Below, piece after piece: positions 1 to 56,947 of a stretch of DNA of 56,947 nt. The translations under genes and the position numbers were made by a program. Under the pieces are notes generated by a model, which worked only from the letters and a program-made list of their open reading frames with translations, was not told the DNA's origin and ran no database searches. Origin of the DNA: Bacillota bacterium (GTDB lineage Bacteria > Bacillota > Sulfobacillia > Symbiobacteriales > ZC4RG38); the NCBI GenBank assembly GCA_021890795.1, contig JAKKUO010000010.1, positions 1 to 56,947 of the forward strand, in the 5' to 3' direction. Numbering within the stretch: the first letter of the stretch is position 1; every line of letters starts with the position of its first letter.

Positions 1-33
1 CACCTGGCGATCCCGGTCCCGGGCAGGAATCTT

Positions 34-63
34 ACTTTACCTCAGCACCCCGCCGGCTGTCAA
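34..63 (-). promoter_or_regulatory. Strong leftward promoter to a gene outside the window
   Basis: Read on the minus strand there is a perfect -35 TTGACA (58-63), an 18-base spacer and a -10 TAAAGT (34-39). It points out of the window. No gene for it is visible here, so the transcript (mRNA or stable RNA) is unknown. Confidence 0.6.
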
Positions 64-150
64 CCGGGAGCTTTTTCCGTCCCCGTCCGACAGGGTCCGG
101 AGGTACCGCCGCCGCACCGGGCACTGCCCTTCGTGCCGGCGGCAAGAGGT

Positions 151-180
151 ATACTACCACATCCCCCCGGGCCCTGTGAA
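151..180 (-). promoter_or_regulatory. Second possible leftward promoter
   Basis: On the minus strand TTCACA (175-180) and TAGTAT (151-156) are 18 bases apart, just beyond the LysR gene's stop codon. It may be an extra upstream start for whatever the 34-63 promoter drives. The 210 bases left of the LysR gene hold no convincing coding sequence. Confidence 0.3.
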
Positions 181-210
181 GCCCCTCGCCCGCGCCGGAA
201 AAGCGCAACT

Positions 211-1119
211 TCATCCGGCCCCCGGCCCCGTCCGTTCCCCGGGCCAGATCTCCCGGGCCACCGCCACAAAGGTCCGGGTCGCCGGCGACAGGTGCCCCTG
301 CCGGCGCCAAACCAACCCCAGGGTGCGGGTAGGCCGGGGCGGAGCCAGCTCCACGAACCGGGGGGCCGGGTCCCCGTCCCCCCGGGCTGCCAGCCGGGGC
401 ACCAGGGTGACCCCCATCCCCACCGCGACCAGGGCCAGGAGGGTGTCCATGTAGCTGCTCTCGAAGACCGGCTCCGGCCGGAAGCCCGCGGCCGCGCAGG
501 CGGCCAGCGCCACGTTCCGGAAGCCCATGCCCTCCTTGAGGAGGAGGAAGGGCTCCCCGGCCACCGCTCCGAGGGGTACCTCCTCCGCCTCGGCCAGGGG
601 ATGGCCAGGGGGCACCGCCAGGAGCAGGTCCTCGGTGATGAGCGGCACCGCCTCCAGGTCCGGGTCCCGGACCGGCAAGGTGACGAGGCTCAGGTCCACC
701 TCCCCCCGGCGGGTAAGCTCCACCAGGGTGGCGGTGCTCTCCTCCCGGAGGGCGACGGCCACCCCCGGGTACCGCTGCCGGAAGGCGGCCACCACCGGCG
801 GCAGCAGGTGGGCGCCGGAGATGGGGGTCGTCCCCACCACCACCCGGCCCCGCTTCAGCCCCAGGAGTTCCTGGGCCTCCCGGACCGCGGCCTCCGCCTC
901 GGCTAGGATCCGCTCCGCCCGGGGCAGAAGGGCCTCCCCCAGGGGCGTCAGCCGCACCCGACCGCCGGTCCGGTCAAAGAGGGGACCGCCCAGCTCTGCC
1001 TCCAGCCGGCGGATCTGCTGGCTCAAGGAAGGCTGGGCCACGTGGCTGAGCTCCGCCGCCCGGGTAAAGCTCCCGGTGCGGGCCACGGCCACGAAGTACC
1101 GCAGATGGTGGAGTTCCAC
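211..1119 (-). CDS. LysR-family transcriptional regulator, probably of leuCD
   Basis: LysR-type regulator of 302 residues. The N-terminal winged helix-turn-helix (about 1-60) has the hallmark pattern LRYFVAVARTGSFTRAAE, then SQPSLSQQ-like and LEAELG..LFDR segments; the rest is the effector-binding periplasmic-like fold. The GTG at 1119 is chosen because GGGAGG (1130-1135) sits 10 bases before it. An upstream in-frame ATG at 1161 lies inside the operator palindrome and lacks a good ribosome site. The gene is divergent from leuC with a LysR box between them, so it most likely controls leuCD and itself. The inducer cannot be read from the sequence; a pathway intermediate such as 2-isopropylmalate is a guess. 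Confidence 0.88.
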   Translation of the reverse strand: MELHHLRYFVAVARTGSFTRAAELSHVAQPSLSQQIRRLEAELGGPLFDRTGGRVRLTPLGEALLPRAERILAEAEAAVREAQELLGLKRGRVVVGTTPISGAHLLPPVVAAFRQRYPGVAVALREESTATLVELTRRGEVDLSLVTLPVRDPDLEAVPLITEDLLLAVPPGHPLAEAEEVPLGAVAGEPFLLLKEGMGFRNVALAACAAAGFRPEPVFESSYMDTLLALVAVGMGVTLVPRLAARGDGDPAPRFVELAPPRPTRTLGLVWRRQGHLSPATRTFVAVAREIWPGERTGPGAG

Positions 1120-1150
1120 CGGTCCGTCGCCTCCCAGGGGCGGCGCGCCC

Positions 1151-1171
1151 CCCATAGTCAAAACCTATGGG
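1151..1171. promoter_or_regulatory. LysR-type operator (ATAG-N7-CTAT)
   Basis: A perfect 7-bp inverted repeat, CCCATAG-N7-CTATGGG, fits the LysR-family T-N11-A box. Its centre is about 65 bases upstream of the predicted leuC transcription start, the usual place for a LysR recognition site. A second small repeat, ATATC-AAC-GATAT (1176-1188), between it and the -35 could be the activation half-site. Confidence 0.7.
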
Positions 1172-1189
1172 ACACATATCAACGATATC

Positions 1190-1219
1190 TTAGACACCCG
1201 GGGGCTGGCTCCCTACGAT
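1190..1219 (+). promoter_or_regulatory. Predicted leuC promoter
   Basis: TTAGAC (1190-1195), an 18-base spacer and TACGAT (1214-1219). The weak hexamers suit an activator-dependent promoter, and the LysR box lies just upstream. The predicted leader is about 50 bases, too short for a T-box. Confidence 0.45.
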
Positions 1220-1277
1220 CTATAGTCAAACAGACCGTATCCTCAAACAGACCGATCTCCGGGGGAGGCTGGACCCC

Positions 1278-2681
1278 ATGGCACCTAAAACCATGTTTGA
1301 GAAGATCTGGGAGAGCCACGTGGTCCACGAGGAGCCCGGCCGTCCGGCCCTCCTCTACATCGACCTGCACCTGATCCACGAGGTCACCTCGCCCCAGGCG
1401 TTCGAGGGGCTCCGCCTCGCGGGGCGGAAGGTCCGCCGGCCGGACCTCACCGTGGCCACCGTCGACCACAACGTTCCCACCTGGAGCCGGGACCTCCCCA
1501 TCACCGACGAGATCGCCCGGCGGCAGATCGAGGCCCTGGCCCGGAACTGCGCGGAGTTCGGGATCACCTTCTACGACCTCCGCAGCCCCTACCAGGGCAT
1601 CGTCCACGTCATCGGCCCGGAGCTGGGCTACACCCAGCCGGGGATGACCATCGTCTGCGGGGACTCCCACACCAGCACCCACGGCGCTTTCGGCGCCCTG
1701 GCCTTCGGCATCGGCACCTCGGAGGTGGAGCACGTCCTCGCCACCCAGACCCTGTGGCAGCACAAGCCGAAGACCATGGAGATCCGGGTGGAGGGGCAGT
1801 TGCCCCCGGGGGTGACCGCCAAGGACCTGATCCTGGCCATTATCGGCCGGATCGGCACCGACGGCGCCACCGGGTATGTCGTCGAGTACACCGGGGAGGC
1901 GGTCCGCTCCCTGAGCATGGAAGGCCGGATGACCCTCTGCAACATGGCCATTGAGGCCGGTGCCCGGGCCGGAATGGTCGCCCCGGACGAGACGACCTTC
2001 GCCTACCTGGAGGGCAGGCCCTTTGCCCCCAAGGGGAAGGCCTGGGAGCAGGCCCTGGACGAGTGGCGGCGGCTGCCCACGGACCCGGGGGCCACCTACG
2101 ACCGGGTGGAGGTCTTTGACGCGTCGGCCATCGAACCCCAGGTCACCTGGGGCACCAGCCCCTGGATGGTGGCGCCGGTTACCGGCCGGGTGCCCCACCC
2201 GGAGGAGTTCGACGACCCCCTGGAGCGGAAGGCCGTGGAGCGGGCCCTGGCCTACATGGGGCTGGAGCCCGGCACCCCGATCCAGGAGATCCGGATCGAC
2301 CGGGTCTTCATCGGCTCCTGTACCAACGGCCGGATCGAGGACCTCCGGGCGGCCGCGGAGGTCGTCCGGGGCAAGAAGGTGGCCCCCTGGGTCCAGGCGA
2401 TGGTGGTCCCCGGCTCCACCCAGGTAAAGGCCCAGGCGGAGAAGGAGGGGCTGGACCGGATTTTCAAGGAGGCCGGGTTCGAATGGCGGGAGTCCGGCTG
2501 CTCCATGTGCCTGGGCATGAACCCGGACATCCTCCGGCCCGGGGAGCGGTGCGCCAGCACCTCCAACCGGAACTTCGAGGGCCGGCAGGGCCGGGGCGGC
2601 CGCACCCACCTGGTCAGCCCCCCGATGGCCGCGGCCGCGGCCATCGCCGGCCACTTCGTGGACATCCGCTCCTGGCGGTGA
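1278..2681 (+). CDS. leuC: 3-isopropylmalate dehydratase large subunit
   Basis: Large subunit of isopropylmalate isomerase, which interconverts 2- and 3-isopropylmalate in leucine synthesis; works with LeuD. It is 467 residues, the usual length of the bacterial LeuC form, and full length. The three cluster cysteines are visible: Cys348 in GSCTNGR and Cys408/Cys411 in SGCSMC. The N-terminus ([12 protein letters not shown]) and the [22 protein letters not shown] segment are typical. leuD follows after 29 bases with its own ribosome site, so the two are co-transcribed. leuA and leuB are not nearby. A paralogous dehydratase (homoaconitase or dimethylmalate dehydratase) cannot be excluded from context alone, but the sequence looks like ordinary LeuC. 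Confidence 0.93.
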
Positions 2682-2710
2682 GCCTGGGGCGGGGAGAGGA
2701 GGCGTCGCCC

Positions 2711-3352
2711 ATGGCAGAGTCGCCCATGGAAGAAACCCCGCGGCAGGCCCCCAGCCGGGGCTTTGTTCGGCACACCGGCCTGGTGGTCCCCCTGGATCGG
2801 GTGAACGTGGACACGGACCAGATCATGCCGAAGCAGTTCCTCAAGCGCATCGAGCGCACCGGCTTCGGCCAGTTCCTCTTCTGGGACTGGCGCTACCTTC
2901 CGGACGGCAGCCCCAACCCGGAGTTTGAGCTGAACCAGCCCCGGTACCAGGGAGCCTCCATCCTGGTGACCGGGAAGAACTTCGGCTGCGGCTCCAGCCG
3001 GGAGCACGCGCCCTGGGGGCTGGCGGACTATGGCTTCCGGGTGATCATCGCCCCGTCCTTTGCCGACATCTTCTATAACAACTGCTTCAAGAACTTTCTG
3101 TTGCCGGTGACCCTGTCGGAGGTGGAGGTGCAACGGCTTCTGGACCGGGCCCGGGAGATCGAGGGCTACCGGCTGACGGTGGATCTGGAAGCCCAGACCG
3201 TCACCGACGCCTACGGCTTTCACGCCACCTTTGCCATCGACCCCTTCCGCCGCTACTGCCTGCTGAACGGCCTGGACGATATCGGCCTCACCCTGCAGCA
3301 CGAGGAGAAGATCGCCGCGTACGAGGCCCGGCGGCCGGCGTACCGGCGGTAG
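2711..3352 (+). CDS. leuD: 3-isopropylmalate dehydratase small subunit
   Basis: Swivel-domain subunit of isopropylmalate isomerase, 213 residues. Landmarks are [15 protein letters not shown] near the N-terminus, [15 protein letters not shown] (the substrate-binding serine loop) and [13 protein letters not shown]. The ATG at 2711 is preceded 8 bases away by GGGGAGAGGAGG; another ATG five codons later is less well placed. The N-terminus is about 15 residues longer than usual before the conserved start of the fold. The last codons and the stop lie inside the first unit of a 26-bp tandem repeat, so the C-terminal tail (RRPAYRR) may be a recent addition. Confidence 0.93.
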
Positions 3353-3410
3353 CCGGCGGGCCGGCGTACCGGCGGTAGCAGGCAGGCCGGCGGACCGGCG
3401 GCAACAGGCA
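3333..3410 (+). repeat. Three 26-bp tandem units across the leuD stop codon
   Basis: Units at 3333-3358, 3359-3384 and 3385-3410 begin GGCCGGCG(T/G)ACCGGCGG. The first encodes the end of LeuD including its stop; the other two are intergenic. Each unit can fold on itself (GCCGG..CCGGC), and a TCTTTT run follows at 3411-3416, so the array may serve as a leuD 3' processing or weak termination signal. Confidence 0.75.
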
Positions 3411-3472
3411 TCTTTTGGGCACGGGGGCGATAGGATCCCACCGGTTGAGGAGTGGAAAGGAGGGGTCCCCCC

Positions 3473-3748
3473 GTGCCCCACGTGATCACCGCCGCCTGCA
3501 TCGGCACCAAAGATCGGGCCTGTGTCGACGTCTGCCCGGTGGACTGCATCCACCCGTACCCGGAGGCCGACGGGCAGGCGGCCTTTGACGCCACGGACCA
3601 GCTCTACATCGACCCGGAGACCTGCATCGACTGCGGCGCCTGCGTCCCCGTCTGCCCCGTCGAGGCCATCTACCCAGACGTCGACGTTCCCCCCGAGATG
3701 GAGGAGTACATCCAGAAGAACGCGGAGTGGTACCAGAAGGGAAGCTAG
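3473..3748 (+). CDS. fdxA: 7Fe-type ferredoxin ([3Fe-4S][4Fe-4S])
   Basis: Small electron carrier of 91 residues in the Thermus/Mycobacterium ferredoxin family. The first motif is C-x7-C-x3-C-P (CIGTKDRACVDVCP), the pattern of seven-iron ferredoxins; the second is the full C-x2-C-x2-C-x3-C-P (CIDCGACVPVCP). A C-terminal extension rich in Glu and Tyr follows. The GTG at 3473 is chosen because GGAAAGGAGG ends about 9 bases upstream; an in-frame upstream start at 3452 overlaps that ribosome site. It may be read from the leuCD transcript. A strong intrinsic terminator closes the gene. Redox partners are not evident here. Confidence 0.9.
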   Translation: MPHVITAACIGTKDRACVDVCPVDCIHPYPEADGQAAFDATDQLYIDPETCIDCGACVPVCPVEAIYPDVDVPPEMEEYIQKNAEWYQKGS

Positions 3749-3840
3749 CCCCGGGCGTGTCACAATGCCCACCGGGAGACGCCCGGGCGTGCCAGTGCCC
3801 CCTGGACGACGCCCGGGCGCGCCGGTGCCCGCCGGGAGAT
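3749..3840 (+). repeat. Degenerate ~30-bp tandem repeat after the ferredoxin gene
   Basis: Three imperfect units, ending at 3780, 3810 and 3840, share GCCCGGGCG(T/C)G...TGCCC...GGGA(G)A(C/T). The last unit forms the left arm of the terminator. This is a second tandem array within 400 bases, unrelated in sequence to the 26-bp one but similarly placed just after a stop codon. Confidence 0.65.
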
Positions 3841-3864
3841 ACCCGGCGGGCACCGGCGTCTTTT
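3820..3864 (+). terminator. Intrinsic terminator of leuCD-fdxA
   Basis: CCGGTGCCCGCCGGG (3822-3836), a 5-base loop and its exact complement (3842-3856) give a 15-bp perfect stem, extended by two more pairs at the base, followed by CTTTTG. It may also stop leftward read-through from carB. Confidence 0.88.
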
Positions 3865-3942
3865 GTTGCCCCCGAAAGCGGCGGCGGTACGGGACCCTGC
3901 CCCGGGTGGCCCCGCCCGGCCCCGGGACCGGGGGCCGAACGG

Positions 3943-6900
3943 CTACACCACCCCTATCCGGCCGCCGTGGGGCACCGGGGGGACCACCTGGGCCACCGGC
4001 CAGTCCTGGAGGGCCTCCACCGGCAGCTCGTCCCCCTCCCGGATGCTGGCCAGGACCTGCACCACCGCCCGGGCGGTGTCCAGGCTGGTCAGCACCGGGA
4101 CGTTGTGCTCCACCCCGGCCCGGCGGATGAGGAACCCGTCCCGGTCCGCTTCCCGGCCCCGGCTGAGGGTGTTGATCACCAGGTGGATCTCCCCGGCCCG
4201 GATGAGGTCCGGGATGTTGGGGCTCCCCTCGCTCACCTTGTTCACCCGCTCCACCGGGACCTTGCAGGCCGCCAGGGCCTGGGCGGTGCCGGCGGTGGCC
4301 AGGATCCGGAACCCCAGGGCCGCCAGGTCCGCGGCGATGGCCATCGCCTCGGGCTTGTCCTTGTCCGCGACGGTGAAGAGCACCGTCCCCCGGTGGGGCA
4401 CCCGGAGCCCCGCGGCGAGGAGGGCCTTGTAGAGGGCCTGGGGGAAGGTGGGGGCGACCCCCATCACCTCGCCGGTGGACTTCATCTCCGGAGAGAGAGC
4501 CACGTCCACCGCGGCCAGCTTCTGCCAGGAGAAGACCGGGGCCTTCACCGCCACCCGCCGGGGCTCCGGCCAGATCCAGCCGATCCCCGGCGCCCCGATG
4601 GGCCCCCGGGGCTCCACCCGGACCACCGGCGCCCCCGCGGGCGGCCGGTACCCAAGCTCCGCGAGGGTGCGGCCGGCCATCACCTGGGCGGCGATCCGGG
4701 CGAGGGGCAGCCCCGCGGCCTTGGCCAGGAAGGGCACGGTGCGGCTCGCCCGGGGGTTGACCTCCAGGACGTAGACCTCGCCCCCGTAGACCACGTACTG
4801 GATGTTCACCAGGCCCTTCACCTTCAGGGCCAGGGCGAGCCGGGTGGTGTACTCCAGCACCTGCTCCCGGACCTTGTGGCTCAGCCCCGGCGCGGGGTAG
4901 ACGGCGATGGAGTCGCCGGAGTGGACCCCGGCCCGCTCCACGTGCTCCATGATGCCGCCGATCAGCACCTGCTCGCCGTCGGCGACCGCGTCCACCTCCA
5001 CCTCCTTGCCCTGGAGGTACTTGTCCACCAGCACCGGCCGGTGCTCGGAGACCTCGACCGCCTGGGCCATGTAGGCCCGAAGCTCCTCCTCGTTGTAGAC
5101 GATCTCCATCGCCCGGCCGCCGAGGACGTAGGAGGGCCGGACCAGCACCGGGTAGCCGATGCTCCCCGCCGCCCGGACCGCCTCCGCCACCGTCACCGCG
5201 GCCGCCCCCGGGGGCCGGGGGATGCCCAGCTCCCCCAGGAGCTGGTCGAACTTCTTCCGGTCCTCCGCCCGGTCCATCTCCGCCACCGGGGTCCCCAGGA
5301 CCGGCACCCCCTCCCGGTGGAGAGGCTCCGCCAGGTTGATCGCGGTCTGGCCGCCGAACTGGCAGACCACCCCGAGGATCCCCGGCTGCCCCTCCCCGGG
5401 CTCCCAGGGGCCTCCCTCCTGCTCCACCACGTTCAGCACGTCCTCGAGGGTGAGGGGCTCGAAGTAGAGCCGGTCCGAGGTGTTGAAGTCGGTGGAGACG
5501 GTCTCGGGGTTGTTGTTGACGATGATCGACCGGACCCCTTCGTCCCGGAGGGCCCAGGCGGCGTGGACCGCGCTGTAGTCGAACTCGATCCCCTGGCCGA
5601 TCCGGATCGGCCCCGCGCCGAGGACGATGGCCTTCTTCCCCGGCGGGCTCTGGGCCTCGTTCTCCCCTTCGTAGGTGCTGTAGTAGTACGGCGTGGCCGC
5701 CTCGAACTCCGCCGCGCAGGTGTCCACCATCTTGTAGACCGGCCGGATCCCCAGCCGGCGCCGGAGCCGGCGCACCTCCTGGGCCGGGAGCCCCGTGAGC
5801 CGCCCGATCGCGCTGTCCGGGAAGCCCAGCCGCTTGGCCCGGGTAAGGAGCCCCCGGTCCAGCCCCCGGGGCCCGGCCGCGGCCAACTCCTTCTCCATGG
5901 CGACGATGGCCTCGACGCCCCGGACGAAGTACTTGTCGATCCCCGTGAGGGCGGCCACCCGCTCCCAGCCCCAGCCCCGGCGCAGGGCCTCCGCCACCGC
6001 GAAGATCCGCTCGTCGCTAGGCTCCACGAGGAGCCGGCGGAGTTCACCGTCGTCCAGGCCCTGGATCCGGGGGTGCTCCAGGCTGTCCCGGCCGACCTCC
6101 AGGGAGCGGATCGCCTTCATCAGCGCCGCCGGAAAGGTCCGGTCGATGGCCATCACCTCGCCGGTGGCCTTCATCTGGGTGCCCAGGGTCCGGCTGGCGC
6201 CGGTGAACTTGTCGAAGGGGAACCGGGGGATCTTTACCACGCAGTAGTCCACCGCGGGCTCAAAGGCCGCCCAGGTGGTGCCGGTGACCGGGTTGCGGAT
6301 CTCGTCGAGGTGCAGGCCGATGGCGATCTTGGCCGCCACCTTGGCGATGGGGTAGCCGGTGGCCTTCGACGCCAGGGCCGAGGAGCGGCTGACCCGGGGG
6401 TTGACCTCGATCACCACGTACTCCCGGCTCCGGGGATGCAAGGCAAACTGGATGTTGCAGCCGCCCTCGATCCCCAGGGCGGTGATGATCCTCAGGGCCG
6501 CGGACCGGAGCATCTGGTACTCCCGGTCCGTCAGGGTCTGGGTCGGGGCCACCACGATGGAGTCGCCGGTGTGGACCCCCACCGGGTCCACGTTCTCCAT
6601 GGAGCAGACGGTGATCACCGTCCCCGCCCCGTCCCGGATCACCTCAAACTCGATCTCCTTCCACCCGGCCACGCTCCGCTCGATCAGGCACTGGCCGATG
6701 GGCGAGAGCTTAAGCCCCCGGCTCACGACCTCGATGAGCTCCGCGTCGTCCCGGGCAATGCCGCCGCCGGTGCCGCCCAGGGTGTAGGCGGGCCGGACGA
6801 TCAGCGGGTAGCCGGTCTTCTCCGCGAAGGTGAGGGCCGCCCCCACGGTGGTGACGATGGTGCTCTCGGGGACCGGCTCGCCGATGGCCTTCATGAGGGC

Positions 6901-7299
6901 CTTGAACTCGCCCCGGTCCTCCGCCTTCTGGATCGCCGCCAGGGACGTGCCCAGAAGCTCCACCCCGTACCGATCCAGCACCCCGGCGGTGGCCAGCTCC
7001 CGGGCGAGGTTCAGCCCCACCTGGCCCCCCAGGGTGGGCAGGAGCCCCTGGGGCCGCTCCCGGGCGATCACCCGCTCGACAAACTCCGGGGTGAGGGGTT
7101 CAAGGTAGATCCGGTCCGCCATCTGGGCGTCGGTCATGATGGTGGCCGGGTTGGAGTTGATCAGGATGACCTCCAGCCCCTCCTCCTTGAGGGACTGGCA
7201 GGCCTGGGTGCCGCTGTAATCGAACTCCGCCGCCTGGCCGATGACAATCGGGCCCGAACCGATGACCAGGACCCGGTGGAGATCCTTCCGCTTGGGCAT
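3943..7299 (-). CDS. carB: Carbamoyl-phosphate synthase large subunit
   Basis: Makes carbamoyl phosphate from bicarbonate, ammonia (delivered by CarA) and two ATP for arginine and pyrimidines. It is 1118 residues, a little longer than the usual ~1070. The two homologous synthetase halves are clear: the N-terminal half opens [21 protein letters not shown] and the second has [18 protein letters not shown] near residue 560. Each half has its ATP-grasp domain (for example [12 protein letters not shown] and [12 protein letters not shown]). The C-terminal MGS-like regulatory domain (TVADKDK...TAGTA) is present. It is last in argH-carA-carB, 72 bases after carA, under the ARG-box promoter before argH, which suggests arginine-responsive carbamoyl phosphate synthesis. 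A pyrimidine-linked copy may exist elsewhere. Confidence 0.95.
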
Positions 7300-7371
7300 G
7301 GTCCGCCGCTACCTCCTCACCGCTCGTTTCCCCGGACGCCACCCGGCGCCGGCCGGGCACCGCCCGGCCCT

Positions 7372-8565
7372 TCACGCCGAGCGCAACCCCGCCTCCTGCA
7401 TGTACCCGATGAAGCGGTCAAAGAGGTAGCGGCTGTCCTCCGGCCCGGGGCCAGCCTCGGGGTGGTACTGGACCGAGAAGACCGGCCGGCCGGGGAGGGC
7501 GAGGCCCTCCACGGTGCCGTCGCTCAGGTTCCGGTGGGTGACCACCACACCCCGGGGAAGGCTCGCCTCGTCCACCGCATAGCCGTGGTTCTGGGCGGTG
7601 ATGTAGACCCGGCCGGTGGTGAGGTCCTTGACCGGGTGGTTGGTGCCCCGGTGGCCGAACTTCATCCGGTAGGTCTGGGCCCCCAGGGCCAGGGCCAGAA
7701 CCTGGTGCCCCAGGCAGATGCCAAAGAGGGGCAGGTCGGTCTGCAAAAGCTCCCGCACCGTTTCGATGGCCGCCCCTGCCTCCCGGGGGTCGCCGGGGCC
7801 GCTGGAGATGAGGACCCCATCGGGCTCCAGGGCCCGGATTTCCGCAGGGGTGGCGGTGGCCGGCACCACGGTGACCTGGCGGCAGCCCCGGTCCAGGAGG
7901 CACCGGAGGAGGCTCGCCTTTACCCCCAGGTCGATCACCGCCACCCGGGGGCCCCGACCGCCGCCCTCGACGGTGTAGGGCTGGGGGGTGGTCACCTGGG
8001 CGATGACCCCGGTGAGGGAGAAGCCCCGGGCCATGGCGGCCAGGTCGTCAAACCAGCCGGCCAGGGCCGGGGGCACCGGCACCGCCCACCCGGCGCCCCC
8101 CAGCCGGACCAGGCCGCCGGGCGCGCCAAGGTCGGACCCTGCCCCGGCCGGAGCATCCCCGACCCCCGGGGTGGCGATGACGCCCCGCAGGGTGCCGTGG
8201 ATCCGCAGATGCCGGGTCAGCGCCCGGGTGTCGATCTCCGCCAGGCCGGGGATCCCCTGGTCCGCGAGGTACTCGTGGAGGGCCTGGGTGGCCTGCCAGT
8301 GGCTCGGGTCGGTGCAAAGCTCCCGCACCACCAGTCCCCGTACGTAGGGCCGCCGGGCCTCGAAGTCCTCGGGGTTGATGCCGCAGTTCCCCACCAGGGG
8401 ATAGGTCATCACCAGGATCTGGCCGCAGTAGGACGGGTCCGTGAGGGCCTCCTGGTAGCCGGTCATGCCGGTGGCAAAGACCACCTCGCCGGGCTTGAGG
8501 CCCGGCGCGCCGAAGGCCTCGCCCTGAAAGACCGTCCCGTCCTCGAGCACGAGATACCCCTTCAT
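7372..8565 (-). CDS. carA: Carbamoyl-phosphate synthase small (glutaminase) subunit
   Basis: Class I glutamine amidotransferase that releases ammonia from glutamine for CarB; 397 residues. The N-terminal CPSase domain begins GYLVLEDGTVFQGEAFG and has GMTGYQEALTDPSY. The glutaminase domain carries the nucleophile in FGICLGHQVLALA and the partner His/Glu in QYHPEA near the end. The ATG at 8565 is chosen because GGAGG (8575-8579) is 9 bases away; an ATG two codons earlier would be only 3 bases from it. It lies 50 bases after argH and 72 before carB. A 14-residue Ala/Gly/Pro-rich stretch near residue 160 looks like a loose inter-domain linker. Confidence 0.95.
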   Translation of the reverse strand: MKGYLVLEDGTVFQGEAFGAPGLKPGEVVFATGMTGYQEALTDPSYCGQILVMTYPLVGNCGINPEDFEARRPYVRGLVVRELCTDPSHWQATQALHEYLADQGIPGLAEIDTRALTRHLRIHGTLRGVIATPGVGDAPAGAGSDLGAPGGLVRLGGAGWAVPVPPALAGWFDDLAAMARGFSLTGVIAQVTTPQPYTVEGGGRGPRVAVIDLGVKASLLRCLLDRGCRQVTVVPATATPAEIRALEPDGVLISSGPGDPREAGAAIETVRELLQTDLPLFGICLGHQVLALALGAQTYRMKFGHRGTNHPVKDLTTGRVYITAQNHGYAVDEASLPRGVVVTHRNLSDGTVEGLALPGRPVFSVQYHPEAGPGPEDSRYLFDRFIGYMQEAGLRSA

Positions 8566-8615
8566 TCGCATTCCCCTCCATTGCCGGTGCGTCTCGCTGG
8601 ACGCCTGCGGGCGCC

Positions 8616-10073
8616 TCACGGGGCGCCATTGCCGTCAGTGGGAGCCAAAGGGTCGGCGGCGGAGCCATATTCCGTTGTCCTGCCGAAGAGCCCGGCCCGG
8701 GCCCGGTGCAGCGCCCGGGCCTTTTCCAGTTGCTGACGGACCGCCTCCGGCCCGGTGCCGCCGCGGCTGTTGCGACCGGCGACACAGGCCTCGGGCTCGA
8801 GCGCGGCGTAGACGTCCGCCTCGATCTTGTCGGAGAACCGCCGGTACTCCTCCAGGCTGAGGTCCAGGAGGTACTTCCCCGACTGGATCGCGTACAGGAC
8901 GATCCGGCCGGCAATCTCGTGGGCCTCCCGGAAAGGCACCCCCTTTTTCGCCAGGTAGTCCGCCAGGTCCGTGGCGTTGGAATAGTCCTGGCGGACCGCC
9001 CGGGCCATCCGGTCCCGGTTGAACCGGACCGTGGCCAGCATCCCCGCGGTCATCTCCAGGCAGGCCTTGAGGGTGTCCACCGCGTCGAAGAGCCGCTCCT
9101 TGTCCTCCTGCAGGTCGGTGTGGTAGGCCAGGGGCAGGGCCTTCACGACCGTCAGGAGGGCCATCAGGTCGCCGTAGATGCGGCCGGTCTTGCCCCGGAC
9201 CAGCTCCGCCACGTCGGGGTTCTTCTTCTGGGGCATGATCGAGGAGCCGGTGGCGAAGCTGTCGTCCATCTCCACAAAGCCGAACTCCGCGGTGGACCAG
9301 AGGATCAGCTCCTCCGCCAGCCGGGAGAGGTGGGCCTGGCAGATGGCCGCGGCCGCCACCACCTCCAGGACGAAGTCCCGGTCCGAGACCGCATCGAGGC
9401 TGTTCTCGTACACCCCGGCAAAGCCCAGCTCCTGCCGCACCTGTTCCCGGTCGATGGGGAAGGTGGTCCCCGCCAGGGCCCCGGCCCCCAGGGGCAGGAG
9501 GTCCGCCCGCTTGTAAGCATCGGCGAAGCGGCCGTCGTCCCGCTCCAGCATCCAGAAGTAGGCCAGGAGGTGGTGGGCCAGGAGGATGGGCTGGGCCCGC
9601 TGCAGGTGCGTGTACCCGGGCATGACCGTCTCAAGCTCTTCGGCAGCCCTATCCAGGATAATCCCCTGCAGGTCGAAGATCAAGGCGCGAATGGCGGTAA
9701 TTTCGTCCTTGACAAACAGATGCAGATCCGTGACCACCTGGTCGTTCCGGCTGCGGGCGGTGTGGAGCTTGCCCCCCACCGGGCCGATCTTCTCGATCAG
9801 CCGGCGCTCGATGTTCATGTGGATGTCCTCGTACTCCACCCGGAAAGGAAAGGTGCCCGCGGCCAGCTCCCGCCGGACCTCCTCCAGCCCGGCCAGGATC
9901 GCCTCGGTCTCCGCCGGGGCGAGGATGCCCTGCCGGCCCAGCATGCGGGCATGGGCCATCGACCCCCGGACGTCCTGGGGCCAGAGCCGGCGGTCAAAGC
10001 CGATGGAAGCGGTAAAGCGCTCCACCTTCCGGTCGACCGCTTTGGTGAACCGGCCCGCCCACGGTTTGCTCAC
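8616..10073 (-). CDS. argH: Argininosuccinate lyase
   Basis: Last step of arginine synthesis, splitting argininosuccinate to arginine and fumarate; 485 residues, about 20 more than usual because of a charged C-terminal tail. The superfamily signature GSSIMPQKKNPD is intact, as are the TARSRNDQV-type loop (HTARSRNDQVVTDLHLF) and the YTHLQRAQP segment. The GTG start has GGAGG 9 bases upstream. It heads the operon argH-carA-carB, away from its usual partner argG, which is in the argC operon 10 kb off. The promoter and ARG box before it match those of argC, so both operons should be repressed together by arginine. Confidence 0.95.
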   Translation of the reverse strand: MSKPWAGRFTKAVDRKVERFTASIGFDRRLWPQDVRGSMAHARMLGRQGILAPAETEAILAGLEEVRRELAAGTFPFRVEYEDIHMNIERRLIEKIGPVGGKLHTARSRNDQVVTDLHLFVKDEITAIRALIFDLQGIILDRAAEELETVMPGYTHLQRAQPILLAHHLLAYFWMLERDDGRFADAYKRADLLPLGAGALAGTTFPIDREQVRQELGFAGVYENSLDAVSDRDFVLEVVAAAAICQAHLSRLAEELILWSTAEFGFVEMDDSFATGSSIMPQKKNPDVAELVRGKTGRIYGDLMALLTVVKALPLAYHTDLQEDKERLFDAVDTLKACLEMTAGMLATVRFNRDRMARAVRQDYSNATDLADYLAKKGVPFREAHEIAGRIVLYAIQSGKYLLDLSLEEYRRFSDKIEADVYAALEPEACVAGRNSRGGTGPEAVRQQLEKARALHRARAGLFGRTTEYGSAADPLAPTDGNGAP

Positions 10074-10125
10074 CGGTCATCGCCTCCGTTCCCCGTTCCT
10101 CAGGCCCTGGGCAGGGCTCTGCATG

Positions 10126-10154
10126 ATTATACTATCCATTGCATATGTATGCAA
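10126..10154 (-). promoter_or_regulatory. argH-carAB promoter
   Basis: On the minus strand TTGCAT (10149-10154), a 17-base spacer and a perfect TATAAT (10126-10131). The same hexamers with the same spacing occur before argC. Confidence 0.85.
10139..10154. promoter_or_regulatory. ARG box (ArgR/AhrC operator) of argH
   Basis: TTGCATATGTATGCAA is an inverted repeat imperfect only at the centre, and covers the -35 and part of the spacer. The core TGCATATGTATGCA is identical at argC. Shape and location agree with known ArgR/AhrC operators; the regulator gene is not in the window. Confidence 0.75.
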
Positions 10155-10218
10155 GGGCGACCCCCTGGGAGGGGGTCGCCCTGAAGCCGAAGCCCGGTGT
10201 CCCCTCGGACACCGGGCT
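10155..10218 (-). terminator. Two back-to-back hairpins ending the PTS operon
   Basis: Just after the Enzyme I stop come a 12-bp perfect stem (10191-10202 with 10207-10218) and another 12-bp perfect stem (10155-10166 with 10170-10181, 3-base loop). Neither has a proper U run. The second abuts the argH ARG box, insulating argH from PTS read-through. Confidence 0.6.
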
Positions 10219-10222
10219 GTTC

Positions 10223-11977
10223 TCACTGCTCCGATTTCAGCTCTGCCAGAGCCTCTTCGAGGCAGGACCGGACCTCCCGGGCCGTGGCCAGCCCCCGGAC
10301 CCGCTCCCAGAGGGCGACAAAGGTCGCCCGATCCGCCCGGCGGATCAGGTCCTTGGCCCGGAGCACCGCCGGCGCCGGCATGCTCAGCTCGTCGATCCCC
10401 ATGCCCACCAGGAGGGGGATGGCCAGGGGCTGCCCGGCCATATCCCCGCACATGCCGACAGGGATGCCATGCCGGTGCCCTTCCTCGATGGTCCGGGCGA
10501 TGAGCCGCAGGACCGCGGGGTGGAAGGGGTCCGCCAGCTCCCCCAGGGCCGGGTTGCCCCGGTCCGCGGCCATGGTGTACTGGACCAGGTCGTTGGTGCC
10601 GATGCTGAAGAAGTCGCACTCCCGGGCGAGGAGGTCCGCGGCCATGGCCGCCGCCGGCGTCTCGATCATGATCCCCACCGGGATCCGGTCCGCCACCGCC
10701 ACCCCTGCGGCCACCAGCTCCTCCCGGACCGCGGCGAGTTCGGCCTTGGCCCGCCGCAGCTCCTCCAGGCAGCTGATCATGGGAAACATGATCCAAAGGT
10801 TCCCGTAGGGCGAGGCCCGCAGGAGCGCCCTGAGCTGCCGGCGGAAGAGCTCGGGCTCCCGGAAGCAGAGCCGGATGGCCCGGACCCCCAGGAAGGGGTT
10901 CTCCTCCTTGGGCAGGTCCAGGTACGGCAGGGGCTTGTCCCCGCCGATGTCCAGGGTGCGGATGATGACCGGCCGGGGCTTCACTGCCTCCAGGACGGTC
11001 CGGTAGGCCTCAAACTGCTCCTCTTCCGTGGGCATGGCCTCCCGGTGGAGGAAGAGGAACTCGGTGCGGAAGAGGCCAATCCCCTCCGCCCCCGCGGCCA
11101 GCACCCCGGCCACCTCCCCGGGCTCGCCGATGTTGGCCGCAACCTGGACCCGGTGGCCGTCCCGGGTCGCACCGGGGAGGTCCCGGAGGGCCAGGAGCCG
11201 CTCCCGTTCCCGCTCCGCTTCCGCCCGGGCCGCCTGGTAGGCCTGGACCCGCTCCGGCTCCGGCGCCACCACCACCGTCCCCTGGTCGCCGTCCACCAGC
11301 AGCAGCTCTCCGTCGGCGACGACGCCGGTGATCCCTGCCGCACCCACCACCACCGGAATCCCCAGGGCCCGGGCGATGAGGACCGTATGGGAGGTGCGGC
11401 CGCCCCGCTCCAGGACGATGGCCCCCACCTTCTGCACGTCGAGGGATGCGGTCTCCGACGGCAGGAGGTCTTCTGCCACCAGGACCGCCCCCGGGGGCAG
11501 GCCCTTGGGCAGGCCGGACTCCGCCGCGCCGGTGAGGCACCGGACCACCCGCCGGCCCACGTCCCGGACGTCTGCGGCCCGCTCCGCCAGGTACGGATCG
11601 TCCAGGGCCGCCAGCACCGCGGCCTGCTCCTCACAGGCCTTCAGGCACGCGGCTTCCGCCCCCAGATGCTCCTCGGTGATCCGGCGGACCATCGCCTCCA
11701 CCAGGGCCGGATCCTGGAGCATCATCCGCTGGGCGCCGAGAATCCCGGCCTTCTCCTCCCCCAGCCGCTGCCGGGTCTCAGCCTCCAGGGCTGCCAGCTC
11801 CTCCTCCGCCCGGGCCAGGGCCGCCCTGAGCCGCTCCACCTCCGCCGGCGCCTCCTCGGGCCGGATCCGGCGCCCGGTGCTGGCCAGGCCGGCCTTTTGC
11901 ACCAGGACCGCGGGGCCCAGGTGGGAGCCGGGGGCAGCCCCCAGACCCCGGAGTTCAACCGCACGCGGCTGCGTCAT
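10223..11977 (-). CDS. ptsI: PEP-protein phosphotransferase, PTS Enzyme I
   Basis: Cytosolic first enzyme of the PTS; it takes phosphate from phosphoenolpyruvate onto a histidine and passes it to HPr. Length 584, close to the family's ~575. The phosphorylated His197 lies in GGRTSHTVLIARALGIP. The PEP-binding TIM barrel has the radical-type motifs FFSIGTNDLVQYTMAADRGNP and the catalytic Cys in GMCGDMAGQP. The start overlaps the end of the HPr gene by 23 bases, implying translational coupling. It is the last gene of a sugar-specific PTS operon, so this copy may be dedicated to that substrate or may be the cell's only Enzyme I; the window cannot tell which. Confidence 0.95.
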   Translation of the reverse strand: MTQPRAVELRGLGAAPGSHLGPAVLVQKAGLASTGRRIRPEEAPAEVERLRAALARAEEELAALEAETRQRLGEEKAGILGAQRMMLQDPALVEAMVRRITEEHLGAEAACLKACEEQAAVLAALDDPYLAERAADVRDVGRRVVRCLTGAAESGLPKGLPPGAVLVAEDLLPSETASLDVQKVGAIVLERGGRTSHTVLIARALGIPVVVGAAGITGVVADGELLLVDGDQGTVVVAPEPERVQAYQAARAEAERERERLLALRDLPGATRDGHRVQVAANIGEPGEVAGVLAAGAEGIGLFRTEFLFLHREAMPTEEEQFEAYRTVLEAVKPRPVIIRTLDIGGDKPLPYLDLPKEENPFLGVRAIRLCFREPELFRRQLRALLRASPYGNLWIMFPMISCLEELRRAKAELAAVREELVAAGVAVADRIPVGIMIETPAAAMAADLLARECDFFSIGTNDLVQYTMAADRGNPALGELADPFHPAVLRLIARTIEEGHRHGIPVGMCGDMAGQPLAIPLLVGMGIDELSMPAPAVLRAKDLIRRADRATFVALWERVRGLATAREVRSCLEEALAELKSEQ

Positions 11978-12245
11978 GGCTGGGGCTCCCCCCTTCCCCG
12001 CCGAGGAGGGCCGACAGCCGTTCGATGGCCGCCTCCTCCCCGGGACCCTCGGCCACCAGGACCACCTCCTGGCCGCACCGGATCCCCAGGCTCAGCACCT
12101 GCAGGATGCTCTTGGCGTCGGCAGACCGGTCGCCGGCCATGAGGATCACCCGGCAGGGGTGCTTCTGGGCTTCCTGGACAAACTGGGCTGCAGGCCTGGC
12201 GTGCAAGCCTACGGGATCGGTGATGGTGATGCGTCGGGTTTGCAT
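11955..12245 (-). CDS. ptsH: Phosphocarrier protein HPr
   Basis: 96 residues, slightly longer than the usual ~88 because of a Gly/Ser/His tail. His15 in GLHARPAAQF accepts phosphate from Enzyme I, and Ser46 in AKSILQVLSLGI matches the HPr-kinase target of Firmicutes. The protein can therefore probably also act as a carbon-catabolite signal with CcpA, provided HprK exists elsewhere. The tail is encoded by DNA that overlaps the start of ptsI. The best ribosome-site match (GAAGG) is rather far upstream of the ATG, about 12 bases. Confidence 0.93.
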   Translation of the reverse strand: MQTRRITITDPVGLHARPAAQFVQEAQKHPCRVILMAGDRSADAKSILQVLSLGIRCGQEVVLVAEGPGEEAAIERLSALLGGEGGSPSHDAAACG

Positions 12246-12318
12246 GCGGCTTCGACACCTTCCCCTTTCTCAGGGTAATTGGCGGATGCCCGGATGGGGC
12301 CCGGCACCCCGCGGACCC

Positions 12319-12954
12319 TCAGCGGAGTGCGGCCTGCACCTTCTCCACCAGGGTCCGGGCCCGCTCGGCGATGGCGTCCCAATCGCCCCGGGCCACCAGG
12401 TCCTTGGCCACCAGCGCCCCGCCCAGGCCAACCGCGTAGGCACCGGCCCGGATGAACTCGTCGGCGTTCTCCACGGTAATGCCGCCGGTGCCCAGGAGCC
12501 GGATCTCGGGGAACGGCCCCCGCATCTCCCGGAAGAACGCCGGGGTCACGGCGCTGGCCGGGAAGATCTTCACCAGGTCCGCCCCGGCCCGGACCGCGGT
12601 GACCGCCTCGGTGGGGGTCATGGCCCCTGGGATGGCAAGGCGGCCCAGCTCCTTGGTCTTCCGGATTACGTCCGGGTCGGTGTGGGGGGAGACGATGAAC
12701 TCCGCCCCGGCGGCCACCGACCGCTCCACTTCCTCCGGGGTCAGGACCGTCCCCATCCCCGGCACCACATCGGGCAGTTCCCGGGCGATCGCGGCCACGG
12801 ACTCCAGCGCACCCGGGGAGGGGTAGGTCACCTCGATGCAGCGGATGCCGCCCTTGTAAAGAGCCCGGGCCACGGCGACCGCCTCATGAGGCCCCAGCCC
12901 CCGGAGGATGGCCACCACCCGGCTTGCGTGTAAGGCTTCGGCTGCACGGCTCAA
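12319..12954 (-). CDS. eda: KDPG/KHG-type aldolase
   Basis: Class I aldolase of 211 residues that splits 2-keto-3-deoxy-6-phosphogluconate-like compounds to pyruvate and a triose phosphate. The Schiff-base lysine is Lys129 in DLVKIFPAS, the general base Glu41 is in CIEVTYPSP, and Arg18 in AILRG binds the carboxylate. Typical family members read EVTLRTP or EITFTTP where this one has EVTYPSP, so the substrate could differ (KDPG, KDPGal or 4-hydroxy-2-oxoglutarate). The TTG start is supported by GAGGTG 7 bases upstream. Its place in the PTS operon suggests that the imported sugar ends in an Entner-Doudoroff-like cleavage. Confidence 0.88.
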   Translation of the reverse strand: MSRAAEALHASRVVAILRGLGPHEAVAVARALYKGGIRCIEVTYPSPGALESVAAIARELPDVVPGMGTVLTPEEVERSVAAGAEFIVSPHTDPDVIRKTKELGRLAIPGAMTPTEAVTAVRAGADLVKIFPASAVTPAFFREMRGPFPEIRLLGTGGITVENADEFIRAGAYAVGLGGALVAKDLVARGDWDAIAERARTLVEKVQAALR

Positions 12955-13009
12955 CGCCCATCACCTCAGTTCCGTCACAATCTCAGCGATTCGCCTCAGT
13001 TCTGTTCGC

Positions 13010-13306
13010 TTATCCGCCGGCCAGACGCTCGCCGACGCTCTCCGCCAGCCGGCGGAGGTTTTCCGCCGTGGGGAACATGTACGCCATGGGAGCCACCAGG
13101 ACCGGGGTGCGCAGGGGGAACCCCGGGTGGGCCGGGGCGACGAAGAGGGCCGCCTGCCCGTCCCAGTAGCCGCAGGCACCCACCTCCGCCTCCAGGGCCT
13201 CCACCCGGAGCCCCCGGGCCCGGAGGCCCGTCTGGATCGCCTCCGCCAGCATCCGGGCCCGGGTGGCGCAGTTGTACTGGAGGACCACCACCAGGTCAGG
13301 TCGCAA
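13010..13306 (-). CDS. Small IIB-like protein of unknown function
   Basis: About 98 residues, not recognised as a named family. It begins RPDLVVVLQYNCATRARMLAE: a beta strand, a cysteine (residue 13), then a helix, followed by alternating strands and helices (ALFVAP.., PVLVAPMAYM). This resembles the fold of lactose/cellobiose-type PTS IIB proteins, whose phosphorylated Cys sits in the same place, although the CGSG/CSAG loop is not conserved. The TTG at 13306 has a G6 run 7 bases upstream; an ATG five codons earlier (13321) is the alternative. Either start overlaps the SDR stop, implying coupling. A redox or regulatory role is equally possible. Confidence 0.6.
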   Translation of the reverse strand: MRPDLVVVLQYNCATRARMLAEAIQTGLRARGLRVEALEAEVGACGYWDGQAALFVAPAHPGFPLRTPVLVAPMAYMFPTAENLRRLAESVGERLAGG

Positions 13307-14036
13307 CGGTGTACCCCCCATCCACCGGCAGCAACGCCCCGGTGATGTACCGGGCCTCGTCGGAGAGGAGGAAGGCCACCGCGTCGGCCACCTCCGCCGG
13401 CTCGGCCATCCGCCCCATGGGGATCCGGGCGAGGCGCTGCTCCTCCAGCTTCCGCAGCTCCGGGTCCTCGAACCGGGCCCGGATCTCCTCGGTGAGGGTG
13501 GGCCCCGGGCAGACCGCGTTCACCCGGATCCGGGGGGCGAGTTCCAGGGCCAGGGACTGGGTGATGGCGCTGACCGCGGCCTTGGCCCCGGTGTACTGCA
13601 TCCGGCCGGTCTTGGGCCGGACCGCCGCGGAGGAGCTGAGGTTGACCACCGCCCCGGTCAGCTCCGTGGCCGCCAGCCGGCGGGCGAACTCCCGGGTCAT
13701 GACCACCATGGTGACCACGTTGGAAGCGTAGGCGGCGTGCAGGGCCTCCGGGGTGAGGTCCGCGAGGGTGCGCCGCTCCCGGCCGCCACCGACGTTGTTC
13801 ACCAGGAGCTGGGGCACCCCCACCTGCCCGGTGACGGCGTCAAACAGCCGGGCGACGGCCTCGGGGTCCGACACATCGCAGGTGAAGGCAAAAAGTCGCT
13901 CCCCGGAGACCGGATTCGGCTCCCGGTCCACCATGACCACGGTGGCGCCGTCGGCGTGCAGCCGCTCGGCGATGGCCCGGCCGATCCCCCGGCGGGCCCC
14001 GGTGACCACCGCAATCTTGCCTGCCAGCCCCCGCAT
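13296..14036 (-). CDS. Short-chain dehydrogenase/reductase (SDR)
   Basis: NAD(P)-dependent oxidoreductase of 246 residues, classical SDR. The dinucleotide-binding TGARRGIG is at about 12-19, the NNVGG stabilising motif near 80, the catalytic Ser-Tyr-Lys set as NLSSSAA..QYTGAKAA, and the CPGP segment after it. It resembles 3-oxoacyl reductase-like and sugar or polyol dehydrogenases; the acidic D (VMVDREPN) after the second strand suggests NAD rather than NADP. It follows the zinc dehydrogenase gene by 12 bases and overlaps the small IIB-like gene, firmly inside the PTS operon. The likely substrate is the imported polyol or sugar acid, or its phosphate. Confidence 0.88.
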   Translation of the reverse strand: MRGLAGKIAVVTGARRGIGRAIAERLHADGATVVMVDREPNPVSGERLFAFTCDVSDPEAVARLFDAVTGQVGVPQLLVNNVGGGRERRTLADLTPEALHAAYASNVVTMVVMTREFARRLAATELTGAVVNLSSSAAVRPKTGRMQYTGAKAAVSAITQSLALELAPRIRVNAVCPGPTLTEEIRARFEDPELRKLEEQRLARIPMGRMAEPAEVADAVAFLLSDEARYITGALLPVDGGYTVAT

Positions 14037-14048
14037 CCTACCACCCCC

Positions 14049-15095
14049 TCACGGACGGATGACCACCTTCAGCCCCTCGCCCCGGGCCACCCGGTCGAAG
14101 CCCGCATGGACCTCGGCCAGGGGCAGCTCGGTGGTGATGAGAGGCCGCAGGTCGATGGCACCGGAGGCGAGCCAGCGGAGGGTGGTGTCGTACTGGTTGG
14201 GGCCGGAGCCGTTGGCCCCGAAGACCGCCAGCTGCTTGTAGTGCAGAAGGTTGGTGTTCAGCACCGCCTCGGGCCGGTCGTGGGGCAGGCCGGCAAAGAA
14301 GCTGACCCGGCCGGCAGGGCGAGCGATCTCCAGCGCCAGGCGCTGGGCCTCCGCCGACCCGGCGGCGACGATCACCACGTCGAGCCCCAGGCCGGTGAGC
14401 TGCCGGACCCGCTCCACCGGGTCCTCCTGCCGGGAGTTGATGACAAAGTCCGGCCGGAACCGGCGGGCCTCCTGGATCCGGCCCTCGGAGATCTCGATGA
14501 AGCCCACCAGCGCTGCGCCCTGGGCCCGGGCCTGCAGCAGGTGCATCACCCCGATGGGCCCGGCGCCGATGATGCCCACGGTCTCCCCGGGGCGGATGTT
14601 CAGGAGCCGCTGGCCGTTGTAGACCGCGGTGAAGGGCTCGACCAGCGCCGCCGCGGTGAGGTCGAAAGGATCCGGAAGCTTGCGGACGTTCCCCAGGCGA
14701 ATCGCCGCCGCAGGGATCCGGACGTACTCGGCGAAGGCACCGTCGTAATCAAAGCCGATGATGGTCCGGTGCAGGCAGAGGTTCTCGAGCCCCTGCCGGC
14801 AGTAGGCGCACATGCCACAGGAGATTCCGGGGACCACCATCACCCGGTCCCCTTCGGCGAACCCTTCCACCGCCGCCCCCACCCGGGCCACCACGCCGGA
14901 GAACTCGTGGCCCAGGACCCGGCGGCCCTTGATCCGGGTGTGCCCCGCCTTGAAGGTCCGGAGATCGGTGCCGCAGATGGAGCAGGCGTGGACCCGGACC
15001 AGGATCTCGTCCGGGCCGATCTCCGGCACGGGCACCTCCTCCACCCGCATCTCGCCGGGCCGATAGAAGACAAGGGCCTGCATGGTCTTCGTCAC
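14049..15095 (-). CDS. Zinc-dependent polyol/alcohol dehydrogenase
   Basis: Medium-chain dehydrogenase of 348 residues like sorbitol, galactitol-phosphate and threonine dehydrogenases. Catalytic zinc ligands appear in SICGTDLRTF and GHEFSG; structural zinc ligands in CGMCAYCRQGLENLC; the Rossmann motif is GIIGAGPIGVMHLLQA. The GTG start overlaps the stop of the preceding gene as GTGA and has GGAGG 10 bases upstream. With a galactitol-type PTS in the same operon, oxidation of an imported polyol phosphate to a ketose phosphate (as GatD does) is the natural reading. No tagatose-phosphate kinase or tagatose bisphosphate aldolase is present, which argues against plain galactitol catabolism. Confidence 0.9.
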   Translation of the reverse strand: MTKTMQALVFYRPGEMRVEEVPVPEIGPDEILVRVHACSICGTDLRTFKAGHTRIKGRRVLGHEFSGVVARVGAAVEGFAEGDRVMVVPGISCGMCAYCRQGLENLCLHRTIIGFDYDGAFAEYVRIPAAAIRLGNVRKLPDPFDLTAAALVEPFTAVYNGQRLLNIRPGETVGIIGAGPIGVMHLLQARAQGAALVGFIEISEGRIQEARRFRPDFVINSRQEDPVERVRQLTGLGLDVVIVAAGSAEAQRLALEIARPAGRVSFFAGLPHDRPEAVLNTNLLHYKQLAVFGANGSGPNQYDTTLRWLASGAIDLRPLITTELPLAEVHAGFDRVARGEGLKVVIRP

Positions 15096-16156
15096 GTCCA
15101 GTCCACCTCCACCCCAATCGCCGCAGCCTCCTGTCGGATCTCCGCGGCCACCTTGGCCGGAATGGGAATCCCCCGCTCCAGCCGCTCCTGCCGGGTGCGG
15201 GCCTCCAGCTCGCCGGGGAGGAAGACCCCGGGGGAGTCGGCCGCCGGCGGGCAGCCGTGGACCTTGGCCACCACCTCCTCCACCTCGGCGAGGAACCGGT
15301 CGCGGCCAGCGAAGAGGTCTGGGTCGATTGCGGCGAGGAGGAAGCTGACGTTCTGCCCCCGGTCCAGGCCGTGGTGCAGGGAGGCAACCTTGTCCATGCA
15401 GCCGCCGCCGGAGAGGGCCCCGGTCAGGAGGTCGATGCAGAGAGAGAGGCCATACCCCTTGGGGCCGCCCAGGGGCATCAGAAGCCCCTTGAGGGCCTTC
15501 TCCGGGTCGGTGGTGGGCCGGCCCTCCGGGTCCAGGGCCCACCCCTCCGGAATCGGCATCCCCTTCTCCCGGGCCAAGTAGATCTTGGACTTGGCCGCCG
15601 CGCTGGTGGCCATGTCCAGGATGATCGGCTCCCCCTCCCGGCGGGGCACCGCGATGGAGAGGGGGTTGGTCCCCAGGAGGGGCCTCCGGCCGCCCCAGGG
15701 GGCCATGCTGGGCGGGGCGTTGGAGAGGGTGATGCCGATGAGTCCCTGGAGCGCCGCCATGCGGGCGTAGTAGAAGGCCGCCCCCAGGGTGGTGTTGTTC
15801 ATGCACAGCGCCAGGAAGATCCCGGTCTGGCGGCAGCCGGCGATGGCCTTATCCATGGCGAAGGTGCCGGCGATGGCCCCCAGGCCGTTGTCGCCGTCCA
15901 CCAGGATGTAGGCCGGACCACTCCGGACGATTCGGACCTGCGGGCGGGGGTTGGTTGCCCCCGCCCGCAGCCGCCGCAGGTAGGTGCCGAGAGCTGCCAC
16001 CCCGTGGGAGTCAACGCCCCGGAGGCTGGCTTCCACCATGCTCTCGGCCACGGTCCGGGCATCGGCCTCGGTGAGCCCGGCTGCCACCAGCAGCCGGACC
16101 ACCTCCGCTCGCAGCCGGTCCGCCGGGATCCATACCGTTGCGGCTGTCTCCGTCAC
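15092..16156 (-). CDS. Ldh2/Mdh2-family oxidoreductase
   Basis: 354 residues of the malate/L-lactate/ureidoglycolate dehydrogenase family (Ldh_2), which uses a fold unrelated to ordinary lactate dehydrogenases and reduces or oxidises 2-keto/2-hydroxy acids with NAD(P). Family landmarks: SLRGVDSHGVAAL with the catalytic His near residue 50, LGTNPLSIAVP, and DMATSAAAKSKI. The family includes 2,3-diketo-L-gulonate reductase and 3-dehydro sugar-acid enzymes, which fits a sugar-acid pathway ending in the KDPG-type aldolase. Its GTG start overlaps the PTS IIC stop (GTGA) and its stop overlaps the next start in the same way. Confidence 0.85.
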   Translation of the reverse strand: MTETAATVWIPADRLRAEVVRLLVAAGLTEADARTVAESMVEASLRGVDSHGVAALGTYLRRLRAGATNPRPQVRIVRSGPAYILVDGDNGLGAIAGTFAMDKAIAGCRQTGIFLALCMNNTTLGAAFYYARMAALQGLIGITLSNAPPSMAPWGGRRPLLGTNPLSIAVPRREGEPIILDMATSAAAKSKIYLAREKGMPIPEGWALDPEGRPTTDPEKALKGLLMPLGGPKGYGLSLCIDLLTGALSGGGCMDKVASLHHGLDRGQNVSFLLAAIDPDLFAGRDRFLAEVEEVVAKVHGCPPAADSPGVFLPGELEARTRQERLERGIPIPAKVAAEIRQEAAAIGVEVDWT

Positions 16157-17520
16157 GAGGCCTTCCCCCCAGCAGCCTCCGCCTCTTCGGCCTCAGGCAG
16201 GTCGGAGTACCGGGTCTTCAGGATCCAGAAGCCCGCGACCAGGAAGGCCACCGAGAGGATGATGCCGATCCAGTTCACCTCGGCGAACTCGAGGGTCCCC
16301 CAGATGACCGGGCTGGTCTTCAGCCAGGAGATCTGGGTAGCGCCCTCGGGGATCTGCTGGCCGACCTGGATGGCCAGCTCGGTGAAGGCCGGCGCCACCT
16401 TCGTGGCACCCCACAGGGAGACCGCCAGGACCACGACGCCGAGGATCAGGGACCGGACCAGGTCGCCGCCGACGATGGCCACCACCGGACCCATCAGGCA
16501 GCCGAAGTTCCCCAGGTCGCCGAAGGGCAGCACCTTATTGCCAGGCAGGGTGACCGACAGCAGGACCAGGACCGGGATCAGCAGCACCGCGGAGACGATG
16601 GTAGACGGGTGACCGGCAAGGATCGGCCAGTCGAGGCCGATGTAGAACTCCCGGCCGGAGAGGCGCTTCTTCATGAACTCCGAGGCCGCCTCGGAGATGG
16701 GCATCAGCGCCTCCATGAAGATGGACGCCATCCGCGGCAGGAGCACCATGGTCGCCGCAACGGTGACGCCGAGCTGGAGGATCTTGTCCACCTTGTAGCC
16801 CGCCAGGATGCCGATGAGCAGACCCATGATCAGGCCGATGATGATGTTCTCACCGAAGAAGCCGATCTTCCGCTGGATGTCCTCCGGATTGGCCCGCAGC
16901 TTCTTCATGCCCGGGATCGCATCCAGGAGCATGGCGAAGGGCGCCACGGGCAGCAGCCAGGTCGCGCAGGCATGGGGGATGGAGATGCCGGGCACGCCGG
17001 TGAGCTTCTGCACCCGCTTGGCGGTGATGTCACCGATCTTCAGCTCGATGACGATCATCGCAATGGCGACGATGAAGGCCCAGGTCAGGCTGCCGGTGAC
17101 CCCCATCACCACCGCGCCGGCGAAGACCTTCTGCCAGACGTTCCACAGGTCAACGTTCAGGGTCCTGGTCCAGCCGACCAGGAGCAGGAGCAGGTTGAGG
17201 ACAATCTGCACCGGGAACATGATGGCCGCATAGGGCCAGGCCCAGCTGATGGTGGACGCCGCGGGCCAGCCCACGTCCATGGCCGTCAGGTGCAGCCCCA
17301 GCCGGTTGATCATCGCCTGGGCGGCAGGGGCCACCTGACCGACCAGGAGCTGGCCCACCACCAGGTTGATACCGGTGAAGGCCACGCCCAGGGTCAGACC
17401 GGCCCGAATCGCCTTACCGGGCCTCAGGCCGAACAGCATGCCCATCAGCATCATGACGATGGGCAGGAAGACCGCTGCGCCGAGGCCGATGACCCACTTG
17501 ACGACGTCGAGTAGTGTCAT
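16153..17520 (-). CDS. gatC: PTS galactitol-family EIIC permease
   Basis: Integral membrane channel subunit of a galactitol-type (Gat) PTS, 455 residues with about ten hydrophobic segments. It starts LLDVVKWVIGLGAAVFLPIVM and contains the family's conserved GDITAKRVQK and GVPGISIPHACATW segments around the substrate site, and the FGDLGNFGC..GPVVAIVGGDLVRSL region. It imports a sugar alcohol or related sugar while phosphorylating it with IIA and IIB. The start overlaps the IIB stop by one base (TAATG). Gat-family IIC proteins also serve arabitol-like substrates, so galactitol itself is only a default label. Confidence 0.9.
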   Translation of the reverse strand: MTLLDVVKWVIGLGAAVFLPIVMMLMGMLFGLRPGKAIRAGLTLGVAFTGINLVVGQLLVGQVAPAAQAMINRLGLHLTAMDVGWPAASTISWAWPYAAIMFPVQIVLNLLLLLVGWTRTLNVDLWNVWQKVFAGAVVMGVTGSLTWAFIVAIAMIVIELKIGDITAKRVQKLTGVPGISIPHACATWLLPVAPFAMLLDAIPGMKKLRANPEDIQRKIGFFGENIIIGLIMGLLIGILAGYKVDKILQLGVTVAATMVLLPRMASIFMEALMPISEAASEFMKKRLSGREFYIGLDWPILAGHPSTIVSAVLLIPVLVLLSVTLPGNKVLPFGDLGNFGCLMGPVVAIVGGDLVRSLILGVVVLAVSLWGATKVAPAFTELAIQVGQQIPEGATQISWLKTSPVIWGTLEFAEVNWIGIILSVAFLVAGFWILKTRYSDLPEAEEAEAAGGKAS

Positions 17521-17816
17521 TACTGTTTCCCTCCCGTCAGTTTTTGGGCAATCTCATCGAGGACGGCCTGCTCGCCGATCCCCGTGAGCAGCGGCACACC
17601 GTTGACCACTGGGGCGTTGATGTCCACCTTCAGCCCCGGGGTGATGGAGACGACCAGGTCGATCTTCCCGATCTCCCCCTGAAGCTCCCGGAAGGCGATG
17701 GGCTTCACCTCCACGTCGATCCCGCGCTCCGCCATGCCCTTGCGGATCTTCTGGGCGCAGATGGTCGAGGATGCGATCCCCGAACCACAAAGGGTGATGA
17801 TGCGGTACTTGGCCAT
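17520..17816 (-). CDS. gatB: PTS galactitol-family EIIB
   Basis: 98-residue phosphotransfer protein. Cys10 in ITLCGSGIASSTICAQKI is the phosphorylated residue in the standard P-loop of this IIB class. Length and the GIDVEVKPIAF..DLVVSITP middle are typical of GatB. It sits between IIA and IIC with one-base overlap to IIC, in the order IIA-IIB-IIC. Confidence 0.92.
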   Translation of the reverse strand: MAKYRIITLCGSGIASSTICAQKIRKGMAERGIDVEVKPIAFRELQGEIGKIDLVVSITPGLKVDINAPVVNGVPLLTGIGEQAVLDEIAQKLTGGKQ

Positions 17817-17831
17817 GGGGTCTACCTCCCG

Positions 17832-18308
17832 TCAAGTAAGGGAAAGGTTGACTCGGCAGCGCACGAAATCGGCGACTGCCGCCGGATCCGACAGGCTGAT
17901 GAGTTGCGTCAGGGCGTCGGGCGACTGGAAGAGCTGAACCAGCTGGGAGAGGAAGTTCACGTGCTTCTGGGCAGGCAGGGCCAGGAGAAAGACCACCCGG
18001 ACATCGACCAGGTCCTGTTCGGTCCCCATCGCCCGCCAGGGGACCGGCTGGGGCAGAACCGCCACCGCCAGCCCGGGCCTGAGGCAGTACTCCGGGTCGG
18101 TGTGGGGGATGGCCACCCCTACCGGCTGGGTGGGTAGGCCGGTGGGAAACCGGGTCTCCCGGTCCTTGACCGCCTCCAGGAATCCCGGCCCGACGCACCC
18201 CCGGGCGGCCAGCCGGCCCGCCAGGTCCGCGATTACGGCCTCCGGGTCCGGAAAGGGTTGCCCAACCACCACCATGTCGCTGTCGAAAAGGATCGAGCCC
18301 AACGGCAT
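17832..18308 (-). CDS. gatA: PTS fructose/mannitol-family EIIA (GatA-like)
   Basis: 158-residue EIIA of the fructose/mannitol/galactitol class. His69 in PVGVAIPHTDPEY receives phosphate from HPr. It is the first gene of the catabolic operon, 15 bases before IIB. The ATG at 18308 is used here, but AAGAGG lies only 2-3 bases before it; the in-frame TTG at 18302 has better spacing (about 8 bases) and may be the true start, removing two residues. The promoter region with a GAATATTC palindrome is about 130 bases upstream. Confidence 0.9.
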   Translation of the reverse strand: MPLGSILFDSDMVVVGQPFPDPEAVIADLAGRLAARGCVGPGFLEAVKDRETRFPTGLPTQPVGVAIPHTDPEYCLRPGLAVAVLPQPVPWRAMGTEQDLVDVRVVFLLALPAQKHVNFLSQLVQLFQSPDALTQLISLSDPAAVADFVRCRVNLSLT

Positions 18309-18439
18309 CACCTCTTGTGCTGCGGACCTCCCGGCACCTGGGGGCCCCGTTGGCCACATCCCTGCCGTCCCCTTCCACCCCGCCCCGGCTGCCGCCTGAG
18401 GGCGGCACACCGCCGGCGGCAACAGCGGGGAGTTTGGAC

Positions 18440-18457
18440 TTTATAATCTGAATATTC
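18440..18457 (-). promoter_or_regulatory. PTS operon promoter with palindromic operator
   Basis: On the minus strand there is a -10-like TATAAA (18440-18445) with no matching -35. A perfect 8-bp palindrome, GAATATTC (18450-18457), lies in the spacer position. A weak -35 plus an AT-rich operator fits activation by the PRD regulator encoded just upstream. The rest of the 266-base gap is GC-rich with small hairpins and no gene. Confidence 0.45.
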
Positions 18458-18574
18458 TGTCTTCATTAGCAGCAGCCGTTCCCGGGACCGGGTACCTTTC
18501 TCCGGCGGACACCGGTGCCCGGCAGCCGGGACCGGTTCCCGGGCTCACCCCTCTTCGTTCCGCCGGAGGCGCCC

Positions 18575-20566
18575 TCATTTCTGGCTGCAGGGCGGTACCG
18601 GCGTCGCGGCGCTGCCGGTGACCCGGGCCGCCAACCGCTCCAGCAGGCTTCCCACGTCGGGGGCGCTGCGCAAGTCCGCCAGGGCCCGGGGGCTCTCGAG
18701 GATCTCCCAGAGCTGCATCAGGGCGGGAAGGTGGGATTCGGAGTCGACGGCCCCCAGGGCGATGACCAGGTCCACCGGGTCATGCTCCGGGTGACCGAAG
18801 TACACCGGCGTGCGGAGCCGCACCAGGGCCATCCCCAGTTCCCGCACCCCGTCTTCAGGCCGGGCGTGGGGCACCGCCACTCCGGGGACCACCACCACGT
18901 AGGGGCCCAGTTCCCGGACGGTGCGGAGCATCGCCTCGACGTACCGGCCTTCCGCCAACCCGGCCTTCACCAGAAGGGAACCGGCAGCGGCGACCGCCTC
19001 TTCCCAGGTCCGGGCCACAGCGTCCACAGCCACAGTGGCGGGAGTGAGGAGGTCCAGCAGGGCCGGCGCCTGCCCCCGGGACCGGGAGGCGGAGAGCTGG
19101 GCCAGGGTGCGGCGAATCCGGGCGATGTCGTCCTCGGTCAGGAAGGGGGAGACCTGGACCACCGGCAGGTCGCAGGGCAGCAGCCGGCAGGTGGTGATCA
19201 CCAGGTCGCAGGGCTCCTCCGCCAGCACCTGCCCAAGCTGCAGGGCCGAGACCACCCGGTTGACCATCAGCCCCGGAAAGGCCGCCCGCAGCCGGGCCAG
19301 GAGAAGCTGGGAGGTGCCCAGCCCGGCCCCGCAGACCACCACCGCCCTGGGCAGGGTCCGCTGCTGCAGCCGGGCCCGCTCGATGGCCGCCGCCACGTGA
19401 AGCGCCAGGAAGCCGACCTCCTCCACCGGGATGGGAAGCCCCCACTCGACCTCCAGGATCCGGGCCATCTCCTCCGCCACCCGGTAGGCCGGGGCGTAGC
19501 TCGACCGGATCTCATCCAGGAAGGGGTTCACCGGCCGCTGGGAGAGGCCGAGGAGCTGCCGGATAGGCCGCAGGTGGAGGGCCAGGTTCAGGAGGAAGTC
19601 CGGGTCCTGGGTGACGGGCACGCCGGTGCGGGTCTGGACCAGGCTGGCCAGGCGCCGGACCAGGCGTCGCTCGCTGTCCGACAGGTCGGCCTCCGTGGCA
19701 GGTACCGGCGCCCGGTGGGTGGCCTGGACCATCACCGCCACCTGGGCCCGCTCCGTTGCGGAGAGAGGCAAGCCGAAGCGCTTCTCCAGCTCGCTGCAGA
19801 CCAGGTGGGCCCGCTGCCAGCTCCAGGTGCCCCGGACCCGCTCCACCAGCTGAGGGTCGGGGGGCAGGGTGTGGCCCGCCGCCACCCGGCTGAGCATCAC
19901 CGTCAGGTAGACCACCAGTTCCGGCGGACCCGCATCCCGGAGGACCGCGCCCAGGGCGGGCCAGTCCACCTGGGGCAGCAAGGGCCGCAGGAGCGACTGC
20001 AGGGCAGCCGCCTCCGGCCGGCCCTCGAGGAGCATGGCCAGTTGCCCCTCGTCCAGCTCCTCCATCACCAGGTCGGTCATGGCCCGGCGCCAGGCGGTCT
20101 CGGAGCCCTCGACCCGGATCCCCGGGGCCCGGACCAACTCGAGCCCTCGTTTCCGGAGCCAGGCCTCCACCCCGGCCAGGTCGGTGTAGACGGTGCTCCG
20201 GCCGACCCCCAGCCGGGCCGCCAGGTCCCGGAGCCGGTGGGGCCCGCCGGGGCCCAGGAGCAGCAGCAGGATGCGCCGCACCCGCTCCCTGGGGGTGAGG
20301 ACGTACTCGTAGGGTGGGGTGTCCGCCAGGGGCAGGCGGCTGAGGGCTTCCCGCACCTTCTGGAGGTCGCCTTCCAGGTAGTACCCCACCCCGGCCCTGG
20401 CGACCAGCCGGGCATCGTATCCCTTCACCCAGTCCGCGATGGCCTCCAGGTCATACCGGACGCTCCGGGCCGGATACCCCAGAAGGCGTCCCAGCTCCGC
20501 GGCGGACAGGGGCCCGCTGGCCATCAGGAGCAAGTGCAGGAGCCGTTGCCTGCGGTCGTTCAGCAC
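18575..20566 (-). CDS. PRD-domain PTS transcriptional activator (MtlR/LicR type)
   Basis: 663-residue multidomain regulator. In order: two helix-turn-helix domains (about 1-60 and 80-140), PRD1 (about 165-270), PRD2 (about 280-385), a galactitol-type IIB domain with VVVCGAGLGTSQ (about 392-480) and a C-terminal IIA domain with VAVPHARPED (about 515-650). PTS phosphorylation of the PRDs and the IIB/IIA domains sets its activity. PRD2 keeps its conserved histidines (LNLALHLRP and FLALHVAAA). PRD1 has VVYLTV and AVMVQA where these are expected, so it looks insensitive to phosphorylation. The GTG at 20566 has GGGAGG 7 bases upstream; in-frame GTGs at 20572 and 20605 are less likely. It lies directly upstream of, and parallel to, the PTS operon. 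Confidence 0.9.
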   Translation of the reverse strand: MLNDRRQRLLHLLLMASGPLSAAELGRLLGYPARSVRYDLEAIADWVKGYDARLVARAGVGYYLEGDLQKVREALSRLPLADTPPYEYVLTPRERVRRILLLLLGPGGPHRLRDLAARLGVGRSTVYTDLAGVEAWLRKRGLELVRAPGIRVEGSETAWRRAMTDLVMEELDEGQLAMLLEGRPEAAALQSLLRPLLPQVDWPALGAVLRDAGPPELVVYLTVMLSRVAAGHTLPPDPQLVERVRGTWSWQRAHLVCSELEKRFGLPLSATERAQVAVMVQATHRAPVPATEADLSDSERRLVRRLASLVQTRTGVPVTQDPDFLLNLALHLRPIRQLLGLSQRPVNPFLDEIRSSYAPAYRVAEEMARILEVEWGLPIPVEEVGFLALHVAAAIERARLQQRTLPRAVVVCGAGLGTSQLLLARLRAAFPGLMVNRVVSALQLGQVLAEEPCDLVITTCRLLPCDLPVVQVSPFLTEDDIARIRRTLAQLSASRSRGQAPALLDLLTPATVAVDAVARTWEEAVAAAGSLLVKAGLAEGRYVEAMLRTVRELGPYVVVVPGVAVPHARPEDGVRELGMALVRLRTPVYFGHPEHDPVDLVIALGAVDSESHLPALMQLWEILESPRALADLRSAPDVGSLLERLAARVTGSAATPVPPCSQK

Positions 20567-20631
20567 CGCCACCCCTCCCGCTGCCCCACCTGGGAGAGTG
20601 GTCACGCCACCAGCCTGTTCCGGTAGAGAAA

Positions 20632-20668
20632 ATTAGGGGCCCGAATGGCAAGATCCTGCCATCGGGCC
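20632..20668 (-). terminator. Terminator of the argC-G operon
   Basis: On the minus strand GGCCCGATGGCA (20657-20668), a 6-base loop and TGCCAT plus CGGGCC (20638-20650, one bulged base) form a 12-bp stem followed by CCTAATTTTCTC. It lies about 60 bases after the argG stop. T-rich sequence on the other flank means it could work in both directions. Confidence 0.75.
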
Positions 20669-20727
20669 GTCCGGGTTTTGTAATTTTGCTACAACAAACC
20701 GTGAACGACGGGGGGTTCGACACCGTC

Positions 20728-21927
20728 CTACCTCTTCCGCACCGCGGCGTAGACCCGGGTGGGCAGACCGAAGAGCTCGATAAAGCCCACCGCGGCCTTG
20801 TGGTCGAAGGCGTCCCCCGGGTCGTAGGTGGCCAGGTCGTACCGGTAGAGGCTGTAGGGGGACTTGCGCCCCACCACCGTGGCGCTGCCCTTGAAGAGCT
20901 TCACCCGCACGGTGCCGGTAACGGTCTTCTGGGTGCTCTCGAAGAAGGCCTGTAGGGCCTCTCGCAGGGGGTGGAACCAGAGGCCGTTGTAGACCAGCTC
21001 CGCAAAGGTGTGCTCGACACCGAGCTTGAAGTGCAAGAGTTCCCGGGGCAGGGTGAGGAACTCCAGCTCCCGGTGGGCCAGGGTGAGGACCGTCGCCGCG
21101 GGCAACTCGTAGACCTCCCGGCTCTTGATCCCCACCAGCCGGCTCTCCATGTGGTCCACCCGGCCCACCCCGTGCTCCCCGGCCACCCGGTTGAGGGCCT
21201 CGATGAGGCGCACCAGGTCCATGGCCTCGCCGTTGAGCCGCACCGGGGTCCCCTGCTCGAAGTCGATCTCCAGGTACTCCGGGGTGTCCGGGGCCGCGGC
21301 GGGGCTCTTCGTCCAGGCGAAGGCCTCTTCGGGAGGCTCCGCCCAGGGGTCCTCCAGGACGCCCGCCTCGCAGGACCGGCCGTAGAGGTTGACGTCGATG
21401 GAGAAGGGATTCTCCTTGCCCACGGGGACGGGGATCCCGTGTCTGGCCGCGTACTCGATCTCCTCCTCCCGGCTCCAGCCCCACTCCCGCACCGGGGCCA
21501 GCACCTTCAACCGGGGGTTGAGGGCGGCGACGCTCACATCGAACCGGACCTGGTCGTTCCCTTTGCCGGTGGAGCCGTGGGCGACGTACTCCGCCCCCTC
21601 CTGCTCCGCCACCTCCACCAGCTTCTTGGCGATGAGGGGCCGGGCCAGGGCCGTGGAGAGGTGGTACTTGTGCTCGTAGGTGGCGTTGGCCCAGAGGGCG
21701 GGCCGGATATAGTCGTAGGCAAACTCCCGCTTCACGTCGTAGGTGAAGGCCTTCACCGCCCCGACCTTCAGGGCCTTCTCCCGGATGAACTCGAGGTCTT
21801 TGTCCTGCTCCCCCAGGTCCACCGTCAGGGCGATGACGTCCACGTCGTAGTGCTCCGCCAGCCACCGAATGGCCACGGAGGTGTCCAGCCCGCCGGAGTA
21901 GGCGAGCACGCACTTCTTTCTGGGCAT
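20728..21927 (-). CDS. argG: Argininosuccinate synthase
   Basis: Joins citrulline and aspartate using ATP; 399 residues, normal length. The ATP pyrophosphatase P-loop [11 protein letters not shown] is at residues 8-18, and [14 protein letters not shown] plus the [13 protein letters not shown] segments are typical. The ATG at 21927 is preceded by AAAGGAGG about 10 bases upstream. It is last in argC-argA-argJ-argB-argD-argG, 34 bases after argD, and is followed by a terminator. Confidence 0.95.
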
Positions 21928-21961
21928 CGCACTGCGGCCTCCTTTCTTCCCTTCGCCTGCC

Positions 21962-23179
21962 CTACCCCGCCCCGGCCACCTCGGCCAGGGCGCCGTCCAG
22001 GATCGCCACCCCGGCGTCGACCTCCTCCCGGGTGACGGTGAGCGGCGGCAACAGCCGCAGGACCCTGCCCGCGGTGACGTTGGCCAGGAGCCCCCGCCGG
22101 TGGCAGCCGGCCAGCACCGCCCTGGCCTGGTCGGCCTCGTGGCAGACAAGCCCCAGCATCAGCCCCCGGCCCCGGACCGCGGCCACCACCCCCGGGTACC
22201 GGGCCTGGAGCTCCGCCAGCCGGCCCAGGAAGTACTCCCCGAGCTCCCGGGCCCGGGCGGGCAGCCCCTCGGCCAGGATGGTCTCCACCGTCGCCAGGGC
22301 CGCGGCGCAGGCCACCGGGTTGCCGCCGAAGGTGCTGCCGTGGTCCCCGGGCTGGAAGGCGGCGGCCACCTCGGGGGTGGCCAGGATCGCCCCGATGGGG
22401 AGCCCGCCCCCCAGCCCCTTGGCCAGGGTGACGATGTCCGGCTCCACCCCGTAGCCCTGGTAGGCAAAGAAGGTCCCGGTCCGGCCCATCCCGCACTGGA
22501 TCTCGTCCAGGATCAGAAGCGCCCCCCGCTCCCGGGTGAGCCACCGCACCCCGCGAAGGTACTCCGGGTCCGCGGGATGGATGCCCCCCTCCCCCTGGAC
22601 CGGCTCCAGGATCACCGCGGCCACGGTCTCGTCCAGGGCCCGGTCCAGGGCCTCCAGGTCCCCCCAGGGCACCGGGTCGAACCCCGGGGGCAGGGGGCCA
22701 AAGCCCTCCTGGATCTCCGGCTTGGGCGTGGCGGCCAGGGCCCCCAGGGTGCGGCCGTGGAAGGCGTAGGTCATGGAGAGGATCCGCACCCGCCGCCGGT
22801 CCCCCCGGCGCCAGTGGTACTTCCGGGCCAGCTTGAAGGCCCCCTCATTGGCCTCGGCGCCGCTGTTGCAGAAAAAGGCCTTGCCCGGACCGCCGGCCGC
22901 GGCCAGGGCCCGGGCCAGCCGGGCCATGGGCTCGGTGTAGTAGAGGTTGGAGGTGTGGATCAGGGTCTCCGCCTGGGCCTGGATCGCCCGGACCACCGCG
23001 GGGTGGCAGTGGCCCAAGACGTTGACCGCGATGCCCCCCAGAAAGTCCAGGTACTCCTTCCCCGCGGCGTCCCAGACCCGGGTGCCCCGGCCCCGGACCA
23101 GGGCGATGGGGTAGCGGCTGTAGGTCCCCATCACGTACTCCCGGTCCAGGGCCTGGATCGCCTCTGCGTCCATCGCCAT
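21962..23179 (-). CDS. argD: Acetylornithine aminotransferase
   Basis: PLP enzyme of 405 residues that makes N-acetylornithine from N-acetylglutamate semialdehyde and glutamate. Features: [32 protein letters not shown] (PLP phosphate site), the aspartate in [13 protein letters not shown], and the PLP lysine in [14 protein letters not shown]. The ATG at 23179 has AAAGGGG 9 bases upstream; an earlier TTG (23185) is too close to it. The gene starts 16 bases after argB. Some family members also act on succinyldiaminopimelate in lysine synthesis, but the operon points to arginine. Confidence 0.94.
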
Positions 23180-23195
23180 GGGCAAACGCCCCTTT

Positions 23196-24071
23196 CTACC
23201 GCACCACCATGGTACCGATCCCCTCGTCGGTGAAGATCTCCAAGAGGAGGGCGTGGGGCACCCGGCCGTCGATGATGTGCACCCGGGGCACCCCGGCCGC
23301 CAGGGCCCTGAGACACGCCTCCACCTTGGGGATCATGCCGCCCTCCAGCCGCCCCTCCCGGAGCCACTGGGCGATCTCCGCCGCGGTGATGCGGCTCACC
23401 TTGCTCCGGGGATCCCGGGGGTCGGCCCGGATCCCCTCCACGTCCGTCAGCAGCACCAGCTTCTCCGCCCCCAGGGCGGCGGCCAGCTCCCCGGCCACGG
23501 TGTCGGCGTTGATGTTGTAGGCGTGGCCGTCCTCCCCCACGCCGATGGGGGCGATGACCGGGATGAACCCCGCCCCGATGAGGCTGGCGATCACCCCGGT
23601 GTCGATGCCGGCCACGTCCCCCACGTAGCCCAGGTCCACGTAGCCCCCGTCCCGGGTCCGGTGGAGGTGCCGGGTCGCCCGGATGAGCCCCCCGTCGTGG
23701 CCTGAAAGCCCCACCGCCCGGCCGCCCTGGGCGTTCAGGGCCGCCACGATGGCCTTGTTGGTCTTCCCCACCAGCACCATCTGGGCGATGGCCATGGTCT
23801 CCTCATCGGTGACCCGGAGGCCGTCGACGAAGACCGGCTCCTTCCCCAGCCGCTTCATCATCTCGCTGACCTCCGGGCCGCCGCCGTGGACCACCACCGG
23901 GTTCATGCCAACGAACTTCATCAGGACGATGTCCTGCATCACCGCTTCCCGGAGGTCTGCCGCCACCATCGCCGCCCCGCCGTACTTGACCACCACCGTC
24001 TTGCCGGCAAAGGAGCGGATGTAGGGCAGCGCCTCGACCAGCACCGCAGCCTTGTCGATGTACTGCTGCAC
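23196..24071 (-). CDS. argB: Acetylglutamate kinase
   Basis: Phosphorylates N-acetylglutamate; 291 residues. Amino-acid-kinase landmarks are VVVKYGGAAM near residue 25, VVVHGGGPEVSEMM (substrate glycine loop), NINADTVAGELAAALGAEKLVLLTDVEG, and GGMIPKVEACLRAL. The GTG at 24071 follows GGAGG by 8 bases; upstream in-frame codons read as low-complexity Arg/Gly and are not counted. The N-terminal helix (YIDKAAVLVEALPYIRSFAGK) resembles arginine-sensitive hexameric kinases such as that of Thermotoga. Feedback inhibition by arginine is therefore likely, consistent with a cyclic pathway using argJ. Confidence 0.94.
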   Translation of the reverse strand: MQQYIDKAAVLVEALPYIRSFAGKTVVVKYGGAAMVAADLREAVMQDIVLMKFVGMNPVVVHGGGPEVSEMMKRLGKEPVFVDGLRVTDEETMAIAQMVLVGKTNKAIVAALNAQGGRAVGLSGHDGGLIRATRHLHRTRDGGYVDLGYVGDVAGIDTGVIASLIGAGFIPVIAPIGVGEDGHAYNINADTVAGELAAALGAEKLVLLTDVEGIRADPRDPRSKVSRITAAEIAQWLREGRLEGGMIPKVEACLRALAAGVPRVHIIDGRVPHALLLEIFTDEGIGTMVVR

Positions 24072-24194
24072 CCCGGCCCCCTCCCCCCGGCCCCCGGGCC
24101 GGCCGCCGCCGGCCCGGGGGCGGTCGTCACCATGGCACGCCCTGTGCCCTGCCATCGCACCCCTGTGTCCTGGGATGCGGTCCCGCCCTACACC

Positions 24195-25415
24195 CTACGT
24201 CCGGTAGTCGGCGTTGATCCGCACGTAGTCGTAGCTCAGGTCGCACCCCCAGGCGGTGGCCGTCGCCTCCCCCGCGCCCAGGTCCGCCCGGATGGTCACC
24301 TCGGGCTGGGCCAGGACCTGCCGGGCCGCGGCCTCGTCAAAGGGCACCGGCGCCCCGCCCGCCATCACCTGGACGGACCCTAGCCACAGGTTCACCCGGG
24401 CCGGGTCAAAGGTGGCGCCGGAGTACCCGAGGGCGGCCAGGACCCGGCCCCAGTTGGGGTCGCAGCCGAAGACGGCGGCCTTCACCAGGTTGCTCCCCGC
24501 CACCGCCCGGGCCGCCCGGCGGGCATCCTCCAGGTCCGCCGCACCCGTCACGACCACCTCCAGGAGCTTGGTCGCCCCCTCCCCGTCCCGGGCGATGGCC
24601 CGGGCGAGGTAGACGAGGAGCTTTTCCAGGGCGGCGGCGAAGGCCGCCCAGTCGTCGGTCCCCGGGGCGATGGGATCGCCCCCGGCCAGGCCGTTGGCCA
24701 GGGCCAGGACCATGTCGTTGGTGGAGGTGTCGCCGTCGACGGTGATCATGTTGAAGCTCCGGTCCACCGCCGCCCGGAGGGCCGCCTGGAGGTCCGCCGG
24801 GGCCACCGGGGCGTCGGTGGTGACAAAGGCCAGCATGGTGGCCATGTTCGGGTGGATCATCCCGGAGCCCTTGGCCATGCCGCCGAGGGTCACCGTCCGG
24901 CCGCCGGAAAGCTCCGCCTGGACCGCCCACTCCTTGGGGAAGGTGTCGGTGGTGAGGATCGCCTGGGCGGCGTCGGCGTTGCCCTCTGGCGAGAGGGCCG
25001 CCGCGGCGGCCCGGATCCCCGCCGCGATCCGGTCCATGGGCAGGGGCACCCCGATCACCCCGGTGGAGGCCACCGCCACCAGTTCCGGGGCAATCCCCAG
25101 GGCCTCGGCCGCGATGGCGGCCATGGCCTCCGCGTCTCGGAGCCCCTGCTCGCCGGTGCAGGCGTTGGCGTTGCCGCTGTTGACCACCACCGCCTGGAGC
25201 CGCCCCCGGGCCACCCGCTCCCGGCTGAGGATCACCGGGGCCGCCTGCACCCGGTTCCGGGTGAAGACCCCCGCGGCCGCGGCGGGCACCTGGGAGAAGA
25301 GGAGGGCCACGTCCTTCTTCGTGCCGCCCCGGCCCTTGACGTCCGCCGAGACCCCCGCCGCCAGAAAGCCCCGGGGGGCGGTCACCCCGCCCAGCCCCTT
25401 GATGCTGTAACCCAT
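24195..25415 (-). CDS. argJ: Glutamate N-acetyltransferase / amino-acid acetyltransferase
   Basis: Transfers acetyl from N-acetylornithine to glutamate, recycling the acetyl group; 406 residues. The precursor is expected to cut itself at the Ala-Thr bond in GSGMIHPNMATML, the Thr becoming the catalytic N-terminus of the beta chain. ArgJ may be mono- or bifunctional; the separate GNAT-type synthase just upstream suggests ArgJ need not make acetylglutamate from acetyl-CoA. It is 20 bases after the GNAT gene and about 120 before argB. That gap is GC-rich and holds nothing evident except the argB ribosome site. Confidence 0.95.
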   Translation of the reverse strand: MGYSIKGLGGVTAPRGFLAAGVSADVKGRGGTKKDVALLFSQVPAAAAGVFTRNRVQAAPVILSRERVARGRLQAVVVNSGNANACTGEQGLRDAEAMAAIAAEALGIAPELVAVASTGVIGVPLPMDRIAAGIRAAAAALSPEGNADAAQAILTTDTFPKEWAVQAELSGGRTVTLGGMAKGSGMIHPNMATMLAFVTTDAPVAPADLQAALRAAVDRSFNMITVDGDTSTNDMVLALANGLAGGDPIAPGTDDWAAFAAALEKLLVYLARAIARDGEGATKLLEVVVTGAADLEDARRAARAVAGSNLVKAAVFGCDPNWGRVLAALGYSGATFDPARVNLWLGSVQVMAGGAPVPFDEAAARQVLAQPEVTIRADLGAGEATATAWGCDLSYDYVRINADYRT

Positions 25416-25435
25416 CGCTGCCTCACCTTCTCCCG

Positions 25436-25954
25436 CTACTCCCTGACCCAGAGGGGGATCTCCACCACTGGGATCTCCTCGCTCTCTGCCTCCGGCACCG
25501 GCCGGAGGTAACGGATCATCGCGATCTCATCGCAGGCGTGGAACTTCTCGCAGTAGATGCACTCCTTCCAGACCTTCTGGGGCAGGGTCTCCTTCTTCAC
25601 CACCTGGAAGCCGCACCGGGCAAAGAACTCCTGCTGGTAGGTGAGGGCAAAGACCCGGGCGAGCCCCAGGTCCAGGGCCTCCTGGACCAGGAAGTCCACC
25701 AGGGCCCGGCCCACCCCCCGGCCCCGGCACTCGGGCTGGACCGCCAGGGAGCGGATCTCCGCCAGGTCGTGCCAGAGGATGTGCAGGGCCCCGCAGCCCA
25801 GCACCCGGTCCCCCTCCACCGCGACGGCAAAGTCCCGGACCTGCTCGTAGAGCATCACCAGGGGACGGCGGAGCATCAGACCCTGCTGGGCGTAACCGTT
25901 CACCAGCCGGTGGATCTGGGGGATGTCCGCCATGACCGCCTTCCGAATCTGCAC
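25436..25954 (-). CDS. argA: Short N-acetylglutamate synthase (GNAT family)
   Basis: 172-residue GNAT acetyltransferase of the short ArgA type. The acetyl-CoA loop is QPECRGRGVGRALV after the SLAV strand. A Cys-rich segment, KECIYCEKFHACDEIAM, is a recurring signature of this group of stand-alone synthases. It would feed acetyl groups into the otherwise closed ArgJ cycle. The GTG start has GGAGG 9 bases upstream. It lies between argC and argJ, which strongly supports the role. The final ~20 residues (EAESEEIPVVEIPLW) form an acidic extension. Confidence 0.85.
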   Translation of the reverse strand: MQIRKAVMADIPQIHRLVNGYAQQGLMLRRPLVMLYEQVRDFAVAVEGDRVLGCGALHILWHDLAEIRSLAVQPECRGRGVGRALVDFLVQEALDLGLARVFALTYQQEFFARCGFQVVKKETLPQKVWKECIYCEKFHACDEIAMIRYLRPVPEAESEEIPVVEIPLWVRE

Positions 25955-26044
25955 CGGACCACCCCTCCTCTCCCGTCCCCCCGGCGGAGCGCCCCAGCCC
26001 CGCCGGTCCTGCGCCGGGCTGCCGCCCGGGTCGCCGCTCCCCGA

Positions 26045-27085
26045 CTACGGATAGACCGGCAGCCCTTCCAGCCCCAGGGTCTCGGGCAGGCCCCAGAGGA
26101 GGTTGAGGTTCTGGACCGCCTGCCCCGCCGCGCCCTTCACCAGGTTGTCGATGGCCGCCACCACCACCGCCCGGCCGGTGCGCCGGTCCACCGCCAGGCC
26201 GATGTCGCAGTAGTTGCTCCCCCAGACCTGCTTGGTCTGGGGCAGGTCCCCCTCCGGCCGGATCCGGACAAAGGGCTCCCCCGCGTAGAAGGTCCGGTAG
26301 AGGTCCAAAAGCTGCGTCGCGGAAGCCGGCTCCTTCAGCTGGAAGTAGGCGGTGACCAGGATCCCCCGGGTCATGGGGACGAGGTGCGGGGTGAAGGTGA
26401 CCGTCACCGGCTCCCCGGCCAGGGCGGTGAGGTTCTGCTCGATCTCCGGGGTGTGCCGGTGGGCCCCGGCGATGTTGTAGGCCTTGAAGTTCTCGTTCAC
26501 CTCGGCGAAGTGGACTCCCAGGCTTAGCCCCCGCCCCGCGCCGGAGACCCCGGACTTGGCGTCGAAGATGAGGCTCCGGCGGTCCACCAGGTCGTGGACG
26601 ATGAGGGGTGCCGCGGCCAGGGTGCAGGCGGTGGGGTAGCAACCGGGGTTGGCCACGAGCTGGGCCCCCCGGATCTGCTCCCGGAAAAGCTCCGGCAGGC
26701 CGTAGACCGCCCGCCGGAGCCAGTCGGGCGCCGGAGGTTCCTGCCGGTACCAGGCCTGGTAGGCCGCCGGGTCCCGGAGCCGGAAGTCCGCGCCCAGGTC
26801 GATCACCCGGATCCCCTGCTCCACCAGGGCCGGCGCCAGCCGGCCCGCCACCCCGTGGGGCAGGGCAAGGAAGACCGCATCGCAGCCGGCGAAAGCCCCG
26901 GGCTCCAGGGCGACGATGGGGAACTCCGCCTCCCCCTGCAGGTGGGGGTAGACCCGGTCCGGGGGCTGCCCCTGGTAGTGCTCGCTGGTCCCTACCCGGA
27001 CCTCCACTTCCGGGTGCCGGCGGAGAAGCCGGACCAGTTCCACCCCGGTATACCCCGTCACCCCCGCGATGCCGACCCGGATCAC
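26045..27085 (-). CDS. argC: N-acetyl-gamma-glutamyl-phosphate reductase
   Basis: NADPH-dependent reductase of 346 residues, third step of arginine synthesis. The dinucleotide motif GIAGVTGYTGVELVRLL opens the protein and the active-site Cys lies in VANPGCYPTACTL. The AGRGLSLGVHFAEVNENFKAYN segment is typical. The GTG at 27085 is chosen because GGGAGG is 7 bases upstream; an upstream in-frame start at 27112 is less likely. It is the first gene of the arginine operon; its leader is about 85 bases, with an ARG box over the promoter. Confidence 0.95.
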   Translation of the reverse strand: MIRVGIAGVTGYTGVELVRLLRRHPEVEVRVGTSEHYQGQPPDRVYPHLQGEAEFPIVALEPGAFAGCDAVFLALPHGVAGRLAPALVEQGIRVIDLGADFRLRDPAAYQAWYRQEPPAPDWLRRAVYGLPELFREQIRGAQLVANPGCYPTACTLAAAPLIVHDLVDRRSLIFDAKSGVSGAGRGLSLGVHFAEVNENFKAYNIAGAHRHTPEIEQNLTALAGEPVTVTFTPHLVPMTRGILVTAYFQLKEPASATQLLDLYRTFYAGEPFVRIRPEGDLPQTKQVWGSNYCDIGLAVDRRTGRAVVVAAIDNLVKGAAGQAVQNLNLLWGLPETLGLEGLPVYP

Positions 27086-27175
27086 CGCTGTCCCTCCCGT
27101 CCTGCCTACCAATCGTCACTTACGCCAGCCGCCAGCCGCCCCCGGCCGTCCGCCCGGGGGCCACGGCTGCGAATA

Positions 27176-27204
27176 ATTATAACAGCGGATGCATATGTAT
27201 GCAA
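27176..27204 (-). promoter_or_regulatory. argC operon promoter
   Basis: On the minus strand TTGCAT (27199-27204), a 17-base spacer and TATAAT (27176-27181), the same hexamers and spacing as at argH. Confidence 0.85.
27189..27204. promoter_or_regulatory. ARG box (ArgR/AhrC operator) of argC
   Basis: The 14-base core TGCATATGTATGCA (27190-27203) is identical to the one at argH and sits at the same place over the -35 and spacer. Binding of an arginine repressor there would block RNA polymerase directly. Confidence 0.75.
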
Positions 27205-27221
27205 CACGATTGTCAGACCGG

Positions 27222-27270
27222 ACCAAAAAAAGAAACAGCGCCGGCGGCCCGGAGTGACCGGGCCGCCGGC
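27222..27270 (-). terminator. Intrinsic terminator of the downstream-of-groEL membrane gene
   Basis: A perfect 13-bp GC-rich stem (27240-27252 with 27258-27270, 5-base loop), followed on the minus strand by TTTCTTTTTTT. It separates the membrane gene from the argC promoter 20 bases further on. Confidence 0.92.
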
Positions 27271-27329
27271 AGCCTGTGACCCGCTGACAGCCTGGGGGCG
27301 GGGCCGCCGCCCTCCGGCCTTCACCCGCG

Positions 27330-27890
27330 CTACCCCCGCTGGAAAGGCTGGTCGACGCTGAGGGGCCACGCCAGGGCCGCCAGCACCCGCAGGGTGAGGT
27401 AGACCGCCCCCACCCCGCCCATCACCTGCAGCACCGGGGCCGCCGCCGCCGGCATCAGCTCTGCCAGGGCCCAGCGCACCCCGGTGAAGGGCACCGACCA
27501 GAGAAAGAGGGCGGCAGCCGCCCCCCGAAGGCCTCGCCCCCGGGGCAGCGCCGCCCCGGCGAGCAGGGCGAGGACGACGGGTGCCGCAGCCATGGGGAGC
27601 ATCAGCCGGCTGATGTCCGGCAGCCCCGCCCGGAGGGCGAGGAGCGTCCCCCGGCTCAGCACCGGCCAGAAAGACCCCAGCCACCCAGCCAGTCCCAGGA
27701 GTCCCAGCACCGGGGCCGGCGCCCGCTTCCCCACCAGAGCCGCCAGGGCGTACCCGGCCTGGAAAGGCGGGACAAAGAGCAGGCCCGACAGCACGGCCCC
27801 CGGGCTCCCCCTCAGGCCCAGCGCCAGGGCCAGGGGCCAGGTGGAGACCGCCGCAGCCAGCAACAGGATCAGTTCCCGGACCAGAACCAT
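27330..27890 (-). CDS. Hypothetical multi-pass membrane protein
   Basis: 186 residues, not recognised. About five or six hydrophobic stretches rich in Leu, Ala and Gly (for example LILLLAAAVSTWPLALALG at the start and LPMAAAPVVLALLAGAALP in the middle), no soluble domain and no obvious catalytic residues. The ATG at 27890 is supported by AAAGGAGG 7 bases upstream. It follows groEL after its terminator and has its own strong terminator, so it is probably a separate unit. The composition could suit a small permease-like or stress-linked membrane protein; nothing decides this. Confidence 0.7.
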   Translation of the reverse strand: MVLVRELILLLAAAVSTWPLALALGLRGSPGAVLSGLLFVPPFQAGYALAALVGKRAPAPVLGLLGLAGWLGSFWPVLSRGTLLALRAGLPDISRLMLPMAAAPVVLALLAGAALPRGRGLRGAAAALFLWSVPFTGVRWALAELMPAAAAPVLQVMGGVGAVYLTLRVLAALAWPLSVDQPFQRG

Positions 27891-27997
27891 CCCGGCGCCT
27901 CCTTTAGCGTTGCCGGAGTATTCCTCCGGGTGTATTCCCGGCGCCGGGGCATTCTCCTTCCGGCCCTTCTTGCTCCCTTCCCGGGGCCGGGCCCCTG

Positions 27998-28031
27998 GCA
28001 AACGAAAGCCCCCGGCTTGCGCCGGGGGCTT
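27998..28031 (-). terminator. Terminator of groESL
   Basis: An 11-bp perfect stem, AAGCCCCCGGC with GCCGGGGGCTT (28006-28016 with 28021-28031), then TCGTTTG on the minus strand, 20 bases after the groEL stop. Confidence 0.85.
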
Positions 28032-28050
28032 ACGGGCTCCTCGAGCCCGA

Positions 28051-29691
<1,641 letters not shown>

Positions 29692-29982
29692 TTAGCCCAC
29701 GATAACGGCCAGAATGTCCCGCTCGGAGAGGATCAGGTACTCCTCGCCGTCGATCTTGATCTCGGTGCCGGCGTACTTGGAGAAGATCACCGTGTCCCCT
29801 TCCTTGACGTCGAGCGGCACCGTCTGGCCATTCTCCAGCAGGCGGCCCTTACCCACGGCCAGCACCTTGCCCTGCTGGGGCTTCTCCTTGGCGGTGTCAG
29901 GAAGGACGATTCCGCTCTTGGTCCGCTCCTCGCGCTCCATGGGCTTGACCAGGACCCGATCGCCCAGAGGCCGGATGTTCAT
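29692..29982 (-). CDS. groS: Co-chaperonin GroES
   Basis: 96 residues, lid of the GroEL cage. The fold is complete: [17 protein letters not shown], the mobile loop [20 protein letters not shown], and the C-terminal [14 protein letters not shown]. The ATG at 29982 has GGGAGG about 11 bases upstream. Upstream in-frame codons run into the CIRCE element and are leader. Confidence 0.97.
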
Positions 29983-30023
29983 GGACAGTTGTCCCTCCCT
30001 GTCGGTTTGGGTGCCTCTGCGCG

Positions 30024-30050
30024 TTAGCACTCACCGAGGCCGAGTGCTAA
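30024..30050. promoter_or_regulatory. CIRCE element (HrcA operator)
   Basis: TTAGCACTC-N9-GAGTGCTAA matches the consensus exactly. It starts about 5 bases after the predicted transcription start, the usual position. HrcA itself is not in the window. Confidence 0.97.
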
Positions 30051-30061
30051 CACCAAGTACA

Positions 30062-30090
30062 ATAATAGTTGGACGCCGTGCCAGCGTCAA
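30062..30090 (-). promoter_or_regulatory. groESL promoter
   Basis: On the minus strand TTGACG (30085-30090), a 17-base spacer and TATTAT (30062-30067): a vegetative-type promoter immediately before CIRCE. Confidence 0.88.
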
Positions 30091-30171
30091 CCCCTTTCCC
30101 AGCCAGATTTTCGTCCGGCTGCCGGGAGGGGATCCGCCGCAGGGGAGGGGGCAACTGCAAGGAAGCGGAGG

Positions 30172-30972
30172 CTACGCCGTAGGGCCCTGGGGAAAGGGAG
30201 GCACCGGGGGTCCCTGCTCCTCCAGGTAGGGGCGGACATTCCGCTGGTACCGCAGCCCGAAATAGACCGGCAGGAAGCCAATTCCAGCAAAGAAGAGCAG
30301 CGCCGCGGCCACCCAGCCCGCGATGGGAATCAGGGCCAGGAGCGCCGACACCAGCCCGAGGGTCAGGGCGATGCCGAGCATGACGAGGCCTGCGAGGACG
30401 TGTTCCCCGAAGCGCCGGGTGAGTCCCGCCCAGACCCGGCCCAGGGCCGCGCTGACGGAGAGGTCCTCGGCGACCAGGGCGTAGAGACCGTACAGGAAGG
30501 TAGGAGGCAGGACAAGGAGGGAAAGCAAGTAGAGCAGCCAGCCCAGGAACGAGATCGCCGCCACCGCGGTGAGAACCATCTGGGGAAGGAAGATCAGGAG
30601 GCTGTACCCCACCACCCGGCCCCAGCACTGTCCGGCCCCGGCAAGCGCCCGGCCCAGGGAGACCGGCTGCCCGGTCAGGGCATCCCGGGCGGCGGTGCAC
30701 TGCATGCCGTAGCCCAGGGCGCCCAGCAACCAGGCGGCTAGCAGGGCCAGGAGGGTACCCACCACAGCAGCCCCCAGGAGCGCGAGGATCACACCGGGGT
30801 CACTTCCCAGGGCGCCACCCGCCAGAGCCATGGCCGCTCCCATCCCGCCTAAGACCATGAAGACCAACAGGGGGATCCCAGCGGAGAGGAGCGCCGCCAC
30901 CAGGCTGATGAGCAGGAATTGGCCCAAGTGGGCCCGGTACCGGTCCAGGGCCTGCAGGAGAATCACGGTCAT
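30172..30972 (-). CDS. Hypothetical multi-pass membrane protein
   Basis: 266 residues, family not recognised with certainty. It has about six hydrophobic segments, including paired ones at 15-65 and 100-160, and a C-terminal hairpin (LGIALTLGLVSALLALIPIAGWVAAALLFFAGIG in outline) followed by a short basic/proline tail. The layout recalls DUF4013-like and glycerophosphodiester-phosphodiesterase membrane domains. The ATG at 30972 lies only 3 bases from GGAGG; the GTG two codons later (30966) has 9-base spacing and may be the true start. It is 92 bases after moaC, so it may be a tail gene of the moa operon. Confidence 0.7.
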   Translation of the reverse strand: MTVILLQALDRYRAHLGQFLLISLVAALLSAGIPLLVFMVLGGMGAAMALAGGALGSDPGVILALLGAAVVGTLLALLAAWLLGALGYGMQCTAARDALTGQPVSLGRALAGAGQCWGRVVGYSLLIFLPQMVLTAVAAISFLGWLLYLLSLLVLPPTFLYGLYALVAEDLSVSAALGRVWAGLTRRFGEHVLAGLVMLGIALTLGLVSALLALIPIAGWVAAALLFFAGIGFLPVYFGLRYQRNVRPYLEEQGPPVPPFPQGPTA

Positions 30973-31064
30973 CACCCTCCATAGAGAGAAAGGGGGCAGC
31001 AGCGGCTCGGCGCAGGTCCGCTCTGCCCCCAGTTTGAATCCTATGCAGGCTCTGAGCCGGCGCA

Positions 31065-31565
31065 CTACGGTCCGGCTTCCAACCGCTCCCCGGGCCGCTC
31101 CCAGGTCCCGCTCTTGCCGCCTTCCTTCCGGACCAGCCGGATGTTTTGGATGGTGATCCCCTTCTCCACGGCCTTGGTCATGTCGTAGATGGTGAGCGCA
31201 GCCACGGAGACCGCGGTGAGGGCCTCCATCTCCACCCCGGTCTTGCCCACGGTGGCCACCTCCGCCTCCACCTCCACCACCGACCGCTCCCGGTCGATGT
31301 GGAAGTCCACCCGTACCCGGGTGAGGGGGAGGGGATGGCAGAGGGGGATGAGGTCGGCGGTGCGTTTGGCCGCCATAATCCCCGCCACCCGGGCCACCGC
31401 GAGGACGTCCCCCTTGGGGACCTGGCCGGAGAGGATGCGTTCCAGGGTTTCCGGCTGCATGTGGACCTCGCCCCGGGCCACCGCCACCCGGACGGTGTCC
31501 GCCTTCTGCCCCACGTCCACCATCCGGGCGTGGCCCTGGGCGTCCAGATGGGTCAGTTCCGCCAC
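31065..31565 (-). CDS. moaC: Cyclic pyranopterin monophosphate synthase
   Basis: Second half of the first step of molybdenum cofactor synthesis, turning the MoaA product into cyclic pyranopterin monophosphate. 166 residues. Landmarks are [30 protein letters not shown] (active-site region) and [28 protein letters not shown]. The GTG start has a GAGAGGGG site 8 bases upstream and lies 15 bases after moaA. The last ~15 residues are a Gly/Glu-rich tail beyond the fold. Confidence 0.95.
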
Positions 31566-31580
31566 GGCCGTCGCCCCTCT

Positions 31581-32570
31581 CTAACCGCCAATGCCGTGCA
31601 TCACCCGGAGGGTGTACTCCCCGTTGGGGTCGTCAAAGTTGTGCTCCCGGGGCTTGCGCAGGATCGCGGCCTCGATGGCCCGGATCAGGTCTTCCTCGGT
31701 GGCACTCGGATCCCGGAGCACGGGCTTGAGGTCGTACTCGTGGATGTGGCCGAGGCACGGGTTGATCTTCCCGTCCGCGGAGAGCCGGATCCGGTTGCAC
31801 CCGGCGCAGAAGCACTCGGTCATCGCGGAGATAAACCCAACGGTCCCCTTGGCCCCGGGGATCCGCCAGTACCGGGCGGGGCCGTTGCCCGGAACCCCTT
31901 CCTTCAGGGGTTCCAGGTCGCCGAACTCCGCCATCAGCCGCTGCCGGATCTCCGCTGCCGGCACCAGCACCTCTTCGCTGAAGGGATAGGCCTCGGAGAA
32001 GGGCATCACCTCGATATACCGGAGGTGGATGGGCCGGTCGAGGGTCATCCGGGCCATCTCCACAATCTCGTCGTCGTTCCAGCCCCGCATGACCACCATG
32101 TTCAGCTTCACCGGATGCAGCTCCAGTTCCAGCGCCGCCTCCACCGCATCCAGCACCACCTGGGGGTCGTCGAAGAGGCGCGCGATGGCCTTGAACCGCT
32201 CCGGCCGGAGGGTGTCGAGGCTGATGTTCACCCGGTTCAGCCCGGCGCGCTTCAGGTCGGCGGCCATCTTCGGGAAGAGGATCCCGTTGGTGGTCATGGA
32301 GATATCCCGGACCCCCGCCTCCTTGATCCGGGCGATGAACTCCACCAGCCCCGGCCGCACCGTGGGCTCACCGCCGGTAATCCGGATCCGGTCGATGCCC
32401 AGCGCCAGCCCGGCCCGCACCACCCGCTCGATCTCCTCGAAGGTCAGGTACTCCTCCCGGGGTCGCAGCTGCACCCCTTCCAGGGGCATGCAGTAGACGC
32501 ACCGGAGGTTGCACCGGTCGGTGACGGAGATCCGCATATAGTTGATCTCCCGGCCGAAGGGATCCAGCAT
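31581..32570 (-). CDS. moaA: GTP 3',8-cyclase
   Basis: Radical-SAM enzyme that rearranges GTP in the first step of molybdenum cofactor synthesis; 329 residues. The SAM cluster is CNLRCVYC near the N-terminus and the C-terminal cluster has CAGCNRIRLSADGKINPC. ITGGEP follows the first cluster, and the chain ends in Gly-Gly, as active MoaA proteins do. The ATG at 32570 has GGGAGG 8 bases upstream. A 400-base leader without an ordinary gene separates it from the MoeA fusion gene and contains a terminator-like hairpin. Confidence 0.96.
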   Translation of the reverse strand: MLDPFGREINYMRISVTDRCNLRCVYCMPLEGVQLRPREEYLTFEEIERVVRAGLALGIDRIRITGGEPTVRPGLVEFIARIKEAGVRDISMTTNGILFPKMAADLKRAGLNRVNISLDTLRPERFKAIARLFDDPQVVLDAVEAALELELHPVKLNMVVMRGWNDDEIVEMARMTLDRPIHLRYIEVMPFSEAYPFSEEVLVPAAEIRQRLMAEFGDLEPLKEGVPGNGPARYWRIPGAKGTVGFISAMTECFCAGCNRIRLSADGKINPCLGHIHEYDLKPVLRDPSATEEDLIRAIEAAILRKPREHNFDDPNGEYTLRVMHGIGG

Positions 32571-32574
32571 GGCT

Positions 32575-32688
32575 TCACCCTCCCGAGGCCAGCCGCCAGG
32601 GCCCCGTCTCCCCTGAAGAAAGAGAACGTGGCGCGCCCTGAATCGGATCGGTGCGCCACGTTCTGCCGGTACCCCCGGCGCCGGCCAC
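32575..32688 (-). CDS. Possible 37-residue leader ORF before moaA
   Basis: GTG at 32688 follows AAAGGAG by 5 bases. The reading frame stays open through the leader hairpin and stops 4 bases before the moaA start. The product is Gly/Arg-rich with one run R-T-W-R and no known motif. If translated, ribosomes would open the hairpin and hand over to moaA. Codon content is poor evidence at this GC level, so this is tentative. Confidence 0.25.
   Translation of the reverse strand: MAGAGGTGRTWRTDPIQGAPRSLSSGETGPWRLASGG
32614..32664 (-). promoter_or_regulatory. Terminator-like hairpin in the moaA leader (candidate attenuator)
   Basis: AGAACGTGGCGC (minus strand, 32653-32664) pairs perfectly over 12 bp with 32623-32634 across an 18-base loop, then CTTTCTTC follows. 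About 25 bases upstream, ACGTGGC (32684-32690 region) could pair with the same right arm, giving an alternative antiterminator. Some moaA leaders carry a molybdenum cofactor riboswitch; I cannot match that consensus with confidence here. Confidence 0.5.
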
Positions 32689-32863
32689 GTGACTCCTTTC
32701 CAAGGCCCCGGCTGTACCGGGGCGGGAGGCGCGGCCGTTTCCAGCCGCACCCTTGACCTGGCCCATCCGCCGCAGGGCCCGGCCGGGCCAGGCCGCGGCC
32801 TGCCCGCCACGGCCCCAGGGGCCGGCAGGCGAACAGGCTCGGAGCCAATACCACCCTATGCAG

Positions 32864-32890
32864 TTTCTGCTACTCATAGAGTAGCAAAAA
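32864..32890. promoter_or_regulatory. Long palindrome, probable operator for moaA
   Basis: TGCTACTC-ATA-GAGTAGCA (32868-32886) is perfect and extends with one mismatch into T/A runs. It is the most AT-rich point of the 400-base gap and lies upstream of the moaA leader. It does not resemble the E. coli ModE box. No clear -35/-10 pair could be fixed around it. Confidence 0.5.
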
Positions 32891-32971
32891 CTATCCGCCG
32901 GGGGAAGCGGTACCGGGGACAGCCGGCGCCGCCGCTGACCCAGGCGGACCCCGGCGCCCCGGCCCCACGAT

Positions 32972-34924
32972 CTACCCGGGTCGCGGCGCCTCCTCCGGCC
33001 GGAACTCCCGGATCCGACCGGCGTCGGCCATGGAGTAGCCCCCCAGGGCCTCCACCTCCGCCCGGAAGGCCGGGTCCCGGATCAGTTCCAGAATCGCCTG
33101 GACCCCCGGGTGCTCCCAGTGCTCCGCGGGGATAAGAAGCTCGTACTCCTCCTCGGTCACCGGGACAAAGTCCAGCCCCAGGGCCTGGGCCGCGGCCCGG
33201 ATCCCCAGGCCGGTGTCGGCATCGCCGGCCTTCACCGCCGCGGCCACCGCCAGGTGGGTGAACTCCTCCCGCCGGTAGCCCTGGACCTGGGCCGGGGCGA
33301 TACCCGCCTTCCGGAGTTCGTAATCCAGGAGGAGGCGGGTGCCGGCTCCCCGCTGCCGGTTGACAAACCGCACGTCCGGCCGGGCCAGGTCCGCAAAGCT
33401 CCGGATCCCCTTGGGGTTCCCCGGCGGTACCAGGAAGCCCTGCTCCCGGCGGCAGAGGAGCACCAGGTAGGCCGGCCGGTTCAGATACCGCCGGACGTAG
33501 GGGAGGTTGTAGTCGCCGGTCGCCTCGTCCAACAGGTGCACCCCCGCCAGGTGGGCCTCCCCCCGGCGCAGGGCAGTGATCCCGCCGAGGCTCCCCACGT
33601 GGGCGCTGGAGAAGCCGATGCCGCGGCGGCGGAGGTGGGCGGCCAACAGGTCCAGAACGATGTCGTGGCTGCCCACCGCCACCAGGGCCCCCATGACCTC
33701 CTCCGGCGGGCGGAGGAGCTCCACCTCTACCTCCGCGCCCTCCTCGATCCCCTCCAGGTGCTCCGGCACCACCAAGAGCCCCTCGCACCGGACTAGGGTA
33801 GAGATGGTCCCCGCGCCCCGGGCCATGGGGGTGGCCACGAGCCGCTCCCCCACCTGCCCCACCCGGACCCGGACGAAGTCCTGCACCCCCATGGGGGAGG
33901 TGACCCTGCGGGTGAGCCGGGCCCGGACCCGGGGCCGCTCCGGCGGCCGGGTGCCGAGGAACCGGTAGATGAGGGGCCTCAAAAACAGGTCCGCGGTCAC
34001 CCACGCGCTGACGGGGTAGCCCGGGAGCCCCAGGACTGGCTTGCCCGCCACCACCGCGAGCATGGTGGGCTTACCGGGACGGATGGCCACGCCATGGACC
34101 ACCACCTGGCCCAGCTCCTGGAGCACGTGGACGGTGTAATCCTCGCTGCCGGCGGAAGAACCGGCGTTGACCACCACCACGTCGCTGGTGGCCACCGCCG
34201 CCTGAATCGCCGCCTTGAGGGCCTCGTAATCGTCCCGGACGATCCCGTGCCGGATGGGGATCCCGCCCCACTGGGCGACCTCGCCCAGGATCACCCGGGA
34301 GTTGAACTCGATGATCTCCCCCGGCTGGGGCCGGTCCGTGGGCTCCACCAGCTCCGTCCCCGTGGGGATGAAGGTCACCCGGGGCCGGCGCCAGACGGCG
34401 ACCCGGGTCACCCCCGCGGCCAGGAGCGCCCCGATCTCGGGGGGCCGGAGGCAGGTGCCCGGGGGCACCACCATCTCGGTGGCGACGATGTCCTCGCCGA
34501 TGGGCCGGACGTGCTGCCAGGGGGAGGCGGCGGCATAGATCTCCACCTCCTCCGGCCCCACCCGGTTCACCTCTTCCACCATGATCACCGCGTCGGTCCC
34601 CGGGGGCAGGGGGTCCCCGGTGTCGACCCAGAAGGCCTCCTGCCCCAACCTGAGCCGCCGGGGGCTGGTCTCGCTGGCGCCGAAGGTCGTCTCCGCCCGC
34701 ACGGCGATGCCGTCCACCGCCGCGGCGTTGTAATGGGGGGCGGAGATGGCTGCCAGCACCGGCCGGGCCGTCCACCGGCCCAGGGCCTCAGTCACCGGGA
34801 CCTCCTCCACCTCCCCCCGCCAGCCCGCCGCGTCCAGGGCCGTGAGGAACCGCTCCAGGGCCTCGGCGGCGGGCACCGACTCGAGGTAGATCTTCCGGCG
34901 ATGGTCCATCGGGTGCTCAGCCAT
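32972..34924 (-). CDS. moeA: MoeA-type molybdopterin molybdotransferase fused to a PBP-like domain
   Basis: 650 residues, 240 more than ordinary MoeA. Residues ~1-410 are MoeA: the N-terminal domain with SAPHYNAAAVDGIAVRA, the MogA-like domain with VVVNAGSSAGSEDYTV and GKPVLGLPGYPVSAW, and the C-terminal barrel. Residues ~430-640 are a periplasmic-binding-protein-like domain (VAVGSHDIVLDLLAAHLRRRGIG, VRFVNRQRGAGTRLLLDYELR, ADTGLGIRAAAQALGLDFVP), without signal peptide, known in this fusion and probably sensing or binding molybdate or tungstate. MoeA inserts the metal into molybdopterin. A second MoeA is encoded immediately upstream, so one may handle molybdate and the other tungstate. Confidence 0.93.
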   Translation of the reverse strand: MAEHPMDHRRKIYLESVPAAEALERFLTALDAAGWRGEVEEVPVTEALGRWTARPVLAAISAPHYNAAAVDGIAVRAETTFGASETSPRRLRLGQEAFWVDTGDPLPPGTDAVIMVEEVNRVGPEEVEIYAAASPWQHVRPIGEDIVATEMVVPPGTCLRPPEIGALLAAGVTRVAVWRRPRVTFIPTGTELVEPTDRPQPGEIIEFNSRVILGEVAQWGGIPIRHGIVRDDYEALKAAIQAAVATSDVVVVNAGSSAGSEDYTVHVLQELGQVVVHGVAIRPGKPTMLAVVAGKPVLGLPGYPVSAWVTADLFLRPLIYRFLGTRPPERPRVRARLTRRVTSPMGVQDFVRVRVGQVGERLVATPMARGAGTISTLVRCEGLLVVPEHLEGIEEGAEVEVELLRPPEEVMGALVAVGSHDIVLDLLAAHLRRRGIGFSSAHVGSLGGITALRRGEAHLAGVHLLDEATGDYNLPYVRRYLNRPAYLVLLCRREQGFLVPPGNPKGIRSFADLARPDVRFVNRQRGAGTRLLLDYELRKAGIAPAQVQGYRREEFTHLAVAAAVKAGDADTGLGIRAAAQALGLDFVPVTEEEYELLIPAEHWEHPGVQAILELIRDPAFRAEVEALGGYSMADAGRIREFRPEEAPRPG

Positions 34925-34946
34925 CGGGTTCTCCGTCCTCCTCCGG

Positions 34947-34987
34947 TGCGGGCCTCCTCATGGGAAGCTCATGCGGGCCTCCTCATG
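34947..34987. repeat. 16-bp direct repeat at the moeA-moeA junction
   Basis: TGCGGGCCTCCTCATG occurs at 34947-34962 and 34972-34987, period 25. On the minus strand each copy reads ATGAGGAGGCCCGCA, so the duplication supplies two GAGGAGG ribosome-site-like motifs; the downstream copy includes the stop codon of the second MoeA. Confidence 0.7.
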
Positions 34988-36218
34988 CGAGGCGGACCTC
35001 CACCACCTCGCCGGCCAGGATGCCCTCCTTCTCTTCGGGCACCACCACCACGCCGTGGGCCCGGGTGAGGGTGCTGATGAGGCCGCTTTTGCCCAGGATC
35101 GGCTCGGCCCAGTACTCCCCGTCCCGTTCCACCAGGGCGACCCGGATCACATCCACCCGGCCGGTGGCGGAGGCGACGTTCTTGGCCATCCGGGCCCGGA
35201 CCCCGGCGGCGAAAGCCGGGAAGGGCGGCAGGCCCAACAGCTGCCGCAGCAGCGGCTCAACGAAGAGGCCAAAGACCACCTGGGCGCTGACGGGATGGCC
35301 AGGCAGCCCCACCACAGGCTTGCCGTCCACCAGTGCGAGGATGGTGGGCTTGCCGGGCTTCAGCCGTACCCCGTGGACCAGCACCCCGGGCTTGCCGAGG
35401 TTCTGGATGAGCCCAGCCACCAGGTCCCGGGCGCCCACCGAGGAGCCCCCGGAGACCACCACCACGTCCCCCCGGCGCAGCCCCTCCTCGAGCCGCTCCC
35501 GGATCGCCGCCTCCTGGTCCGGGGCGATCCCCAGGTAGAAGGGCTCGCCCCCCAGTTCCCGGACCAGGGCCCGGACCGCGTAGCTGTTGGACTCCCGGAT
35601 CTGCCCGGGCCCCGGGGTCTCCCCCGGGGGCACCAACTCGTCGCCGGTGCTCAGGATCGCCACCCGGGGCCGCCGGGCCACCTGGACCCGGGTGATGCCC
35701 GCGTGGGCCAGGAGGGCCAGCTCCTGGGCCCGGAGCACCCGGCCCCGGGGCACGACCGTGCCCCCGGCGGGGCAGTCCTCGTCCCGGCGGATCACGTTCT
35801 CCCCCGGCGAGACGGGCCGCAGCACCCCGATCTCGTCGGGCCCCAGCTCCTCGGTGTGCTCCACCATCACCACCGCATCGGCCCCCGGGGGGAGCATGCC
35901 GCCGGTGGCGATCTGCGCACACTCCCCCGGCCCGAGGGGCCGCTCCGGCGCTTTGCCCATGGGGATCCGGTCCACCACCCGGAGGTAGGCGGGCAGCCCC
36001 TCGGAGGCGCCAAAGGTGTCCTCGGCCCGGACCGCGTACCCGTCCACCGAAGAGCGGTCAAAGCCCGGCAGAGGCCCGGGGCTGACCGCGTCTTCTGCCA
36101 GCACCCGGCCGTGGGCCTCCTCCAGGTCCACCTCCTCCACCCCCAGGGGCCCCCGGGGGCACGCCTCCAGAAAGATCCGCTGCGCCTCGCTCACCCGGCG
36201 GATCGAAAAGAAGTCCAC
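34983..36218 (-). CDS. moeA: Molybdopterin molybdenumtransferase MoeA, ordinary form
   Basis: 411 residues, standard MoeA size with no PBP domain. Landmarks: GFDRSSVDGYAVRAEDTFGASE, ATGGMLPPGADAVVMVEHTE, the MogA-like VVVSGGSSVGARDLVAGL and GKPVVGLPGHPVSAQVVF. It is the leading gene of the pair, 58 bases before the fused MoeA. The start is uncertain: GTG at 36218 is used because homology begins there (DFFSIRRVSEAQ), but spacing to GGAAGG is short; GTG at 36230, just after GGAAAGGACG, is possible. The gene is divergent from ykvI. Confidence 0.92.
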   Translation of the reverse strand: MDFFSIRRVSEAQRIFLEACPRGPLGVEEVDLEEAHGRVLAEDAVSPGPLPGFDRSSVDGYAVRAEDTFGASEGLPAYLRVVDRIPMGKAPERPLGPGECAQIATGGMLPPGADAVVMVEHTEELGPDEIGVLRPVSPGENVIRRDEDCPAGGTVVPRGRVLRAQELALLAHAGITRVQVARRPRVAILSTGDELVPPGETPGPGQIRESNSYAVRALVRELGGEPFYLGIAPDQEAAIRERLEEGLRRGDVVVVSGGSSVGARDLVAGLIQNLGKPGVLVHGVRLKPGKPTILALVDGKPVVGLPGHPVSAQVVFGLFVEPLLRQLLGLPPFPAFAAGVRARMAKNVASATGRVDVIRVALVERDGEYWAEPILGKSGLISTLTRAHGVVVVPEEKEGILAGEVVEVRLA

Positions 36219-36320
36219 GGTCCTTCCCACCGTCCTTTCCGCCCACTCTCCGGCCCGCCACGGCGGTGGGTGCTCCCCACCGCCTTCCGCCCGTAGAGAT
36301 AGACCCGGGAGGTGGGAGCC

Positions 36321-37376
36321 ATGCCCCTCCGGCCCGTGGCGGGCACCTGGCGGGTCACCGCCACTTACGTGGGCACCGTGGTCGGTGCCGGGTTTGCCAG
36401 CGGCCAGGAGATCCTCCGGTTCTTCGGCGCCTACGGCCTCCGGGGACTCTGGGGGATCCTCCTGGCCGCTGGGCTCTTGAGCTGGTTCGGCATCGGGATC
36501 ATGGCCATGGGCCGGGAGGCCCGGGCCCGGTCCCACCGGGAAGTGCTGGTCCCGACCTTAGGCCCCCTGGCCGGCCTGGCCGATGGGATCCTCACCGCGC
36601 TGGTCCTGGCCGGGTTCGGCGTCATGGTCGCGGCCGGCGGCGCCATCGCCGCAGGCCATTGGCACCTGCCCTACGGCGTCGGGGCCGGGGCCATGGCCGG
36701 CCTCACCGCCCTCACGGTCCTCGCCGGCCTCGAGGGGGTAACCGCCGCCAACGGCGCGGTGGTCCCCCTGCTGATCCTGGCGGTGGCAGGGGTGACGGGG
36801 CTCACCCTCCTCCGGGAGGGGTTCCCCTCCTTCCCCGGCGGGGCACCCGGGGCCCCGGCACCCAGGCCGGCAGGCGCGGCGCCCCATTGGCTGCTGGCCG
36901 CCCTCCTGTACGCAGGCTACAACCTCCTGCTGGCCCTTCCGGTCCTCGCCCCCCTGGGGGCGGAGGCCGGCGATCCCCAGGCCCTGGTCGCGGGCGGCCT
37001 CCTGGGGGGAGCGGCCCTGGGCCTGCTGGCCGCCGGGCTCCACCTGGCCCTGGCCGCGGCCCCGGCCGCGGCCCTCGGGGAGGTGCCGACCCTCACCCTG
37101 GCCCGGACCCTGCCCGCCCCGGCCCCAGCCCTGTACACCCTGGTCCTGTGGGCGGAGGTCTACACCACCGCGGTGGCCTGCGCCTTTGGCGCCGTCCGGC
37201 GGCTGGGCCAGGGGAGGAACCGGGCCGGAGCGATCCTCCTGGCCGCGGCCCTGGCCCTCCTCCTCAGCCGGGCAGGGTTCTCCCGGCTGGTGGCACGGCT
37301 CTACCCGGCCATCGGCTACGGGGGGCTTGTGCTCCTGGCCCGGATCGCCTACCTCCGGCTCCGACGGCGGGGGTAG
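36321..37376 (+). CDS. YkvI-family membrane transporter-like protein
   Basis: 351 residues with about ten membrane segments. The N-terminus TATYVGTVVGAGFASGQEILRFF is the signature of the B. subtilis YkvI family, related to the amino-acid/choline transporter superfamily, where the glycine-rich break in helix 1 binds substrate. The function of YkvI proteins is not established. The ATG at 36321 has GGGAGG 8 bases upstream; a GTG three codons earlier overlaps that site. It is the only rightward gene in the second half of the window and shares a 102-base divergent region with moeA. It converges on the 3-hydroxyacyl-CoA dehydrogenase gene with a 78-base gap lacking a clear terminator. Confidence 0.82.
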   Translation: MPLRPVAGTWRVTATYVGTVVGAGFASGQEILRFFGAYGLRGLWGILLAAGLLSWFGIGIMAMGREARARSHREVLVPTLGPLAGLADGILTALVLAGFGVMVAAGGAIAAGHWHLPYGVGAGAMAGLTALTVLAGLEGVTAANGAVVPLLILAVAGVTGLTLLREGFPSFPGGAPGAPAPRPAGAAPHWLLAALLYAGYNLLLALPVLAPLGAEAGDPQALVAGGLLGGAALGLLAAGLHLALAAAPAAALGEVPTLTLARTLPAPAPALYTLVLWAEVYTTAVACAFGAVRRLGQGRNRAGAILLAAALALLLSRAGFSRLVARLYPAIGYGGLVLLARIAYLRLRRRG

Positions 37377-37454
37377 GCGATCCTACCGGCTCTTCTGGTG
37401 CCGGCGGCGACCGCAGGCGGCCCTCACGCCGGCGGCCCCGGGCAGGCCCGCCTT

Positions 37455-38345
37455 CTACAACGCGTCCCGGCGCAGGGGGATCTTCTGGCCGTCGGGGGTG
37501 TAGGTGTAGAACCCCCGGCCGGTCTTCCGCCCCAGATACCCGGCCTGGACCAGCTGCACCAGGAGGGGGCAGGGCCGGTACTTGGGGTCCCGGAACCCCT
37601 CGTAGAGGACGTTGAGGATGGCCAGGCAGGTGTCCAGCCCGATGAAGTCCGCCAGCTCGAGGGGACCCATCGGGTGGTTCATCCCGAGCTTCATCACCGT
37701 GTCCACGGCCTCCACCGAGGCGACGCCCTCGTAGACCGCGAACATGGCCTCGTTCAGCATGGGCATCAGCACCCGGTTGGAGACAAACCCCGGGAAGTCC
37801 CGGACCTCCACCGGGGTCTTTCCCATCTCCACCGCCAGGGCGGCCACGGCCTCGTAGGTCTCCTGGCTGGTCGCAAGCCCCCGGATGATCTCCACCAGCT
37901 TCATCACCGGTACCGGGTTCATGAAGTGCATGCCGATGAACCGGTCCGGCCGGCTTGTCACCGCTGCCAGCCGGGTGATCGGCAGGGACGAGGTGTTGGA
38001 GGCGAAGACCACTCCGGGCGGCGCGATCCGGTCCAACTCCCGGAAAAGGGCCTGCTTGGCCGCCAGGTCCTCCACGATGGCCTCGATCACCAGATCGCAC
38101 TCCCCGGCGGGGGCAAGGTCCAGGGTCGGATGGATCCGGCCCAGGATCGCCTCCTTCTCCTCCGGGGTCTTCCGGCCCTTCTCCACGTCCCGGCTCAGGT
38201 TGCGCTCGATGGTCGCCAGGCCCCGGTCCACCAGCCGCTGCTCCAGGTCCCGGAGCCAGACCTCCCGGCCGGCCTGGGCCGCCACCTGGGCGATCCCAGC
38301 CCCCATCTGCCCGGCTCCCACCACCAGGATCCGCTGAAACCGCAT
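37455..38345 (-). CDS. hbd: 3-hydroxybutyryl-CoA dehydrogenase
   Basis: NAD-dependent oxidation of 3-hydroxyacyl-CoA to 3-ketoacyl-CoA, or the reverse; 296 residues, a little longer than the ~282 usual. The Rossmann motif is [16 protein letters not shown] and the signature [17 protein letters not shown] contains the catalytic His. [11 protein letters not shown] (catalytic Ser/Asn region) and [12 protein letters not shown] follow. The ATG at 38345 has GGGGAGG 9 bases upstream. A thiolase lies 1 kb away with a DoxX gene between, so together they could run acetoacetyl-CoA/3-hydroxybutyryl-CoA chemistry, either butyrate-type or fatty-acid oxidation. Confidence 0.93.
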
Positions 38346-38426
38346 CGGCCACGACCTCCCCGGCCTTCCCGGCACCTTTCTGCCTCTAAGCCTTTTCGCC
38401 ACCGGGGCCCAAACCCCTTGTGGCGC

Positions 38427-38469
38427 GGAAAAAGGGCAGCGGCCGGAGGCTATGCTCCGGCCGCTGCCC
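38427..38469 (-). terminator. Terminator of the DoxX-like gene
   Basis: A perfect 15-bp stem (38434-38448 with 38455-38469, 6-base loop), then TTTTTCC on the minus strand. Confidence 0.93.
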
Positions 38470-38548
38470 TGGGTTGAGGAGCGATCTGGGATGAAAAGAG
38501 GCTGCAGGATGGCTGAGGCTGGAAAGCTGGAAAGGATTCCGGGTCCCC

Positions 38549-39076
38549 TTAGTCGGTGCCGGCAGTCGCAGGCTGGGACCGGCCGTACCGGCGGAGGAGG
38601 CTATCGACCCACTGGCGCCAGACCGGCAGGAACCAGCGGTCGACGCCCCAGTACCCGACAGCGGTGCTGCCCGCCGCCAGCATCAGGACCTCCAGGGTGT
38701 AGAGGACCGGGTTGGTGCTGGTGGTGCCAGCGAGCATGAAGTTGAGGTTCATGAAAGCACCCATGAAGGCGGCGAACATGGAAGCAAACCCGAGGATGAG
38801 GGCCAGGCCCACCAGGACCTCGCCGTAGGCGACCAGGAAGTTGAAGACCTTGACGTTGGGCAGGGCGACGTGCTTGAGGAAGGCCGCGTACCAGGGCTGG
38901 ACGGCAGGATGGTCACCGGTCGCCTTCTGGATGGCACCCTTCAGGAAACCGCTCGCGTCGAAGGGCTCAGGACCCGCCACCTTGTGCCAGCCAGCCTCGA
39001 GCCACTGCCACCCGACGTACACCCGGACGATCAGCCAGAACCAGGCCGAGTCCTTGCTCCGAAACCACTTCAACAT
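38549..39076 (-). CDS. DoxX-family membrane protein
   Basis: 175 residues with four hydrophobic segments. The N-terminal [19 protein letters not shown] and the [18 protein letters not shown] / [19 protein letters not shown] blocks are typical of the DoxX/DoxD-like group (thiosulfate:quinone oxidoreductase subunits and many uncharacterised relatives). A large insert between helices 1 and 2 (residues ~35-75) faces outward. The ATG at 39076 has GGGAGG 11 bases upstream. The gene stands alone between a terminator and a 219-base upstream gap with no clear promoter. No partner sulfur-oxidation gene is nearby, so the substrate is unknown. Confidence 0.85.
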
Positions 39077-39295
39077 GTTGCTGCTTGCCTCCCCCTCGGG
39101 CTCAGGCCGGTCGCCTTGTGGCGACGCTCCAGCCATGACGCCCCGGTACTGGGTTTGGAGGGTCCGGACCCTTGACCCACCTCGAAGATACTGCACCGAA
39201 GGGGAGACTTTCTATTCAGCTAAAGCTCTATCTCTTTTCTCGCGGCCGGCTCCGGTCGCTGCCGGATGCCCTGCCCCCGGGATCGGTTCCCGCCC

Positions 39296-40501
39296 CTATC
39301 CGTCCACCCGCACCACCGTCGCCTCCCCCTGGCCGCCGCCCGAGCAGATGGCCGCCAGGCCGTACCCGCCGCCCCGGCGCCTCAGTTCATAAACCAGGGT
39401 CATCAGGATCCGGGCGCCGCTCGCCCCGATGGGATGGCCCAGGGCGATGGCGCCGCCGTTGACGTTCACCCGCTCCGGGTCGATACCCAGGAGCCGGATG
39501 GAGGCCAGGGTGACCGAGGCGAAGGCCTCATTGATCTCCGCCAGGGCCAGGTCCTTCACCCCCAGCCCCGCCTTCGCCAGGGCCCGCAGCCCCGCCCGGG
39601 CCGGCACCGTGTGCAGGCACCGGGGCTCTTCGGAGACCTGCCCGCTGCTCACCAGGGTGGCGAGAGGCTCGAGCCCCAGGGCCTCGGCCCGCTCCCGGGA
39701 CATGATCACCAGGGCCGCAGCCCCGTCGTTGAGCGGCGGCGCGTTCCCCGCCGTGACGGTGCCGTCGGGCCGGAAGACCGGCCGCAGGGCCGCGAGCTTC
39801 TCCAGGGTGGTGTCCGGCCGGATCGACTCGTCCCGGTCCAGCCGCCCCGGCTCCCCACCCCTGGCCGCCGGGGGCAGGGGGACGGGGACGAGCTCCTCCT
39901 GCATCCTGCCGGCCTCGTAGGCCGCCACGGCCCGCATGTGGCTCCGGTAGGCCCACTCGTCCTGGGCCCGGCGGTCGATGCCGAACTCCGCTGCGGCCTC
40001 CGCACCGTAGACCCCCATGTGCACGTCGCCGAAGGCGCACCAGAGGCCGTCGTGGATCACCGCGTCCACCAGCTGGCCGTGGCCCATCCGGTGCCCCCAC
40101 CGGGCCCGGGGCAGAAGGTACGGGGCGCCGGACATGCTCTCCATGCCGCCGGCCACGACGATGTCTGCCTCCCCGGCCTGGATCAAGGTCCGGGCGAGGT
40201 TTACCGCCCACAGGCTGGAGGCGCAGACTTTGTTCACCGTCTGGGACGGTACCGAATAGGGGATCCCGGCCCGGGCCGCGGCCTGCCGGGAGGGAATCTG
40301 CCCGGCCCCGGCCTGGACCACCATGCCCATCAGCACCTGGTCCACCTGGTCCTCCCGCCCGGTGAGCCCTGCCCGCCGGAGGGCCTCCCGGATGGCGATG
40401 CCGCCTAACTCCACCGCCGGCACATCCCGGAGGCTGCCGCCAAAGCTGCCGAAGGGGGTTCGGGCCGCGCTGACAATCACCGCATCCCGCCGATCCGCCA
40501 T
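39296..40501 (-). CDS. Acetyl-CoA acetyltransferase (thiolase)
   Basis: 401 residues, thiolase II type. The nucleophile is in VNKVCASSLWAV, the second active-site region NEAFASVTLAS, the His in NGGAIALGHPIGASGAR, and the final Cys in ICSGGGQGEA. It condenses two acetyl-CoA to acetoacetyl-CoA or cleaves 3-ketoacyl-CoA. The ATG at 40501 follows AAGGAG by 8 bases. It is near but not in an operon with hbd, since DoxX has its own terminator. It could feed butanoyl or polyhydroxybutyrate routes or run degradatively. Confidence 0.93.
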   Translation of the reverse strand: MADRRDAVIVSAARTPFGSFGGSLRDVPAVELGGIAIREALRRAGLTGREDQVDQVLMGMVVQAGAGQIPSRQAAARAGIPYSVPSQTVNKVCASSLWAVNLARTLIQAGEADIVVAGGMESMSGAPYLLPRARWGHRMGHGQLVDAVIHDGLWCAFGDVHMGVYGAEAAAEFGIDRRAQDEWAYRSHMRAVAAYEAGRMQEELVPVPLPPAARGGEPGRLDRDESIRPDTTLEKLAALRPVFRPDGTVTAGNAPPLNDGAAALVIMSRERAEALGLEPLATLVSSGQVSEEPRCLHTVPARAGLRALAKAGLGVKDLALAEINEAFASVTLASIRLLGIDPERVNVNGGAIALGHPIGASGARILMTLVYELRRRGGGYGLAAICSGGGQGEATVVRVDG

Positions 40502-40949
40502 CGTTCCCACTCCTTCCGGTCCGCAGGTTGCCGCCGCCCGGTGACCCTCCCGAGGAACTGGGGAAGACGGCCCGCGCCCACGGCCCCGCTCCCGATGGTC
40601 CATCGCTTCCCACAGACGGGCCCGTCGCTTCCCACACACTCTTCTATTTCTTACTTCAAATCCGAGGGCTGCGGTTCCTGTCGCGGCAGGCAAGACGGCA
40701 GGTAAGGCTGCGGATGCGGCTGCGCGCAAGGCTGCGGGTCAGGCCGCGGTCTATCCCCCGGGACCGGGACAATCTCACTCGGCGGAATTTCTCCTGCCGG
40801 AATTTTGCTTAACCCCCAGGTTATCGACAGGCTTTGTACACACTATCCACAAGTTGTCCACATCCGGGCAGGCTGGTCGATTCCGCACGTCAGCGGCGCC
40901 GCCGGGAGACCGGTTCAGGGCGCTCGGAAACGGTTGAGAGAGGAGCGTC
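40502..40949. other. 448-base intergenic region with low-complexity G/C repeats
   Basis: No convincing gene. Positions 40680-40770 hold degenerate repeats of GGCTGCGG. 40785-40815 is locally AT-rich with two GGAATTT copies, and a DnaA-box cluster follows. An open frame at 40805-41008 starts inside this stretch but has no ribosome site and no family resemblance. This gap marks the left edge of the less GC-rich patch. Confidence 0.6.
40821..40862 (+). promoter_or_regulatory. Cluster of four DnaA-box-like 9-mers
   Basis: TTATCGACA (40821), TTGTACACA (40834), CTATCCACA (40843) and TTGTCCACA (40854), all in one orientation with gaps of 4, 0 and 2 bases. Against TTATCCACA three differ by one base and one by two; TTGTCCACA is the form favoured in high-GC bacteria. 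An AT-rich stretch lies directly upstream. No dnaA, dnaN or rpmH is near. Confidence 0.6.
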
Positions 40950-41333
40950 TCACCGTCTCACAAGCACCGCCGGAACTCCGAACCCCTCTTGAGAAAGAAT
41001 TCGGTTAACCCCCTCCCGCTCGGCCTTCGTCGCATACGAGATTTGGATCAATGCCTTGTCCGGCTGTTCTTTGCACGGAGTCGCCACCTCGATCGTGACG
41101 CCGGGTCCCACGCTCTGAAGGCGGTCCGCGAGGTCTCTGTGCGAGGCCAGTGCCTCAAGAACCGATGACTGATCCGGAAGTTGTTCGCATGGGGGGTAGG
41201 CAAGCTTCTGCGCAAGGGAGGACGGAATCACCTGGGTGAAAAGACCCAGCCCCCAGCCCAGGAAAACGATGAGCACCCCGGTCGCGACAACCGAAAGGAG
41301 CACAGCGGAAAACCGCTTCCCGCCCATCCTCAT
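40950..41333 (-). CDS. Small membrane-anchored protein of the ABC exporter locus
   Basis: 127 residues, not recognised. One N-terminal membrane segment (AVLLSVVATGVLIVFLGWGLGLF, about 10-32) acts as anchor or uncleaved signal. An extracellular domain follows with two cysteines (PPCEQLP and ATPCKEQP) and a predicted alternation of helices and strands ending ILSQEGFGVPAVLVRR. It lies 53 bases after the ATPase gene, third in the exporter operon. It could be an accessory or immunity protein, or a substrate. The DNA is visibly less GC-rich than the rest of the window. Confidence 0.65.
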   Translation of the reverse strand: MRMGGKRFSAVLLSVVATGVLIVFLGWGLGLFTQVIPSSLAQKLAYPPCEQLPDQSSVLEALASHRDLADRLQSVGPGVTIEVATPCKEQPDKALIQISYATKAEREGVNRILSQEGFGVPAVLVRR

Positions 41334-41386
41334 CCCTTCCCCTCACCAACCTTCGCGCTGGCGAACGCACTGCTGTGTCAGGGGCT

Positions 41387-42028
41387 TTACGAGGTACCGA
41401 GAGAGTACTGGAAGTCAGCCGCCCGGGCCATCGCCTCATCGTGGGTTGCCACCACCACGGTCCGCCCTTGCCGTGCCAGGGAGACCAGGAGGTCGATGAC
41501 CCGTTCACGATTCTTGCCATCGAGGGAAGCGGTGGGCTCGTCGGCGAAGATGACCGCGGCGTCCTTGTAAAGCGCCCGGGCGATGGCAAGGCGGCGCTTC
41601 TCGCCGCCGCTCAGACGGGCCGCCAGTTCCCGTTCCCGGCCCCTGAGACCTGTCGCCTCGAGTACGGCGGCCATCCGCTCCCGGTCCCCCGCGACCCGAG
41701 CACCGAAGAGACTCGCCGTCATGGTGACGTTGAAGGCTACGGACTCCTCGTCGATGACACCATAGTCCTGAAGGATAAAAGCGGCGTGGTCCCTCCAGAA
41801 CCTTTGCCGCTGACGGGGCCCCCAGCCGGTGGTGTCGACCCCGTCGACCAGCACCCGCCCCCTCGTCGGCGGCAAGAGGAGCCCCAACACGTTGAGAAGC
41901 GTGGTCTTTCCCGCCCCGCTGCGGCCTACGAGGGCCGTCACGGCTCCGGATGCGCACTCCAGATGGACCCCGTCGAAAATCGTCCGGCCGTCGATGGCCA
42001 CGCCCACATTTTCGGCTACAATGCGCAC
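41387..42028 (-). CDS. ABC transporter ATPase (bacteriocin-exporter type)
   Basis: 213-residue ABC ATPase. Walker A GRSGAGKTT, Q-loop ILQDYG, signature LSGGEKRR, Walker B AVIFADEPTASLD and the H-loop THDEAM are all present. It is shorter than MacB-type ATPases and reads like the ATPases paired with DUF1430 permeases in lactococcin-972-type loci. It follows the permease gene by 25 bases. Energises the neighbouring permease. Confidence 0.88.
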   Translation of the reverse strand: MRIVAENVGVAIDGRTIFDGVHLECASGAVTALVGRSGAGKTTLLNVLGLLLPPTRGRVLVDGVDTTGWGPRQRQRFWRDHAAFILQDYGVIDEESVAFNVTMTASLFGARVAGDRERMAAVLEATGLRGRERELAARLSGGEKRRLAIARALYKDAAVIFADEPTASLDGKNRERVIDLLVSLARQGRTVVVATHDEAMARAADFQYSLGTS

Positions 42029-42053
42029 CGTGCTGAACCCTCCACCCTTTGCC

Positions 42054-44075
42054 TTACAACCGGCGCAAACTGACCTTGGTGAATACCCATTGAGCGGCGA
42101 AGTAGTGCACCAGGGGCAGGAGAAGCAGGATCGTGAAGGCGAGGGCGACGGCGACCAGACCGGTGGCGCTCGGGTCGGAGAGGATCAGGGCACTGCTCCG
42201 CGCCCTTTGGACCATAACCACCAGGGCGGCCACCGCGGCCCCGGCGCCCCACTCCCGCAGCACCCGGTGCCTCAGGATCGTCCACCAGGACTTCCCGGCC
42301 AGGCGCAGGACGAAGTCCCGGCGGGCGCTCAAAACAGCCGTAATGAAGGCCCCGATGCCGGTGGCGACGCCGAAGGCGACGACCAGCGCCGCCAGCGAGG
42401 CGCCCTGAAGCCACGCGAAATACGCCATGAGCTGAGCGCGGAGGATGCCTTCTTCGGCACTGTAGTTCACACGAATGCTGTCCTGCAGTCCGTGCTGGGC
42501 GATGAGCCGCTGGGTCTCCTCAAGTCCGGTGAAAACCAGGTTGCTGGACGAGGCAACGGATATGAGGAAATCGTCGTTGAACAGTTCGTGCACCCTTGGG
42601 ACGAGCACGATCAGGGCCTCATTGGCTTTGGGGAACACCAGGTCTCCACCGAAGTAGGCAAATGGAAGTTTGGATCTCCCTTCATAGCGGTAGATAGCGA
42701 CCTGGTTCCAGGGAAACTCCTGGCCACTGGGTTTACGGACCCATAGAGGCGCATGCACGTCCAAGTAGGACCGGGCGCCCTCGGGCACCTCTTCAAGAGA
42801 CAGCGGAACGAGGCCCGCTGCCGGTTCGCGCCCCGGGTTTTCCCGAGGCTGCCCTTGCGACAGCATGAGGTCGAGCCATCGCTGATTGACCAACACCAGG
42901 TACCGGTAGGGAGCGATGTCGTGCCGGTTTATCCGTAGATGTTCCCCGGGGATAACGTACGAGAAGGCGACGGCGTTGCGGCTTTCCGCCATCTGAACCA
43001 CCTGACCGACATGGGGCATGAGCCGCTGAAAGTCGCTCTCGGTGGTCCCCAACGGGAACGCAAGGGCGACCTGGTCGGCCAGCGCCTTCCACATCGCCTG
43101 CTCGGCAGCAGCGTCCTTCGCATGGGCAAATGCCGTGATGGCCGGCCCGATGGTCGCAAGGATCAGCGTATACGTCACCAGCCGCAGTACGGCCGTGCCA
43201 TTCCGCAAGGTTTTCACCGCCGGTTCCCGGGCGGCCAGCATGGCGGGGCTCGGCCACGAGACAGCGGCCAACACCAGCGCAAGAGCCATGGTCACGGCGA
43301 TCACGGCGATCTCGAAGATGGCCAGCACCTTGGCATAATAGGGCACGAAGATCCAGCCGTGGACGAACCCCACATAGGGCACCGCACATGCGTTGCAGAG
43401 GACCGCAGCGGCAACCAGGACCATCAAGAAGCCGCCAAGATCCTCATACTGAATGCGCCACGTGGACACGCCGGCCAGAACCCGAATGGCCCGTCCTCTG
43501 GCTTTGACCGTCAGCCAATAGAGCGCCAGGGAGACCATCATCGCGGCACAGGCCAGGAGGGCCGTACCGAATTCACTCTGCCGTACCAGCCACTCCAGCA
43601 CGGTGCCCAGGGTGTCCTCGCCCCATCGCTGTTCAACCCGATGTTCCGTGAGCCAGGCCTTGAATTCGGCGAGGTGGGCCGTCTCACCCGTTACCAGGTA
43701 GGTTCCGGTCGTATAGGACGGCGCCAGCGCATCCTTCCCCAGAATTCTACCGTCGGGCTGGTTGCCGAACCGTGGGACCGGCCCGGTCCAGGCCGGTTCC
43801 TGACCCAGGACCACGAAGACCTGCCCCGATAGGTCGCCCTTCAGATCCGGTGCGACTCGGATCAGCCCTAACCCCAACTGGTCGCTCAAGAGCCCAAGTT
43901 GCCGGAACGCCTCTTCGTTCGACATCCTGGCCCAACGGAAATCAAGATCCGCTGCGGCTTTGGTGCCAAGTGCGACCGGAAACTCGCGGTCATGCAACTC
44001 CGTGACGATCACGGCCACGAAAGCCAGGAACGCAAACAGCGCCACCGAGATAACGAACACGATCTTCTTGTACAC
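42054..44075 (-). CDS. Bacteriocin-associated integral membrane protein (DUF1430-like ABC permease)
   Basis: 673 residues. One N-terminal membrane helix (IVFVISVALFAFLAFVAVIV), an extracellular domain of ~150 residues, a block of four helices (~190-330), a second extracellular domain of ~230 residues, and three C-terminal helices. This two-half layout and the pairing with a short ATPase match the bacteriocin-associated integral membrane proteins next to lactococcin-972-like peptides. The GTG at 44075 (YKKIVFV) is chosen because the membrane helix begins there; a start at 44147 would add an unlikely Cys-rich leader. No bacteriocin precursor gene was recognised. Composition is lower in GC than the surroundings, suggesting transfer. 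Confidence 0.75.
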   Translation of the reverse strand: MYKKIVFVISVALFAFLAFVAVIVTELHDREFPVALGTKAAADLDFRWARMSNEEAFRQLGLLSDQLGLGLIRVAPDLKGDLSGQVFVVLGQEPAWTGPVPRFGNQPDGRILGKDALAPSYTTGTYLVTGETAHLAEFKAWLTEHRVEQRWGEDTLGTVLEWLVRQSEFGTALLACAAMMVSLALYWLTVKARGRAIRVLAGVSTWRIQYEDLGGFLMVLVAAAVLCNACAVPYVGFVHGWIFVPYYAKVLAIFEIAVIAVTMALALVLAAVSWPSPAMLAAREPAVKTLRNGTAVLRLVTYTLILATIGPAITAFAHAKDAAAEQAMWKALADQVALAFPLGTTESDFQRLMPHVGQVVQMAESRNAVAFSYVIPGEHLRINRHDIAPYRYLVLVNQRWLDLMLSQGQPRENPGREPAAGLVPLSLEEVPEGARSYLDVHAPLWVRKPSGQEFPWNQVAIYRYEGRSKLPFAYFGGDLVFPKANEALIVLVPRVHELFNDDFLISVASSSNLVFTGLEETQRLIAQHGLQDSIRVNYSAEEGILRAQLMAYFAWLQGASLAALVVAFGVATGIGAFITAVLSARRDFVLRLAGKSWWTILRHRVLREWGAGAAVAALVVMVQRARSSALILSDPSATGLVAVALAFTILLLLPLVHYFAAQWVFTKVSLRRL

Positions 44076-44154
44076 AGGACCCGTCCCCCGTGGTGCACAT
44101 GAAAGGGCGCACTCCCCTTCGCGGGAAGCGCACCGCTCAGCTCGCACTCGTTTT

Positions 44155-44193
44155 TCAGACTACGACGAACTGATTATATACGAGAACACACAC
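44155..44193 (-). CDS. Possible 12-residue ORF upstream of the exporter
   Basis: GTG at 44193 is preceded 4-5 bases away by AAGGAGGA and reads MCVLVYNQFVVV before a stop. It is hydrophobic and lies about 80 bases before the permease start, near a TATAAT on the same strand. It may be a leader peptide or a chance match. Confidence 0.25.
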   Translation of the reverse strand: MCVLVYNQFVVV

Positions 44194-44260
44194 TGCTCCT
44201 CCTTCCTGCAATTGTATGTCCGATGTGCCATTGCGGCCGGCATACCTTTCCGGATGGGTA

Positions 44261-44300
44261 AACGCGAGAGGCTCGGCCGCCGTCTGGCCGAGCCTCTCGC
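44261..44300 (-). terminator. guaB terminator, second hairpin
   Basis: A perfect 14-bp stem (44264-44277 with 44287-44300, 9-base loop) followed on the minus strand by GTTTACCC. Confidence 0.7.
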
Positions 44301-44338
44301 CTGAACGTTTGTCACATCGTCGCCGCCAAGCAGTCAAC

Positions 44339-44372
44339 GGCGGCGGGGCCGGCCGCTCCGGTCCCCGCCGCC
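44339..44372 (-). terminator. guaB terminator, first hairpin
   Basis: A 10-bp stem GGCGGCGGGG/CCCCGCCGCC lies 15 bases after the guaB stop. It has no U run of its own and works, if at all, with the hairpin further on. Confidence 0.45.
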
Positions 44373-44386
44373 AGGGTTGAAAAGCC

Positions 44387-45910
<1,524 letters not shown>

Positions 45911-45975
45911 ATCCTCGGCGCTCCCAGGCAAACCCCTGGAACCGGCACAGGCGCGCATAGCCGCCCGGTGCGATG

Positions 45976-46000
45976 AGGCGGGGGCAGCAAGCCCCCGCCT
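45976..46000 (-). terminator. Terminator hairpin after the peptide-transporter operon
   Basis: A 10-bp perfect stem, AGGCGGGGGC with GCCCCCGCCT, and a 5-base loop; no U run. Confidence 0.55.
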
Positions 46001-46032
46001 TACAGCATCGCCCCCGGCGCAGGATCGTCCCG

Positions 46033-46065
46033 GGCCGAGGCGAAGGAGCGGCCGAGGCGAAGGAG
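46033..46065. repeat. Tandem 16-bp repeat after dppC
   Basis: GGCCGAGGCGAAGGAG at 46033-46048 and 46050-46065, period 17, between the dppC stop and its terminator hairpin. Confidence 0.75.
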
Positions 46066-46078
46066 GGGAAGCCCGGCC

Positions 46079-46966
46079 CTAGTTAAGCCGGGGATCCAGC
46101 GCGTCCCGGAGGCCGTCCCCCACCAGGTTGAGGGCCAGCACCGTGATCGCGATGGCCAGCCCGGGGAAAGTGACCACGTGGTGGGCCTGGCGCATGTACT
46201 GCCGGGACTGGGCCGCCATCGCGCCCCACTCGGGCTCGGGGGGCTGGGCCCCGAGGCCGATGAAGCTAAGGCCGGCGGCCGTCAGGATGGCCGTGGCCAG
46301 GGAGAGGGTGGCCTGGACGATGATGGGCGCCATGCAGTTGGGCAGGATGTGGCGCACCATCACCCGGAGGTCCGAGGCGCCGGCAGCGATCGCGGCCTGG
46401 ACGTAGTCCGACTCCCGCACCGCCAGCACCGCGGCCCGCATGATCCGGGCGTAGGACGGCACCGTGGCGAGGCCGACCGCGATCATCACGTTGTTCAGGC
46501 CCGGCCCCAGCATGGTCACGATGGTGATGGCGAGGAGGATGCTGGGGATGGCCAGGAGGATATCGACTATCCGCATCAGGAGGTGGTCAATCCACCCGCC
46601 GTAGTAGGCAGCCACCAGCCCCATGGTGCCGCCCACCACCAGAGCGATGCTCACCGAGGTGAAGCCGATGCGCAGGGAGATCCGGGCGCCGTAGACGATG
46701 CGGCTGAACAGGTCCCGGCCGAAGTCGTCGGTGCCGAGCCAGTGCTCCGGGCTGGGCCCCTGGAGCCGCTCGGGGAGCCTCTGCTCCAGGGGGTCATGGG
46801 TGGCTACGTAGGGAGCGAAGATCGCTGCCAGGGCGATGATGGTAAGGACGACGAGACCTACGCATGCCCCGGGGTTCCGCAGCAGGCGGCGCAGGGCCTG
46901 GCGCCCGAAGCTGACGGACGGGGCGGTCTGGCTGGTCGGAAGGGAGACCTCGGCCACAGGGGTCAC
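46079..46966 (-). CDS. dppC: Oligopeptide/dipeptide ABC transporter permease (DppC type)
   Basis: 295 residues with six membrane segments. The N-terminal tail and first helix (GACVGLVVLTIIALAAIFAPYVA) precede the family motif PLEQRLPERLQGPSPEHWLGTDDFGRDLFSRI. The EAA loop facing the ATPase is AAIAAGASDLRVMVRHILPN. Its GTG start overlaps the DppB stop as GTGA. Last gene of the operon; ATPase genes (dppD, dppF) do not follow. Confidence 0.93.
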   Translation of the reverse strand: MTPVAEVSLPTSQTAPSVSFGRQALRRLLRNPGACVGLVVLTIIALAAIFAPYVATHDPLEQRLPERLQGPSPEHWLGTDDFGRDLFSRIVYGARISLRIGFTSVSIALVVGGTMGLVAAYYGGWIDHLLMRIVDILLAIPSILLAITIVTMLGPGLNNVMIAVGLATVPSYARIMRAAVLAVRESDYVQAAIAAGASDLRVMVRHILPNCMAPIIVQATLSLATAILTAAGLSFIGLGAQPPEPEWGAMAAQSRQYMRQAHHVVTFPGLAIAITVLALNLVGDGLRDALDPRLN

Positions 46967-47901
46967 CTACCTTGGACGTACTGGGCGCGGATGCGGGGAT
47001 CGATCACGGCGTAAAGCAGGTCTACCAGGAGGTTGACCGCCGCCGCCAGAAAGCCGAACATCACCACGGCCCCTTGCACCACCGGGAAGTCCTTGGCCCG
47101 AATGGCGTCGACCATGAACCGGCCGATGCCCGGCCAGGAGAAGACCGTCTCGGTCACCACCACACCGGCCAGGAGGCTGCCGAAGTTGAGGCCTACCACG
47201 GTCACCACCGACAGCAGGGCGTTGCGGAGCGCGTGGCGGAAGATCACCACCCGTTCCGAAAGGCCCTTGGCCCTGGCGGTCCGGATGTAATCCTGCCGGA
47301 TCACCTCCAGGAGGGACGACCGGGTCATCCGGGCGATCAGGGCGGATTCCCGGGTCCCGAGGGTGATCGCCGGCAGGACCAGGTACTCCAGGCCCCCCAT
47401 GCGGCCGGAGGGCGGCAACCATCCCAAGTAGACGGCGAAGATGAGCATCAGCATAAGGCCTTGCCAGAAGGCCGGCATGGCCACGCCCCCCAGGGCGAAG
47501 AGCATGGCCAGGTGGTCGGCGAGTGAACCCCTTCGGACCGCGGAGATGACCCCTAACGGTATGCCAAGGAGCACGGAGAGGACCACCGCGGCCACCGCCA
47601 GCTCCACCGTCGCCGGAAGCCGCGCCAGCAGCTCCTCGGCCACCGGGCGGCTGGAGCGGATCGACCGCCCCAGGTCGCCGCGGACAAGGTTGGCCATAAA
47701 GCGGGCGAACTGCACGTAGGCCGGCTTGTCCAGTCCCATCTCCTGCCGGAGGGTCTGGAGCTGCTCCTCCGTAGCCCGTTCACCCAACATCAGCAGGGCA
47801 GGGTCACCGGGGGTCAGGACCAGCATGAGAAAGGCGAGGACGGCAACGCCAAACATCACGGGGATGACCGCCAGCAGCCGGGTGGTGACGTATCGCCACA
47901 A
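46963..47901 (-). CDS. dppB: Oligopeptide/dipeptide ABC transporter permease (DppB type)
   Basis: 312 residues with six membrane segments. It opens WRYVTTRLLAVIPVMFGVAVLAF, has the extracellular loop typical of the family (LTPGDPALLMLG...MGLDKPAYVQFARF), and the EAA motif TARAKGLSERVVIFRHALRNA. The TTG at 47901 places the start where DppB proteins normally begin and has AGAGG 10 bases upstream; the GTG at 47925 would add 8 residues. The 173-base gap after the binding-protein gene holds no gene. With DppC it forms the channel for peptides, or nickel or other DppA-type cargo. Confidence 0.92.
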   Translation of the reverse strand: MWRYVTTRLLAVIPVMFGVAVLAFLMLVLTPGDPALLMLGERATEEQLQTLRQEMGLDKPAYVQFARFMANLVRGDLGRSIRSSRPVAEELLARLPATVELAVAAVVLSVLLGIPLGVISAVRRGSLADHLAMLFALGGVAMPAFWQGLMLMLIFAVYLGWLPPSGRMGGLEYLVLPAITLGTRESALIARMTRSSLLEVIRQDYIRTARAKGLSERVVIFRHALRNALLSVVTVVGLNFGSLLAGVVVTETVFSWPGIGRFMVDAIRAKDFPVVQGAVVMFGFLAAAVNLLVDLLYAVIDPRIRAQYVQGR

Positions 47902-48074
47902 CGGGGTGACACCTCTTTTGCCCACAACCGTATCCGGATTCGCACCAGAGAACAGGGAACAGGGCTGCAGGGTAAGGACCCGTGCAGCGGATGGGGATCG
48001 GCACTGCCGGATGAGGACCGGGCTCCAGGAGCGGGGCCGGATGAAACCGACCCCACCCCTGAAGCCCAGAGAGG

Positions 48075-49640
48075 TTATTCCTTGGTGACGTCCTTCAGAC
48101 GGTGATGCCCGGCCGGGTGCGGCACGAAGCCCTTCACCGTCTTGCCGAGGCCGGTGACCTCCTCGCCAACGTTGAGGAAGAGCCACGGCGCGTCCGCGGT
48201 GATCAGCTCCTGAGCCTCCCGGTAGGCCTGCAGCCGCTCCTCGGGGTTGGAGCTCTGGCGGCCCTTGTCCAGCAGTTCGTCCACCCGGGGGTTGGTGTAG
48301 AAGGTGCGGTTGCCGGGGGAACCGTGCTGGCTGCTATGGAAGAGCGGGTACAGGCCGTAGTCGGCATCGCCGGTGACGGTGACCCAACCGAGGATGAACA
48401 TGTCGTGCTTGCCGGCCGCGGTGTCCTCCAGGTACTGGCCCCACTCCACGACCTCGATCTTGACGTTCACGCCGATCTTGGCCAGATCGGCCTGGACCTT
48501 CTCTGCGATCTTCACCCGGACCGGGTTGTCGTTGGTCCAGAGGGTGGTCTCAAAGCCGTTCGGGTAACCGGCCTTGGCCAAGAGTTCCTTGGCCTTTTCG
48601 GGGTTGTACTCGTAGCCCTTGAGGTCGGGATGGGCACCCCAGACCAGGGGGGAGATGGGGCCCCTGGCCTTCTGGCCGATGTTCTCCAGGATGTGCTCGA
48701 TGATCTCGTCGACGTTGACCGCGTGGTTGATGGCCTGCCGGACCTCCACCTTGTCAAAGGGCGACTTCTTGAGGTTGAAGCCGATGTAGTTGGTGGAGAG
48801 GGTCATATCCCGGGTGAGCTGGATGTTCGGATCGCCCTGGAGCCGCTGGTAGTCCTGGGGCTCGATGTTGTAGGCGATGTCGATGGCGCCGGTCTCCAGC
48901 TCGATGGCCCGGGTGGCGCCCTCGGGAATGCTCCGAAAGGTCAGCTTCTGGGCTTTGGCGGGACCGCCCCAGTACTCATCGAACCGCTCCAGCTCGATGT
49001 GGGAACCCTTGGTCCAGCTGACGAGCTTGAAGGGCCCGGTGCCGACCGGTTTGCTGCCGTAGTCCTCGCCAGCCTCGGTGACCGCCTTCTCGTTCAGGAT
49101 GGAGGCGGCGGTGTGGGCCAGGTGGCTGAGGATGGGCGCGAAGGGGTACTTGAGGACGATGCGGACCTTGTAGTCGTCGACCACCTGGACCTCCTGGACG
49201 GGCTCCAGCAGGAAGGCGGCCGGCGCCTTGGTCTCAGGGTTGACCAGGCGGTCAAAGGTGAACTTGACGTCCCGGGCGGTCAGGGTCTCGCCGTTGTGGA
49301 ACTTGACCCCTTGCCGGAGCTCAAACTCCCAGGTCACGTCGTCGATCTGGGTCCACTTGGTGGCCAGGCCCGGCTCGAGCTTCAGGTCCTCGGTCTGCTC
49401 CACCAGGGTGTCGTAGATCTGCTTCATGACCCTGGAAGAGGGCTGGTCGTTGGTCTTGTGCGGGTCCAGGGAGACCGCATCGGCCCCCTGGGCCACGACG
49501 ATGTGGACCGGCTCCTGGGAGGCCGATTCCCCGGTCTCGGTGCCGGCCGTGGCATCGGCCGGGGTATCGCCGGCCCTGTTCCCGCAGCCGACCGCGACCA
49601 GCATCAGAAGCGCCAGCGCCGCTGCCAGCCGCCTACGCAT
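48075..49640 (-). CDS. dppA: Peptide-binding lipoprotein of the ABC transporter (SBP family 5)
   Basis: 521 residues. A short signal peptide ends in a lipobox (VAVGC) with Cys19 as the lipid anchor, then a Thr/Ala/Glu linker of about 25 residues, then a family-5 solute-binding fold (SLDPHKTNDQPSSRVMKQIYDTLVE, GVKFHNGETLTARDVKFTFDRL, GTGPFKLVSW). It hangs outside the membrane and delivers peptides to DppBC. It has its own promoter and is the first gene of the operon. Confidence 0.94.
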   Translation of the reverse strand: MRRRLAAALALLMLVAVGCGNRAGDTPADATAGTETGESASQEPVHIVVAQGADAVSLDPHKTNDQPSSRVMKQIYDTLVEQTEDLKLEPGLATKWTQIDDVTWEFELRQGVKFHNGETLTARDVKFTFDRLVNPETKAPAAFLLEPVQEVQVVDDYKVRIVLKYPFAPILSHLAHTAASILNEKAVTEAGEDYGSKPVGTGPFKLVSWTKGSHIELERFDEYWGGPAKAQKLTFRSIPEGATRAIELETGAIDIAYNIEPQDYQRLQGDPNIQLTRDMTLSTNYIGFNLKKSPFDKVEVRQAINHAVNVDEIIEHILENIGQKARGPISPLVWGAHPDLKGYEYNPEKAKELLAKAGYPNGFETTLWTNDNPVRVKIAEKVQADLAKIGVNVKIEVVEWGQYLEDTAAGKHDMFILGWVTVTGDADYGLYPLFHSSQHGSPGNRTFYTNPRVDELLDKGRQSSNPEERLQAYREAQELITADAPWLFLNVGEEVTGLGKTVKGFVPHPAGHHRLKDVTKE

Positions 49641-49688
49641 GGAACCATTCCCCCCTACGGTGGTTGTCTGAGGACCACATCAATCCAC

Positions 49689-49717
49689 ATATTACCGTAC
49701 AACCGGTTGATTCGCAA
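49689..49717 (-). promoter_or_regulatory. dppA promoter with internal palindrome
   Basis: On the minus strand TTGCGA (49712-49717), a 17-base spacer and TAATAT (49689-49694). The perfect palindrome CAACCGGTTG (49700-49709) fills the spacer and could be an operator. Confidence 0.6.
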
Positions 49718-49842
49718 TAATCGCTGTAAGTAGAAAACCACTCGGTTTTGTCGATTCCTGCTTCTCCGCACCTGCACGCACGGGCTCGGAGGAACTTATG
49801 CAAATTCGCAAGCAACCATGTCTCCCGGGGGCAGCGCGCGCC

Positions 49843-49874
49843 GAGGCCCCGGGGCGGAGACGCCCCGGGGCCTC
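49843..49874 (-). terminator. Hairpin ending the MacAB/repeat-protein operon
   Basis: A perfect 14-bp stem (49843-49856 with 49861-49874, 4-base loop), 40 bases after the repeat-protein stop. No U run. Confidence 0.6.
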
Positions 49875-49913
49875 GCTTCTGCCGGCCAGGCAGCCTTATG
49901 GGTTGCCCTCAGG

Positions 49914-52295
49914 TCAGCGGGAAATCACCACCAGGTGCTGGTAGCTCACCTGCCCCGGCATCACCCGGAAGAGGGTCGGCAGCCCCAGGTTGCCGGCCTG
50001 CCGGTACCCGGCGGCGGGGGCTGCCACCCGGACCAGGTAACGGCCGCCGGCGGGATTGGCCGGCACATCGGCAAACCGGTACCGGCCCTGGAAGTCGGTC
50101 TGGGCCGTCGCCACCACGCCGGCCCCCTCCCGGACCAGCTGGAGCCACACCCCGGGCAAGGGCTGCCCCTGGGGGTCCATGACGGTGCCAGCGACGGTCC
50201 CGGTCCCGCTGGGCCGGGCCAGGTCCACGGTCCGCCGCTCCCCGGGCTGGAGGATCACCGGCCCCACCGGCTGCAGGGCCGGGGTGAGGCCCGGGGCCGC
50301 GGGCTGCCCAGCCGGCCGCTCCGCCGCCTCCCCCGCGCCCACCGCCAGGGTGAGGGGCACCCCCGGGGGCAGGCCCGTCAGCTCATACCAACCCGCGGAC
50401 CGGGTGTGTGCAGAGAACCGCCGGCCGTCGGGAGCCACCGCCACCACCACGCCGCCGGAAACCGACCGGCCGCCGTCGCCGGCGACCCGGCCGGTGATCG
50501 TCGCCCCCATGGGGCGGAGGGTGACATTGACCACCGCTCCCTGGGCGGGGTCCAGGGCGATCACCTCCGGCCCCATCCCCGGCCAGTAGCCCTCCGCCTG
50601 GACCGTCAGGGTCCACCGGCGGCCGGTGCTCACCTCCGGAAACCGGAAGGCTCCCAGGTCGTCGGTGGTGGTCTCCAGGGCGAGGCCGCCGCCCTCGGGC
50701 AGGAGGATGACCCTGGCGCCGGTCACCGGCCGGCCGTCGGGGTCCGACACCTGGCCCGACACCGGCGCCGAAACCGGGTAGAGCACGGCGTTCACCACGG
50801 TCTCCTGCTCCTTGGTCACGTCCAGGGTGGGCTCGCCCACCACCAGGTCGTAGTAGCCGGGCTTCCGGATCCGCACCACAAAGCCGTTCCCCTTGGGCGC
50901 CCACCAGCTGCTGGCCGGGGCCTGGTTCCCCTCCACCCGGGTGAAGAGCCGGTGGCCCAGGGCGTCGGTAGTCCCCTCCCGGATCTTGCCGAAGCCTTCC
51001 CGGAAGAGCTCCACCGTCGCTCCTTCCACCGGGCGGCCGGCGGGGTCCACCACCGCCACCCGGACGTTACCTTCATCGTACATGTCGCCGGAGCCCCGCT
51101 GGAACTGGAGGGTGACCTCCCAGGGCTTGCCGGGGGTCAGCTCGACCCAGTCGGTGACGGCCCCGGTCCGGGCCCCGTCCAGGGCGATCACCCGCAGCCG
51201 GTACCGGGCCCCGGGCTGCACGTGCACCCCGGTGATGTGGAAGGTGCCGTCCGGCTGGGCCTTCACCGTGCTAATGACTCCAACCCCCTGCCGCTCCAGG
51301 AGGACCTCCGCCCCGCCGACGCCATGACCGTCGGCCTCCAGCACCCGGCCGGTGATCTGGGTCTGGATGGGGCTCACCGCCAGCCGGCTCTCCCCGGTCA
51401 GGCTGCGGATGGTGCCCCCCGGGAGCAGGAAGGGGTCGGTGCGGAGCGCGCCGTGCTGGGGGGCCAGCACGTCCACCTGGTAGGTGTCCCCTTCGCCGGT
51501 GGAGGCCGGCACCTCCAGGTCAAAGGACCCGGCCGCGTCGGTGAAGGCCTCGGCTACCACCCCAAAGCCCGCCCGCAGCACCCGGACCCGGGCCGAGGCG
51601 AGGGGCACGCCCCCCACGGTGGTGACCACCGTGCCGCCCACCCGGGCGGTGGCCGGTTCCAGGGTGACCGTCACCCCGGTCTCTTTCCCCCCGGCCAGGG
51701 CCCCCAGGTCCACGAGCTTGGGCTGGTACCCCTGGGCCCGGACCGCCAGGGCGTACCCCTCGCCGCCGGGACCGGCCAGGGCGAAGTGACCGTCCGACCG
51801 GGCCGTCCCGGCAGCCACGGCCCCGACTCCGGTCTGGATCAGGGTCACCTCCGCCGCCGAAACGGGCTGGCCGGTGCGGGCATCCAGCACCCGGCCTGCC
51901 ACCACCGCCTCCAGGGGTGCGAGGGTCAGGGTCACAAAAGGCTCCTGGGTACCGGGGACGTAGGGCACCTCCCCGGCGGTGTGACCCGGAGCCCAGGCCC
52001 GCAGCCAGTAGACCCCGTCGGTCAGGCCGGAGAACTGGAAGTACCCCTCGCCGTCCGCGGTGGCCACCGCCACCCGGCCGGCCGTGTACCGGAAGAGCTC
52101 CACCTCCGCGCCCGGGAGGGGCTGTCCGTCGGTGTCGACCACCTGGCCGAGCACGGCCCGGGGCACCGCCGGCGCACCAGGGGAGGTGAGGGGCGGCGCG
52201 GAGGCCGGCGCCTGCGCGGCCAGGGCGCCCGGGGACGCCCCCAAGGAGAGGACCGCCGCCAGGGCCGCGGCCAGGGCAGCACGATGCCGCAGCAA
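49914..52295 (-). CDS. Secreted protein of eight carboxypeptidase-regulatory-like repeats
   Basis: 793 residues. A signal peptide (basic LRHR, then an Ala/Leu core ending ASPGALA) precedes about eight beta-sandwich repeats of ~75-100 residues resembling CarboxypepD_reg domains. Each follows the pattern (V/I)xGxVxDxxGxPVxGAxVxLxxxGxG...A.T.xxGxFxxxGL...YxLxVxAxGY. Examples start at LGQVVDTDGQPLPGA, AGRVLDARTGQPVS and GTVMDPQGQPLPGV. No enzyme domain and no C-terminal anchor is visible. The start is a TTG at 52295 with GGAGG 8 bases upstream. It is the last gene of the Yip1-MacA-MacB operon, 74 bases after the permease, so it may be handled by, or work with, that machinery outside the cell. Confidence 0.82.
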   Translation of the reverse strand: MLRHRAALAAALAAVLSLGASPGALAAQAPASAPPLTSPGAPAVPRAVLGQVVDTDGQPLPGAEVELFRYTAGRVAVATADGEGYFQFSGLTDGVYWLRAWAPGHTAGEVPYVPGTQEPFVTLTLAPLEAVVAGRVLDARTGQPVSAAEVTLIQTGVGAVAAGTARSDGHFALAGPGGEGYALAVRAQGYQPKLVDLGALAGGKETGVTVTLEPATARVGGTVVTTVGGVPLASARVRVLRAGFGVVAEAFTDAAGSFDLEVPASTGEGDTYQVDVLAPQHGALRTDPFLLPGGTIRSLTGESRLAVSPIQTQITGRVLEADGHGVGGAEVLLERQGVGVISTVKAQPDGTFHITGVHVQPGARYRLRVIALDGARTGAVTDWVELTPGKPWEVTLQFQRGSGDMYDEGNVRVAVVDPAGRPVEGATVELFREGFGKIREGTTDALGHRLFTRVEGNQAPASSWWAPKGNGFVVRIRKPGYYDLVVGEPTLDVTKEQETVVNAVLYPVSAPVSGQVSDPDGRPVTGARVILLPEGGGLALETTTDDLGAFRFPEVSTGRRWTLTVQAEGYWPGMGPEVIALDPAQGAVVNVTLRPMGATITGRVAGDGGRSVSGGVVVAVAPDGRRFSAHTRSAGWYELTGLPPGVPLTLAVGAGEAAERPAGQPAAPGLTPALQPVGPVILQPGERRTVDLARPSGTGTVAGTVMDPQGQPLPGVWLQLVREGAGVVATAQTDFQGRYRFADVPANPAGGRYLVRVAAPAAGYRQAGNLGLPTLFRVMPGQVSYQHLVVISR

Positions 52296-52369
52296 GTTCC
52301 ATCCCTCCAACCGGTCGGAGCTGAGCGCCGGCCCGGCGGTTCCGAGGGCCGCCGCCGGCGCATGGGGCG

Positions 52370-53569
52370 CTATTCGTACCGCAGCGCCTCGATGGGATCG
52401 AGGGACGCCGCCTTGCTGGCGGGGTAGACCCCGAAGACCACCCCGACCAGCACCGAGAAGCCCACCGCCAGGGCCACCGCATCCCAGGTGATGGAGAGGG
52501 GGATGTCCAGAGCCCGGCCCACCAGCCAGACGGGCACCTGCGCCAGGGCCGTGCCAATCAGCCCCCCGGAGACGGAGATCACCACCGCCTCGATGAGGAA
52601 CTGCCAGAGGATGTCGGAGCGGCGGGCGCCGATGGCCTTCCGCACTCCGATCTCCCGGGTCCGTTCCGTCACCGAAACCAGCATGATGTTCATGATCCCG
52701 ACCCCGCCCACCACCAGGGAGATGGCCGCGATGGCCCCGATCACCCCGGTCAGGATCCCGGTGACGCTGCTCAGGGCCTGGGTGATCTGCTGGGTAGAGA
52801 CCACCATGAACTCCCCGTTGGGGTGGGCGGCCTTGAGGTAGGCCTTGATGTCCTCCACCACCTGGTTCAGGTCGGCGCCGTCCTCCACCACCACGTCGAC
52901 GCTCAGGATATCTTTCGTGCCGGTGATCCGCCGGACCGCGGTGCCCGGCGCCATCACCAGCTGCTCCAGGCCAAAGCCCCCGAAGGCTCGGGCCAGGAGG
53001 CCGGTGTCCGGCTGCACGACGCCGATGACCGTAAAGGGGTAGCCGGCGGCGTAGATCGCCTTGCCGACAGGATCCTCGCTGCCGAAGAGGTCCTCGGCCA
53101 ACTTGCTGCCAATCACCGCCACCCGGGCGCCGGCGGCCTCCTCCTCCCGGGTGAACCACCGGCCAGGACTGATGGTCATCCGGTAGGCCTCCGCATAGCC
53201 GGCGGAAAGCCCCACCAGGTCGGCGTTCCGCCGCTGGGACCCGTGCCGGACCTCGGTGCGGAGCATGTCCTGGGTCATGATCTCCCGGATCTCCGGCACC
53301 GCCAAGGCAAGCCGGTCCAGGTCATCCTCGTTGAGCAGTTCGAAGCGACTACGCTCGGACCCTGTGGGCTGCCTGGGGAAGATGGTGATCAGGTTGCCGC
53401 CCAGCCCCTGGATCTCGCTGATGACCGCCGCCCGGGTGCCCCGGCCGATGGTGATGATGGCGATCACCGAGCCGACCCCGATGATGATCCCGAGCATGGT
53501 CAGGGCCGCCCGGAGCCGGTTGCTCATCAGGGCCTCCCAGGCGAGCCGCAGGTTCTCCCAGAGGTTCAC
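52370..53569 (-). CDS. MacB-type ABC permease (FtsX/MacB_PCD)
   Basis: 399 residues. One N-terminal helix ([21 protein letters not shown]), a large extracytoplasmic MacB core domain (~45-270), and three C-terminal helices of the FtsX domain with the conserved [22 protein letters not shown] loop. The GTG start overlaps the ATPase stop as GTGA. Together with the adaptor and ATPase it forms a mechanotransmission-type MacAB pump that moves substrates from the outer face rather than through the membrane. Confidence 0.93.
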
Positions 53570-54348
53570 GCCGGCTCACCTCCGGCGGCGGGGCGGTCCT
53601 CCCAGCGCAGGTCGCCTCCCGCGGCCATGGTCGCCAGGACCTCCCGGGCCAGGAGCCGCTCCGTCACCGGCCGGTCGCCGGTGATCCGGCCGTCCCGGAC
53701 CGTCACCACCCGCTTGGCGTGGGCGGCGATATCCGGCTCGTGGGTGACCAGGAGGATGGTCACCCCCTCGTCGTTGAGCTGCTGGAGGAGGGCCATGATC
53801 TCCTCGCCGGACCGGGAGTCCAGGTTCCCCGTGGGTTCGTCCGCCAGGATGATGGAAGGCTCGTTCACCAGAGCCCGGGCGATGGCCACCCGCTGCCGCT
53901 GGCCGCCGGAGAGCTCGTTGGGCTTGTGGTGGGCCCGGTCGCCCAGGCCCACCCGCTCGAGGGCCGCCAGGGCCCGGCGCCGGCGCTCCGCCGGCGCCAC
54001 CCCGGCGTAGATCAGGGGCTGCTCCACGTTCCGGGCCGCGGTCATCCGGGGCAGCAGGTTGAAGGTCTGGAAGACAAACCCGATCTGCCGGTTCCGGACG
54101 TAGGCCAGTTCATCCTCGCTCAGGTCGCTCACCCGCCGGCCCGCCAGGTAATAGACCCCTGCGGTGGGCCGGTCAAGGCAGCCAATGATGTTCATCAGGG
54201 TGGACTTGCCCGACCCGGACGGACCCATGATGGCCACAAACTCCCCCGGGAACACCTCCAGGTCGATGCCCCGGAGGGCGTGGACCGCGATGGGCCCGGA
54301 GCGGTAGACCTTCTCCACGCCTTCGAGGCGGATGATCGGTTCGGTCAT
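53566..54348 (-). CDS. MacB/LolD-type ABC ATPase
   Basis: 260 residues. Walker [11 protein letters not shown]-loop [10 protein letters not shown], signature [15 protein letters not shown], Walker [14 protein letters not shown]-loop VTHEPD. The ATG at 54348 overlaps the adaptor stop (ATGA). A C-terminal extension of ~30 residues ([24 protein letters not shown]) goes beyond the usual LolD end. Powers the MacB-like permease. Confidence 0.94.
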
Positions 54349-55748
54349 CCGGCCTTCGCCTCCCCGCGGACCCGCTGCCCCTCCCTCAGGTTGCGGAGGG
54401 CGCTGAGGGGGCCGACCACCACCTCGTCCCCCGGGTTGAGCCCCTCGGTGATCTCCACCTGGGTCCGGGTCCGGAGGCCGGCGCGGACCTCGACCCGGGT
54501 CGCCTTGCCGTCCCGGACCACCCAGACGTACCACCGGTCCTCTCCTTCCGACAGCAGGGCCTCCAGGGGAAGGGCCAGGACACCGGTGCGGGTGTCGGCG
54601 ATGATCTCCGCGTCCACGTTCATGTTGGGCCGGAGCTTGCCCCGTGCGTCCACCTCCACCTCCACCGGGTAGACGGTGCTGGTGCCGGTCTCGCTCCGCA
54701 CCCCCTGGGGGTCGATGCGGGTGACGACCCCCTCGAACCGCTCCTCCGGGTAGGCCGGGGTGGTGAGGACCGCCTTCTGGCCCACCTGCACCTTGCCAAT
54801 CTCCATCTCGTCCACCCGGACCAGGGCCTTCAGCTTCTCGGTCCCCGCCACCACCGCGATCAGGGCGCCGGGGGTGATCGGCTGGCCGTCCTTGACCTCT
54901 ACCCGGAGCACCGTGCCGTCTACGGGGCTGCGGAACTGGGCCTTCTCCAGGTCTTCCCGGGCCTTTTGGAGGGCTGCCTCCGCGGCGGCCACCTGGGCCT
55001 CCGCGGCCCGAATCTGCTCCGGCAGCACCTCTGCGGAGCGGGCGGCCAGGCGAGCCTCAGCAAGGCGCGCCTCCGCGCTTCTCACCTGCAGCCGGGCCTC
55101 CAGGATCTGGGGCGATCCCTCGGGGTCGAGGGCGGCCAGTTCCGCCTCCGCGGACCGCACCTGATGCAGGGCCGCCTCCAGCTCCTCCGGGGTCACCTGC
55201 CCCCGGCTGAGCCCCGCCCGGGCCTGCTCCAGGGCTGCCCGGGCCTGGGCCAGCCGGGCCTGGGCCGCCTGCCGCTGGGTCGCCAGGGTGGCCTGCACCT
55301 GGGCCAGGTGGGCCTGGGCCTGCTCCAGGGCCACCTCAGCGGCCGCCACCTGCTGCTGGGCCTGCTCCGGGCTCAACTCGGCCTTGCGCCGGAGCTCCGC
55401 CAACTGGGCCCGGGCGCTCAGAAGGTTGGACTCCGCCTGGGCCACCGCCAGCTCCAGCTCCCGGGTATCGGCCCGGGCCAGCACCTGCCCGGCCCGGACC
55501 CGGTCGCCGACCTCGACAGCCAGGGAGATGGAGGCAGCCTGGATGGGGGACCGGATTTCGTACTCCTTCGCTACCGCCAGGGTCGCGGGGGCGAGCACCG
55601 TCACCTGCAGGTCCTGAGGCTCCAGAACCTGGGTCCGGACGGCCACGGCCTCCCCGCCGCCAGCCAGCCGCCGGTAGTTGGCCCACCCCAGCACCAAGAC
55701 CAACACCGCGATGCCTGCGCCGATGAGCCACTTCTGTTTCGCCGCCAA
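54345..55748 (-). CDS. MacA/HlyD-type periplasmic adaptor
   Basis: 467 residues. An N-terminal membrane anchor ([17 protein letters not shown]), then a lipoyl half-motif, then a coiled coil of ~150 residues (about 95-260) very rich in Ala, Gln and Glu heptads, the second lipoyl half ([23 protein letters not shown]), a beta-barrel and a membrane-proximal domain. The coiled coil is long for a Firmicute adaptor. Translation starts at a TTG three bases after the Yip1 stop. Couples MacB to a partner outside the membrane; whether this organism has an outer layer for it to reach is unknown. Confidence 0.92.
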
Positions 55749-55751
55749 CGC

Positions 55752-56486
55752 CTAACCCCCCAGCCCGGCAACGCCCCCGCCCAGGGCGGCGACGCCCGCA
55801 GAGGTCAGGGCCCGCACCACGAAGAAGAACACCCCAACCCAGGCCGCCCGGGCCGGCGGCATCCGGTGGATGGCCGCATAGCCGAGCACAACCAGGACAA
55901 GGCTCCAGATCCCGAAGAGATCAAAGGCCCGCAGCAGCCCGAAGAGCGCCCCGCTGGCTTCGGGGACCAGGACGCCGAGGTGAAAGCCGATTTGCTGCAT
56001 CTGCTCAAGAGAGGTTGCGCTCAGGGTGAGGGGCGCCCCCAGGAGCGTGGAGAGAACCGCCGGCATCGCGGCGTAGCCGGCGACGCTGAAGTATTGCTTG
56101 AATCGACCGGCCTCGCCGGTGAAGCTGCCGAAGAACATCATGAGCAGGGCATAGTACAGGCCGCCAATCCAGGGCTGGAGGAGGGAGAGCAGGGCGGTGC
56201 CCAGCACGATGTAGGGCATCATGGCCCGGACCGCTTCGAGCTGCTCCGCCGGGGCGTCAGCGCCCTGCACCTGTTGCAGGGCCGCGGCCACGAAGTCGTC
56301 CATCTTGAGGAGGACTACCCCCACCACGGCCACGGCGTACGCCAGCATCCAAATCAGATAGGGTGGCAACACCGCCGGGTCCTCGGCGGCCTCGGCCATG
56401 GCCTTTCCAGGGGAGACCAGGACCCGGAACAGGCGGGACCAGGCCCCTCCGGGCCGGCCAGCCTGCAGATCCGCTGCGTCCGCCAT
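55752..56486 (-). CDS. Yip1-family membrane protein
   Basis: 244 residues with five or six membrane segments. The N-terminal WSRLFRVLVSPGKAMAEAAEDPA is the typical entry to bacterial Yip1 domains (an amphipathic helix, then FxxPxxAM), and the TGEAGRFKQYFSVAGYAAMPAVLSTLLG block is the family core. The molecular function of bacterial Yip1 proteins is not known. It heads the operon with the MacAB genes; ATG supported by GGGAGA 8 bases upstream. Confidence 0.85.
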   Translation of the reverse strand: MADAADLQAGRPGGAWSRLFRVLVSPGKAMAEAAEDPAVLPPYLIWMLAYAVAVVGVVLLKMDDFVAAALQQVQGADAPAEQLEAVRAMMPYIVLGTALLSLLQPWIGGLYYALLMMFFGSFTGEAGRFKQYFSVAGYAAMPAVLSTLLGAPLTLSATSLEQMQQIGFHLGVLVPEASGALFGLLRAFDLFGIWSLVLVVLGYAAIHRMPPARAAWVGVFFFVVRALTSAGVAALGGGVAGLGG

Positions 56487-56768
56487 TCTGTCATCTCCCT
56501 TCTTCCGCCGGTCTGTGCTTTGCCTTCGCCGGCCTGCAGACCCGGACGGGGGAAATGCCCGCTAGCCCTGGCGGCATCCACCCCGCATCCGGACACAACA
56601 TCCAACAGACTAGACTCGGCTGGCGCCGCAAAGGTTCGGCAGGCGATCCCCAGCGCCGCCGCCATGAATCCGAGCCGGACTCCGGACGGGGCTCTGGCTC
56701 GGGTTCCGACTCGGCTGGCGGTCCCGGGCCCTGCGGGTCGCCTCCCAGGTTTTGCTTCTGCTATCGGC

Positions 56769-56798
56769 ATGATATCACACCGATATCGGAGGGATCAA
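56769..56798 (-). promoter_or_regulatory. Promoter of the Yip1-MacAB operon with palindromes
   Basis: On the minus strand TTGATC (56793-56798), an 18-base spacer and TATCAT (56769-56774). The palindrome CCGATATCGG (56780-56789) fills the spacer and TGATATCA (56770-56777) covers the -10, an arrangement typical of a repressed promoter. The leader is about 275 bases and holds no clear gene. Confidence 0.6.
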
Positions 56799-56895
56799 TC
56801 ACCAGAAAGGGGCGAAGGGGCCGAAACGGGCGATAGCCCTCCGACCGCTCATGGGCCGGCTGCTCTTCAGACAAGACAAGGCCCGGGGTCGGACA

Positions 56896-56947
56896 ATCGA
56901 GTAGGAGGGGGTGGCTAACCCCCGTCCTCTCACACCACCGGACATGC
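56896..56947 (-). mobile_element. 3' end of a group II intron (domains V end and VI)
   Basis: On the minus strand the right edge reads ATGTCCGG (end of the domain V hairpin), then a domain VI hairpin: GAG-AGGA-C-GGGGG pairs with CCCCC-UCCU-A-CUC. The unpaired A at 56902 is the expected branch point, 7 bases before a terminal AU at 56896-56897. The rest of the intron, with any reverse transcriptase, lies beyond the window. Whether the element is intact cannot be seen. Confidence 0.72.

Follow-up and report, generated by a model that had tools for sequence, protein, structure and literature searches.

What might a bacterium consume with a PTS operon that combines a galactitol-type transporter, three dehydrogenases, a pyruvate aldolase and genes for HPr and Enzyme I (EI)? 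This question is raised by an eleven-gene minus-strand unit at positions 10223-20566 of a 56,947-nt contig from a Bacillota bacterium of the order Symbiobacteriales (the whole contig is referred to here as the window). The unit sits between argG and argH, both named from ORF reading. Coordinates together with domain and profile matches confirmed the eleven genes and the families assigned to them in an initial annotation, which had also considered that no described pathway uses this set; likewise, we found none in the literature searched. Our slightly favored answer is a dedicated PTS catabolic operon, in which redox steps by MDR, SDR and Ldh2 enzymes would be followed by Eda-type pyruvate release, the route probably ending at a deoxy-acid phosphate.

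A PTS relay encoded in one unit

The unit begins with an MtlR/LicR-type PTS-regulated transcription regulator (18575..20566, GTG start; all features of the unit are on the minus strand) composed of HTH, PRD, IIB-like and IIA domains (Pfam HTH_11, PRD and PTS_EIIA_2). In the orthologous operons described below, a sigma-54 regulator of the LevR/DagR type takes the place of this MtlR/LicR type. Downstream, EIIA (PTS_EIIA_2, 17832..18308) keeps the IPHTD phosphorylation motif and the galactitol-type EIIB (17520..17816) keeps the cysteine of its CGSG motif, followed by an EIIC of the EIIC-GAT family (16153..17520; PF03611, 266 bits) that forms its own clade. The last two genes encode HPr (11955..12245), with phospho-His and Ser46-like motifs, and EI (10223..11977), with the active-site sequence GGRTSHT. 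Judged by these intact motifs, EI, HPr, IIA, IIB and the galactitol-family IIC make up a complete relay, whose expected role is the uptake of a polyol- or sugar-acid-like compound with concomitant phosphorylation.

The transporter resembles that of the galactitol (gat) PTS operon, with which the unit shares IIA, IIB, an EIIC-GAT family transporter and a zinc MDR. A conventional galactitol pathway encoded by an atypical set of genes would account for the family membership of IIC, IIA and IIB, but every score against the curated galactitol profiles falls below its cut-off (IIC, TIGR00827, 424 versus 542 bits; IIA, 47 versus 139; IIB, 38 versus 95; MDR as galactitol-1-phosphate 5-dehydrogenase, 146 versus 550). 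Furthermore, the operon differs from gat by the addition of Ldh2, SDR, a small protein X, Eda, HPr and EI, and its gene content includes no sugar kinase, tagatose-phosphate kinase or tagatose-bisphosphate aldolase, as had been noted initially. The earlier view that this is not a galactitol pathway is borne out by these scores and absences, and we regard a galactitol route as highly improbable. The IIC is 67-76% identical to those of the orthologous operons and at most 48% identical to those of a sample of other genomes across the phylum, where none of the 20 GAT-transporter neighbourhoods examined has an Ldh2 or Eda gene.

The spacing of the genes fits a single operon, consistent with the leftward unit that had been proposed. 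IIB-IIC, IIC-LDH2, SDR-X and HPr-EI overlap, and intergenic distances are 15 bp for IIA-IIB, 55 bp for X-EDA and 73 bp for EDA-HPr. The exception among these short or negative gaps is the widest, 266 bp between the regulator and IIA (18309..18574), whose AT-rich patch makes it a candidate control region. A scan of the unit for internal terminators and sigma-70 sites found none above shuffled sequences. Two perfect GC-rich hairpins lie directly 3′ of the EI stop codon (10154..10222) and likely mark the operon end. The stretch from EI to argH (10050-10222) holds this hairpin pair together with a TATAAT-like site from which argH might be transcribed; compared with plasmids, the argH-EI stretch shows similarity to argH and ptsP only.

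A conserved block and its candidate routes

An Ldh2 search of the class recovered the block IIA-IIB-IIC-Ldh2-MDR-SDR-X-aldolase, in identical order, in two other families, represented by Ca. Fermentithermobacillus carboniphilus (G317) and a second genome, G324; the initial annotation had suggested searching related genomes for the same gene order. In both, the genes ahead of the block encode a class II aldolase and a DagR-like sigma-54 regulator, and the one behind it a TIM-barrel epimerase-like protein. All core genes are also present, rearranged, in Thermoanaerobacter wiegelii and another genome of the Thermoanaerobacter class (G479), and in a genome of the same genus as ours (G427) one short contig spans IIC to EDA and another EDA-HPr-EI. 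Eight genes kept in order in two families and rearranged in two Thermoanaerobacter-class genomes are more than chance would give; the operon is real and conserved. It points to a carbon source and route without assignment that are common to thermophilic Firmicutes and, since T. wiegelii Rt8.B1 is available as an isolate, the substrate question is within reach of growth and enzyme assays.

The enzymes of the block allow an outline of the favored route. Following uptake and phosphorylation of a polyol- or sugar-acid-like compound by the PTS, the zinc MDR (14049..15083), whose nearest solved relatives are L-threonine 3-dehydrogenase and sorbitol dehydrogenase, would act on the phosphorylated product by oxidizing a secondary alcohol group in it. 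The SDR (13296..14036; TGxxxGIG and YxxxK motifs by sequence reading) and the divergent Ldh2-clade enzyme might then carry out further redox or rearrangement. Finally, the KDPG/KHG-type class I pyruvate aldolase (Eda, 12319..12954) would release pyruvate and a phosphorylated aldehyde, e.g. glyceraldehyde 3-phosphate. This aldolase scores above the TIGR01182 cut-off (192.7 versus 156 bits) and keeps the Schiff-base Lys129, which is invariant across all operons compared. No kinase would be needed in such a route because the PTS itself phosphorylates.

Relatives that place galactonate dehydratase and Eda behind the same transporter clade suggest, by analogy, a 2-keto-3-deoxy sugar acid phosphate as the probable end point of the route. 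In a Megasphaera genome, the cluster around a related IIC (51% identity) encodes HPr, an MDR and an aldolase as well as a galactonate dehydratase and a protein resembling galactarate dehydratase; EI lies nearby, and Ldh2, SDR and X are missing. T. wiegelii holds both gene sets, and its galactonate dehydratase scores 644 bits against a cut-off of 311. The second block behind its PTS (L087, 13708-20141) comprises a 2-hydroxyacid dehydrogenase, a split UxaA-like dehydratase and the galactonate dehydratase, along with a further dehydrogenase, an MFS transporter and a second Eda. In the De Ley-Doudoroff pathway, galactonate is processed by DgoD, DgoK and DgoA. Of these, DgoD recurs in Megasphaera and T. 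wiegelii, where it accompanies an Eda-type aldolase behind a PTS of the same clade; the window operon differs in having no DgoD, and PTS phosphorylation would stand in for DgoK.

The initial annotation had proposed import, redox chemistry to a 2-keto-3-deoxy acid phosphate and aldolase cleavage. As the scheme of a conserved PTS-catabolic unit this is plausible and partly supported but incomplete, since the operon is without a dehydratase: none of its genes encodes a known one able to make the 2-keto-3-deoxy acid. A search of our genome that covered galactonate dehydratase and the ILVD/EDD family gave no match to the former and one protein of the latter, presumably IlvD.

These dehydratase results also bear on a second route, modeled on L-idonate catabolism. 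The L-idonate pathway comprises IdnD (an MDR), IdnO (an SDR) and then Edd/Eda, with a permease and a kinase and neither a PTS nor an Ldh2 enzyme. Applied to a 6-phosphate, its epimerizing logic would have the MDR oxidize and the SDR re-reduce with inversion, after which a dehydratase encoded elsewhere would yield a KDPG-type acid for Eda to cleave. The window operon shares the combination of MDR, SDR and Eda-type superfamilies in one unit, and its PTS could stand in for gluconate kinase. However, the MDR matches the L-idonate 5-dehydrogenase profile weakly (110.6 bits, below the cut-off of 469) and scores higher as a threonine dehydrogenase, the genome offers no galactonate dehydratase match and a single ILVD/EDD protein, and no role is left for Ldh2 and X. 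We consider such a route unlikely.

A third route is raised by the FucA/AraD-like class II aldolase that lies next to operon genes in three of the orthologous operons and is closely related to fuculose-phosphate aldolases of known structure. Here the MDR would oxidize a polyol phosphate to a ketose phosphate, from which the class II aldolase would release DHAP and an aldehyde, with the aldehyde branch left to Ldh2, SDR and Eda. The window operon, however, is without this aldolase, and the homolog in the same genome is found at another locus and is only 44-46% identical to the operon-clade aldolases, which are 63-65% identical among themselves. A ketose-phosphate route is accordingly quite unlikely in our estimation. 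That homolog (contig C40, L121, 7140-7796; 46% to the Fermentithermobacillus-operon aldolase) lies about 3 kb from a 2-hydroxyacid dehydrogenase (10234-11280; 57% to one beside the Fermentithermobacillus operon), by an aldehyde-ferredoxin-oxidoreductase-like ORF; any link of this pair to the operon is speculative. The TIM-barrel epimerase of the relatives had no homolog in our genome, in a search run without a positive control.

PTS uptake also occurs together with an SDR and an Eda-type aldolase in a streptococcal hyaluronan operon, which encodes an SDR reductase, an Eda-type aldolase, a KDG kinase, an isomerase and a glycosidase behind a PTS of another family. The window operon shares PTS uptake, the SDR and the Eda-type aldolase and differs in its PTS family and in adding Ldh2, MDR and its own HPr-EI. 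The streptococcal operon is described as a PTS operon for the hyaluronan disaccharide (PMC6837340).

The Ldh2 clade and protein X

The Ldh2/L-sulfolactate-dehydrogenase-like oxidoreductase (15092..16156; Ldh_2 domain PF02615, 394 bits) departs from its family at the active site. We aligned it with solved relatives and 31 homologs, using AllD numbering. The window protein carries Ala55 at the position of AllD Arg48 and Thr123 at that of His116, and in all six operon Ldh2 proteins His44 is kept while His116 is replaced by Thr and Arg48 by Ala, Val or Ile. By contrast, 26 of the 31 other homologs retain H-R-H; of the remaining five, four have Asn at position 48 and one has Tyr/Gln. The six operon proteins form one clade (support 100/99), and a search of a 398-genome sample of the phylum showed no further members, the score falling from 649 to 375 bits.

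The two active-site histidines of the family have been described as invariant, and the R48A and H116A mutants of AllD are inactive (PMC3527362). A clade without these AllD-essential residues makes ordinary 2-hydroxyacid chemistry doubtful. The operon proteins thus share the fold family and His44 with the L-sulfolactate dehydrogenase-like family (AllD, YiaK, DpkA, ComC) and differ by the loss of substrate-binding Arg48 and catalytic His116. These substitutions suggest that the operon Ldh2 likely has a changed reaction or substrate; it may also be inactive. A simple reading of the three dehydrogenases as two oxidations and one reduction, in line with the initial scheme, is weakened by this enzyme. 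The altered active site is directly testable; the predicted model has a mean pLDDT of 70, and we base no structural claims on it.

X (13010..13321) is a small protein outside any Pfam or NCBIfam family. It is present in all operons at low identity, with one invariant cysteine (Cys18) that lies about 3 residues after the usual IIB phospho-Cys in a hand alignment. An IIB-like fold is predicted: the model (pLDDT 88) gave a Foldseek list headed by IIB domains from PTSs for lactose, galactitol and cellobiose with probabilities of 0.97-0.99, but with E-values of only ~0.01-0.02 and TM-scores of 0.46-0.59, and with LMW phosphatases and flavodoxins closely behind. X may be an IIB-derived accessory or regulatory protein. 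Searches of plasmids and 299 genomes of the phylum gave no match to X beyond its own genome.

The Ldh2 clade without Arg48 and His116, X, the separate HPr-EI lineage described below and the added aldolase and dehydratases of the relatives are new here. It is possible, though we hold this tentatively, that the operon encodes a PTS-initiated pathway not yet described, whose key new reaction would fall to an enzyme of the Ldh2 fold that has lost the canonical Arg and the catalytic His, with X acting as accessory or sensor.

Two HPr-EI pairs in one genome

The operon had been called self-contained for carrying HPr and EI. It does carry both, but the genome has another HPr-EI pair, so the operon pair may not be its exclusive phosphate source. 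This second ptsHI, whose existence the initial annotation had asked about, lies in a fructose operon (L003, 7697-12769) in the cluster fruK, IIA, FruBC, HPr, EI, an assignment based on the names fruK and FruBC from ORF reading. Each of the two PTS operons in the genome therefore has its own HPr-EI, a clear case for asking whether duplicated phosphorelays are insulated.

Sequence comparison places the operon HPr-EI in a lineage distinct from the other pair. The operon EI shares 51% identity with the fructose-operon EI and 58% with a Fermentithermobacillus EI; in the EI tree it groups with Fermentithermobacillaceae and a further family, f134 (98/97), while the fructose-operon EI falls among those of its own order (100/100). 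The simplest reading would be horizontal gain of HPr-EI together with the operon, with a Fermentithermobacillus-related lineage as the probable source. Alternatively, the two pairs may reflect an ancient duplication followed by losses. A compositional signal of transfer was sought by comparing the operon with the window and was not found; the two have equal GC content, so composition gives no sign of transfer. In Fermentithermobacillus itself, the best-matching EI lies away from the operon and an HPr adjoins it; in Megasphaera, HPr and EI both lie beside the related PTS cluster.
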